Shown here in pieces: positions 1 to 64,000 of a DNA stretch of 64,000 nt. Each line of letters starts with the position of its first letter. Positions within the stretch are counted from its first letter, which is position 1. The notes under the pieces were generated by a model. The model saw only the letters and a list, made by a program, of their open reading frames with translations. It did not search any database and was not told the DNA's origin. The stretch comes from Lineus longissimus (taxonomy: Eukaryota > Nemertea > Pilidiophora > Heteronemertea > Lineidae), in the NCBI RefSeq assembly GCF_910592395.1, contig NC_088323.1:14865501-14929500 (forward strand). Direction: 5' to 3'. A program made the translations under genes and the position numbers.

Positions 1-156
1 CGTTGCTTCTTGGTGAAAATAATTCGTCTGCTAAAATTCAGAATTTTATACCTACCCAGGCGGTCATTGGTTACGATACCAAGACCGCTCCGATCAAACG
101 AGGTGTAATGTATTTTGTATTAGAAACAATGATATACTGTGACTAAGGCCTTTTAG

Positions 157-3100
157 AATTCCACCTCCAGATGATCAACGGTGATCTGACACCTTCATCC
201 AGACACCAAGGATACAATGCAAGGCAAAAGACCTCACAAGTGGCTGAGTCGGGTCAAGAATCTGGAGATACTTGGCTGACCAAGACCTTGTCAATTATTC
301 AAAAGGTAAGTCTCTAAAGCATCCGCAAACATGAGATATTTGTTGCAGCGACTTGCGATAATTATTGCATAAGATAAAAATCTCTCATCTGCGAGGGTTC
401 TCACAGACGCTGCATCCTGCTATAGATATCAAACCCAGTGTGTTTGAAGGTTTAACTTGCAGACAAGAGAACGTTTTACCGCCTATTGCAGTGACAATTA
501 TCACAAGTCACATCGATGAAAATGATATGTTTGCGGGGTGCTTAAAGGAACTGTTCACAATTATCAAATATCATACTGGTGTACAAAGTAAACCATTTTA
601 GAGCTGCCTCTTATGAGTGTTGGAATCAAAATGTTGATTTAAAAACATAGGCAACCCATTCATATAAAAATCTCTAAAAGCATGGAATCATTTCTCTTTC
701 AGTTAAAGTGATACTATGATGTGATTTACAACATTGCGGAAATACGTCCGTTTTTAATTGTTGATCACAACTGTAAAGCTCAAATTTTCCATTTTTGATT
801 AGATTTATTATAAAATCGCTGAATGTAAACCACCGCGACCGCGAAAATGTTCATGTTGTGACGTCATCAACGAAAACGTCGTCGGCGAAGCGCAATTTCA
901 ACGGCATCGAAGCATGCTGTCCGGGTGGGATTAAACCATCAATTTCTCGAAAATGTGCATTTCGATTCGAAAACCTTACCGATTGATGAGAAAGTGACGT
1001 AGTCATTTGTCTAAAACAGCTAAAACATTATATGGTGAAATTTGACATGAGTTACTGCCTATGTCTGCTCCTTTCAGTTGAATATCAACACCATGTTCAT
1101 TGAATGCTCCTTTACTTCCTTTGTGCATATTTTGGTTCCTTTCAGTTGAATATCCACACCATTCTCGTCAAAGGTGTTTCCGACCCTGATCTACTCTCCT
1201 GCCTCTCTCAAGATATCGCCATCCTCAAGAACATCCCCTAAAAGATCCTTCCACAACTCCTCCCTAAAAGATCCACCAAAAACTCTTTGTTCCTTTCAGT
1301 CTAATGTTAACACCATTCTCATGTAAAGCTCCTTTACGACTCCTTCCTTTATGCAAATTTGTCTTCCTTTCAGTTGAATATCAACACCATTCTCGTCAAA
1401 GGTTCCTCCAACCCTGATCTACTTTCCATCTGCCTCTCCCGTGATATTGCCATCCTCGACCATACCCCCTACAAGATCCTCCATGCAATTTCCATGGCAA
1501 CCAACACAGAGCCATTAAGTTACATCACAGATGCTACAAAGGTATGGAAATTCTCCTGAAAAGTTGCAAGCCTGAATTCTTTCAGCATGACTGCTTCTCG
1601 CCTTCTGTTTTGGCTCGTTATTTCATGCTGTACCGTAAATGCGACTTTAGTCGTAGTTCCACCTATCATAAAACCCCGTGTTTTTTCAAGACCCGTGTCT
1701 TCGCCGTGTGTCAAAAAACCCGGGGCGCACTTACACCTTTCAGTGGTGTTAGATAATGGTTAATAGCCCCGGCGACAGGTGCGCTGTAGGTAGGGAGCTC
1801 TCCTGTGTTTCTTTCCCGTTGGAGGGGGCGCAATATTGACGCAACTACACCGCGCCATCTGTCGCCAGATCTTAGAACTTGCAATTGCCGTGTCTATTCA
1901 GATTCCACCTATCAAAAAACCCGTGTTGAACACGGGTCTAAATTAGCCCCCGATTAGCCCCATCGAGCTCGATGGGGCTAACAGACACGGGGATTTGACA
2001 TACGGGTCTATTTAGACATGGCAATTCATAGGTGTAAGCGCAAAAGACACGGGGATTTGATAGGTGGAAGTACGACTTTTGAATTCTTCCTATCGTTTCT
2101 TTGTCTTCAGCCAAAAAAGGCCCACTCTGAACAATCAAAGGTACTCGGTCTGTAACCTCCCCTCATTTGTCGGGGTCAGGGTCAGTGGAGTGGATCCAAA
2201 ACTGGAGGGGAAACCGCTTACCAAGTGGGAGGGAAGATCAGTGGTGTAGTGGCTAGAGCACCGGGCTCATAATCCGGAGGTCATGGGTTCGACTCTCAGA
2301 AGGATCACCGCTGTTTTGTCTAAGTGTCCTTGAGCAAGGCACTTACCCCTATTTGCTTCTCTCCACCCAGGAGTAAATGGGTACCCAGCTGGCAGAATTC
2401 TAGTCCTGAGCGTATGGGCGGTTATTACCGCAAATAAAGACAAACCAAAGCAAAGACACTTGTGTAGCATATCAAGGACACGTAGATTGATACTCCTGGG
2501 CGGTTATTATCGCAAATAAAGACAAACCAAAGCAAAGACACTTGTGTAGCATATCAAGGACACGTAGATTGATACTCCTATGTGTGCCACATCAAAGACA
2601 TCTGGACCATACACCACGTCAAAGATAACGATGCGAAGTCAACAGGTGGCGCCACTGTAGATTGCTGGCGGCCGTATGCCTGTTGACGTTGTTGTTATTT
2701 GCCACCTCTCTCCCCATTATTCCAACAACTTGTTGAAGGAGGTTGACACAGTTTTCTAACTTATCTCTATCCATGGTTGTGATATACTAGTATGATTGAT
2801 GATATTGAAAAGAAAGGGGATCTCAAAATACGACAGTCTACTACGAATAGATCAATAGTGACATAACAACACATGTGCATTTTCCCGCTAGTCGCTTATG
2901 TCAACAAAAACCTATAGTTGTCGAAATCGTTTTTACTTTTCCCAAGACGGTGGCACCGCCTGTTGACTTCGCATCGTTATCTTTGACGTGGTGTATGGTC
3001 CAGATGTCTTTGATGTGGCACACATAGGAGTATCTATCTACGTGTCCTTGATATGCTACACAAGTGTCTTTTCTTTGGTTTGTCTTTATTTGCGGTAATA

Positions 3101-4467
3101 ACCATCCATACTGAGCGCTGTATAGCTGCAGCTCGGACCAGAGCTTGAATCACGAATGAGCAGGCCAACAGCTATAGGGGTAATAATGTGAAGCGCTTTG
3201 AGCAACTGAAACCAGTTGGATTTAGCGCTATATAAGACTCATGATAATTTCTTGTTTACCAGTATAAGTTTTGGTAACTTTACTCGCAACCTTGAACTTT
3301 TATTTTCGTATAAAACGACTATACAATGAAATCACAGGAAACGAATATAAACAAGTGCTTATCTTTCAGGTGAATGTGACATCTGAAGTAACGGTCCGTC
3401 CCTATAGAGACGACTGGATGTGCTGTCTGAGCAGTAGGGCCTATGTCTGCATTGAGCTGCCACTTCCCATTCAGGTTAATAGCTCATTCTATTTTCAACC
3501 CACACTGAGACTTCTCAGTCATTTTAATCACAGCAACTTGCCCTTTATAATTGCCGCTCAGTGCAACAAAATGATCTCTCGTCTGCGGGTGTAACCAGTT
3601 ATGGCGCGGTTTGATATCGACTCGCAGGTCGTTGCCATCTGCGATGACCACTGCAAAGAAGCGATTCTTGTCGCATGTGATTTAAATCGCCGGTAGCAGG
3701 GATTGGGCGCCTTAGACAACCAAAATCCAATGCTTGATACATTTCTCGGCAACAAAACTTAATATATCTCGCTTTTTTACTTTCAGACTGTCATGTTCTG
3801 CCACCCATGCAAAGCAGTCGGCATTCTCCGCGAGGAAAGTTTCTGGCATTGTGCCAACCGTCTCGCGAATACTGTATCTTCAAACCGCGTTCTTCCCGGT
3901 TCTGGAGAAACGGAGAAACTGGTTCTGAAACTGTTAGAAAACGGTCAAGATACGTCGTACAGATCTGCCATCTTCGAAGGAATCGCGCTAGGATTTCGGG
4001 ACTATGTTGAGAAAGTGGCTTCGAATTCATATAACATATTCGTCCAAGCAGGTATATCACATGAGGATGTGTCCAGAGACATAAGAAATCCGTCCCAGGA
4101 GGTTAATCAGGAAATCACAGAAGTGATGCAGAATTCCGTCCAAACTTTCACAGACTCTAGCAGCAAAGATGTTCCAAACTGTGTAACTCTGTCCGATACC
4201 TCTGATACTCCTGTGAAAATGTCTAAGTATTTTGATGCAAATTCTTGCAATCAATCCGTCCTAAGTCATCGTGGAACTGAGCAACTAGATTTAGACGTTT
4301 TAGGCAATCATACTCGTCTAGTTTTTGACGACTATTTAGCCAAGAGAGAAGCGTGGCAAACGGCTGCTGATTTCGTCTGCGGAATTCTTCAGACTGATAT
4401 GTATGTTGTTACAGGCTTGGGAGACAGTGAATCTCGTGCAAGGCATTCAGTCCTTGGGCTTCTGTAA
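157..4467 (+). CDS. BBS12: BBS12 homologue, last four coding exons (5' part lies left of the window)
   Basis: BBS12 is a group II chaperonin-like protein. With MKKS/BBS6, BBS10 and CCT subunits it helps assemble the BBSome, the ciliary cargo coat. Exons read as 157-305, 1374-1541, 3370-3474 and 3787-4467, all with AG/GT borders, giving 367 open codons including the TAA. Recognised segments: MINGDLTP...RHQGYN in the first exon; NINTILVKG in the second; FWHCANRLANTV followed by VLPGSGETE, the counterpart of the glycine-rich chaperonin motif; and near the C-terminus EAWQTAADFVCGILQTD then VVTG, typical of BBS12. The first exon could instead start at 171 after another CAG, but TTTTAG at 151-156 has the better pyrimidine tract and adds family-like residues. 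Human BBS12 has a single coding exon, so the introns are a lineage difference. Identity is from remembered family sequence. I see no frameshift. Confidence 0.86.
704..1055 (+). mobile_element. MITE-like repeat, copy 1 (inverted copy at 63634-63968)
   Basis: About 340 bp in the first BBS12 intron that reappears in reverse complement at the far end of the window with moderate divergence. The ends look like short degenerate inverted repeats (TTAAAGTGATACT at one end; the other copy ends as TTTAAAGGGTAACT read inward). It carries a TGACGTCA palindrome and no credible ORF. A non-autonomous DNA element is the simplest reading. Confidence 0.6.
1071..1327 (+). pseudogene. Degenerate duplicates of BBS12 exon 1374-1541
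   Basis: Upstream of the real exon, its acceptor plus first bases occur three more times: CAG at about 1075, TTCAG ending at 1145, and CAG at about 1297, each followed by a variant of the exon start (TTGAATATCAACACCAT). The middle copy (1146 to about 1264) resembles the exon over about 115 bp. It reads in frame for 31 codons, then meets TAA at 1239-1241, and it lacks one codon present in the real exon. No donor is seen. These look like dead tandem exon copies with retained 3' splice sites. Confidence 0.75.
2232..3246 (+). mobile_element. tRNA-derived SINE split by a nested element
   Basis: The head at about 2236-2310 has pol III promoter boxes (A-box-like TAGTGGCTAGAGCACC; B-box-like GGGTTCGACTC). 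A tRNA body motif, GTGTCCTTGAGCAAGGCACT, follows at about 2326; this motif is shared by V-SINE-type elements. The SINE 3' tail (AAGCGCTTTGAGCAACTG ... GCGCTATATAAGA) appears only at about 3190-3235. The SINE is therefore interrupted by the inverted-repeat element 2420-3103. A near-complete reverse copy lies at 57844-58165. Confidence 0.8.
2420..3103. mobile_element. Inverted-repeat DNA element nested in the SINE
   Basis: The ends are inverted repeats starting GGTTATTACCGCAAATAAAG. Homology between arms continues through the CACGTCAAAGATAACGATGC segment (about 2615-2640, inverted at about 2967-2993), giving arms of about 160-200 bp. The left arm has a direct duplication of about 80 bp (2416-2496 repeated at 2497-2578). 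There is no ORF for a transposase, so it is a non-autonomous MITE or fold-back element. Confidence 0.75.
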
Positions 4468-4657
4468 TACGTTTGTTAACCCAAAACTGAGACATGTCCA
4501 TTGATGTGCATACCCAGATTGGTTGAGCGAAACCCAGGATGTCCTGAACATTCTGAGGTTTATGATTTTCCAAAGAACTAGTTTGTTATGTTTGTATGAA
4601 TCAATTGTGATAAGATCAAAATGTGATATATTGAGAAATTCAAGAACATATTTTTGT

Positions 4658-4663
4658 AATAAA
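4658..4663 (+). terminator. Candidate poly(A) signal of BBS12
   Basis: AATAAA lies about 190 bp after the BBS12 stop codon in AT-rich sequence. It is the first canonical signal downstream, so it is the likely transcript end. Confidence 0.55.
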
Positions 4664-4789
4664 CAAATTTTTCTTAAAACTGTACCGTTTATTCTTCTAA
4701 CTCAAGTTGTTCATCTTCCTCAGAGTTGTACCATCTGATTCAGGCAAAGTCCCCAAGTCAGCTTCAGGACCCCTTTTTCTTTGGTACAG

Positions 4790-5560
4790 CTTTTATCTCA
4801 ATGTGCTCTTGAAGACAGGCTCAACACTGGACAGCTACATCGGCTGGAATTTCTACCCAAGTGAGGCTTTGAGTAGCTCATGAACCTGGGACAGCATCAG
4901 GACTGCCTATGGTTTAGCTTTTCTCTCAATGCGCTCTTGGAAGATAGGCCCAATTCCTCTACATCTTAAGGTATCCCTACCGAAGTAAAACTTTGAGTAG
5001 TTCATGTACCTGGGACAGCAACAGGACTGCCTATGGTATAGCTTTTCTCTCAATGCGCTCTTGGAAGATAGGCCCAATTCCTCTACATGTTAAGGCATCC
5101 CTACCGAAGTAAAACTTTGAGTAGTTCATGTACCTGGGATTGCATCAAGATCTGCCTTCTGTATAGCAGTCCGATGTACCTGGAACAGCACTGGGACCCT
5201 TCTGCCTTTATCTGGCGGAGTTCTTAAAGACAGGCCCAATTCCCCTACTTGGGGGATCCCTACTGAAGTAAGAATTTGAGTAGCCCGATTACCTGGGACA
5301 TCAGCGAGACACTTCTGCCTTTGGTAGAGTTTTTCTTTTGGAGATGGGCCCAAACACTCTACAAGGCAGTACAAGTAGCCTACTCGAAGTAGCTCATGCC
5401 CCCAAGGCACCTCGTGTACCTTTGACAATATCAGGGCCTTGTGCCTTTGGTAGAAGGTCAACCTAACTATGCCTAACACCCTGCTTTGCAACTCAAGTAG
5501 CTTACTTGTAGCTCATGTACCCACGGTACCTTATGTCCCTGGGCAGAGTAGCCCTGGGAC
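4790..5560. repeat. Degenerate tandem repeat, ~120-bp period
   Basis: A block containing GCGCTCTTGGAAGATAGGCC and GTAGTTCATGTACCTGGGACA recurs every 120 bp or so. Two adjacent copies (about 4907 and 5031) are nearly identical, with weaker copies before and after. No gene is visible. The 121-codon minus-strand frame here comes from the repeat. Confidence 0.65.
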
Positions 5561-5565
5561 AGCAT

Positions 5566-6908
5566 CAGGCCTGTGTCAAGTCAGCCCCAAATTTTCAAGC
5601 CCCAATTAAGCCATCACCAGTGTCCAGCCCCACTTTTACTCGGGTAATAACTCGGGTCGGGTCTATCTAAAATGTGGAATGTTCAAAAATGGTCAAGCTA
5701 GCCCCAAGTTCCAACCCAATTTTATTGCGCGAAATATCGAAAAACATGAACGTAAATAGAGAGGTTTAGATTTGTAATATTTCAGGTCAACCCCCACACG
5801 TTATTTTCCATTTGATCCCATATTGCTCAAAATTTGACACTGACTTGGGATAGAGACCTACTGGAGATTGTAGATGGGACCCCCCCCCCCCCCCCGCTAC
5901 TCAATAACGCCGGTTTCAGCGAGGAACACCTCGGATTTTTCCCAGCCCCCTTCGATTTGTAATATTTCAGGCCAACCTCCCAACGTTATTTTTCAGTTTA
6001 TACAATATTACTCAAAATTTGACACTGTCTTGGGATAGAGACCTACTGAAGAGTGTAGATGGGATCCTCCCCCCGCCCCCCCCCCCCCCCCCCCGCTACT
6101 CATTATTTACCGGTTTCAGCGAGGAACACCTCGGATTTTCCCCAGCCCCTTTCGATTTGTAATATTTCAGGTCAACCCCCACATGTTATTTTCCATTTTT
6201 ATACAATATTGCTCAAAATTTGACACTGACTTGGGATAGAGACCTACTGGAGATTGTAGATGGGACCCCCCCCCCCCCCCCCCGCTACTCGATAACACCG
6301 GTTTCAGCGAAGAACACCACGGATAATTCCCAGCCCCCTACGATTTGTAATTTTTTTTTTTCTTAATTCGTACCCCATTTTTTTCGTATGGTTTAAGTCC
6401 GGGGCTCTTGGATCGTTTTGCACTATATTGCATCAACCAATGTCATTGGGAGTAATGAGCAGAAATATTGTTAATTAAAAAAAATTGTATTTATTTACGT
6501 TTTAGACAACCTTCAACAGCTAAACCTCTTTATTTTATGTTTAAGTTATTAGAATTCGAACCCTCTCCACCTTACTATTTAAATTTCAGATTTTGTTTAA
6601 TTCGATCCCTCCATATATTAATTTGGCTTTACGTTTTTGTTAATTCGAGCCAAATAAACCTCTCTATTTAATGTTAAGTTATTGTTGCATCATTTTTAAC
6701 CATCTAAACCTCTCTATTTACGTTCATGTTTTTCGATATTTCGCGCAATAAAATTGAGGCTGGAACTTGGGGCTAGCTTGACCATTTTTGAACATTCCAC
6801 ATTTTAGATAGACCCAACCCGAGTTAATACCCGAGTAAAAGTGGGGCTGGACACTGGTGATGGCTTAATTGGGGCTGGAAAATTTGGGGCTGACTTGACA
6901 CAGGTGAT
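5566..6908. mobile_element. Fold-back element with ~195-bp terminal inverted repeats
   Basis: The left arm, starting CTGTGTCAAGTCAGCCCC (about 5571-5768), is repeated in reverse complement at about 6704-6905. Between the arms are three copies of a ~200-bp block (about 5769, 5950 and 6150). Each contains ATTTGTAATATTTCAGG, a poly-C run of 14-20 or more bases and ACCGGTTTCAGCGAGGAACAC. An AT-rich stretch follows (6340-6700). No transposase is visible. The long arms and internal tandem repeats fit a Foldback-type element. Confidence 0.75.
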
Positions 6909-7019
6909 GAGAATACGGGTGACACGCCGAGTAGACCAATGTATCGACGACGGAAACTCAGTAATAAATCTGGTGCAAGGCTCCCTCCAATTATCACCAA
7001 CACAACTCTCACTCTGCTC

Positions 7020-7150
7020 AGGCTTTTTGGTTAGTTTGCTGTTAGTTTGCTGTTTGCTGTTTGTTTTTTGTTTGTTTATTTGTTTATTGTAGTTTGTTTT
7101 GTTGTTGTTTGTTTGCTCTTTGCTGTTTTTTGTTTGTTTGTTTGTTTGTT
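7020..7150 (+). repeat. GTTTG-rich low-complexity tract
   Basis: Simple GTTTGTTT/GTTTGCTG repeats. The overlapping Leu/Cys/Phe-rich frames are artefacts of this composition. Confidence 0.85.
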
Positions 7151-7329
7151 AAGTATCACCAGAAGTGAAGTATCATCTTTACGATACACATGCCCTCTTC
7201 CCTCCAAAGTCACGTTCCTCGCCTCTGGCAGTCTCCTTTCCCTTAATTTTCCAACTTCTCCTCAGAGCGGGTCGTTGCTGATAGACTCTCATGAAGAGAT
7301 AACGCCAAAATCTATATCCGTAATAGAAG

Positions 7330-8515
7330 GGCAGGCGGTATTTGCACCACGCCACCACGGGCACCACGCGACCACCACGCCACCACGCGAACAGGCGGAG
7401 CGATCATAATGACGATATCAAAATAGCGGTCGATTCATTGGATCATGGTTTCTTGGAACAATTATAGATGGCGTTGGCTGCTATCCTAGCTTCTCTGATG
7501 CCCGTTCTTGGGATTATTGGAATAAAGGCGTACGCCAACTACGGAAATACGTACTGAATTACCGTTGAGTAACTAGACCTACTCCAACTGACGACTGACC
7601 TGCAAAAACCATACGAGTACGAGTGGGTTATATAGTCTCCCTTTAAAGGGGTGGCCGTTCGTTTGGGTGGGGTGGGTTGGGGGGGGGGGGGGGAGGAGTT
7701 AGATTTATCACTCACTCGAACACGTGTGCATAGTTTCAACATACTGTTGTGTGAGAGACCCTTATTGGCGACTTTGTGTAACTTTATCTTGCCTACCTAG
7801 CTGTTGCCTATAGTTTCCCATTAAAGGGGGACTATGTAGGAGCAGGGGGTCAAATTGGCCAACTTTAGCTGACTTATAAACAGAGTAAGGACATTAGGTC
7901 TTATTTGATTCATCACTGATTCATCACTGAATGTATCCCTGTTACAGGCGTGACTAGGTTAGGACAAACTGTGAGAGGTGAGAGACTCATTGCATTGCTA
8001 CTTTGTGTAACTTTATGTTGCCTACCAAGATGCTGCCTATAGTGCCCCTTTAATGGACATGTCTCGAATCTTATGCATTCTTCAGGGAAGGTGAATCACT
8101 AGGCTTCCCAAGCCAACAAGCTTGGGAATTCTTCTTCTTATCTTCAATATACAACACGAATTCGCAATAATAGGTCTCCGATCTATACTTTCTCCGCAGT
8201 GACAGTATTGTGATAACAATAATGGTGTGATAAGATCTCTCATGACAAACGGTTGGACACGGATGTATAGCGGCTTAATAATAGCCCTGCTTTTTGCGAA
8301 TGCCATTAACGAGTAATAAATACTCGTAAATCCCGTCAGGCAACAACGCAGTATACCAACATGCCATCTATAATTGGTAGGTGTAACCACAACTCTCAAG
8401 TGTCTGTGGTCTGATGGTCTGTTTTGATATCGTCATTATGATCGCTCCGCCTGTTCGCGTGGTGGCGTGGTGGTCGCGTGGTGCCCGTGGTGGCGTGGTG
8501 CAAATACCGCCTGCC
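7330..8515. mobile_element. Mutator-like non-autonomous element with 95-bp TIRs and 9-bp target duplication
   Basis: Terminal inverted repeats at 7330-7424 and 8421-8515 start GGCAGGCGGTATTTGCACC and match almost perfectly. The insertion is flanked by the direct repeat TAATAGAAG (7321-7329 and 8516-8524). Long TIRs plus a 9-bp duplication are the hallmark of the Mutator (MULE) superfamily. The interior has an imperfect internal duplication (about 7750-7830 and 7978-8055) and a run of about 16 G at 7679. No transposase frame is seen. Confidence 0.85.
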
Positions 8516-8612
8516 TAATAGAAGGGGTGTCCTGCTACAGAGGTATCTGCTAAGGGAGGTTCCACTGTACTTGTGTAACCAATACCTTATCTATTTCTGT
8601 GTTTATTTTCAG

Positions 8613-11600
8613 GTAAATACATGCAGATGATGAACGTGTTAAAACCCATTTCGGAACGACTTTAGAATTCCCGATCGGAAGTATAGGTCTAAGGGGCGAA
8701 TGAATACCGAATAATGAACAAGTAGCCTAACCCTAACCCTAACCCTTTAAACCGATTCACAACTTATATAGTGCGGAGGAACATCCGATCGGTAATTCTA
8801 AAGTTTAGCCAACAAAAAAACACCCAAACAGACCTGTGCCTTTTATTGTTGTTTTTTGTTTTAAAGGGACAATATAGGCATTGACAAACTACACAAACAA
8901 AGCACGGCTTGCTAAAGTTAGCTTTTTTAAAATGCTAAATGTCACCCCTTCCAGCAAACCCATTTCAAATCTCGTATCTGAAAATCTCCCATTTGAAACC
9001 TCGTACCCATGGCTTGTTCTGATGCAATGCTAATGCTCCCATGTACGGAATAAACATCATTGTCCGAGGTAACATCACTAGGGTATGTATTGAGAGCTAT
9101 TGCACAGTGATACATCGCAGTCCTGTTCGTGATGTGATGTCATGGAATGGGCCCGCTCTGTTCGTGATGTGATGTCATGGAATAGGCCCGCTCTGTTCGT
9201 GATGTGATGTCATGGAATAGGCCCGCTCTGTTCATGATGTGATGTCATGGAATAGGCCCGCTCTGTTCGTGATGTGACATCATGGAATAGGCCCGCTCTG
9301 TTCCTGATGTGACGTCATGGAATAGGCCCGCTCTGTTCATGATGTGACGTCATGAAATAGGCCTGCTCTGTTCATGATGTGACGTCATGGAATAGGCCCG
9401 CTCTGTTCATGATGTGACGTCATGGAATAGGCCCGCTCTATTCGTGATGTGACATCATGGAATAGGCCCGCTCTATTCGTGATGTGATGTCATGGAATAG
9501 GCCCGCTCTGTTCATGATGTGACGTCATGAAATAGGCCTGCTCTGTTCGTGATGTGATGTCATGGAATAGGCCCGCTCTGTTCGTGATGTGACATCATGG
9601 AATAGGCCCGCTCTATTCGTGATGTGATGTCATGGAATAGGCCCGCTCTGTTCATGATGTGACGTCATGAAATAGGCCCGCTCTGTTCATGATGTGACGT
9701 CATGAAATAGGCCTGCTCTGTTCCTGATGTGACGTCATGAAATAGGCCCGCTCTGTTCATGATGTGACGTCATGAAATAGGCCTGCTCTGTTCATGATGT
9801 GACGTCATGAAATAGGCCCGCTCTGTTCGTGATGTGACGTCATGAAATAGGCCCGCTCTGTTCGTGATGTGATGTCATGGAATAGGCCTGCTCTGTTCAT
9901 GATGTGACGTCATGAAATAGGCCTGCTCTGTTCATGATGTGACGTCATGAAATAGGCCCGCTCTGTTCATGATGTGACGTCATGAAATAGGCCCGCTCTG
10001 TTCATGATGTGACGTCATGAAATAGGCCCGCTCTGTTCATGATGTGACGTCATGAAATAGGCCCGCTCTGTTCATGATGTGACGTCATGGAATAGGCCTG
10101 CTCTGTTCATGATGTGACGTCATGAAATAGGCCCGCTCTGTTCATGATGTGACGTCATGAAATAGGCCCGCTCTGTTCATGATGTGACGTCATGAAATAG
10201 GCCCGCTCTGTTCATGATGTGATGTCATGAAATAGGCCTGCTCTGTTCATGATGTGACGTCATGAAATAGGCCTGCTCTGTTCATGATGTGACGTCATGA
10301 AATAGGCCCGCTCTGTTCATGATGTGACGTCATGAAATAGGCCCGCTCTGTTCATGATGTGACGTCATGAAATAGGCCTGCTCTGTTCATGATGTGATGT
10401 CATGAAATAGGCCTGCTCTGTTCATGATGTGACGTCATGGAATAGGCCCGCTCTGTTCATGATGTGACGTCATGAAATAGGCCCGCTCTGTTCATGATGT
10501 GACGTCATGAAATAGGCCTGCTCTGTTCATGATGTGACGTCATGGAATAGGCCCGCTCTGTTCATGATGTGACGTCATGAAATAGGCCCGCTCTGTTCAT
10601 GATGTGATGTCATGAAATAGGCCTGCTCTGTTCATGATGTGATGTCATGAAATAGGCCTGCTCTGTTCATGATGTGACGTCATGGAATAGGCCCGCTCTG
10701 TTCATGATGTGACGTCATGAAATAGGCCTGCTCTGTTCATGATGTGAAGTCATGAAATAGGCCCGCTCTCTTCGTGATGTAACGTCATGAAATAGGCCCG
10801 CTCTGTTCATGATGTGCTGCCGTCCCGACCCCATTACCCCGTTACATTTCGTTGATGAATGAGTAACGTGATGTAATGTTCTTCTTCAGGTCTACAGCTT
10901 CTTTGCCATTGACGCAGTAAGTCATCACAAATAATATTGATTCGGTGTTAAAGGGCAAATCCATTCATGTTAATTGTTTTTTCTAGTGGCTCTGGTAAAA
11001 AGAAATAAACAATACCGTAGTGCAGTTATCATGCAAGCAAATTTGCTAAAACCTGGCAGGAGTTTTTGTATATAGGTCTACACAATGGCGTTGCTGATTT
11101 GTTTTCTCCAGAGCATATATCAATGCAATAGGGAGCACCAGATAAGCTTTCTCACAATAGGTGGCTCTGGTGTACTAATGAATATAGGAAATTGACTTCA
11201 AACAAGATCATTGGCAACAACCAACACTGAAAGTGACATAACAATTTCAATTCCCAAACAGGGTATTGAAATGCAACTTTGAGAGATTTTTGACTTTTTC
11301 GATATTTTGGACCAACACAAGCGATTTTGACAAAAAAACGCTGTGGCTAAAAACAAGTCGGAGTGTATCAACAAGCAAGCTGTCTAAGATTTCCAGAAGA
11401 TTATCAAAATGATCCTGAATATTTTTTTAAATTGTCATTTCTTCAATTCAGAGCGAATCTTCTGGGCGTTCTTTGGGCAGCCGCTTAAGGACGACGTTAA
11501 AACGGATCGAGGATAATCTCATTCTGCTGGAGCCGCAGTTTGGGGCGCCCCCACCTACGGCTGAGGAGATAAGGGTAAGAGTAGTGGTCCAGCTTCATAG

Positions 11601-14600
11601 CCGAGTGGTTAACACTGCTGGCTACCACGCAAAAGGGCCCGGGTTCGATCGTGGGGAGAACCCAGAGCCTAGTGGTTAACACTGCTGGCTACCACCATAG
11701 GGCCCGGGTTCAATCGTGGGGAGAACCCAGAGCCGAGTGGTTAACACTGCTGGCTACCACCATAGGGCCCGGGTTCGATCGTGGGGAGAACCCAGAGCCT
11801 AGTGGTTAACACTGCTGGCTACCACGCAATAGGGCCCGGGTTCGATCGTGGGGAGAACCCAGAGCCTAGTGGTTAACACTGCTGGCTACCACCATAGGGC
11901 TCGGGTTCGATCGTGGGGAGAACCCAGAGCCTAGTGGTTAACACTGCTGGCTTCCACCATAGGGCCCGGGTTCGATCGTTGGGAGAACCCAGAGCCTAGT
12001 GGTTAACACTGCTGGCTACCACGCAAAAGGGCCCGGGTTCGATCGTGGGGAGAACCCAGAGCCTAGTGGTTAACACTGCTGGCTACCACCATAGGGCCCG
12101 GGTTCGATCGTGGGGAGAACCAAGGATTCTATTTCTGGATGAACCGACGTGGCTTTCAAGGGACTAAAATTTCTTGCTCTTTACTGTCCTTGCGAATGAG
12201 ACTTTAAACCATGGTTCCTTGTATCTGGTGTCCATGCCAGAACCAGTTAAAGACTCCACCAAGTAAGAAACATGAATAGCTTGCGTTGACTGAACCTCTC
12301 GCCGCAGTCGGATTCAATAGGCCGTTAAACCCAATTGGCGCATAACTGTAGTGGCATGCATAAACGCTCATCCCGCCTTGGAGGAGGAATACTCCCTGGA
12401 GAAAAGCACCTCCGAGTGTGGAGCAAATGCTGAAGAAGAAGAGGTACTGCTCTGAGTCCCACAGTTTCACAAAACTTTTGACGTTGTCGTGGTCATAGTC
12501 TCTTACCGTGCAACGACAGACCAACCAGGAAGGCATCATAATGCATATAGTGATTTTATTAAATCCAGAAGGCATGAGCCTCAGTTAAAAATACACAATA
12601 AAATTTCCATACAAAACATATGTTTTGTGATACTAATAGATGGCACTACCTGTTGGAGTCAATAAAGTATTGCTAAAAGAACTTAATGTTTCCACAACTG
12701 CTGAAAAAGGTTGGCATAATCCTCTGGTTGGATATGTAACCATCTCAAATAAACCAATGTTAGGCTACACCAATTATTATATCTGTGTAGCGGGCAGATT
12801 TGCCAAAAATCAATTGTACTTGTAGGTGGGAGGAATGAAAATAAAAATAACAACTTGGCCTGAATAAAATTAAAATAATAAAAGTTCTCTGTCATCAGAA
12901 TGACTATTAAGGGCGAGAAATATTCCAAATTTTTATAGTAAAAAAGGCAAAACCAATGTAGGAGGGCCCGCTATACAGATAAATAATTGGTGTGGCCTCA
13001 AATATGACATATAACACTTGTCGTTTCAAAAAATGTGCACACGTCGAACAAAATGACGAAAAAACCTTGTTACACATGAATTTGTCTGTCACATGCGGGT
13101 GATGAAAAACTGTAAACACTGTTTCAAATTATGAAAAACTACGTGAAAGTGAAACATTTCCTCTGCTGAGGGCATCATTGGCAAGCATGTCGGCGACAGA
13201 TTGCGCATAACCAATAGTTACCTGGTTGTTTTTGACATGACTGCCCGACAGTTCATCACGTGGGGGTGACCCTGAAAACATCTGAAATCATCCTAAAAAT
13301 GATGTTGTCGTTTATCATCGTCATTTTGTTTGTTGTGTGCGCTTGGTTTAACTGACAGCTAGGTCTCAAAACACACTGCTCCAACAAATATTGAATGCAA
13401 TATTATACAGACCAATTTTTTAATTTGAATTAATAAGAATATGACAACCTGATAATGAATTCAAGAAAAATGACATTGTCATAACTTCTGTATCAACAAC
13501 TGATTGATGAGAATTTACAACTCGCGGCTAAAACTGCAAAATATTCGCGCCAATTTAGTTTTGCAATTTGCGAACATTTCTTAGACATTCAAACTTTTCA
13601 TGAAAATATTTTGGGGGACTGCGCAACTAACTCTTGTTTTTCCACTCAAGAAATACATTTTCTTAATGTTTATTTCCACTTATCATTGGTATTTGCAAAT
13701 CTGCCACCAGCCCATATGTGTCTGCTGTAAAATAAGGAATAGCAATAAGCCTAGTCACAATTCTCTTTTTGTTATTGTTTCAGAGTAAAGTCGCACACCC
13801 CCACCTCTCTCCCATTGTTGACCTGACAAGTGCTGAAGGAATGCATGGGTTGGGAGAGAGAATCATTGCTGTTGAATCACTGTGAGTATTTTCAAAAAGA
13901 TTGGCCAAATATCCATAAACTTTGTTTCCAATTGAAAGTAGGGAGCTAGGGTTGCTGGGAGTATCAAGGCTAAGATTGTATCTGTTATATTACAACTTTT
14001 TCCAGGCTTTTACGAGTGTTCGAATCCTTTTTATCAAGCCATAGCCATTTTATTTTGCGGTTTTTGAAATTGCATCGCAAAGCGTTTAAAAAAACAGTAA
14101 TTTCAACTACATTTTCTTTTTTGGCCCAGATATTTCACAGTTATCTCTAAAACTAAAATACACTTGAACATTTCAGGGGTTACAGTATGTTGGTGATCCT
14201 GTGTTACTTTTTTTCAGCGTATTTTTGGCGGACCAATTCCAGTTCCTGCAGCCGCACCTCGAGGGGATGATTCCCCAGAACAAGAAGGCGTTCCTACAAC
14301 AGTTCTATTCGCAGACGGTCGGCGTCACGCCCGAACTCCGTCAACCGGTTTACACAGCCGTTGCAGCACGGTCGATTGATTACGATCAGCTAATTCAACT
14401 GATGGCGAGCGTCCGATGGGACATAAAGGACATCATGTCGCAACACAGTACATATGTCGATCAGGTTTTACGAGTGAGTTGATTCACCTGTGGAATCAGT
14501 AACAAGCTCTGCGAGGGTCTTCCACCTCGCAGAGGCAAGGCTAGCCACCTCACCGAGGAAGTCCACCCGTGCCATATTTATATTAGTTAACACTATAAGT

Positions 14601-17600
14601 GTTCAGTATTTTCAAAATTTTAAATTCTCAAATACAGTGGAACCTCCCTTAGCGGACACCTCTCTATTTAGAACAATCTCTCTATTAAGGAGACTTGTTT
14701 CGGTCCAAAATTGGTGGTTTCCCTTCAATTTGACCACTATAATGATGAAACCTCTCTATTAAGGACAGCAGTTCTCAGTCCTGAGGGTGTCCGTAATAGA
14801 GAGGTTCCAGCTTTTATCCATTCTCTCTATTTGTGTCAAGCACTTACTTCGCAAAAGCAGGTCACATTTGAATGTGTGAACTTTCGTTGGGCTGGTGATA
14901 ATGTTCCCCAATTAGTTTTGCTTAATTTTTGTTCCTTATTCCAGGATTTCCACATTTTTGCCATGAAGTTGGACAACTTGTCGAAAAGGGTACCGATGCC
15001 CTTCGTTGTTTCATGCTGTCTCTGGGAGCTGTGTATCACGCTCGCGAATACCACCTTTGTTGAAGGGTAAGTTATCAAGTGGAGAATATTCAGGCCTTTC
15101 AGTTATATTGAGTTCACAGTATGTGGTAACTACGAATAGAAAATCTGATTGAAATAACTGTTACAAGCTTACATAAACAAATTAAATGCCAAAGTGTGTC
15201 ATTTTACTTTAGCGCGCCACAACAATATTGGGCAAACATTTCCAGCTTTATTGTAACTTCACAACTGCAGAGATTAACCCTTTCGCTGTGGAAGTTTCTT
15301 TTGACCGGCGCTGCCATGTGCTGACAGTTGATACCAATAATGAACAGTGGAGCTTACTTTTAGCGAACAGTCAAAACTATTCAAAATTTTTCGCCATCTG
15401 TACTATTAGGATGAAACTAATCCTCCTCAAATGCGTTGGGAGAGAAAGTGCTGGTGAATTGATATTTTGGTAGGGCATGACGTGCTATGCCTGTCACCTG
15501 ACTAATATAAGACCAAGTGTCATGACATGCTGTGCTTGCATCCACGGCAAAAGTAGAGTTCAGCCCTCTTTAAAAAATAAACTTGCAACACTGCACCAAA
15601 AACAAAAAGAATCTGGAACCGGAACTTAAACTTAACGTCACAGAAAGCACAGTAAAACAAACAGTTTTCTGTTGCACAACTCAAGTTTAAAATAAATGAC
15701 TTAACTACCGCTCATGACAACAAAACTTAGAAATAATACAGGAAGCGTTACGAATATAAACAGTCATTTTGCAAATACATTACATAGAATTCATGAAATA
15801 CACAAGCGCAATACAAAAAATACCGAGTCAGACAGCACATTCTTATCAAACTAGCACCTCCAGCTTCGAAAAAATTTAAAGCTCAACTCGCCTGCGGAAA
15901 ATCGTGACATTTTTGGAGGTGTATTTTTTCTGGAGATTTTAGTGATGCTTAGACAAACGCTGACTTGAAGGCGCAAAACTTTCAACTATAATTCGATCAT
16001 TACAGGCTCACGTTGTTTGTTTTCTTTATTGGTTATTTCCATGAAATCGACACACGCCGCCTGAGAAAATTGGCCTTATTTAGCAGATTTGTGATGGTTG
16101 AAACAATACACATATCTCTCAGTATTCTCATATGACAAACTGAGGACACATAATTAACATGCAGCGTTTGGGAAAATTGATACACACACTAATTGCAAAC
16201 AGATGGATTGGTGTCACCTGGTGTTAGAAATAGGAAACAGATGCAGTTGGACAAATAGTAAATATAATTGAACAACAGAAACAACGTGATATTTAGTCTA
16301 TCACCAAGTGAAATGAGCTAATTTACCGACTTTTTGAAGCGTTTTACTACACCAAGTGGCCCATGCCTCCTCCCCAATGGCTGCATCTCCCAAGTGGCCC
16401 ATGCCTCCACTCAAATGGCTGAATCTCCCCAATGGCTGCATCTCCCAAGTGGCCCATGCCTCCACTCAAATGGCTGCATCCCCCCAATGGCTGCATCTCC
16501 CAAGTGGCCCTTGCCTCCACTCAAATGGCTGCATCCCCCCAATGGCTGCATCTCCCAAGTGGCCCATGCCTCCACTCAAATGACTGCATCCCCCCAATGG
16601 CTGAATCTCCCCAATGGCTGCATCTCCCAAGTGGCCCATGCCTCCACTCAAATGGCTGCATCCCCCCAATGGCTGCATCTCCCAGGTGGCCCATGCCTCC
16701 ACTCAAATGACTGCATCCCCCCAATGGCTGCATCTCCCAAGTGGCCTATGCCTCCACTCAAATGGCTGCATCTCCCCCAATGGCTGCATCTCCCAAGTGG
16801 CCTATGCCTCCTCCCCAATGGCTGCATCCCCCCAATGGCTGCATCTCCCAAGTGGCCTATGCCTCCACTCAAATGACTGCATCTCCCCAATGGCTGCATC
16901 TCCCAAGTGGCCTATGCCTCCTCCCCAATGGCTGCATCCCCCCAATGGCTGCATCTCCCAAGTGGCCCATGCCTCCACTCAAATGGCTGAATCTCCCAAG
17001 TGGCCCATGCCTCCACTCAAATGGCTGCATCTCCCAAGTGGCCCATGCCTCCACTCAAATGGCTGCATCCCCCCAATGGCTGTATCTCCCAAGTGGCCCA
17101 TGCCTCCTCCCCAATGACTGAATCTCCTAAATGGTTGCATCTCCCAAGTGGCCCATGCCTCCACTCAAATGGCTGCATCTCCCCAATGGCTGCATCTCCC
17201 AAGTGGCCCATGCCTCCACTCAAATGGCTGCATCTCCCCAATGGCTGCATCTCCCAAGTGGCCCATACCTCCACTCAAATGGCTGCATCTCCCCAATGGC
17301 TGCATCTCCCAAGTGGCCCATGCCTCCACTCAAATGGCTGCATCTCCCAAGTGGCCCATGCCTCCTCCCCAATGGCTGAATCTCCCAAATGGCTGCATCT
17401 CCCAAGGTCATGGTGTGAAATTTCTCAGTACACTTTTACATACAGAGTTTCTCTTACAGTAAATGAAACCCTTTCTTCTAGAGGCATGACATTTTCACAG
17501 ATGAATAAATGATACATAAGTGAAATGATTGGCAAAAAAAATCATCGTGTCATCGTAAATGAGTGGTCTTGTATTAAAATACATTGTGTTACATGTAGTT

Positions 17601-20600
17601 CAAGCATTGTACTAGGTCCAAGGTAGTGTACTGGGGACTGAAAAAACGTGACGTAGCCGAAAATCACCAACTGAGTGCTGACAAGATTTGTCCAACTTGT
17701 TACTTCACCTAGTGACTCTGCCTCCTCACTTCTCCAATGCCAGTGGCTCCACCGCGCAATTATTAGGACAATACTCAAAACATGCAGCATGTAACCATCA
17801 AAAACTAACCAACAACTTAATCCAGGATTTGGCTGACAGAGCTAGCATCAGGACAAATGTCCCCCCCCTCAAGATTGCATTTCCTGATATTTGGGGCCAT
17901 TTTAAGAATGCTTGAGTTCTCGGAACTTCCTTCAACCTTACTGTCCTGGTTTATAGGCAGCGATAGAATTTCTAATGCTGTTGCGTCATTCGGATCCAAA
18001 TCCAGGCGACATGGTGGTTCGTCGAGGTTTGCATTCACATCTCCTGGTGGCTCTTGGTTCAGTTCCTCCTTGTAAAGTCCACCAACAAAGGCCTTCATGT
18101 GTGCTGCCACCTTGTGAGATTTAGCTGCATTAATGTTAACCCCTTGTAGCAGGTTGACCTTGGGCATCCAGAATATTGGGATGGATCCACGTGAGAGATA
18201 GTACTCCAGATGTGAGTACAGTATGTAGGCCATCTCGACCAGGGGGAGGGGGGGCTCATGGTGTAGGAAGTCTTTCACGTTGTGCATAAAGACAGTTTTC
18301 AGAAGATAACTTGTGAGGAATTTGTCGACAAAATGTAACATGCGGTCATCTTTCACGACAACTTGACAAACGACCGGATCCCTGAGACATTTTGCCAAGA
18401 TATAGGCATTCTTTACCCTGGCTGGTAAGTCCTTGATGTGCGCGACCTCGAGCTGAGAAAATGTGACACGGAAGAGTCTCTCACGTTCAGCTTCTTTGAA
18501 AGTCTTTCCGAATGAGCTCCCTTGGTGTGGAGGTCTTACAACCAACTGGTAGCCCTGTTTCTTGAGGTCATCATATCCCATCATCCAGGTTTTCTTAATG
18601 GCACCATCCGGCCAGTCATTTACTTGAAGCACGGGTACAACGTCTATCGACACCACCAGACTGCGCTGTTCGTCCGCCTTCCATCTCAATTGGATGACCG
18701 TGCTTGCACTGCCACCACCAGTAACAGCTGAAGGGATTGAAACGATCATGTCATCACTTGAATCAATGAAAGACCAAAAAAAAGAATGAGCCAACTTACT
18801 GCTATCAAAAATATCCCATCCGTCACACCTTCTGTAACCATGGCCAACTTCTGTAATCTTACTTGTGGGAATATAACCTTTGCACTTGACTGTGAAGTCA
18901 AATTCATCAGGGAATCCCACCTTGGTTAATTCGGCTGAACCTCCAGTGAGTGTCACAATCCATGAGAGTTTAGCAAGGATCGCCCTAATTTTGGTGTCAA
19001 TGGTTACGTTCAGCTCATTCAGTTTATCCTGATTAAGGCTCTGGACCGAACCCAAACCTGGGAATTTGATCAAACTGGAAGTGGAAATTCTTTTCCTCTC
19101 TTCTACTTCATGCGGTGAAAGGGCCATTCTGAAGATGTCCCAGTTAATGTCTTCACTAAAAGAAAGATTGTGGTGATCCCTCAAATCCTCTGCATGTTGG
19201 TTTAATCCAGCAATCAGGAGATACTTGTAAATATCAATAGATCCACTTTGAGATAAACATTGTGCAAGTTCGACATTGCTGATGAAAGACAATGTTGCAC
19301 CCAATGAGTGGAGCATTCGGACACATTCAAAATGACTATGTGAGATAGCTGTGGCTAAAGGAGACTGTCCATTTTGACCTACATAGTCTAAACCTGGTAT
19401 TTTGTTCATTTTCGCTAGAAAAATTAAAACCTCTTTCTGTCCATATCTCGCTGCCAGCAGTAACCATCTTTCAATGGTTTTCTTAAGGTCGGCTTCATCA
19501 GTGATATTTTTAAAAAAGTATTCAATGACATTAATCTGTCCGTGTATCACACAGTTGTCCCGAGAAGAAAATTCATCATTATCCTTACTCGCAATGTCTG
19601 CGCCATGTTCAATTAGAATCTGGACAATTTCTGTTTGACCTACTGTTGCCGCTTGGTTTAACGGAGATTTCCCCTTGTTATCTTTACTCTCTATATCAGC
19701 TCTCTGTTGGTGCAATGTCTCCATCGAGTTTTCACAATCTATAGTTGTGTGGAGTGGGCTGTGGCTGCTCAGAACACTTGCCTCGGTCATTTCACCTCTT
19801 TCTAAAAGAAGTTTCACAACACTCCCATGTCCATTATCTGATGCAGTCCAAAGGGGAGATTGCCCACTAACTGATTTACTCTCTATTTGTGCTCCTCTGT
19901 CTAGGAGGAGTTTCACAACCCTCCGATGTCCATTAAATGATGCAATCCAAAGGGGAGATTGCCCATCAACTGCTCCTCTGTCTAGGAGGAGTCTCACAAC
20001 AGTCTCATGTCCATTATCTGATGCAGTCCAAAGGGGAGAACGCCCACTAACTGATTTACTCTCTATTTGTGCTCCTCTGTCTAGGAGGAGTTTCACAACA
20101 CTCTCATGTCCATTCTGTGATGCAAGGAAAAGGGGAGAATACCCACCAACTGTTTTAATCTCAATCGGTGCACCAAATTTTAAGAAAAGTTTTGCAAAAA
20201 TGTGATGTCCTTTCCGTGATGCAGTAAGAAGGAACCGTTCCCGGCAGCAGCACAGTAATAGGACCAATGCCACGACCATAATCAAGGAAAAGACAAAAAT
20301 CCAGGTCAGAACGAGGTCACTATACGTCAACGCGAGCGGGACCATTGACGCGGGCGGGACCGCCGACGTGAGCGGGATCGTTGACGCGAGCGGGACCGTC
20401 GACGCGAGCATACCATCATCATCCATTGCATCAGTCACTGTTTTCTCCTTCACATCCATGACGACATCTCATTCGATGTCTGTAGCCCTCTTATCAAACA
20501 GGAATTAATTATCAGTGTCAGATAAGCCTTCTTTGGCTCGCGAGTTGTGTAATTCGGTGCCGGGTAAATGAAATATATATATATATCCTTCTGTGGTTAA

Positions 20601-23600
20601 AGTGGGCTTTACCAGGTCTTCCTTCACAATCTTGAACTTGAGGCCAGCTCAGCTCTGTAAATCAAATAATTACAAAACCTAACACATTTGTTTATTTATT
20701 TTTTTCAGGTATAGATTAGAGATTTAATCCATGCTTGCTTTTTTAAAAGATCAAACCGTCTTTTTCATCATTTTTTCGGTTGCTCGTTCAACAACATTCA
20801 TTGCAGGTCACTGCTACAAATATATATATCTCGATTGCAAAAACCCTTCATCAAATGGTATCATGGCCCAAGCCTTAGGAGATTATCAAATTTAGATAGG
20901 AAAAGGCATTGGTTAAAAAAATTAAAAAGAAGAAAATTTTTCATGCAGCAGCAGGCTGTTGTGCAGTGCTATACAGATGTCTTCTTCTGCATTCTGATTG
21001 TTTTAGATGCACACCAAACAGACATTGGCAACAGATTCGGCTGTCCTAGGGAGGTCTCCTTCCGAGCCCCACAGCTTTGTGATCAGGGTGGTGTCCTTTG
21101 GTCAGTATTTTGCTCTATTCAGCTGCCCTTTGTATGTAATGTGTCGATGTAATTAAGCTGGTTGAGGGGTCCCTGTGCTAAAGCCTATTTTAAGCCCATG
21201 TTTGACAGACCGGGCTCAACCTAATTGCGTCGACACAGTAAATGTGTGTTGAAAAGAGTTTGCAAAAATGCTAGAACTAGTTACAAGCGTCATTACCAAG
21301 AATGAGGGTTGTGGATTTTAGGGTTCGCATTATGGGGTTAAAGCAAGAACATAGCACTTGACTCTTACCTTTGTGTTCTTTAATGCATCTAGGATTCGTT
21401 CTTCTTAAGTTTATGCTGGCATCTATGTGAATTCGTGGGGGTAAATCTTGTTGACAATCATTTGCAGCCTCTATCAAGGTCAGATATGTGTTCCTTTGAC
21501 TTCGATTGACTCGCGTATTCTGCTTTTATTGATGAGTTATAACTGTTTGAAGAATATAAAACGTGGTGGTTAGCATGATGGTTTGTTTAAGGATAGGTAT
21601 TTCTGAGGTCGAGGTTTGTTCTTCTTCTGTTTCATAAGTAAACAATTTTTCGGAAGACCGGGTATATTTTGCAAGCCTCTCGCTGAACAAGCATGATTTT
21701 TGCCATGTTTGGAGAGCCACTTGCCGAACAGCACTGAAAATCAACCCAGTTTGGCAAGCCCCGCTTTAAATATCAATGAGTTCGGCTCTCCATTTAGGGC
21801 AAAAAAGGACTTTAGGACTTTAGGACTTTCGAACTTTCGAGGTCTTCCTACGTCTAAACATTTTGCAGATTTACGAGATGAGTTTGTAAATAAAATTCAA
21901 AAATATTGTGGCAGAGTTCGTATCACTGGATTGAGGTTAGTCCTTATGAATAAGGAGTACTTGTCAATCCCACAGCTGTCCACCAAAAATGTAGCGGTAA
22001 AAGGGCTTATAATATTTGTCACCGTATAAACTTCGCAACTCTGAACTCGAACCCAAAGACTAAACCAACTAAGATATATACATTATTTATTATCCACGTC
22101 CCTCTAACCTCATATCTACAACCAACACTAAAATATTACAAAAATAAGGCGCACAATAAAATATCAACAAGAGATCATATAAAAGAATCTTACCATGCTG
22201 TAAGGTCAAGGGTGAAGTCAATTAGAAATGCTCTGGCGCTTTTCAAGAGAAATATCTTGTTTAGCTACAGAGGGTAAAGGTTGGTTTTCTGGATCTGCCA
22301 GGACTTACTAAAAACATATGAACATCATCATTTATACCTAATTGCACACACCCCTAATGGGTAAATAGCCTAGCCCAAATATCAGGCTCTGAGCCAACTA
22401 GCACTCAGTAATTAAGGAAATAACCAATCAGTACACAGCAGCATCAATACAAGATTATCAGACAGGGCCAAGGGCAGGGGCCTAGTAACCAGCTGCTAAT
22501 CAGGAAGATCATGAAAGGGGTCAAACAGCTTAAAAGATAGAGATTATAAAACAATGGAAAGGGGCAATTAAGAAGGAAGGTGTTGAAACTTATAATGGTT
22601 AACGATCCTGGGTGTCTGGGTTCACCAGGGCTAGAGAGAAACACAGAAATAATAATTACAGATATAGTAAGCAATTCCTAATATTGTCACATTGATAAAT
22701 TACCTGTATGTATGAAATTCCAAATTAATTGGACCTGTAATATGACGGATATGATGAAGTCGTCATCCAAGTCGTAGGCAACCACCAAAACTTGGAATAC
22801 GACGTCATAATTTCCTCCTTATGCACAGGTCCGATCTGGAACTTTAAAATCCTTGTACAGTGGAACCTCCCTTAGTGGACACCTCTCTATTAAGGACAAC
22901 CTCTCTATTAAAGACACTAGTTTTGGTCCCAAGTTGGTTGTTACCATTCAATTTAACCTCTCTAATCAGGACACCTCTCTATGGACACATTCTGAACTGA
23001 CAAGGTAGTGCTGTCCTTAATAGAGAGGTGTCCTGATTAGAGAGGTCAAATTGAATTGAAACAGCCAATTCGGGACCAAAACTAGTGTCCTTAATAGAGA
23101 GGTTGTCTTTAATTTAGAGGTGTCTGCTAAGGGGGGTTCCTTTGTACAGAGTCAAGAATCTACACAGTACACATGCCATAGTTGAAAGGACAGATGGACA
23201 TCTGATGCCACAACAACTTGACCGAAAAGAGGCTGCGTTCAGACGTTCGCGATGAGGGCATATTGAAATGGCCTTATTATGTAAATGTTAAAACGTGTCA
23301 AATGAAACAGCCAAAATATACAAACCATGCAAATGCCCCACTCATTTAAATTTTCCAATTTCTTCAGATAGGCGAGCGCCAAAACATTTACAACAGAGGG
23401 GCGAACATTTGATGCTGTTAGACTTGGCGCTAGGGCGGATACCTGAAAGTTTGTAACAGATGGATGGGCGGTGATGCTGCGATGATTGCCCCAATGCAAA
23501 AATGGTGTCCTCTGAAAACCCATTCATTTGAATCATTCCTATTTACGACAGTAGAGTGGGGCGTATCCCTGAATGTGTATACAGCCCATTCATTCTTTTA

Positions 23601-25008
23601 AAACCCATTCATTTTAATTTTTCCAATCTCTTCAGAAATTCGAGCGCCCATAAATGTCCATCAGATGAGCAGGCGGGGATGCTGTGATGCTGGGGTGGAT
23701 ACCTGAATATGAATACAGTGATAATTGTATCACTGCAAAAACGGTATCCTCTCTATAAAAAACCCATTCATTTGAATCTTTCCAATTTCTTCAGATATGC
23801 TAGCGCCAAAAAGTGTACAACAGAAGGTAGGGCGTTGATGTTGTTAGACTTCCAGCAGTTTTTGATGAAGCTTGAGAAGTTGACAGAACTGCGCCCAATC
23901 CCAGAACGCGAATATGTTGAAACCTACATCAAGGCCTACTACCTTCCCGAGGACCAGTTAGAGACCTGGGTCAAAGACCACAAGGTAATTATAGCTTAGT
24001 TCAAACGCTTTAATCAATGGAAAAATTCATTCTGAGCGCAACTGCTCTCGAGAAATGATGATTTGTGCAGAATATTAGCCCGTATGCTAATTGCATATGT
24101 AAAACATGTCACATCATGACGACGCTATACTTCTGGAGCTTTATGCAACGTCATTTGTCGTGACATTTCTTCAATGACGCGAAACCCCTGTTCAAAAACG
24201 GTGTCGTAAAATATCCTATGCTGTTGTATCGGGTCTTTTTCTCGCACGGCTGTGGTCGGAATGAACTTTTGAATGTATCAAGTAGCTGGGACTTGATGTA
24301 ACAATCAATTTGAGGAAGGTTTGATAACATTTCGAGAGCAATTGTGAAAATAAGAGTGATTTTCAAGATTTCGGAACATCTTGAACTAATCTAAAGTCTT
24401 TTCCTATCTCCCTGTTGACTCTTTCTTGTTATAAAACTGAAAGATAGACATATAGATGCAAGTTTCAATCTTGGAATCATGGATGACCCATGCTAGACTC
24501 TATGGTATTTCTCACAAATATTAGAATAACTCCTTATAAAAAACAAACTTGGAATCATGGATGATCCATAGTAGACTCTTACAACTCTATTACTCACAAA
24601 TATAAGAAAAACTATAAAAAAACAAACTTTGAAGTTTTGGCCCAGTCGCCCAAAAGAAGCTTATGAAAGCGACTATAGGGATATATAGTGGAACCTTCCT
24701 TAGCGGACCCCTCTCTATTAAGGACACCATTTCTAGTAAGGACACTAGTTTTAGTCAATAAAATTAGTTGTTTCCATTCAATTTCACCCCTCTAATCAGG
24801 ACACCTCTCTATTCAGGACAGCACTTGTCAGTTCCGAGAGGTGTCCTTAATAGAGAGGTTTGTCTGTACATGTAAAGTCATTTCCTCGTTTCTCTGTTTC
24901 CAGGAATACACAACAAAGCAGATCATATCGCTCGTCAATTGTCTACCGCACATCAACAAGAGAGCGCGACAACGCATCATCGGGGTCATCGAAGAAACAC
25001 GCCGATAA
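8613..25008 (+). CDS. VPS50: VPS50 (syndetin) 3' half, with one damaged exon
   Basis: VPS50 replaces VPS54 in the EARP tethering complex with VPS51, VPS52 and VPS53, and acts in endosomal recycling. Exons: 8613-8658 (incomplete), 10890-10916, 11452-11574, 13784-13881, 14218-14473, 14945-15066, 23795-23984 and 24904-25008. From 10890 to the TAA these give 307 open codons with matching phases and AG/GT borders. Recognised segments: [104 protein letters not shown]. These cover the syndetin C-terminal (DUF2451) domain. The first exon ends abruptly in an inserted repeat. The roughly 17 residues the family has before VYSFF were not found, so this copy may be non-functional despite clean later exons. 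No exon for the middle of the protein is seen between 4.7 and 8.6 kb; BBS12 lies there instead. Confidence 0.92.
8659..8804. mobile_element. 146-bp MITE interrupting a VPS50 exon; contains telomere-like triplet
   Basis: Inverted ends (ACTTTAGAATTCCCGATCGG at the left; the right end reads inward as ACTTTAGAATTACCGATCGG) bound a 146-bp element. It contains three CCCTAA units at about 8730. It begins right after the VPS50 codons for KPISE, and the reading frame reaches a TAG formed by the element end. No clear target duplication is seen, and sequence after the element does not resume the exon, so a deletion may have accompanied insertion. Confidence 0.75.
9126..10817. repeat. 35-bp minisatellite, ~48 copies, each with a CRE-type site
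   Basis: The consensus unit contains GATGTGACGTCATG and AATAGGCCCGCTCTGTTC. The palindrome TGACGTCA is the full cAMP-response element, the binding site of CREB/ATF factors. Variant units carry TGATGTCA or TGACATCA, and differ also at CCCGC/CCTGC and TTCGTG/TTCATG. It lies in a VPS50 intron, ending about 70 bp before the 27-nt exon at 10890. Function is unknown; regulatory activity is inference only. Confidence 0.95.
11599..12300 (+). mobile_element. SINE with eight tandem tRNA-like heads
   Basis: Eight units of 65 or 67 bp start at 11599, 11666, 11731, 11796, 11863, 11928, 11993 and 12060. Each holds an A-box-like AGCCGAGTGGTTAACACTG or AGCCTAGTGGTTAACACTG and a B-box-like GGGTTCGATCGTGG. 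These resemble a class II (Ser/Leu-type) tRNA but lack a complete cloverleaf. After 12122 the sequence changes to a SINE body (AATGAGACTTTAAACCATGG ... GTGTCCATGCCAG) that recurs at 53140-53240. The array starts 25 bp after the donor of VPS50 exon 11452-11574. Confidence 0.85.
12301..13783. other. VPS50 intron, no recognised feature
   Basis: AT-rich intron. The 123-codon minus-strand frame at 12204-12575 overlaps the SINE body and resembles no family I know. I see no RNA gene or conserved exon before the acceptor at 13781-13783. Confidence 0.6.
14633..14810. mobile_element. Palindromic TA-flanked MITE family, copy 1
   Basis: First of at least eight copies in the window. The family starts TACAGTGGAACCTCCCTTAG and is built from CCTCTCTATTAAGGACAC and its reverse complement around a spacer (TTGGTCCCAAATTGGTTGTT in most copies). 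A full copy folds into a long hairpin and ends in the inverse of its start. It is flanked by TA, as for mariner-type MITEs. This copy sits in the VPS50 intron between 14473 and 14945. Confidence 0.85.
15067..16345. other. VPS50 intron, 5' part, no feature recognised
   Basis: Unique AT-rich intronic sequence. The 81-codon frame at 15228-15473 shows no family resemblance. Confidence 0.55.
16346..17407. repeat. Compound minisatellite in VPS50 intron
   Basis: Two short modules alternate irregularly: GGCTGCATCTCCCAAGTGGC and CCATGCCTCCACTCAAATGG or CCATGCCTCCTCCCCAATGG. Units are 36-56 bp, with roughly 20-25 copies. Long Pro/Trp-rich frames on the plus strand and Gly-rich frames on the minus strand follow from units free of stops and are not genes. 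The array ends about 400 bp from the 3' end of the antisense gene at 17817. Confidence 0.92.
17817..20459 (-). CDS. Membrane-anchored ankyrin-repeat cGAS-like (Mab-21 family) nucleotidyltransferase
   Basis: Single-exon 880-residue ORF with ATG at 20459-20457 and TAA at 17819-17817. Residues 1-48 are acidic, then Ser/Pro/Val-rich. Residues 49-71 form one transmembrane helix ending in CCCRER, suggesting a cytosolic remainder. Residues about 75-395 hold nine or so ankyrin repeats ([26 protein letters not shown]), some degenerate. From about 480 to 800 is a Mab-21/cGAS-type domain: GGS at 506-508 as the nucleotide-binding loop, then FPDEFDF with acidic E519 and D521, and a third acidic residue D606 in VSIDVVPVL, so all catalytic positions look intact. 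[10 protein letters not shown] (715-724) matches the Mab-21 C-lobe motif. No cGAS-type zinc thumb (H, CC, C) is visible. cGAS-like receptors make cyclic dinucleotides on sensing nucleic acid; product and ligand here cannot be read. It is antisense within the VPS50 intron 15067-23794. Confidence 0.85.
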   Translation of the reverse strand: MDVKEKTVTDAMDDDGMLASTVPLASTIPLTSAVPPASMVPLALTYSDLVLTWIFVFSLIMVVALVLLLCCCRERFLLTASRKGHHIFAKLFLKFGAPIEIKTVGGYSPLFLASQNGHESVVKLLLDRGAQIESKSVSGRSPLWTASDNGHETVVRLLLDRGAVDGQSPLWIASFNGHRRVVKLLLDRGAQIESKSVSGQSPLWTASDNGHGSVVKLLLERGEMTEASVLSSHSPLHTTIDCENSMETLHQQRADIESKDNKGKSPLNQAATVGQTEIVQILIEHGADIASKDNDEFSSRDNCVIHGQINVIEYFFKNITDEADLKKTIERWLLLAARYGQKEVLIFLAKMNKIPGLDYVGQNGQSPLATAISHSHFECVRMLHSLGATLSFISNVELAQCLSQSGSIDIYKYLLIAGLNQHAEDLRDHHNLSFSEDINWDIFRMALSPHEVEERKRISTSSLIKFPGLGSVQSLNQDKLNELNVTIDTKIRAILAKLSWIVTLTGGSAELTKVGFPDEFDFTVKCKGYIPTSKITEVGHGYRRCDGWDIFDSSKLAHSFFWSFIDSSDDMIVSIPSAVTGGGSASTVIQLRWKADEQRSLVVSIDVVPVLQVNDWPDGAIKKTWMMGYDDLKKQGYQLVVRPPHQGSSFGKTFKEAERERLFRVTFSQLEVAHIKDLPARVKNAYILAKCLRDPVVCQVVVKDDRMLHFVDKFLTSYLLKTVFMHNVKDFLHHEPPLPLVEMAYILYSHLEYYLSRGSIPIFWMPKVNLLQGVNINAAKSHKVAAHMKAFVGGLYKEELNQEPPGDVNANLDEPPCRLDLDPNDATALEILSLPINQDSKVEGSSENSSILKMAPNIRKCNLEGGDICPDASSVSQILD
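20460..22690. other. VPS50 intron upstream of the antisense gene, no gene recognised
   Basis: On the minus strand this is the 5' flank of the cGAS-like gene. A TATATATATATATA tract at about 20573-20586 lies about 115-125 bp upstream of its ATG and could serve as a TATA region. The rest is AT-rich with short frames (20835-21152, 21700-22029) that resemble nothing known. Confidence 0.45.
22690..23640. repeat. Segment duplicated at 41980-43190
   Basis: Nearly identical sequence, including AAATTAATTGGACCTGTAAT and GATGGACATCTGATGCCACA, occurs in the same order at 41980-43190, where about 390 bp of other sequence is added. It includes a palindromic MITE and a pseudo-exon copy of VPS50. A segmental copy of VPS50 intron has thus moved about 19 kb downstream. 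Confidence 0.85.
22855..23149. mobile_element. Palindromic TA-flanked MITE, copy 2 (full hairpin)
   Basis: Starts GTACAGTGGAACCTCCCTTA and ends GGGGGGTTCCTTTGTACAG; the two halves are near-perfect inverted repeats. Confidence 0.88.
23368..23700 (+). pseudogene. Two degenerate copies of the start of VPS50 exon 23795-23984
   Basis: TTTCTTCAG followed by a variant of the exon start occurs at 23368 (about 70 bp similar, running to a TTAGACTTGGCG that mimics the exon's TTAGACTTCCAG) and more weakly at 23636. Both precede the real exon and are out of frame or diverged. They look like tandem duplicates of the 3' splice site and exon start. Confidence 0.7.
24685..24872. mobile_element. Palindromic TA-flanked MITE, copy 3
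   Basis: Same family as 14633-14810, in the last VPS50 intron, ending about 30 bp before the final acceptor. Confidence 0.8.
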
Positions 25009-25179
25009 CACGTTTACATAAACGATATCTTGGCCCTAAATGTATTGATATTTCTGAGCTTTGAGACAACGCGCACGTAAATACCTTGACGGAGAATACA
25101 GCATGCAATCAATTTCAAACTGAAGTTGATCGGGGAATTTCAAAATGTTTTCATACCATTCGTGTACGTTAGAATCTTC

Positions 25180-25405
25180 CTCAATAGCGGCCGCCTCTGT
25201 TACAAGGACACCTCTCTTATAAGGACACTGATTTTTGGTCCCAAATTTGAAATCGACAATGAGAGTACTAGTTGGCTTTTGATTTTGAAATGTTGACATA
25301 CCATTCGTGTACAGTGGAATCTTCCTCAATAGTAGACACCTCTGTAAGCAGGACACCTCTCTTTAAGGGGACAGCATTACTCAGTCCCAAGGGTGTCCTT
25401 AAAGG
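25180..25405. mobile_element. Palindromic MITE remnants downstream of VPS50
   Basis: Diverged pieces of the same family (GGACACCTCTCTTATAAGGA, GTACAGTGGAATCTTCCTCA) in the VPS50 3' flank. Confidence 0.65.
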
Positions 25406-25844
25406 AAGAATACGGGCAGGAGCCAGGAAGAACAGATAAAGTTACACAAAATTGCTGATAGGTGACGCTCTGATCTCACAGTACATCAAAACTATTTGCG
25501 CTTGTATCAGCAATATAGTGATGTTGTTTAATCGAACACAACCTGGACCCTAAATGGAAAAAAAAGTCACACAAAGACAGAAAGTTTTATCCCCTATCTC
25601 CTGCCTATACTCCCCCTTTAAACTGTGATTATTGAAAAGACAGAAAATTCTATCTTCAAAAATCATATTTGAACATTGTACAGTTAGTGTCTTAAAGTTT
25701 ATCTGTAGAAACCATCAGTTTTGAACTGATTTCTTTAATGCATAATATCTGTTGTACTATATTTGCAGCTATCTATGCACATCCTGTATCCCCCCCCCCT
25801 TCCCCCTGCTCAGGCGATATCATGATTTGGCAGGATTGCAGAGA

Positions 25845-26245
25845 GCTCTATACTGTGTTCATGAGTTTAAGCCAGCCATGAGCTGTCTTTAACATATATA
25901 CCTATGTGTAGGGCCCTTTGTTGGCTTAAACCAGTGTACACAGTCAATAGAGGTCGGCCAGAGTATGGGACTGCCGAGAGCTCTATACTGTGTGCATGGT
26001 TTAAGCCAGCCATGAGTTGTCTGAATGATGTAAAGACCTATGTGTAGGGGCATTTTGTTGGCTTAAACCAGTGCACACAGTCGATAGAGGTCGGCTTAGA
26101 GTATGGGACTGCAGAGAGCTCTATGCTGTGTGCATGGGGTTAAGCCAACCATGGGCCGTCTTAATTACCATATAGACCTTGGTGTTGGGGCCTTTTGTTG
26201 GCTTAAACTGGTACACGCAATTGATAGGAAGTGAAAGCACTCGAG
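25845..26245. repeat. Three tandem copies of a ~133-bp unit
   Basis: GAGAGCTCTATACTGTGT, a GCCAGCCATGAG-like block and TTGTTGGCTTAAACCAGTG recur at about 25848, 25978 and 26115. The unit contains a near-palindromic pair, GTTTAAGCCAGCC and GGCTTAAAC. Confidence 0.8.
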
Positions 26246-27080
26246 TTTGTAAATATATGCTATTGTGCATGTGACCCATCAGATTAAATCAGGTTGAAGT
26301 TTGCCTGGCCTAGTATCGGGCGATCACTGACAATTGATACAGGATATGACATGAAGTGCTTCACCCTTTGGATACCAGTGTATAAATACCCCTTGGCTAC
26401 ACTCGGTATAGACCAGTAAAGGCCATTTTTCTGTCCCAAGATACGATACCAGTGAATAGCAATGCTCAAATATACACAATGTACTATTATACCCAAATTC
26501 AAATTCAAATTCAAATTTGATTAAAAATCAAACATATCACAGAGTGACACGTATGCGGCAAGATAAGGACTGCATATTGGGTACAAACACAGGAAGTGAA
26601 ATAAATTACAAAATATTTAATGAAAACTACTATGATAGGGTCCCATCTTTCTCAAATTAAACATATTACATGTATTCACAAAGTTAAGAACATGAATCAA
26701 AACCTCGTTATCGTGACTTCCAAGTATTTTATAAAAAACATCAACTGATGTACAAGGGTGAACTCCCGTACAGGAAGAACACACATTACCACTCATTTAT
26801 GAAAACGGATTTTTTTTCGTTTATGTGTCTGTAATGTCATGTCTGTATCGCCAGAAGAAAGGGTTAAGACTGAGCAGACGTTCTGTATCTATAAATATAC
26901 CGTGGACCTACATGTATTTTCCTTGTAAGATTGTACATTGTATATTGACCTTGTATCATGTCAAAAAGTAATATCTGTCATACATTGTAATTATATACTT
27001 GTAAATATCAAGAATTACTGGTAAAGAAGTAATAAATATTGTAAAGGAAAAGTAGCTTGTTTCTCAAATCAATGGAACTC
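26246..27080. other. AT-rich stretch, possible distal 3'UTR of VPS50
   Basis: No coding signal. AATAAA occurs at 26600-26605 and 27031-27036. The second follows a UTR-like TGTA-rich tract, so the VPS50 transcript could extend about 2 kb past its stop; this is inference. Confidence 0.35.
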
Positions 27081-30000
27081 ATAGGACCTCAGCTGTGAGG
27101 TCTAGTTTGAGGTCCAGATTGACTGAGGGATCCCAGGTGTGAGGTTGAGATAGTAAAAACATATAAATTTTGATATGAGGTTTTCTTGGAGTTCATTCAG
27201 GTACCTCAGCTGTAAGGGCTAGTTTGACTTGGGTGTCCTAGGAGTAAGATTGAGATAGGAAACACATCGCAGTAGTGATTTTGGAGTTCACTCGGATACC
27301 TGAGATGTGAGGTCCTGATTGACTGAGGGATCCCAGGTGTGAGGTTGAGATAGTAAAAACATTTCAATCTTGATATGAGATTTTCTTTGAGTTCCTTCAG
27401 GGACCTCAGCTGTGAAGTCTAGTCTGACTCTGGTGTCCTAGGAGTGAGATTGAGATAGGAAAACACATCGCAGTAGTGATTTTGGAGTTCACTCGGGGAC
27501 CTGAGCTGTGAGGGTCAGATTGACTGAGGGATCCCAGGTGTGAGGTTGAGATAGTAAAAACATTTAAATCTTGATATGAGGTTTTCTTGGAGTTCCTTCA
27601 GGGATCTCAGCTGTGAGGCCTAGTTTGACTTGGGTCCTAGGAGTGAGATTGAGATAGGAAAACACATCGCAGTAGTGATTTTGGAGTTCACTCGGGGACC
27701 GGAGCTGTGAGGTCCTGATTGACTGAGGGATCGAAGGTGTGAGGTTGAGATAGTAAAAACATTTAAATCTTGATGTGAGTTTTTCTTGGAGTTCCTTCAG
27801 GGACCTCAGCTGTGAAGTCTGGTTCGACAGGGTGTCCTAGGAGTGAGATTGAGATAGGAAACACATCGCAGTAGTGATTTTGGAGTTCACTCGGGGACCT
27901 GAGCTAAGAGGTCCTGATTGACTGAGGGATCCCAGGTGTGAGGTTGAGATAGTAAAAACATTTAAATCCTGATATGAGGTTTTCTTGGAAGTCCTTAAGG
28001 GACCTAAGCTGTGAAGTCTGGTTTGACTTGGGTGACCTAAGAGTGAGATTGAGATAGGAAAACACATCGCAGCAGTGATTTTGGAGTTCACTCGGGTACT
28101 GGAGCTGTGAGGGTCAGATTGACTGAGGGATCCCAGGTGTGAGGTTGAGATAGTAAAAACATTCAAGTCTTGATATAAGATTTTCTTTGAGTTCCTTCAG
28201 GGACCTCAGCTGTGAGGCCTAGTTTGACTTGGGTGTCCTATAGGAGTGGGATTGAGATAGGAAAACAGATCGCAGTGATGATTTTGGAGTTCACTCGGGG
28301 TCCTGAGCTGTGAGGTTCTGATTGACTGAGGGATCCCAGGTGTGAGGTTGAGATAGGAAAAACATTTAAATCTTGGTATGAGGTTTTCTTCGAGTTCCTT
28401 CAGTGACCTCAGCTGTGAGGTCTAGTTTGACTTAGTGATTTTGGAGTTCACTCGGGTACCTGAGCTGTGAGGGTCAGATTGACTGAGGGATCCCAGGTGT
28501 GAGGTTGAGATAGTAAAAACATTTAAATCTTGATATGAGGTTTTCTTGGAGTTCATTCAGGGACCTCAGCTGTGAGGCCTAGTTTGACTTGGGTCCTAGG
28601 AGTGAGATTGAGATAGGAAAACACATCGCAGTAGTGATTTTGGAGTTCACTCGGGGACCGGAGCTGTGAGGTCCTGATTGACTGAGGGATCGAAGGTGTG
28701 AGGTTGAGATAGTAAAAACATTTAAATCTTGATGTGAGATTTTCTTGGAGTTCCTTCAGGGACCTCAGCTGTGAAGTCTGGTTTGACAGGGTGTCCTAGG
28801 AGTGAGATTGAGATAGGAAACACATCGCAGTAGTGATTTTGGAGTTCACTCGGATACCTGAGCTGTGAGGTCCTGATTGACTGAGGGATCCTAGGTGTGA
28901 GGTTGAGATAGGAAAAAAAAATATGAATCTTGATATAGGTTTTTTTTGGAGTTCATTCAGGTACCTGACTTGACCTTGTCACTCAATACAGCATTTTGGC
29001 AAAACTTCTGCCTTATGAAATGGATATACCTTGTTTTCCTCAAAATTAACCCCCTCTGTGTGAAATCATTGCTCATCAATGTAAAAAGTCTGAATCTTAT
29101 GAGGTTTTCTTGGAGTTCATTCAGGGACCTCAGATGGGAGGCGTAGTTTGACTCGGGTGTCCTAGGAGTGAGATTGAGATAGGAAAACACATCGCAGTAA
29201 TGATTTTGGAGTTCACTCGGGTACCTGAGCTGTGAGGTCCTGATTGACTGAGGGATCCCAGGTGTGAGGTTGAGATAGTAAAAACATTTAAATCTTGATA
29301 TGAGATTTTCTTGGAGTTCCTTCAGGGACCTCAGCTGTGAGGCCTAGTTTGACTTGGGTGTCCTAGGAGTGAGATTGAGATAGGAAACACATCGCAGTAG
29401 TGATTTTGGAGTTCACTCGGATACCTGAGCTGTGAGGTCCTGATTGACTAAGGGATCCCAGGTGTGAGGTTGAGATAGGAAAAAAAATGAATCTTGATAT
29501 AGGGTTTTTTTGGAGTTCATTCAGGTACCTGACTTGGGGATACCACGAGGGACTGTGTCACTCAATACGGCATTTTGGCAAAACTTCTGCCTTGTGAAAT
29601 GGATATATCTTGTTTTCCTCAAAATTAACCCCCTCTGTGTGAAATCATTGCTCATCAATGTAAAAAGTCTGAATCTTATGAGGTTTTCTTGGAGTTCCTT
29701 CAGGGACCTCAGCTTTGAGGCCTAGTTTGACTCGGGTGTCCTTGGAGTGAGATTGAGATAGGAAAACACATCGCAGTAATGATTTTGGAGTTCACTCGGG
29801 TACCTGAGCTGTGAGGTCCTGATTGACTGAGGGATCCCAGGTGTGAGGTTGAGATAGTGAAAACATTTAAATCTTGATATGAGGTTTTCTTGGAGTTCAT
29901 TCAGGGACCTCAGCTGTGAGGCCTAGTTTGAATCGGGTGTCCTAGGAGTGAGATTGAGATAGGAAAAGACATCGCAGTAGTGATTTTGGAGTTCACTCGG

Positions 30001-30335
30001 GGACCTGAGCTGTGAGGGTCAGATTGACTGAGGGATCCAAGGTGTGAGGTTGAGATAGGAAAAACATTTAAATCTTGATATGAGATTTTCTTGGAGTTCC
30101 TTCAGGGACCTCAGCTGTGAAGTCTGGTTTGACTTGGGTGTCCTAGGAGTGATATTGAGATAGGAAAACACATCGCAGTAGTGATTTTGGAGTTCACTCG
30201 GGGACTGGAGCTGTGAGGTCCTGATTGACTGAGGGATCCCAGGTGTGAGGTTGAGATAGTAAAAGAATATAAATCTTGATATGAGGTTTTATTGGAGTTC
30301 ATTCAGGGACTTCAGCTGTGAGGTCGAGTTTGACT
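27081..30335. repeat. ~200-bp satellite array, about 15-16 copies
   Basis: The unit contains GATTGACTGAGGGATCCCAG, GGTTTTCTTGGAGTTCCTTC, CCTCAGCTGTGAGG and AACACATCGCAGTAGTGATT; the last recurs about every 200 bp from 27263. Two related stretches (about 28966-29102 and 29536-29680) holding TTTTGGCAAAACTTCTGCCT interrupt the array. The 3' flank begins with the same TGTCACTCAATAC. Ser/Thr-rich minus-strand frames are artefacts. Confidence 0.92.
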
Positions 30336-31644
30336 TTAGGGTACCACGAGGGATTTTGTCACTCAATACAGCTTTTCTTGACGGACAGTATAGAAGAGAC
30401 CACCAGCCCAGATGGAGTTATTGCCATAAAGCATATTTCTATCAATACTAGTATTGGGATAAATACATTTGTGGAACCCCTCTAAGGACTATATTAATTA
30501 ACCAGGCCTTCCAGGATCGCTAACAACCATGCAAATTTCCCGCCTTCATGTCAAGGCTGCACACTTCGCTGCACACGCCCGTGCCAATCAAAATTATTTT
30601 CCTCGGCACGTGACCTGAGACGGCCAATCAGCGTTGGTGTTGCCCCGCGTCCTTTCATTCCAATTTATTATTTCTTGAAGGCAACACGACGCTCGTTATT
30701 TCTTCTTGGGGTGGTTTTTGCCCCACTCCATGGTTTTTTCATGGCCCCTTAGCATCCAGCTGCTTGTTGTAAATACCAAAATCATCTGCGCTGGAATTTC
30801 AATATGATTTCGGGGCCCATCATTACTATAAATCTTCAAATAAAAAGTCACTCAGTGTCCTTGTCCATATCCGGCTTGTGCTTCATTCTGTTCACAGCCG
30901 CGTAAGTGCACAGAGGAAACTGGTATTTTCCTCAAATAATCGTCAGAGCTACCCCTTCACAAAAAACATCGGACATTTACATTTGAACAAGTAGCAATTG
31001 GGATAGAGGTCTCATTAGGGAGTTTTTTTTGTATTCATGCGCGACCAACCCGTAGTTCCTAAAATCATTGATTTCTCGGCCCTCACAGTACGGCAGTGTT
31101 GAGTCAGAAGTTGTTTTGGCAAAGACATGTTTTTTTGGTGTTTCTGAAACCTAGAGCGCTACTCAATAGGTGGCTAACAAGAAACTTCGCATTTACTGTT
31201 GTTGCCGACGTATGTGTACACTGAACTTGGGATGTGCGTCGGCCCCGTGTTGAAACGCCGTCCAGTGCCAGTTGGTGCGTTTTTGTGCAAAATTCAACAT
31301 ATCTCAAAAGTTCAATGGTTCACCCTCGTTTTTAATTTTAATTTTTGTGTAGCGTAACCAACTGTCTTTCATGGGAGAATGGTCACTGTAAAAATTATTC
31401 AGGAAGTATGTATAATATTTGGGGGTTTTCGTGAGTGTCCGGCCCAATTGGCAATATTGCCATTTGGGATGGTGAACAGAGCTAGGAGCAAATGTTACGC
31501 TTATGATTTATTTAAAGAAATAAAATGCCCGATTGAACATCCTGCAGAATCAGGGGAATCGGGCGTTTCCAGTGATATACGACACAAGTGGGTTGTCCTC
31601 ATGCATTCACTTTGGAAACGCATTTTAAAACAGATGTTACGTCC
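30336..31644. other. Unique stretch between satellite and triplicated block
   Basis: No recognised gene. The 104-codon frame 31379-31693 shows no family resemblance. A promoter-like cluster at 30594-30628 is listed separately. Confidence 0.45.
30594..30628. promoter_or_regulatory. CCAAT / E-box / CCAAT cluster
   Basis: CCAAT at 30594-30598, CACGTGAC at 30607-30614 and CCAAT at 30624-30628, with GC-richer surroundings than the flanks. CACGTGAC is a bHLH-zip (USF/MITF-type) site, and paired CCAAT boxes are typical of NF-Y promoters. No downstream gene is identified, so the role is unknown. Confidence 0.3.
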
Positions 31645-34600
31645 TGTTAATGGGGCAAGTCATCATCACGTACATTCGGGAAAACCTCCCTAACAAGACC
31701 CAATTCCACTGTCTGAAAGTATTTTATTCGGCACTGTGAATAATATAACCTGCACACCACGCACATTTCTATGTGTGCATTTCCATGATGGAACCTGTGC
31801 AGCCTTAGACTTACTCGATGTCAGAACAGCTTCCTCGTCAATCTATGCTGATTATGCCTTGTTGTCAGATGATGAACTGGACTACACGACAGATGATTAT
31901 CGTGCTCCACTTGCGGATGGTGGTGGGGAAGATGTCCTTATCTGGATAGGTATATCCTGAAATTTGATAGGTTGAAGTCAGATGTATTATAATTAATTTA
32001 GCAGGTCTCCAGTATTTTCCTGGAATTTGGTATTTTTTGGCAAAGAGACAGAAAAAGTTGAGAAAATTAACACCTTGTAGCCTAACCCCTTATCTCCCCC
32101 CCCCCCCCCCCCCCCCGTGTAGGCCATGCAAATCTTATGACCCCAAACTTAATCAACATGCTTAGCAGGATCTATAATTCTTTCATAAAACACAGCAAAC
32201 CAGATTCCCAGCTGTCTAAACGAAAATTATAAAATGTTACTTCAGGTCACCTATGGCTGAAATCCAATGGTTGAAAATAATGTGGCTCGCCTTAAATACC
32301 GGCAAATTTTGGTTTTCTAATGAGAAAAGCTTTATAACCACAAAAACTTCATTAAGTATCAAATGACACACAATGTCATCTCTTATACTCTCACCAACTC
32401 TGTCTCACTCTTAAGTAATTCATGTATTATTTGACTGCTTTCATTACTTATTGCATTCTTTCATCCATTTTCACCATTCGCACTGCACATACAAACATTT
32501 AAATGATTCAAAAAGATGTCCAGCATGCAGTGATCCCCCCCCCCCCCCCCCCCCATAGCAAATTTAAGGGGGGCTGCTGCTTGTACCGATATTCTGAAAT
32601 GACCTCCCTTTCTGGGGGATTGCCATCTAAATTTTGACCCCTTTTCTCGGGGACTTTTTAACCCATTTATATCATGTCATCTCCATTATTTATGAGTTTT
32701 TATACTGAAAACAAGCTAAAATGAGTAAAGTGTCACACATTTTCATGAAAAACAACCCTTTTGACGAGTTGCAAGAACTCTTTCTGAAAAGGTACCCCCT
32801 TTTCTCATTTTCTTGGGGATTTGACACCCTAGATTTTAACACAAAATGACCCCCGTCCCCTAGAAAACTGGAACGCGCACGCGGCCCCCTAAACTATCTG
32901 AATGGGGGGGGGGGGGGCTGTGCTGGTATACATTTGAATAACACATTACAATCATCCCCCCCTCCCCCCAATCAAATGGATTGACACCCATTTATCAGTT
33001 GGCCCAAAAAAACGTTATAAACTTCGTCCGGGATCTGAGCGACTTATTCAACATGCAAGCTACAAATAACTTAATGTATTGTGGGATAGAGTACGCCTAC
33101 CTGACCTTAGAAACCCAGTTCTTTTGTTTTTCCAGTTGTGGGTGTAGGAGATAGAGGGGTTAGCATTTTTGTGAATGACTTCATCATTGGATTGTTTTTT
33201 TGGGGCCACCTCGAGACTGTCAAGTGGAAGGAAGCCTATTTAATTCAATGTGCGATTTACATAGATCACCCTGGTGTAAAATGGCATAAACGATAGACAT
33301 ATTGCTCTTGTCTGACTTACCTCTCTAGCTATTCTGTTTAAACTATCCCAGCCGCAAGAAATTGAAACTTTTTTTGTTTATCTCATGTATCTCTCTAATG
33401 AAAGGCATGAATCAAGACTGATGTAGGTTTATGTCACTCTCATGGAAAGACCTTTCGGGACACTCATCATGTGACCACTGACTGTTCAAGAGATAGGCCT
33501 ACTTTGAAGTGCCAAGCGCTATATATATCCAGAATGAGGTGCTCCAGAAGATATGGATGTTATTGACCAAGAGTGAAGGCTGACGCTCACCATATCTAGT
33601 CTTTCGGTTCATTTCTGAGATAGTTAGCAAAACATGGCTTGGTGAAATAGTTCACAAGCCACGTAAGGCCATGCTTGAAAAAATTGAGATGATTATGGTA
33701 AAATGAAGCTGACAGCACCCCGGATCTGAATTCCAAAGCATTTCTTTGCCAACACCCAAAATCCTGATGAAACTCTTTTAATAAGACATTACTTTTGATG
33801 CAAAAACTGTTGAGTTGCACAGAAAACATGTGTGCACCCGAAACAGTCCAAGTTGATATAGTGCTTTTGCATCGATACAAAAACTGTCAAGGAGAAGGAG
33901 GCCTCCAGGTCTCCAAAAGTTAAATGACGATGGTTTCTTGTAAATTCTCTCTTATCTAGTCATTCAGTTTATTAGTTTATCAGCTGTTACCAACCGCTGG
34001 CAAAAATATATAAGCTGGCAGAACAGAAAATTCTAAAATTTTGAAAATACCCCAGTTTGACGAACAGAAATTTTTTGCAGCACAGGTATAAAAGCTTCGA
34101 AAATCAATGTATGATCATCAATATATGTCATAGAAGCAGTCCACATTGTGTGTTTTGATATTGACGTCATTTTCATGTATGTCAAGGTGGTCTATTATTT
34201 CTAAAGTGTTTGTCATATCTTTCTGGTAAAATGTATGGTGTGGTATTGGTAATGTTGCCCACTACAGCTGGTCGGCATTTGGGTCAGAGTTGTTGGGTCT
34301 TCATGACTTCACCACCTCTCTGTTGCCAATGAACTTCCTCTGTCTCGGCCCTGGGCCGAAGAAACTGTGGGGGAAATATTCTTATAGGAACGACAGTATG
34401 ACAAGATCAAAGAAATGCTGATGGTACGGGCAGTAAGTAACGTAGCAGCTGGGTTGTTGTTGCTGCTGGTGATCGCGTCAAGAATCAAACGCCGAATTGG
34501 CAGAGGCACTGCACCTGTTGTTTTGACAGTCATAGAGAGGTTGCACACCATTACGACTCCAACTCTGACTTCAACTGAATTTGAGGCAGACAGTCATTTA

Positions 34601-35308
34601 GTAAAATCTTCAATTTAAATAAATTGTTGAATGCTAAGCTAACAAGGGTTTATAATATGTCACCCGAGTTTTCAGTTTCAGCTTTTTTTCTCCCCCATAG
34701 GGGGTGTTTCTTGAAAACCATGAAACTTCCCTTCCACTCTGTAACTTCTCAACGATAATATATTCTGCCGTGCCTTCAAGCCTTATCTAACATCTATCAG
34801 ACGCAACTCGTCATATCCACATACAAAAATTACCAGCCACGAAACCCAAGCTGCCTTGTCTGCAATCCAAATCATAAGCTTTGACGAGACCCCACACGTC
34901 ATACCTCAAAAGATGTGATCAAAACTTAATTACCCTATCGTACAAAAGTGAGTACGACCTAACGAGTTGATCCACTTAGGTTTTTATGGGGGGTGTTGCT
35001 TTCACGTCAAATAAAAACCTGACCTTAACTGAAGGCTCACTGATCATTTAATAGCCCGCTAGGAGCATGCCAAATTCAAATGTCTCGCATGAATCATCAT
35101 CAAGGACTTAAAGCTGGGCCATCACTCAGCTCCTAGGACACTTCCTTGATCACACTCAATTAAAATGGTTAAATCTCAATTATAAGGGTAAAACCTTACA
35201 ACTCCTCCACAGAAATTCGTAGCAGAGAAGTTCCATTGGGTAGGCCTAATCTCATCTGTTGATGATCCAACTCATTGAAATCTCAGTCGTGCCCACATGA
35301 CATTTTGC
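31645..35308. repeat. 3.66-kb tandem segment, copy 1
   Basis: Direct repeat starting TGTTAATGGGGCAAGTCATC. It contains a 74-codon frame (31736-31960), several poly-C or poly-G runs (about 32098, 32536, 32905), a minus-strand 94-codon frame (33596-33880) and facing frames at 34309-34618. The next copy begins 3664 bp later with very high identity, so duplication is recent. I recognise no protein or transposon signature. Confidence 0.92.
31736..31960 (+). other. 74-codon frame kept in all three segment copies
   Basis: The frame (copies at 35400-35624 and 39080-39304) contains CTPRTFLCVHFHDGTC, LDLLDVRTASSSIYADY and DDYRAPLAD. It stays open in all copies despite several substitutions. It has no ATG start and ends near a possible donor (ATAG, then GTATAT), so it could be an internal exon or a relic. 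I do not recognise it. Confidence 0.25.
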
Positions 35309-38300
35309 TGTTAATGGGGCACGTCATCATCACGTACATTCGGGAAAAGCTCCCTAACAAGACCCAATTCCACTGTCTGAATTTTTTTTATTCGGCACTG
35401 TGAATAATATAACCTGCACACCACGCACATTTCTATGTGTGCATTTCCATGATGGAACCTGTTCAGCCTTAGACTTACTAGATGTCAGAACAGCTTCCTC
35501 GTCAATCTATGCTGATTATGCCTTGTTGTCAGATGATGAACTGGACCACACGGCAGATGATTATCGTGCTCCACTTGCGGATGGTGGTGGGGAAGATGTC
35601 TTTATCTGGATAGGTATATCCTGAAATTTGATAGGTTGAAGTCAGATGTATTATAATTAATTTAGCAGGTCTCCAGCATTTTCCTGGAATTTGGTATTTT
35701 TAGGCAAAGAGACAAAAAAAGTTGAGAAAATTAACACCTTGTAGCCTAACCCCTTAACTCCCCCCCCCCCCCCCTGTAGGCCATGCAAATCTTATGACCC
35801 CAAACTTAATCAACATGCTTAGCAGGATCTATAATTCTTTCATAAAACACAGCAAACCAGATTCCCAGCTGTCTAAACGAAAATTATAAAATGTTACTTC
35901 AGGTCACCTATGGCTGAAATCCAATGGTTGAAAATAATGTGGCTCGCCTTAAATACCGGCAAATTTTGGTTTTCTAATGAGAAAAGCTTTATAACCATAA
36001 AAACTTCATTAAGTATCAAATGACACACAATGTCATCTCTTATACTCTCACCAACTCTGTCTCACTCTTAAGTAATTCATGTATTATTTGACTGCTTTCA
36101 TTACTTATTGCATTCTTTCATCCCTTTTCACCATTTGCACTGCACATACAAAATTTCAATGATTCAAAAAGATGTCCAGCATGCAGTGATCCCGCCCCCC
36201 CCCCCATAGCAAATTTAAGGGGGGCTGCTGCTTGTACCGATATTCTGAAATGACCCCCCTTTCTGGGGGATTGCCATCTAAATTTTGACCCCTTTTCTCG
36301 GGGACTTTTTAACCCATTTATATCATGTCATCTCCATTATTTATGAGTTTTTATACTAAAATGAGTTTTTATACTAAAATGAGTAAAGTGTCACACATTT
36401 ACATGAAAAACAACCCTTTTGACGAGTTGCAAGAACTCTTTCTGAAAAGGTACCCCCTTTTCTCATTTTCTCGGGGATTTGACACCCTAGATTTTAACAC
36501 AAAATGACCCCCGTCCCCTAGAAAACTGGAACGCGCACGCGGCCCCCTAAACTATCTGAATGGGGGGGGGGGGGCTGTGCTGGTATACATTTGAATAACA
36601 CATTACAATCATCCCCCCCTCCCCCCAATCAAATGGATTGACACCCATTTATCAGTTGGCCCAAAAAAGCGTTGTAAACTTCGTCCGGGATCTGAGCGAC
36701 TTATTCAACATGCAAGCTACAAATAACTTAATGTATTGTGGGATAGAGTACGCCTACCTGACCTTAGAAACCCAGTTCTTTTGTTTTTCCAGTTGTGGGT
36801 GTAGGAGATAGAGGGGTTAGCATTTTTGTGAATGACTTCATCATTGGATTGTTTTTTGGGGGCCACCTCGAGACTGTCAAGTGGAAGGAAGCCTATTTAA
36901 TTCAATGTGCGATTTACATAGATCACCCTGGTGTAAAATGGCATAAACGATAGACATATTGCTCCTGTCTGACTTACCTCTCTAGCTATTCTGTTTAAAC
37001 TATCCCAGCCGCAAGAAATTGAAATTGTTTTTGTTTATCTCATGTATCTCTCTAATGAAAGGCATGAATCAAGACTGATGTAGGTTTATGTCACTCGCAT
37101 GGAAAGACCTTTCGGGACACTCATCATGTGACCACTGACTGTTCAAGAGATAGGCCTACTTTGAAGTGCCAAGCGCTATATATATCCAGAATGAGGTGCT
37201 CCAGAAGATATGGATGTTATTGACCAAGAGTGAAGGCTGACGCTCACCATATCTAGTCTTTCGGTTCATTTCTGAGATAGTTAGCAAAACATGGCTTGGT
37301 GAAATAGTTCACAAGCCACGTAAGGCCATGCTTGAAAAAATTGAGATGATTATGGTAAAATGAAGCTGACAGCACCCCGGATCTGAATTCCAAAGCATTT
37401 CTTTGCCAACACCCAAAATCCTGATGAAACTCTTTTAATAAGACATTACTTTTGATGCAAAAACTGTTGAGTTGCACAGAAAACATGTGTGCACCCGAAA
37501 CAGTCCAAGTTGATATAGTGCTTTTGCATCGATACAAAAACTGTCAAGGAGAAGGAGGCCTCCAGGTCTCCAAAAGTTAAATGACGATGGTTTCTTGTAA
37601 ATTCTCTCTTATCTAGTCATTCAGTTTATTAGTTTATCAGCTGTTACCAACCGCTGGCAAAAATATATAAGCTGGCAGAACAGAAAATTCTAAAATTTTG
37701 AAAATACCCCAGTTTGACGAACAGAAATTTTTTGCAGCACAGGTATAAAAGCTTCGAAAATCAATGTATGATCATCAATATATGTCATAGAAGCAGTCCA
37801 CATTGTGTGTTTTGATATTGACGTCATTTTCATGTATGTCAAGGTGGTCTATTATTTCTAAAGTGTTTGTCATATCTTTCTGGTAAAATGTATGGTGTGG
37901 TATTGGTAATGTTGCCCACTACAGCTGGTCGGCATTTGGGTCAGAGTTGTTGGGTCTTCATGACTTCACCACCTCTCTGTTGCCAATGAACTTCCTCTGT
38001 CTCGGCCCTGGGCCGAAGAAACTGTGGGGGAAATATTCTTATAGGAACGACAGTATGACAAGATCAAAGAAATGCTGATGGTACGGGCAGTAAGTAACGT
38101 AGCAGCTGGGTTGTTGTTGCTGCTGGTGATCGCGTCAAGAATCAAACGCCGAATTGGCAGAGGCACTGCACCTGTTGTTTTGACAGTCATAGAGAGGTTG
38201 CACACCATTACGACTCCAACTCTGACTTCAACTGAATTTGAGGCTGACAGTCATTTAGTAAAATCTTCAATTTAAATAAATTGTTGAATGCTAAGCTAAC

Positions 38301-38988
38301 AAGGGTTTATAATATGTCACCCGAGTTTTCAGTTTCAGCTTTTTTTCTCCCCCATAGGGGGTGTTTCTTGAAAACCATGAAACTTCCCTTCCACTCTGTA
38401 ACTTCTCAACGATAATATATTCTGCCGTGCCTTCAAGCCTTATCTAACATCTATCAGACGCAACTCGTCATATCCACATACAAAAATTACCAGCCACGAA
38501 ACCCAAGCTGCCTTGTCTGCAATCCAAATCATAAGCTTTGACGAGACCCCACATGTCATACCTCAAAAGATGTGATCAAAACTTAATTACCCTATCGTAC
38601 AAAAGTGAGTACGACCTAACGAGTTGATCCACTTAGGTTTTTATGGGGGGTGTTGCTTTCACGTCAAATAAAAACCTGGCCTTAACTGAAGGCTCACTGA
38701 TCATTTAATAGCCCGCTAGGAGCATGCCAAATTCAAATGTCTCGCATGAATCATCATCAAGGACTTAAAGCTGGGCCATCACTCAGCTCCTAGGACACGT
38801 CCTTGATCACACTCAATTAAAATGGTTAAATCTCAATTATAAGGGTAAGACCTTACAACTCCTCCACAGAAATTCGTAGCAGAGAAGTTCCATTGGGTAG
38901 GCCTAATCTCATCTGGGTCACAAGAATTTTTTCTGAATTGATGATCCAACTCATTGAAATCTCAGTCGTGTCCACATGGCATTTTCCT
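35309..38988. repeat. 3.66-kb tandem segment, copy 2
   Basis: Same order of elements as copy 1, with shorter poly-C runs (14 at about 35761). It has a local 20-bp duplication at about 36343-36381 (GAGTTTTTATACTAAAAT twice). Confidence 0.92.
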
Positions 38989-41951
38989 GTTAATGGGGCA
39001 AGTCATCATCGCGTACATTCGGAAAAAAACTCCATAACGAGACCCAATTCCACTGTCTGAAATTTTTTTATTCGGCACTGTGAATAATATAACCTGCACA
39101 CCACGCACATTTCTATGTGTGCATTTCCATGATGGAACCTGTGCAGCCTTAGACTTACTAGATGTCAGAACAGCTTCCTCGTCAATCTATGCTGATTATT
39201 CCGTGTTGTCAGATAATGAACTGGACTACACGGCAGATGATTATCGTGCTCCACTTGCGGATGATGGTGGGGAAGATGTCTTTATCTGGATAGGTATATC
39301 CTGAAATTTGATAGGTTGAAGTCAGATGTATTATAATTAATTTAGCAGGTCTCCAGTATTTTCCTGGAATTTGGTATTTTTTGGCAAAGAGACAGAAAAA
39401 GTTGAGAAAATTAACACCTTGTAGCCTAACCCCTTAACTCCCCCCCCCCCGTAGGCCATGCAAATCTTATGACCCCAAACTTAATCAACATGCTTAGCAG
39501 GATCTATAATTCTTTCATAAAACACAGCAAACCAGATTCCCAGCTGTCTAAACGAAAATTATAAAATGTTACTTCAGGTCACCTATGGCTGAAATCCAAC
39601 GATTGAAAATAATGTGGCTCGCCTTAAATACCGGCAAATTTTGGTTTTCTAATGAGAAAAGCTTTATAACCACAAAAACTTCAATAAGTATCAAATGACA
39701 CACAATGTCATCTCTTATACTCTCACCAACTCTGTCTCACTCTTAAGTAATTCATGTATTATTTGACTGCTTTCATTACTTATTGCATTCTTTCATCCAT
39801 TTTCACCATTTGCACTGCACATACAAAAATTTAAATGATTCAAAAAGATGTCCAGCATGCAGTGCTCCCCCCCCCCCCCCCCCCCCCCCCCACTCAGCCA
39901 ATTTAAGGGGGGCCACTGCTCGTACCAATATTCTGAAATGACCCCCCTTTCTAGGGGATTGCCATCTAAATTTTGACCCACTTTCTCGGGGACTTTTTAA
40001 CCCATTTATATCATGTCATCTCCATTATTTATGAGTTTTTATACTGAAAACAAGCTAAAATGAGTAAGTGTCACACATTTTCATGAAAAACAACCCTTTT
40101 GACGAGTTGCAAGAACTCTTTCTGAAAAGGTACCCCCTTTTCTCATTTTCTCGGGGATTTGACACCCTAGATTTTAACACAAAATAACCCCCGTCCCCTA
40201 GAAAACTGGAACGCGCACGCGGCCCCCTAAACTATCTGAATGGGGGGGGGGCTGTGCTGGTATACATTTGAATAACACATTACAATCATCCCCCCCTCCC
40301 CCCAATCAAATGGATTGACACCCATTTATCAGTTGGCCCAAAAAAACGTTATAAACTTCGTCCGGGATCTGAGCGACTTATTCAACATGCAAGCTACAAA
40401 TAACTTAATGTATTGTGGGATAGAGTACGCCTACCTGACCTTAGAAACCCAGTTCTTTTGTTTTTCCAGTTGTGGGTGTAGGAGATAGAGGGGTTAGCAT
40501 TTTTGTGAATGACTTCATCATTGGATTGTTTTTTGGGGGCCACCTCGAGACTGTCAAGTGGAAGGAAGCCTATTTAATTCAATGTGCGATTTACATAGAT
40601 CACCCTGGTGTAAAATGGCATAAACGATAGACATATTGCTCCTGTCTGACTTACCTCTCTAGCTATTCTGTTTAAACTATCCCAGCCGCAAGAAATTGAA
40701 TTTTTTTTTGTTTATCTCATGTATCTCTCTGATGAAAGGCATGAATCAAGACTGATGTAGGTTTATGTCACTCGCATGGAAAGACCTTTCGGGACACTCA
40801 TCATGTGACCACTGACTGTTCAAGAGATAGGCCTACTTTGAAGTGCCAAGCGCTATATATATCCAGAATGAGGTGCTCCAGAAGATATGGATGTTATTGA
40901 CCAAGAGCGCAGGCGGACGCTCACCTTATCTAGTCTTTCGGTTCATTTCTGAGATAGTTAGCAAAACATGGCTTGGTGAAATAGTTCACAAGCCACGTAA
41001 GGCCATGCTTGAAAAAATTGAGATGATAATGGTAAAATGAAGCTGAAAGCACCCCGGATCTGAATTCCAAAGCATTTCTTTGCCAACACCCAAAATCCTG
41101 ATGAAACTCTTTTAATAAGACATTACTTTTGATGCAAAAACTGTTGAGTTGCACAGAAAACTTGTGTGCACTCGAAACAGCCCAAGTTGATATAGTGCTT
41201 TTGCATCGATACAAAAACTGTCAAGGAGAAGGAGGCCTCCAGGTCTCCAAAAGTTAAATGACGATGGTTTCTTGTAAATTCTCTCTTATCTAGTCATTCA
41301 GTTTATTAGTTTATCAGCTGTTACCAACCGCTGGCAAAAATTTATAAGCTGGCAGAACAGAAAATTCTAAAATTTTGAAAATACCCCAGTTTGACGAACA
41401 GAAAATTTTTGCAGCACAGGTATAAAAGCTTCGAAAATCAATGTATGATCATCAATATATGTCATAGAAGCAGTCCACATTGTGTGTTTTGATATTGACG
41501 TCATTTTCATGTATGTCAAGGTGGTCTATTATTTCTAAAGTGTTTGTCATATCTTTCTGGTAAAATGTATGGTGTGGTATTGGTAATGTTGCCCACTACA
41601 GCTGGTCGGCATTTGGGTCAGAGTTGTTGGGTCTTCATGACTTCACCACCTCTCTGCTGCCAATGAACTTCCTCTGTCTCGGCCCTGGGCCGAAGAAACT
41701 GTGGGGGAAATATTCAAATAGGAACGACAGTATGACAAGATCAAAGAAATGCTGATGGTGCGGGCAGTAAGTAACGTAGCAGCTGGGTTGTTGTTGCTGC
41801 TGGTGATCGCGTCAAGAATCAAACACCGAATTGGCAGAGGCACTGCACCTGTTGTTTTGACAGTCATAGAGAGGTTGCACACCATTACGACTCCAACTCT
41901 GACTTCAACTCAATTTGAGGCTGACAGTCATTTAGTAAAATCTTCAATTTA
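38989..41951. repeat. 3.66-kb tandem segment, copy 3 (3' truncated)
   Basis: Collinear with copies 1 and 2 up to TCTTCAATTTAAC, then diverges after about 2.96 kb into the copied VPS50-intron segment. It has a C run of about 25 or more at 39866. Where copies 1 and 2 have a TGA, copy 3 has GGA, leaving a 65-codon plus-strand frame (40843-41040) ending in EIVHKPRKAMLEKIEMIMVK. Confidence 0.92.
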
Positions 41952-41979
41952 ACTAAAATTGTTGAACGCTTTTATATTG

Positions 41980-43190
41980 ATCAATTATCTGTATTTATGA
42001 AATTCCAAATTAATTGGACCTGTAATAAGACGGATATGATGAAGTCCTCATCCAAGTCGTAGGCAACCACCAAAACTTGGAATACGACCTCATAATTTCC
42101 TCCTTATGCACAGGTCCGATCTGGAACTTTGAAATCCTTCTACATGCACATATAAGCTTACACGTAGTCTATCAATATGAAAACATTCGCCACTTCATTT
42201 GAATCGAAGTTGTCACAAGATGACAGTCATTCACTCTCAAAGTTGAAGTCAGAATGGGAGTGGTAATGATGCGCAACCTCTCTATTGCCCCAACTAAACT
42301 GAAGTGTCTTCTGATAACAAACAAAGACAATAACAAAGTGACACTGTTACAGTTTGCTAACAAGAGGTCAGTCAAGTACCTTAGGCCAGATCTATCTAAA
42401 AAACACTTAATGGGACATGATTATTGATCGGCAATAACCTTTCAATTTAGTTCAGAACACTCGAAGATCCACACCTTCTCCATATTATTTGTCTCAAGTT
42501 TTGACAAGATATTAGAACACACTTGAACTACAGTAGAACCTCTCTATTAAGGACACATTCTGGACTGACAAGATAGTGCTGTCCTTAATAGAGTGGTGTC
42601 CTGATTAGAGAGGTCAAATTGAATTGAAACAGCCAATTCGGGACAAAAACTAGTGTCCTTAATGGAGAGGTTGTCTTTAATTTAGAGGTGTCTGCTAAGG
42701 GGGGTTCCTTTGTACAGAGTCAAGAATCTACACAGTACACATGCCATAGTTGAAAGGACAGATGGACATCTGATGCCACAACAACTTGACCGAAAAGAGG
42801 GCTGCGTTCAGACGTTCGCGATGAGGGCATATTGAAATGGCCTTATTATGTAAATGTTGAAACGTGTCATATGAAACAGCCAAAATAAACAAACCATACA
42901 AATGCCCCACTCATTTAAATTTTCCAATTTCTTCAGATAGGCGAGCGCCAAAACATTTACAACAGAGGGGCGAACATTGATGCTGTTAGACTTGGCGCTA
43001 GGGTGGATACCTGAAAGTTGGCAACAGATGGATGGGCGGTGATGCTGCGATGATTGTCCCAATGCAAAAATGGTGTCCTCTTTGAAAACCCATTCATTTG
43101 AATCTTTCCTATTTACGACAGTAGAGTGGGGCGTATCCCTGAATGTAAATACAGCCCATTCATTTTTTTAAAACCCATTCAGCGAACTTC
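41980..43190. repeat. Copy of VPS50 intron segment 22690-23640, with a pseudo-exon
   Basis: Matches the intron segment in two blocks (about 41980-42140 and 42540-43190). At 42938, TTTCTTCAG plus a diverged VPS50 exon start is present, as at 23368. The added part (about 42180-42290) holds an inverted, diverged copy of the 3' portion of the 3.66-kb segment (compare 34530-34620). Confidence 0.82.
42529..42718. mobile_element. Palindromic TA-flanked MITE, copy 5 (shortened)
   Basis: Counterpart of 22855-23149 in the duplicated segment; its left half is shortened. Confidence 0.8.
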
Positions 43191-43231
43191 TGTTTTGCCT
43201 TGATTTTCCAGGTAAAGCACTTAATTTCACA

Positions 43232-43425
43232 ATTAGGGTGTCTTCAAGAAGGATTCCCATCCTGCAGGAGATTCTCCTCCCATATATCAGAGCCGGGTGA
43301 CTTCAAGAAGGATTCCCGCCCTGGAGGAGACTGTCCTCCCATATTTTAGAGCCGGGTGTCTTCAAGAAGGATTCTCATCCTGGAGGAGACTGTCCTCCCA
43401 TATATTAGAGCCGGGTGTCCACAGA
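43232..43425. repeat. Small outlying block of the 59-bp minisatellite
   Basis: About three units (GTGTCTTCAAGAAGGATTC ... GAGACTGTCCTCCCATAT), followed by CAGAATACAATAGGACTGGG. That follow-on also occurs in the spacers of the main array at 48000-51436, so the two blocks share origin. Confidence 0.85.
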
Positions 43426-43429
43426 TTGA

Positions 43430-46400
43430 ACTATAATCATAATCTGTCAGAATACAATAGGACTGGGCACGTTTTCCATGAGTACGGTTTCCTCCTCTAC
43501 ACCGTACGGTCTTGGCCGAAATGGTAAATACACAATGTACGTCATTGTCAGTTCAAGTCAGTGTGTGTGATTTTGACAAGATGCAGGTTTCGGCAGCTAT
43601 ACGACTGACGAAATACGAAGTGCAAGTATCTATGGAGTAATCTAGTCCTAAGCTAATTCATTAATGCGACACTCGTAAATCATCTTTTGTCCTATGTTGT
43701 AGGAGGAATCGGCTAAATTTTTGAAAATCGCCAATGAAATGCATTTACAAACTTTGCCCTTCGCAGCTCTTCGTGAAGCTTGCGAAACCTGGCTTGTGTA
43801 TATTTCTATGGCCATATAGCTCCGTTCATGTGCATGTTATGCAATAGCCCAGACCCACCTTTGACAATACCATCCAATTGGTCTAATGACATAACAATAC
43901 AAGTTGGCGCTAAGCCGCCGGCCTGTCTTTCGCGGGGTATAGTGCTCGGATGGTGTGACGTCAAATGTATTGTCTTCGGTCATGATCGGTCTCGGTTGAT
44001 TTGAACGCAAGTCAGTTTGTGTTTGAGTGAACTGTGCAGAACATCGCTGGAAAACTTTTTCCGATTTCAAAGGTAAAATTCCCTTCAACATTTCGGAAAT
44101 CAAGTTAAAAGAGCTGCAGCAGAAGGTAGGGCCCAGTATCCATGTTTGAATTGGTTTCAATAGGAAGTTAATGCTGTAAAAGTCATGCAGTCGAGCCGAG
44201 AATGAATTGTGCAGTTAGAAATTTCAGTCGCAATTATTCACGGTAAGGCAGGACTTATGTGCATAATTGCCGTAGGCTTTTGATTTCCAAACCTTGTCAT
44301 ATGATTTTTCAGAAATGCTTTAAATTTAAACAATCATTCATTTGGCTCCACTATTCCGACTGTGGTGTAGCACCCGACTGTAACTGGCATGAATAGGGAA
44401 TACGCTCGTTATGGACGTCAGATCGTGGTTCCTTGACAATTGCAAACAATTTCACTGGACGTAACCCACGCGGCGACACCGAGGACCGCTGGCTGATCTA
44501 TTGATATGTTCGTAGTAGGGTGTCAAAGTCGGGGAGACGAAGAGCCACTCGTCTCTTGTAGGGGGTTCATTGAAAGTGTTTGCATTTGTTAGCCTATAAA
44601 CACAAGATTTTAATCCTTCAGTCCCGTGTTTGGCGGAGAAACTAATCTTACAGAAGGCCCAGTCATATTTCGTCATTGACGGTATCTCTGGGAGGCCCTG
44701 TGTGCCGTTGATCCAATATACATTGAGGCTGTTGGAGAGACTTCTTGTCTAAACAGTACCATTCCGCCCCCTCTAAGGCATACAATGGTAACTTATAAAC
44801 ATAAGATTTTAATCCCTGTCTCAGGTGTCTTTGAGAGAGCTGATCATACACAACTCCCAACCTACTCGTCAGCCAGCTGACAGACTACCTGGGTCGAACA
44901 TATTACTGTGATGTTTTTGAAGAGATACTTGTGGCTGTTGGAGAGACTTCTTGTCTTAACAGTACCATTCCGCCCTCTCTAAGGCATACAGTGGTAACTA
45001 ATAAATCAACTGCGAAATGATCGCAGGTTGAATACAGTGAGTTAATCATTCAAACAATATCAAATGTAACCATGATGATACTTTTTACTGGGTGACCCAT
45101 GCCTGTGGGATGTTTGATCCAACATACTTTGAGGCGGTTGGCGATCATTCTAGTCTATTGTTTGCTAGCATAGCGCCTCTTGTGATTTAAAGGTAAGGAG
45201 GCATGACCAAAAGCGGTCAGCATGTTATTGCCAAGGAAGTAGATTCGGTAATTCTATTCAAACTTGGATTGTGATTGGATAACTGAAACTTTGGCCTTGT
45301 TGGAAAGTATGGTAAGGAAATCTTGATTTTTATAAATATGACCCTGAAACCCACCTGAACCTTGATCTGTCTCATAATTTCATAGGCTTAGTGCAAGGAT
45401 GAGTCCGACCCACGAGATGTGAGAGGACGAATGGTTGTCAGTCTTCCGTGGCAGTGCCCAGCAGTCCAGTGGCAGTGCCCAGCAGTCCTAGGCCAGCAGC
45501 TCAACCCGGTAGGAATAAGTAGAATCCGTACATAGAAAACAATTTCTGCTAGAATGAGAAAAAGTGCAGTTAATGGTATTTCGCCGTGCAAGCAAAAGAA
45601 ACAGCTCGCCAAATGAGAAACACGGGTGTCTAGTGATGGTCTGTTCGATAGACTCATCAGGCTAATAAATGCAATCCGTGTACAATCATTGGGCCACGCA
45701 AATAACGTACTGCAGAACAAATTCACATATTAGATTGGGAGACTGATCGTTGGGGCATACCAAATACAAATGACGATTGAATAATTGTTTCTCCCAAATC
45801 TGCAAGTCTACTCCCAGTTGCGCTAGAATAAGTTTTGAACTAAACACTCCACAACCCTTATATCGATATATTTTCTCTCATCTTCAGAGGGATGGACCGA
45901 CTCCCTTCCCGCGGCTGAAGCCGGCATCCTCCCATCGTTGTATACAAGCCACCTGTCCTACTTCTACCGGCATCGTGACTAGTCCTCCATGGTGACGAAC
46001 AGTAACTCTGGACCTAGAGTGCTTAGAAATCAGGATGTATAGATGTAACAGAAATGAACAAGGATAGAGTATTCCGTAGGGAGTTTTCGCAAAAGAGTAG
46101 GGACAATCCAGGATGAATGAGTGTACCTGTAACAGTTTTAAATGCCCTAAGATATAGTGTTCTGGGGACTGATGAATAAATTATGCGCATTAATCTCTTA
46201 GGTGTTGATGTGCACCAACCAACAGGGAAGGACTTGTTGCCAGAGGGACATTTCCTACTACTCCACTGGAATAGAAATCCTACCTAACTGTAGCGCCACC
46301 TGTTCCCACATGTGGTGCCCACGTACAGATTGTTGTTAGAATATCTTTTTATAAAACCTTTTCATGATATTTGACCAATGTATCAGGACGTTGAATATCT

Positions 46401-47990
46401 AAATTTGTCCTAAACATATCACATAAAGAATGATAGTTTCACAATCAGTGTTGTTCTTTGTACGACCGTCAGAAGGGTCAATTCCTAAGCCAGGACAAAG
46501 TTTGGTACGTCTTTCCCGGGTGATAACGCCTTTCAAAAACCAATGGGCAACAGCAGCGCCCCTGTAGCGTGTTGGGTACTTTTTCTGAGACACCGCAGAA
46601 GGGAATGTACACAAATCTAGCCCGTCTTCTCAAATGCTTTTAACTGTCACAACCAGCGACACTGGTGACAGTGACCAACCAGCTGATGACATCCTGTAAA
46701 CCCGACCTCTCCCACAGGGTCACTGTGCAGTCTCTATTTGTCCCCAATATTCGGTAGACTCTTTCACCAGTCTCCTCCATTCACTCATTAGAGACTGGTA
46801 CTTGACGGCATTTCACTCGTCATGAACTAGATTTGGGGGCGTAAGCTTCCGGTGACCGGTCAAGTGTTTTTCACAAAGATAAGTGAAAAACCAGGAATAC
46901 CAAAGCTCTCACTATTGACAGTGCATCCACAGTATGCACTGAAAATGTATGGCTCGCCACGGGTAAATCAACCAGGCCTCGTCGACCCTCCGCTGCGGGT
47001 TGCCTGGACTACCTACTCGGTTGTTTTGAGGAAGGACCTCTACCACTCTGTCATGTGAGCAGCCATGCGGTAGGTAAGCTACATGAAACCCAAGAGTACC
47101 AATTAACAAAATGAAGCTATTTATTACATGACAATAATGAAGGCATTTAATGCCCAAAGCATATTCAGACTTAAATACAAAACAAAGATATCTACATCAG
47201 TTTTACATCAAGTACAATGTAATACAAAAATCTAATCTCTGGCGCACGCCTGTAAAACCTATATGGCTCTTCGCCACAGGGCTCTTGATTTGCCTATTCC
47301 ATCTTATGCACTAAATGTCCATTGGCAAGTAATGTCACTCTCGTACTGTGGCACAGAAACAACAAAATCTCACGTACGAATGAATGGTTCGATATCCTCA
47401 AGCGCAACAGTCCTAGTCAATCCTATGCTAATATTGTCCGAAAGTCTCTATTGCTGAAGCCACACAGAACCTACGTCTGATAACGTCCCACACGTTACAG
47501 CATTTCCTTTGGGAAGATGCAACTCTATCCCACGAAATTCAAGATGGCTGCCACTAGGGGGCGTCTCACGTTGGGGTCTTAATCGATTAGTGATCCTTAC
47601 GGGTCCAGTCACCTATATGCCAAATTTCATGTCTCCATCGATAACCAGTATGTATATATGGGGTGACAAATAATTATAGGCCCTCATGGTGGCAGCCATC
47701 TTGGAATCCAGTATGGCGGCCATATTACGGCTTTCCCATTGGTTCCGTTGAATTCGTCATACCTGAAAACCTAGGGTAAGCCGCCAAAATTATACCTGTA
47801 CCTGCAATAGATTCCGAGATATTGCAGGAAACGGGCCAAAAATGGCGGCCATGTTGGATTCCAAGATGGTGACCGCAAGGGGGCGTAAGAAGTTAGGGTC
47901 TTATTCGATAAATGGCCCCTAGGGGCTGTTCTACCATCCTACCAAATTTCATGCTTTCCCCATTAAAATGCACAATTCTAAGCTTAGCAG
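43430..47990. other. 4.5-kb stretch with no recognised gene
   Basis: Mostly unique sequence with short frames only. An ~80-bp block, GTTGGAGAGACTTCTTGTCT onwards, occurs at about 44728 and 44937. At 47540-47900 are several CAAGATGGCTGCC or ATGGCGGCCAT-like motifs with AGGGGGCGT, which suggests an old repeat. A possible terminal exon at 45888-45982 is too weak to call. Confidence 0.45.
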
Positions 47991-47999
47991 CTGGACTAT

Positions 48000-50900
48000 A
48001 ATCCTGGAGGTGACTGTCCTCTCATATATTAGAGCCAGGTGTCTTCAGGAAGGATGCACATCTTGAAGGAAACTGTCCTCCCATATATTAGACTAGGGTG
48101 TCTTCAAGAAGGATTCTCATCCTGGAGGAGACTGTCCTCCCATATATCAGAGCAGGGTGTCTTCAAGAAGGATTCTCGCCCTGGAGGAGACTGTCCTCCC
48201 ATATATTAAAGAACGGTGTCTTCAAGAAGGATTCTCATTCTGGAGGAGACTGTCCTCCCATATATTAAAGTACGGTGTCTTCAAGAAGGATTCTCATTCT
48301 GGAGGAGACTGTCCTCTCATATATCAGAGCTGGGTGTCTTCAAGAAGGATTCTCATCCTTGAAGGAAACTGTCCTCCCATATATCAGAGCTGGGTGTCTT
48401 CAAGAAGGATTCTCGCCCTGGAGGCGACTGTCCTCCCATATATCAGAGCTGGGTGTCTTCAAGAAGGATTCCCACCTTGAAGGAAACTGTCCTCTCATAT
48501 ATTAGAGCCAGGTGTCTTCAAGAAGGATTCCATCCTTGAAGGAAACTGTCCTCCCATATATTAAAGTACGGTGTCTTCAAGAAGGATTCTCATTCTGGAG
48601 GAGACTGTCCTCCCATATATTAGAGCCGGGTGTCTTCAAGAAGAATTCTCGCCCTGGAGGAGACTGTCCTCCAATATATCAGAGCCGGTGTAGAATTTTA
48701 AAATGTCCTAGGATAAAATGTCCGGGAACAAAGGATTCTATTATGCGCTTCAATCTCTAAGCTATTGACGGTCAGGGTCTCTATAGAACCATATTGCAGA
48801 ATACAATAGGGCCGGACACTTTTTCCAGGGGGGACACTTTTTACTTTTACACCGGGAGTCTTCAGGAAGGATTCCTACCTTGAAGGAAACTGTCCTCCCA
48901 TATATTAGAGCAGGGTGTCTTCAAGAAGGATTCTCATCCTGGAGGAGACTGTCCTCCCATATATCAGAGCTGGGTGTCTTCAAGAAGGATTCTCGCCCTG
49001 GAGGAGACTGTCCTCCCATATATCAGAGCTGCGCGTCTTCAGGAAGGATTCTCGCCCTGGAGGAGACTGTCCTCCCATATATCAGAGCCGGTGTAGAAGT
49101 TTAAAATGTCCTAGGATAAAATGTCCGGGAACAAAGGATTCTATTATGCGCTTCAATCCCTGAGCTATTGACGGTCAGGGTCTCTATAGAACCATATTGC
49201 AGAATACAATAGGGCCGGACACTTTTTCCTGGGGGGACACTTTTTACTTTTACACCGGGTGTCTTCAAGAAGGATTCTCATCTTGGAGGAGACTGTCCTC
49301 CCATATATCAGAGCCGGGTGTCTTCAGGAAGGTTTCTCATCCTGGAGGAGACTGTCCTCCCATATATCAGAGCAGGGTGTCTTCAAGAAGGTTCCTCATC
49401 CTGGAGGAGACTGTCCTCCCATATATCAGAGCAGGGTGTCTTCAAGAAGGATTCTCATCCTGGAGGAGACTGTCCTCCCATATATCAGAGCCGGGTGTCT
49501 TCATGAAGGATTTCCACCTTGAAGGAAACTGTCCTTCCAAATATCAGAGCAGGGTGTCTTCAAGAAGGTTTCTCATCCTGGAGGAGACTGTCCTCCCATA
49601 TATCAGAGCTGGGTGTCTTCATGAAGGATTTCCACCTTGAAGGAAACTGTCCTTCCAAATATCAGAGCAGGGTGTCTTCAAGAAGGATTCTCATCCTGGA
49701 GGAGACTGTCCTCCCATATATCAGAGCTGGGTGTCTTCAAGAAGGATTCTCATCCTGGAGGAGACTGTCCTCCCATATATCAGAGCCGGGTGTCTTCAGG
49801 AAGGTTTCTCATCCTGGAGGAGACTGTCCTCCCATATATCAGAGCAGGGTGTCTTCAAGAAGGTTTCTCATCCTGGAGGAGACTGTCCTCCCATATATCA
49901 GAGCAGGGTGTCTTCAAGAAGGATTCTCATCCTGGAGGAGACTGTCCTCCCATATATCAGAGCCGGGTGTCTTCATGAAGGATTTCCACCTTGAAGGAAA
50001 CTGTCCTTCCAAATATCAGAGCAGGGTGTCTTCAAGAAGGTTTCTCATCCTGGAGGAGACTGTCCTCCCATATATCAGAGCTGGGTGTCTTCATGAAGGA
50101 TTTCCACCTTGAAGGAAACTGTCCTTCCAAATATCAGAGCAGGGTGTCTTCAAGAAGGATTCTCATCCTGGAGGAGACTGTCCTCCCATATATCAGAGTT
50201 GGGTATCTTCAAGAAGGATTCTCGCCCTGGAGTAGACTGTCCTCCCATATATCAGAGCTGGGTGTCTTCAAGAAGGATTCTCATCCTGGAGGAGACTGTC
50301 CTCCCATATATCAGAGCTGGGTGTCTTCAGGAAGGTTTCTCATCCTGGAGGAGACTGTCCTCCCATATATCAGAGCAGGGTGTCTTCAGGAAGGATTCTC
50401 ATCCTGGAGGAGACTGTCCTCCCATATATCAGAGCTGGGTGTCTTCATGAGGGATTCCCACCTTGAAGGAAACTGTCCTTCCAAATATCAGAGCAGGGTG
50501 TCTTCAGGAAGGATTCTCATCCTGGAGGAGACTGTCCTCCCATATATCAGAGCAGGGTGACTTCAAGAAGGATTCTCATTTTGGAGGAGACTCTCCTCCC
50601 ATATATCAGAGCCGGGTGTCTTCAAGAAGGATTCTCATCCTGTAGGAGACTGTCCTCCCATATATCAGAGTCAGGTGTCTTCAAGAAGGATTCTCATTTT
50701 GGAGGAGACTGTCCTCCCATATATCAGAGCCGGGTGACTTCAAGAAGGATTCTCATCCTGTAGGAGACTGTCCTCCCATATATCAGAGTTGGGTGACTTG
50801 AAGAAGGATTCTCATTTTGGAGGAGACTCTCCTCCCATATATCAGAGCCGGGTGACTTGAAGAAGGATTCTCATTTTGGAGGAGACTCTCCTCCCATATA

Positions 50901-51436
50901 TCAGAGCCGGGTGACTTGAAGAAGGATTCTCATTTTGGAGGAGACTCTCCTCCCATATATCAGAGCAGGGTGACTTGAAGAAGGATTCTCATTTTGGAGG
51001 AGACTCTCCTCCCATATATCAGAGCCGGGTGACTTCAAGAAGGATTCCCACCTTGAAGGAAACTGTCCTTCCATATATTAGAGTAGGGTGTCTTCAAGAA
51101 GGATTCTCATCCTGTAGGAGACTGTCCTCCCATATATCAGAGCCGGGTGACTTCAAGAAGGATTCTCAATTTGGAGGAGACTGTCCTCCCATACATCAGA
51201 GCCGGGTGAGTTCAAGAAGGATTCTTATCCTGGAGGAGACTGTCCTCGCATATATCAGAGCCGGGTGTCTTCAAGAAGGTTTCTCATCCTGGAGGAGACT
51301 GTCCTTCCATATATTAGAGTAGGGTGTCTTCAAGAAGGTTTCTCATCCTGGAGGAGACTGTCCTCTCATATATTAGCGCCGGGTGTCATCAAGAAGGATT
51401 CTCATTTTGGAGGAGACTGTCCACCCATATATTAGA
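48000..51436. repeat. 59-bp minisatellite, about 50 copies, with two ~170-bp spacers
   Basis: The unit contains GTGTCTTCAAGAAGGATTCT, CATCCTGGAGGAGACTGTCC and TCCCATATATCAGAGC. Two near-identical spacers (about 48688-48857 and 49086-49258), starting CCGGTGTAGAA and holding AATGTCCTAGGATAAAATGT, separate subarrays. Because 59 is not a multiple of 3 and the unit has few stops, reading frames cycle and stay open for hundreds of codons; none is a gene. Confidence 0.95.
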
Positions 51437-52300
51437 GCAGCGATATTCATCGCAGGATTCAGCAATAAAAATCTAATTTTATTTGCAGGGTGCTACCGAG
51501 ATGGACACATGGTACAGAAGGGTCATTTTCATAACCTTTCCATTAGATAAACTGGCAATGAAATGAGCAGAAGAATTTTGTCAAACAATCATGTCACTTA
51601 TTATCTCACTCCTCCCCAAACAACTGTACAAAGTAATGGTCAAAAGTAACATTCACAGTGAAATGGAACTTGTCTTAGCGGATGTCTCTACTAGGCACTT
51701 CCTCTAGTTTTGCTCCCAAAGTGGTCGTTTCCATTCAATTTGACATCTCTATGCAGGACACCTCTCTAATCAGGACACCACTCTAGTAAGGAGAGCATAT
51801 GTCAGTCCCGAGGGTGTCCTTAGTAGAGAGGTTCTTTTTACTGGCACATAAAGTCGATTTTCAATACTGTAAACCATGAAAATTTCACAACGCTATAATT
51901 TGGCGCATTTTCTCACTTTGCATTTGGCGAGAGACTGAATATTGTGATTGCTGCCAAAATGTTATTGTTAATGCATTCGAGGTGAAATTTGTGCACATCA
52001 ACAGCAAAAATTCATAAAAAGCTTGCAAAATACACAGTTTTACGGCAAACCGCCGAAGATTGACGGTACTGGTTTTTTAGCTAGACGGTTTTTAAACCAC
52101 TTCGGGTGATTCAACTGACATCAGGTCTGACAAAAGGGACATTTGAAGCCGACAGAAGTCAGGTAATGATTGACACATGAAGATATTTACAATATACGAC
52201 AGCAAGCGGTCTCGCCGCTCATCTTATCCTATCAATACTCTAGTCGCACTATCAATGTTAGCAGAAACATTGATGTTCAGTGTTCCCACAAGGCCTTTGT
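51437..52300. other. Intergenic stretch with one MITE
   Basis: AT-rich. It holds palindromic MITE copy 6 at 51657-51850 (GTGAAATGGAACTTGTCTTA start, diverged). No gene seen. Confidence 0.5.
51657..51850. mobile_element. Palindromic TA-flanked MITE, copy 6 (diverged)
   Basis: Carries TTTCCATTCAATTTGACATC and GTCCTTAGTAGAGAGGTTC, the family's internal motifs. Confidence 0.75.
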
Positions 52301-52304
52301 CAGG

Positions 52305-52560
52305 GTGGCCCACCCTACCTTGGTAGCTTACCACCCTACCTAGGTAGAGCCACCCTACCTTGGTAGCTTACCACCCTACCTAGGTAGAGCCACCCTACCT
52401 TGGCAGCTTACCTACCTACCTAGGTAGAGCCACCCTACCTTGGCAGCTTACCTACCTACCTAGGTAGAGCCACCCTACCTTGGCAGCTTACCTACCTACC
52501 TAGGTAGAGCCACCCTACCTTGGCAGCTTACCTACCTACCTAGGTAGAGCCACCCAACCT
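52305..52560. repeat. 40-bp tandem repeat, about 6 copies
   Basis: Unit: GAGCCACCCTACCTTGG, AGCTTACC and CTACCTAGGTA. CTACCTAGGTAG is palindromic. It lies about 260 bp beyond the 3' end of NDUFS1. Confidence 0.9.
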
Positions 52561-52822
52561 TGCTCTGGAACTTTGTGGACAGTTCCTATAGGGCCGTCGT
52601 ACCTCAAATTGCTGGCCACTCTACCTAGTGTGGCACACTGGCTAAACGTCGAAAGCTTTTATACACAACTCATAATCACCAGTACAACTTGTCGGACAAA
52701 AAAAGATTATCACTAATCCGTGCTTTAATCTGTCTCCTATCCTTCATAAAAGTGTTGCTAACATCACAAACTGAAAGCCTCATTGAAAATGAATGGTGTC
52801 CATGCACAATTATGAACCCTGT

Positions 52823-54614
52823 CTATCCCGAGCCTTCTTCTGCTAAAGTCGCCTTCACGCACTTGGCCATCGTCTGTGACGCTCGGGTTATAGAGTCCGT
52901 GATGAAGAAATCTTTCAGAGTTATCTGTTCTGGTTTCAGGGGTGTAGGACTCAATTTGGTAGAGACGGTCTGCAATAAAAAGAGGAAGGATTGCAAGGAA
53001 TGGGAAGGGAAGAAATGAGGAGACAAAAAGCCCTGTTGCGTTGCGGTCCGCTCATTGTAACTTTGCTAATAAATTCCAAACTTGTTTTAGAATAACATAC
53101 GGATGTATGCCAAGGGCCAACCTGTAGGCTACAACGTATGAATACTTGAGGGTCTGTCGGATGAGACTAAAAGCTGTGGTCCCTTGTACCTGAGTGTCTA
53201 TGCCAGGGCAAGTAAAAGATCCCACATAGGTGGACAGTAGCCTAGTGGACTCCATACCTCTGGTAAAAATTCAATAGGGTTATGACGCCAGTTATAATAT
53301 GATATGATGAAGGGCGATCTCACTAAAATGTCCATAGCATGGTCGAACGTCGATAATATTACCTACATGACGTACAATGAGGCATCAATTGCTAAATGCT
53401 ACTTTCACTTACATCAGCTAACTCCTTAGCCTGTTGGAAGTAGTTAGCTTCTTGTGCCTCATCATAGCAAGTCAGAGTGGGCGAGATGTCCTCCATCCGA
53501 TCGCGGACGTCGTCTAATTTTTCATAGGGCAGCGTTACACCCGCGATCTGAAAATCAAGATCAGTCATTTAAAAATGTGTTTTCCTTGTACTTTTTGCCA
53601 ATAACGCTAAGAAGATGGGTCTTGTCCCACAAAAAAAGCTGGATAGGACTCTGAGCTTTAAGATTATTTTGACTATGTGATATAATGTCAATCCATCACT
53701 TGACCAGCGGAATTCTTCGTGGCATGGACAAGACAAGTCACCATCATCCCCCTTCTTCAAAGTCAGAGTGTAGCTGGAAGAAAGCGGTCACAGACGCAAA
53801 CCTCCACCCTTGGAGAGTAAGCAGCTCTAGCACATGGCTGGGAATGTAATCATTTTGACTGATCAGAAAGCCTAAACTTGGACTGAATACGTCAACCCAG
53901 TGCTCAATCTAAGCCAGCCTCAGTCATTTCCAGGTTGGCGCTCAGAGCTTCAGCTGAAGAATGCACATGAACATCAATGAATGTTGTCGTCAAATCAGCA
54001 GCCAAGAGTGACACAATTCTAGCAGAACATAAGTACCAACAGAGTCTGCACTTCGGCTAGGACACCAAATGATAACATTTCACTTTGATGTACAGTAGAA
54101 CCTCCCTTAATGGACACCTCTCTATTACGGACACCCTCTCTATTACGGAGCCCCTCTGTATTAAGAACACCCTCTCTATTAAGGACACCCTCTCTATCAA
54201 GGACATCCTCTCTATTAAGGACACTAGTTTTGATCCCAAATTGGTTGCTTCCATTGAATTTGACTTCTCTAATCAGGACACCTCTCTATTAAGGACAGCA
54301 CTTGTCAGTCCCGAGGGGTGTCCTGATTAGAGAGGTCACATTGAATGGAAACAACCAATTTGGAACCAAAACTAGTGTCCTTAATAGAGAGGTGTCTACT
54401 GAAGGAGGTTCCACTATATTGAAAATGATAAAACGTACTTCAGAGAGAGCTCGGAGAATTTTCCAATCTTCCCGTGCCATTCCCGGTGGTGTGACGGCCT
54501 GGCGACCTTCCTGGGCGCGCCCTTCCGTGTTCACGTACGTTCCCGACTTCTCCGTATAGGCGGCGCCGGGGAGGATGACATCGGCGGATGAGGCGCCAAG
54601 GTCTCCATGGTGAC
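52823..54614 (-). CDS. NDUFS1: NDUFS1 (complex I 75-kDa subunit), last three exons
   Basis: NDUFS1 is the iron-sulfur-bearing subunit of the mitochondrial complex I electron-input module. Exons in transcription order: 54614-54439, 53547-53413 and 52969-52823. All have AG/GT borders and compatible phases, giving 152 codons including the TAG. Recognised segments: [80 protein letters not shown] and [18 protein letters not shown]. These are the C-terminal end of the molybdopterin-oxidoreductase-like domain and the conserved tail; the cluster-binding N-terminus is not in the window. No exon further upstream is seen before the plus-strand VPS50 exons at 58508, so the rest is absent, far away or interleaved. 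Reading is clean, with no frameshift. Confidence 0.94.
53140..53240 (+). mobile_element. SINE body fragment in NDUFS1 intron
   Basis: CGGATGAGACTAAAAGCTGT and GTGTCTATGCCAGGGCAAGT match the SINE body following the amplified heads at about 12190-12260. The tRNA-like head is missing. Confidence 0.65.
54089..54418. mobile_element. Palindromic TA-flanked MITE, copy 7 (full hairpin)
   Basis: Full-length copy with extra iterations of CCTCTCTATTAAGGACAC in the left arm. It ends about 20 bp from the donor of NDUFS1 exon 54439-54614. Short Ser/Leu-rich frames on both strands come from the repeat. Confidence 0.88.
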
Positions 54615-57600
54615 CTAGATAAACAAAGCAGAGAAAAGCAACGTTTATGAAAAGGAATCCCTTTGTTCTATAATACAGTGATTTGCACTCACTCCAGACC
54701 CTAGTTAGTAATTTTCGGAACGATCAACATCTTTGATAACCAGCTGGCAGAGTCATCCTCAGCAGAAATCATGACACCTCTCTTCCAGCTGGTTATCAAT
54801 TTCCCAACGTCACCATTTTAACTCATCCAGCTGGTTAGCAAATCTCAAATATCTACGAATGATGTGCAAGTGTTAAAAATATCATAAAATTGATTTTTGT
54901 TTTCAATAGTACAACTAGAACTGAGATTTCACAGGAGCACCTGTGAATTCATGACTCCAGGGTTGTTTTGAGGGCGATATCGTAAGAGTTGGTCTTGAGT
55001 ATGGGAACCTGAAGGTCCGTGAGGCACCTGGGGAGAGAAGACTAGTTGAACGATGGGATATGTTCATGGAGAAGAAGTGTTGAGTGGCTTTGTATCGTGT
55101 ACTCTTGCTGGTGGTTGAAGGAACACTACTATTGATCTCATTATATGTATACCATTTAATTACAAACAGGTGAAAACAGATCACATCATATTCCTGGGCA
55201 TAAATTAAAAAAATAGGAGTGCGAGAACAAGGTTTTTTTAGCAGGAGGAAAGCGAGAACATTTTGCGCCGTCGTATTCCGATTTGACTGGTTAGTGGTGA
55301 AATCTGCTTTTACTTTTGCAAATTAACATATTCGTTTTCTAGTTCTAACCGTTGTCTGAATTAAAGATGCTTTCCCAATGAAACCGCCAAGCCAGTTCGT
55401 ATGACCTCGTTTTCATTTCCCGCGTATCGGGTGATCAGAACGAGGCATGAATCCCTAGCTGTCAATCATTGAGTGACGTCACTACTATGGAATTTACTAT
55501 GAAAACTCATGAATGAAAGATCGCATGACTCACGTGATTCTCACATGATTCTCAATAATAACAAATTGAACTGCGCATGCTCGGGCACTGGGGGCGGAGC
55601 TACAAATCTGAACTCGAATAGGAAGTTGGAAGTTTGACTTTTTCGGCGGTGAAAGTCGAAAAGTTGAATAAATCGCTCGGCGGTTCCAGTTCCCTTTGAC
55701 TGGTCTGGCAAGAGGCATTGCCAGGAAAACGTGACGTCATTTTGGCCATTCTTCTTACCGCACGCCCTCTCTCTCCGTAAAAGTTCCTGAAATGGTGTGA
55801 AGTGGGAGGGCGCACAATGGGAACCACACTGCCACGATGTTAATAGTTTCTATTTATAGAATTCAGCGGCGGAGATTTTTTTAAAAAGCACGGAAAAAGT
55901 AGATTAACTCGGCTAATCTCAATGGATTTTACCCAGGAATGTTTTCAACAGCGGTCATTAGTCAGACCCGTCAGAAAAGACGTAGTCGAACCGAGTACGT
56001 AATAAACACACTGCATGCGCTTAAACCATAACATGAATTGCTTTTAAAACACTACCATGTTAACAAGTACCCTTTGCGGTTGATGAAAAACATATTTTAA
56101 AGCCAAATCCATAGACGGAAATTGGTTAAAATCTCAAGTGAATTTGGAGGCCGTTTCGAAACCAACTTGATTTCGAAGACGGCTTGTTTTAGACAGTCTA
56201 AAAATAGGTTTAGAGATGACATCCTCGCGAAAACATGTCATTGCATGTTACATGTGCAAACCTCTGACAACGACGGCGCCATTTTGTGCAAAATGGCGCA
56301 CTTTTTAACATCATCAAAATTGCCGTGACGAAAAAAGAGCATCAAGATATATTTTTTTATCTTTCTGAAATTACAAAAGAATATTATCAATCACCAATGG
56401 AATGACCCTATTGACAAATTTGATGTAATTTTTGTTTTTATTCAATAGTTATCGGTCACCTCCTCACATATTGCTGCCAGGGGTGAAAGACTTGGGTAGT
56501 GAACGACTCTCTGGTGTGGAGATTGATTACTGCACGTGACAATAATATTGACGGTGGAAGATGCCGGCTTTGCGATTTTCTCGTCAATAATGTCTAAATA
56601 TGACTTTATTTCTTAGTTGATTTCGAATTTAGTGCATATAAACACTGTACAGCTACATAAAGAATACATTAATTTGGTAGATTCTGTAGATACCTGTTGA
56701 CTTTTTATAAAATTTGCACATAGTCGTAGCGTTTTTCCGGGTTCTTTGATATGCAAATGTACATTTCCACGTGCTTTCATCTACGCGGAATTTCTGATAT
56801 CCTTGCATCGACGTATATGTGGCGTAAATCCGATTGTCTCAGCCAATATACGTCTTGGAACTGGCTATTCGAACCGCCACGGCGCATGGGGCCATTGTTT
56901 CCGGTCTTATTCGCACCGTCAGAAACAACCAATGAGGGTGCTTCTTACAAATGACCCGGATCACCCGCCCTTTCCAAATCACGCCTAGCTAGGCCCTATT
57001 GCATATAATGTTCTGTAGAGGCATGGAGGTACCTCCATGGTAGAGGGGATGATAGGGTGTGGGTGTGGGTGTGGCGAAGACCGAAACGAACATGCACATG
57101 CACCCCCCCCCCCCCGTCCACCCTTAAGAGGAGAATGCCAAACGAACTTGGACCACCCACATTGACATGCACCCCCCCACCGATATGCATGCCCTGGCTC
57201 CTATGGCTATTACATCTTGTGTGATGCTGCTTCTGACAGGGCCGGCTGGCCTGGCTGGAAGTCAAGGACCCTACCCACACCCGGAGCCAGGAGTAAAGGC
57301 ACTTCCAACACTCGTCACAAACAAACACCACCTCAATCATGAATTAGGCCTACTTTCCTGTTACCCACCATCACCCATGTCACCACGGTGTGATCTATTT
57401 ATTCACTCCGTATTATTCGCACCATCACGGTACGGTACCTTTCTCTCACCGTAACGGTGTGATCTATTTTTTACTGTACAGTAATTCGCCCCGTCGCGGT
57501 ACGACCAATCACTGCTGAATGTATAATTTGCATCGTGACAGTACGGCCAATCATAACCACCGTCGTATTCACACCGTCACGGTACGAATAGCCACGGCCA

Positions 57601-57843
57601 TAGGTCTATGGTTCATTCGACTATTCATGACCATGTTCATAGGCCTTTTCGACACAAGACAAATCAGATCCTTAAAAAATCAAATGTGCACATTCAGAAC
57701 ATGTCGTCAGAAGGCCTATACCGAATTTGGACAATGCCATGAGCCACTATTAACCCTTTGTACCAGGAGAAACATAGAGACATATCTTGACGACTTCTTT
57801 GATGTCCAGGACGGCGACGCAATGATGTTTAATATCATGAGAC
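54615..57843. other. 3.2-kb stretch between NDUFS1 fragment and VPS50 5' exons
   Basis: No exon recognised. The part at 55430-55840 is richer in CG dinucleotides and has TGACGTCA at 55732-55739; it could hold a promoter, perhaps for VPS50, but no first exon was found. At about 56900-57600, blocks like TTCGCACCGTCACGGTACG recur loosely, with poly-C runs at about 57103. Confidence 0.4.
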
Positions 57844-58165
57844 TTGTAAAGCGCTAAATCCAACAGGTTTCAGTCGCAAAACGTTCACATTATTACCCCT
57901 AGCTGTTGGCCTGTACATTCCTGATTCAAGCTGATCTCTCTGGGAGTATCACAGGTCCGAGCTGCAGCTGCAACAAAAAAGTAACATTCATAGTTTGCCA
58001 TCCCTGCCAGCTAGGTACCCATTTACTCCTGGTAAGGCTGGTTGGAGAGAAGCAAGTAGGGGCCAGGGTAAAGTGCTTGCCCACAAAGACGAAACAGCGG
58101 TGACCCTTCTGGCTCCGAGAATCAAACCCATGACCTCCTGATTATGAACCCGGTGCTCTAATAAT
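57844..58165 (-). mobile_element. tRNA-derived SINE, near full length, reverse strand
   Basis: Read on the minus strand, the head at about 58165-58090 has the tRNA-like boxes, then a diverged form of the GAGCAAGGCACT body motif, then the tail with AGCGCTTTACAAG. It is the same family as 2232-3246 but unbroken. Confidence 0.8.
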
Positions 58166-58507
58166 CATCACCAGAAAACGATCTTTGTACTGGTGGACGC
58201 TGTTTAGGATGCCTGCTGCTGGATCCACCCATGCGAGCCAGGAAATCGACACTATATCACATGGATAACGATAGTGATACTCAGTGTTTCAATTGAGCTC
58301 GAGACACCAAATATTATTTAAAGCTGGTACATCACGGGAAGTATTTCAACCAACACGAGATGCTCCAAGTTTAGAAATTGAGACACTTGTCCTCAATTTC
58401 AACTTACTCATACTGGAAAGCTGAAAGAGGAGGCAACTTGAAATTTTGTCTGGAAACACAAAAATTAGTCTGAATGAATCTTTACTGATCCTTTATCCAA
58501 TTTGCAG
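58166..58507. other. Intron or upstream flank of VPS50 5' exons, nothing recognised
   Basis: Ends in the pyrimidine-rich acceptor TTTGCAG at 58501-58507. The first VPS50 coding exon, expected to encode about a dozen residues, was not found here. Confidence 0.5.
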
Positions 58508-61500
58508 CCTGATGTCAAGTCGCCTGTCGATGACCTTTCACCTCAACACTTCGCTGCTGATCCTGCGGTCTCAAAGTTCAAAGTTCACGTGAGTATGGCT
58601 AACCTAAAATGGCGGTCGCACTATTCCGAACATAACAGACTAAACCTGACTTTCAGTTTTTGTATAAAGATTTAAAACTTTTTATGACCAGGAAGAAGAG
58701 AATTATAATGCTGCTTCTTCGGAAAGTTCATCACATTTGCTGATCTGTTTTAGTTTGGAATGTAACGAAATTACCAATTATTCCACTCTTGTCTCTCGGT
58801 ATTTCCTCACAGGCTCAGACCAGTCAGGAGTTCCCTAATGACCCCCAAGCTGACCAAGAAGCGATAGATAGCATTGAAAAGGATTATTTCAATGGAGATG
58901 ACTTTGACGCAAGTCGTGCTGAATTGGATGTAAGTCTTGTTACCTTGTTTTGCCCTGTCAGAATAACTGGACTTCTGTACGGTAAAAAGCGTGTGTACAA
59001 ATTCCTTGGGCAGGGCGTAAAAGCTGCTGTATATATGTTGACTATGCGCCACCCATGAGAGGAGTGTGCAATATATCGCCACTCTTTAATGGGAATTAAC
59101 ATCATAACGTAACTAGCGATAAAATGCAGAAGTGGCAATAGAATGTACAATGTCAGCCCTCATTTCATCAATTTCAGAAACTCCCTGATGTTCTTGAGCT
59201 TCAAGCGATTGATCAGGACAGGAGCAAACTACGCGGTCAGCTCCGGGCCGTCTCCAAGAAGGTGTCTGAGTTAGTCCTGGAGAACCACCCCGCATATGCT
59301 GCGGAGTTGATCCGAGTCATGGAGTTACAGCAGTCACTCCAGACGGCAAGCGTTGTCTGCGCGAATGGCAGAAGGTGAGTGCTGTACAACTGCAATCAGG
59401 GATGTGAAATTTCTGATTTTAGGTGGATTTCAGAACTTTTTCTCATACTTTATGCAGAATTTGGTAACTGGCAGGAAAAGAGCACTTTCTCACCTCTCCG
59501 TGAATCTTTGAATTTTTTCAAATTTTGCCAAAAATAAGCGTTTAAGAGCTTTTTTTGTGAAAGTGAGTGCTGTTCAAAGGACAAGATTTTTACAAGAAAA
59601 AGTTTCAGATTTTTTTCTCGAGTTATTTGCATTCTTCAGCATTGTTGTCTGTAGCACTCATGTATTTTAAGTGATTCCTCCTTGTTCAACCTTCGTCAAG
59701 AAATAACTGTACAGAGCCGAAAATGTCAAAATTCAATGTAATACACCCAAACGTTGTTTGTGCTCCAGAGCCCAAACGATGTTTGTGCTTCAGAGCCCAA
59801 ACGATGTTTGTGCTTCAGAGCCCAAGCGATGTTTGTGCTCCAGAGCCCCAAACGATGTTTGTGCTCCAGAGCTCCAACGATGTTTGTGCTCCAGAGCCCC
59901 AAACGATGTTTGTGCTCCAGAGCCCCAAACGATGTTTGTGCTCCAGAGCCCCAAACGATGTTTGTGCTTCAGAGCCCAAGCGATGTTTGTGCTCCAGAGC
60001 CCCAAACGATGTTTGTGCTCCAGAGCCCCAACGATGTTTGTGCTCCAGAGCCCAAACGATGTTTGTGCTCCAGAGCCCCAAACGATGTTTGTGCTTCAGA
60101 GCCCAAGTGATGTTTGTGCTCCAGAGCCCAAGCGATGTTTGTGCTCCAGAGCCCAAGCGATGTTTGTGCTCCAGAGCCCAAACGATGTTTGTGCTCCAGA
60201 GCTCCAAATGATGTTTGTGCTCCAGAGCCCCAAATGATGTTTGTGCTCCAGAGCCCAAGCGATGTTTGTGCTCCAGAGCCCCAAACGATGTTTGTGCTCC
60301 AGAGCCCAAGCGATGTTTGTGCTTCAGAGCCCCAAACGATGTTTGTGCTTCAGAGCCCCAAACGATGTTTGTGCTTCAGAGCCCAAACAATGCGGACAAA
60401 TTATGAATGGACTTTAGTCATGTACATTTTATAATTCTGAAATTTTACACCATTCAGTTACCTCTTATCCGGCTTTGTTTGTACTGTGTCAAGGTATTTG
60501 TCCAATGCGAAAGAGGACTTCACCACAGCCAGCCTGGGCCTCCTTGCCAACTATAGGAAGAGACAGCAGTTGGTTGGACTTCTCAAATCGCTGAAGACCA
60601 TCAAAACTCTGGTACAGTAGAACCTCTTTATTAAGGACACCCTCGGGACTGACCAGTGCTGTCCTTAATAGAGAGGTGACCTGATTAGAGAGGTCAAATT
60701 GAATGGAAACAACCAATTTGGGATCAAAACTAGTGTCCTTAATAGAGAGGTTGTCCTCAATAAATAATAGAGAGGTTGTCCTTAATAAGGAGGTTGTCCT
60801 TAATAGAGAGGTTGTCCGTTATAGAGAGGTGCCCACTAAGGGAGGTTTCACTGTATGTTTAGAAGGCATATTTGTTCAGCTGCTTGACTTGGAAGCGATA
60901 CAAGTCAAAACAAAAAAATAACTCTATGACATGTCATCAACCCTTTATTGTTTGCCTCATCGGAGCACTCTTATTAGTAAACAACCTTGGTAAACAGACA
61001 GGGTTTGTATTTTAAGGTAAATTAGAAATTATTGGGTTGTACTTATAATTCCCTCGTTGTTGATGAACTGAATGTGTTTCTGTTTTCAGCAAAGGACAGA
61101 CATCCGACTTCGTGAGATGTTGGAAGAGGAGGATTATCCTGGAGCCATCCAGTTGTGTTTAGAGTGTCAAAAAGCTGCCAGCACATTCAGACACTTCCAC
61201 TGCATCAGGTAACTATAGAGTGTCAAAAAGCTGCAAGCACATTCAGACACTTCCACTGCATCAGGTAACTATAGAGTGTCAAAAAGCTGCAAGCACATTC
61301 AGACACTTCCACTGCATCAGGTAACTATAGAGTGTCAAAAAGCTGCCAGCACATTCAGACACTTCCACTGCATCAGGTAACTATAGAGTGTCAAAAAGCT
61401 GCAAGCACATTCAGACATTTCCATTGGATCAGGTAACTATAGAGTGTCAAAAAGCTGCAAGCACATTCAGACACTTCCATTGCATCAGGTAACTATAGAG

Positions 61501-63617
61501 TGTCAAAAAGCTGCAAGCACATTCAGACACTTCCATTGCATCAGGTAACTATAGAGTGTCAATAAGCTGCAAGCACATTCAGACACTTCCATTGCATCAG
61601 GTAACTATAGAGTGTGAAAAAGCTGCAGGCACATTCAGACACTTCCATTGCATCAGGTAACTATAGAGTGTCAAAAAGCTGCAAGCACATTCAGACACTT
61701 CCACTGCATCAGGTAACTATAGAGTGTGAAAAAGCTGCAGGCACATTCAGACACTTCCATTGCATCAGGTAACTATAGAGTGTCAAAAAGCTGCAAGCAC
61801 ATTCAGACACTTCCATTGCATCAGGTAACTATAGAGTGTCAAAAAGCTGCCAGCACATTCAGACACTTCCATTGCATCAGGTAACTATAGTAATGTTCAC
61901 CGTGCTAAGAATTTGTTCATATTACTCCTCTCAGATTTCTGCCTGAAATTCATGAGAAGCCTTCCCATCCGGTCGTGCCGGCTATAAGGGAAATGGCAGT
62001 TGGTTGATGCTTTTGCTGCGAGTGACGTGCTAGGCATGTCATGTGCATGTCACCACATGTCACCACATGTCACCACATGTCACCAAAGCTTTGTGTACCT
62101 GGTGCATGCGCAGTTGGAGAGAAGGTGTTTTTTGTGGAGACTAGTTTCGGACAGTCGGTGTTCAGTTTGTGTTCTTGGGACGTTTTCATTCGGGAGTTTT
62201 ATTTGAGGCAAAGTTATATTTATAAAGTCTTGACACGAATTGCTAAACGGGACATGAGCCTGGCCGGCCAGCATTCATTTAAGGGTTTCATGTTTTATCA
62301 CGAGGAGACTCGAGACGTGTATTCAGCTGCATGGGTTGCATCATCCGTACATGTTGGAGGTAACGCCCGTGGTTATGGAGACAAAGCAGTAGTGGTTTCC
62401 CACAAGACGGAGAGTCGTGTCGTGAGTTTATCGTGACTAAACTGAGCATCTTTTCAACCTTGGCGTGTTAGTGACGTATATAGTACGTCATATATTTCTA
62501 AAATTGGAACACATCAGGTCTTGGTGGCTGCCTTTCCATTCCATTCCATTCAATCGAGCGCTCAGTAGCTGCTCATTGAAACCCCAGATTGATTTCTGTG
62601 GAGACCGGGATGATGAAAATAATGTAGTCCCAAAAGCGCATTGAGCAGGGAACCTGGAAATGCGCTATATAAGAACTCAATTATTATTATTATATTATTA
62701 TTATTCCTCACATCAATTCTTTTCTCCCCTTGCAGTGAGCTGAGTTCAAAACTCAAGGACACTTTGGAAATGATTGAAGAGGCGCTGGATGTGGCTCTGT
62801 CTAAAACATGTAACAACTTTGATACGCGTCATTACGAGAAGGTCCAGACTGCTTATAGGCTGCTGGGAAAAACACAGGTGAGTTGTCTTGGAAGATTTTG
62901 CCATGTCTGGTTAGGTTCCTGTATCTGACCTGCTGGGTAATGGGTTCGATACATTGAGTGATATGAATAAAGACCAGCAAATGCTTTTATCTAAAACTCC
63001 ATGTACATTTACACTAGGCCTTTCTGTACAAAATTGTAGTAAAAGCATTTACTTGTCTTTATTCATATCACCCCTTGTCTTTCTTCGTGTATCTCCGCAA
63101 ATGTGTCAAGTTTGATTCAAAAATACCATCATTTCCATCAGAAAAATTCGCCCCTATCCAGCCCCTCGAAAGAATTCAACGAAGGGCTCCAATGAAGAAA
63201 GTTGTTTTGACTTGATTTGCTCATCTAATACCTGGAAAATATGTTTTTGCTCGAAGTTAGATTAACCAACCTTTGAAGAATTTGGCCCAGTAATTTTCGT
63301 ACTGTAGCCCAGTAGGATTTATGGACATTTACTTCTTTAAAAAACCTTTAAGTATACAGCAGTATCAGATGAAGTGTGTCACCACCCCTAAAAACTTGTT
63401 GGTAATCGAGGTTTTTACTTGTTTTGGCGCCAAATCTTTGAAAGTTCATCAAAATCGTCTTTATTGTTTGTTGCAGACTGCCATGGACCAGCTGAATATG
63501 CACTTTGCTAGCGCCATTCATAACACCGCGTTCACAATCGTCATCGGTTATGTTGAACTCTGCTCAGGGACGGAAGACAGCAACTTTCAGAAAAGACAAT
63601 ATCTGGATTTATGCGAG
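58508..63617 (+). CDS. VPS50: VPS50 (syndetin) 5' half, seven consecutive exons
   Basis: Exons 58508-58588, 58813-58929, 59178-59374, 60494-60611, 61090-61208, 62736-62877 and 63477-63617 join to 305 open codons with matching phases, and the last donor (GTGAGG) continues beyond the window. Recognised segments: [107 protein letters not shown] and [11 protein letters not shown]. This is the N-terminal Vps54/syndetin-like helical domain that contacts the other EARP subunits. The start exon is missing. The donor of exon 60494-60611 is split by a transposon and that of 61090-61208 is followed by 12 repeats of itself, yet coding is intact. Together with 8613-25008 the window has both ends of VPS50, in reversed order. 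Confidence 0.94.
59752..60390. repeat. 25/26-bp minisatellite, about 25 copies
   Basis: Unit GATGTTTGTGCTCCAGAGCC plus CAAAC or CAAGC, in the VPS50 intron after exon 59178-59374. All six frames stay open for long stretches because of the unit, giving spurious Cys/Arg-rich ORFs. Confidence 0.95.
60613..60855. mobile_element. Palindromic TA-flanked MITE, copy 8, inside a VPS50 splice donor
   Basis: The element body runs from CAGTAGAACC at 60615 to GGTTTCACTG at 60853, flanked by TA at 60613-60614 and 60854-60855. The base before the first TA, G60612, starts the intron. Removing the element and one TA leaves GTATGTTT, a standard 5' splice site. The present donor reads GTACAG. Confidence 0.88.
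61163..61888. repeat. 56-bp array that duplicates an exon end and its splice donor
   Basis: GTAACTATAG recurs at exactly 56-bp steps from 61209 to 61881 (13 occurrences). Each of the 12 full units also carries a copy of the last ~46 bp of exon 61090-61208 (GAGTGTCAAAAAGCTGC ... TGCATCAG). The exon end is the first member of the array. Confidence 0.96.
62047..62086. repeat. Short ACATGTCACC repeat, four copies
   Basis: Ten-base unit, CACATGTCAC, in tandem. The 131-codon frame that starts here (62041-62436) has no recognisable family and lies in a VPS50 intron. Confidence 0.85.
62628..62706 (+). mobile_element. SINE 3' tail with ATT microsatellite
   Basis: AAGCGCATTGAGCAGGGAAC and TGCGCTATATAAGAACTC match the SINE tail type at 3190-3235, followed by an ATT repeat as SINE tails often are. 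It lies just before the acceptor of exon 62736-62877. Confidence 0.7.
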
Positions 63618-63633
63618 GTGAGGAGTAATTCTT

Positions 63634-63968
63634 TAAAGGGTAACTCGTGTCAAATTTCACCACATAATGTTTTAGCTGTTTTTGACAAATGACTACGTCA
63701 CTTTCTCATCAATCGGTAAGGTTTTCGAATCGAAATGCACATTTTCTAGAAATTAGTGGTTTAATCCCGCCCGGACAGCTCGCTTCAATGCCATTTTCGT
63801 TGATGACGTCACAACATGAACATTTTCGCGGTCGCGGTGGTTTACATTCAGCGATTTTATAATAAATCTAATCAAAAAATGGAAAATTTGAGCTTTACAT
63901 TTGTGATCAAATTTTAAAAACGGACGTATTTCCGCAAAGTTGTAAATCACATCATAGTATCACTTTAA
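63634..63968 (-). mobile_element. MITE-like repeat, copy 2 (inverse of 704-1055)
   Basis: Begins 17 bp after the donor of VPS50 exon 63477-63617 (CTTTAAAGGGTAACTCGTGT) and ends CACTTTAAG. It contains TGACGTCA at about 63805. Moderately diverged from copy 1. Confidence 0.65.
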
Positions 63969-64000
63969 GTAGCCTAAAAGCCTAGTGGTAAACAGCTTAT

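Follow-up and report, generated by a model that had tools for sequence, protein, structure and literature searches.

Fusions of ankyrin repeats with a cGAS-like receptor (cGLR) enzyme module have already been published for animals, for example from Stylophora pistillata, in a survey in which 87% of the cGLRs are single-module proteins (PMC9980059). The main text of that survey uses the word transmembrane only of STING and mentions no membrane anchor on a cGLR. The Lineus longissimus protein described here resembles these fusions in joining ankyrin repeats to a cGLR enzyme module and carries in addition a hydrophobic N-terminal segment. A literature search over titles and the beginnings of abstracts gave no membrane anchor on an ankyrin-cGLR among the matches listed, and no paper on an ankyrin-Mab-21 gene family in Nemertea. 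The order of anchor, ankyrin repeats and cGAS-like enzyme, recovered here from Pfam domains and hydropathy, had been considered in an earlier note on this DNA to be without characterised precedent. Since ankyrin-cGLR fusions are in print, only the anchor is new in that order.

Where Cv-cGLR1 from oyster (PDB 8gjw) and cGAS have [QT]GS, the worm protein reads TGGS, and its enzyme is preceded by the hydrophobic segment and by some 400 residues made up of ankyrin repeats and linkers. Unlike the Cv-cGLR1 and cGAS genes, its gene is nested in a VPS50 intron and was duplicated along with VPS50. The zinc thumb of cGAS, an H-C-C-C cluster in the C-terminal lobe, is absent from the worm protein. The MiD and ITPRIP proteins are membrane-anchored, and Mab21L1/2, MB21D2, ITPRIP and MiD49/51 are not known to contain ankyrin repeats. 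Mab21 and Lrba/Nbea reportedly make up a conserved pair of nested genes. The worm protein shares a superfamily with Mab21L1/2, MB21D2, ITPRIP and MiD49/51, which are given as Mab-21 superfamily members in PMC10732462. If anchored, an ankyrin-cGLR would put second-messenger synthesis at the membrane, and the anchored version would offer a direct test of ankyrin repeats as the sensing part.

A nested gene duplicated together with VPS50

The gene was found as an ATG-to-stop frame of 880 codons, identified by ORF analysis and Pfam, at positions 17817..20459 on the minus strand of the window, which is the whole stretch of 64,000 nucleotides that was analysed. The frame has no internal stop, as the earlier note had read it, and the second-longest ORF of the window is 224 aa. 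The first ATG, which had been taken as the start, fared less well: it is ATA in the sister copies L009 and L010, and the stretch is absent from L011. The ATG of M12 (window 20426, 11 codons past the first) is present in all four copies, i.e. the window copy, L009, L010 and L011, and the L. longissimus database protein P0003, which matches L011, begins at the equivalent Met. Because the first ATG is not conserved while that of M12 is, and given the start of P0003, the real protein probably has 869 aa rather than 880 aa, encoded at window 17817..20426 (minus strand). The database prediction for the window locus itself, the 820-aa P0002, begins at residue 61, within the hydrophobic segment, so the gene models disagree on the anchor. 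A retrogene origin of the nested gene is possible.

Both sides of the frame carry VPS50 exons on the plus strand. Upstream are an open stretch with an exon covering Syndetin_C positions 15-99 (window 14168..14478, E-value 1.5e-27) and the exon that forms the 5' boundary of the host intron (Syndetin_C 99-140, window 14942..15064, 0.0021, 18.2 bits). The 3' boundary is formed by the exon at window 23790..23987 (Syndetin_C 142-204, 5.1e-29), which is followed by the last exon at 24895..25005 (Syndetin_C 204-234, 1.6e-5, 25.1 bits). The exons at 14942-15064 and 24895-25005 are short and score under the whole-protein cut-off, but they complete the Syndetin_C profile in order. The gene therefore lies antisense in the VPS50 intron between 15064 and 23790, in agreement with what had been noticed earlier. 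Just downstream of it a 55-bp unit is repeated over about 1 kb (window 16364-17405) as a minisatellite array, which yields long plus-strand ORFs resembling repeat translations.

The earlier note contained neither the large paralogue family, nor the joint duplication, nor the hypervariable segment described below. L011 is flanked in its unit by VPS50 exons on either side (L037, L038), and the unit of L010 has both downstream exons (L039), its upstream side being outside the fetched DNA; the protein identity of the VPS50 exons of these two units is 97-100%. A second set of VPS50 N-terminal exons occurs on the plus strand at window 59142-63689 (Vps54_N), forming a tandem VPS50 array, and precedes the next nested-gene copy at C16:14943728; we infer that L009 lies inside this second VPS50 copy. 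The presence of VPS50 exons around several nested copies shows that VPS50 and the nested ankyrin-cGLR gene were duplicated together. Repeats of the exon end at 61072 continue in many copies to about 61.9 kb, with a 56-base spacing as judged from the ORF list. The stop-bearing copy L013 (C7:11025065) lies on another contig and retains, at about 91% identity, some of the 5' flanking DNA of the VPS50-nested unit.

A genome search gave at least 122 matches, and at least 40 places, the window locus included, cover the enzyme module; 52 of 481 candidates were scored, and the figure of 40 is a manual count of the matches listed. The match is free of stops at 35 of the 40 places and contains a stop at five. 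The ankyrin-Mab-21 family consists mostly of single long ORFs in this genome. The set of 29 frames used below comprises the window copy and 28 of the 39 other enzyme-covering places. L013 was included in the 29-row alignment and in the pairwise dN/dS analysis and excluded from the 21-row alignment and the likelihood and clustering tests. L022-L028, with long inserts or spans, were excluded from the 21-row alignment, and the same seven (>430 residues) from the tree, which had 30 rows including eight database P proteins and was built without P0012.

Ankyrin repeats, enzyme module and predicted anchor

The ankyrin-repeat region extends over about residues 76-430 (window 19170..20234, minus strand), with seven Pfam Ank_2 stretches (8.9e-59) and estimated outer limits. 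By sequence both halves of the enzyme are just above threshold: Pfam Mab-21 gave 24.9 bits and Mab-21_C 27.8 bits, each with a cut-off of 24.1. The structural comparison with cGAS that had been proposed as a check was run on the domain as modelled, residues 439-820 (window 18000..19145, minus strand). The AlphaFold2 model (pLDDT 80.6, pTM 0.84) has a cGAS-type fold, and its best structural matches by Foldseek and VIA-align are cGAS, as expected for the Mab-21/cGAS-type domain proposed earlier. Mab21L and MiD structures did not occur among the 50 structural matches listed, which is no evidence against kinship with either. A full-length single-sequence model was discarded (pLDDT 39). In profile comparison the nearest solved sequences were Cv-cGLR1 and cGAS, with MB21D2 at 3e-5, and the alignment to 8gjw covered profile positions 36-341.

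The active-site residues are where they had been placed. By alignment the GGS at 506-508 (window 18936..18944, minus strand, as for the residues that follow) corresponds to the GS motif, which reads GS in paralogues that lie outside a close group of seven copies; in the 29-row alignment the serine of the motif is replaced by glycine in the window protein. The first catalytic acidic residue by alignment, E519 (18903..18905), lines up with cGAS and occurs in 28 of 29 rows; the second and third, D521 (18897..18899) and D606 (18642..18644), occur in all 29. The complete triad, correctly placed relative to cGAS, is thus conserved in 28 of 29 rows, at sequence differences of up to 73% in the 21-row alignment. 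The claim that the zinc thumb is missing also stood: there is no cGAS-type zinc cluster in residues 661-790, where Cys occurs only at 691 and 698.

The active-site motif given for cGLRs is h[QT]GS - X8-20 - [DE]h[DE]h - X50-90 - h[DE]h (PMC9980059). In its strict form it was found in none of 29 frames and none of 24 proteins. The window protein has the two acidic elements at the two required spacings, and the first element is found only when h[QT]GS is relaxed to G[GS]; this relaxed motif occurs in 19 of the 29 frames, the window protein among them, in some at the wrong G. Homology extends over the NTase core and the C-terminal helix bundle (Mab-21, Mab-21_C and the 8gjw alignment), and the predicted structure resembles known cGLR/CD-NTase enzymes. 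By two of the three criteria of PMC9980059 the window protein would therefore be classed as a cGLR, with the motif in relaxed form only, and as far as fold and active site tell it behaves like one. It falls outside the Mab21L1/2 subfamily, with ankyrin repeats and a Mab-21 score of 24.9 as against 154.8 bits for a Mab21L-like gene at C9:15559249, which we infer to be of the Mab21L type. Pfam Mab-21 exceeded its cut-off at 25 places in the genome, and the short Mab-21 frames may be stand-alone cGLRs. The calculated pI of the enzyme module is below 7 in 24 of 29 rows and 8.7 in the window protein. Since nucleic-acid sensing is linked with positive charge in the cGLR survey (PMC9980059), many family members may sense something other than nucleic acid, perhaps via the ankyrin repeats.

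The hydrophobic N-terminal segment that had been noticed as a transmembrane helix is present, with its limits shifted from about 49-71 to 54-72 (window 20244..20300, minus strand), the best 19-mer having a Kyte-Doolittle value of 3.20; the P0002 gene model cuts it. It is preceded by a low-complexity tail encoded by an 18-bp minisatellite (window 20325..20409, minus strand; repeat search). The anchor is predicted from hydropathy and a charge count only: residues 12-48 contain no K/R and residues 73-92 contain five. According to the positive-inside rule the positively charged flank of a membrane segment faces the cytosol, and the asymmetry predicts that the ankyrin and enzyme parts are cytosolic. 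Four of the 29 frames, those of the window copy, L009, L010 and L011, have a strong hydrophobic segment, with 19-mers of 2.69-3.47 in the coding frame and at best 1.32 in the non-coding frames of the same DNA. Of the 25 others, nine are uninformative, eight because the fetched DNA truncates them N-terminally and L013 because it is broken; the segment is absent from the 16 paralogue frames with an uncut N-terminus, L026 being borderline at 1.61.

The DNA encoding the segment has diverged rapidly. Between the window copy and L009 a gapped alignment spans it in 213 columns, of which 69 are mismatches and 30 are gaps, whereas the corresponding figures for the adjoining flank are 9 and 3 of 332. 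Residual weak similarity exceeded 200 shuffles for window-L009, window-L011, L009-L010 and L009-L011, and barely so for L010-L011 (35 versus 34); for window-L010 it was not above the 200 shuffles. To call the anchor DNA of the copies unrelated would be too strong, given the gapped window-L009 match and the residual similarity in most pairs. L010 has a long repeat rich in valine at this place, and the topology of this copy may differ from that of the others.

Fast amino-acid change in residues 522-590

Residues 522-590 (window 18690..18896, minus strand) change rapidly at the amino-acid level, as judged from dN exceeding dS and from an excess of mismatches over the flanks; fast change of this kind is frequent in immune sensors. 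In the young group dN was higher than dS in 16 of 21 pairs, and all five exceptions include the stop-bearing L013; for the six other copies this was the case in 15 of 15 pairs. In the same 21 pairs, residues 591-815 gave dN/dS values of 0.14-0.59 throughout, and this part is constrained between copies, while residues 439-521 exceeded 1 in six pairs. Over the whole enzyme domain, omega was 0.57-1.09 for recent pairs of the C16 group, 0.78-0.89 in three young C12 pairs, and 0.45-1.43 in the C8/C17 group with three pairs above 1; values near or above 1 suggest weak constraint since duplication. In the six copies, codon columns 519-578 hold 48 amino-acid and 9 silent changes, as compared to 110 and 41 for the whole domain, and the densest 69-codon window was equalled in none of 5000 permutations.

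The near-identical flanks and the VPS50 exons provide a neutral and a constrained yardstick, respectively, within the duplicated units. Counting mismatches only, over alignable parts and with flanking DNA taken as neutral, block and flanks differed by 9.76% versus 1.37% for window-L010 (Fisher p 2.5e-10), 12.25% versus 1.13% for window-L011 (p 5e-16) and 4.90% versus 0.91% for window-L009 (p 3.2e-4). These and all other p-values for the block are nominal because it was picked after inspection of the data. Against the remaining compared coding sequence the excess was nominally significant for L010 and L011 and not significant for L009 (p 0.14). A codon-model likelihood test (IQ-TREE) gave a nominal p of 0.031 for residues 522-590, one of four tests, as compared to 0.054 for 591-815 and 0.56 for 439-521, the direction of the difference not being given. 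In the profile alignment the block extends along the part of cGAS that separates the second acidic residue from the third and that includes nucleic-acid contacts. With such built-in yardsticks, recent duplicates might reveal which surface of a cGAS-like enzyme faces the ligand or an inhibitor.

Proposed explanation, rivals and relatives

We consider it somewhat probable that the gene encodes a membrane-anchored cGLR with sensing, signalling and diversification as follows. The hydrophobic segment would span the membrane, with the short tail outside or luminal and the ankyrin repeats and enzyme module cytosolic. A ligand or partner would bind to the ankyrin repeats, to the variable face of the nucleotidyltransferase lobe or to both and so switch on the enzyme, which would join two NTPs to a cyclic dinucleotide. 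The worm STING would read this signal and start a defence, and pathogens or their inhibitors would drive the diversification of residues 522-590. A STING_LBD exon (L040, C11:2036599-2036703) scored 27.4 bits with a cut-off of 27. More tentatively, and as a rather doubtful possibility, the VPS50-nested tandem set might form a diversifying receptor system of membrane-tethered ankyrin-cGLRs that make a cyclic dinucleotide at the membrane. Three parts would turn over independently: an anchor with fast-diverging DNA and preserved hydrophobicity, an ankyrin array that varies in length, and the hypervariable face of the cGAS-like lobe. The conserved trafficking gene VPS50 would be carried along in each duplication.

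An active but soluble ankyrin-cGLR, starting at M61 or with the hydrophobic stretch as a minisatellite by-product and the anchor unused, seems somewhat unlikely. The start of P0002, the repetitive and quickly turning-over DNA around the segment, and its absence from the 16 paralogue frames with an uncut N-terminus are in line with it, but all four copies retain strong in-frame 19-mers despite their diverged DNA, and P0003 contains the segment. A non-catalytic role, distinctly less likely, would have the Mab-21-like fold serve as a binding scaffold without nucleotide synthesis, as the Mab-21-type fold does in MiD49/51. The replaced GS-motif serine is compatible with this, but the deep conservation of the triad and the closeness to Cv-cGLR1 and cGAS argue against it. 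Nor is it safe to argue, as had been done earlier, from an intact active site against a structural-only relative: Mab21L1/2 have complete putative active sites and no known activity, and whether they make nucleotides is described as not understood (PMC9980059).

We regard it as unlikely that the hypervariable block arose by gene conversion or recombination between paralogues instead of by diversifying selection, although for such exchange tandem copies would be good substrates. The remaining coding sequence compared differs by 2.95-3.27%, as compared to 0.91-1.37% for the flanks, which leaves room for recombination and cannot be explained by selection on a single block. However, no close donor was present among the seven group members, whose nearest copy of the block is 5.9-13.5% away, or among three rows of another group (38.6-46.1%), and imported DNA should lift dS too, yet dN exceeds dS. 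That the gene is an unexpressed or decaying copy appears very improbable: the five stop-bearing places and the whole-domain omega of 0.57-1.09 in recent copies would fit decay, but 35 of 40 places are free of stops, the 880-codon frame is intact, and residues 591-815 are constrained.

The membrane-anchored cGLR that we favour has relatives with the same core. The proteins P0003-P0023 from Lineus and metagenomes have ankyrin repeats followed by a Mab-21 module, as in the window protein, whereas its strong N-terminal hydrophobic segment is absent from those that lie outside the VPS50 units and have an uncut N-terminus. Eleven metagenome proteins with an ankyrin label match the enzyme module (P0010-P0014, P0016, P0017, P0019-P0021 and P0023), and eight of them also carry a Mab-21 label. 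The six metagenome proteins in the tree are placed among Lineus lineages, so the family is probably older than L. longissimus. A homologue search with the enzyme-domain alignment alone gave two proteins, both from Lineus.

Several minor observations concern individual members. Within a second group of ankyrin-Mab-21 genes, L022-L024 and L026-L028 (C8, C17) carry a long insert that separates the second acidic residue of the enzyme module from the third and duplicates adjacent enzyme sequence; L021 of the same group is without it. A PF00275 (EPSP synthase) label on P0008 falls within ankyrin repeats (278-310) and was taken as false. P0006 has an additional upstream exon relative to L019, and L014 (minus strand) is a 1002-codon ORF opposite a shortened ankyrin-Mab-21 copy. 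In P0018 (Lineus, 1330 aa) the ankyrin-Mab-21 arrangement is followed by a C-terminal ZZ zinc finger (46.2 bits).
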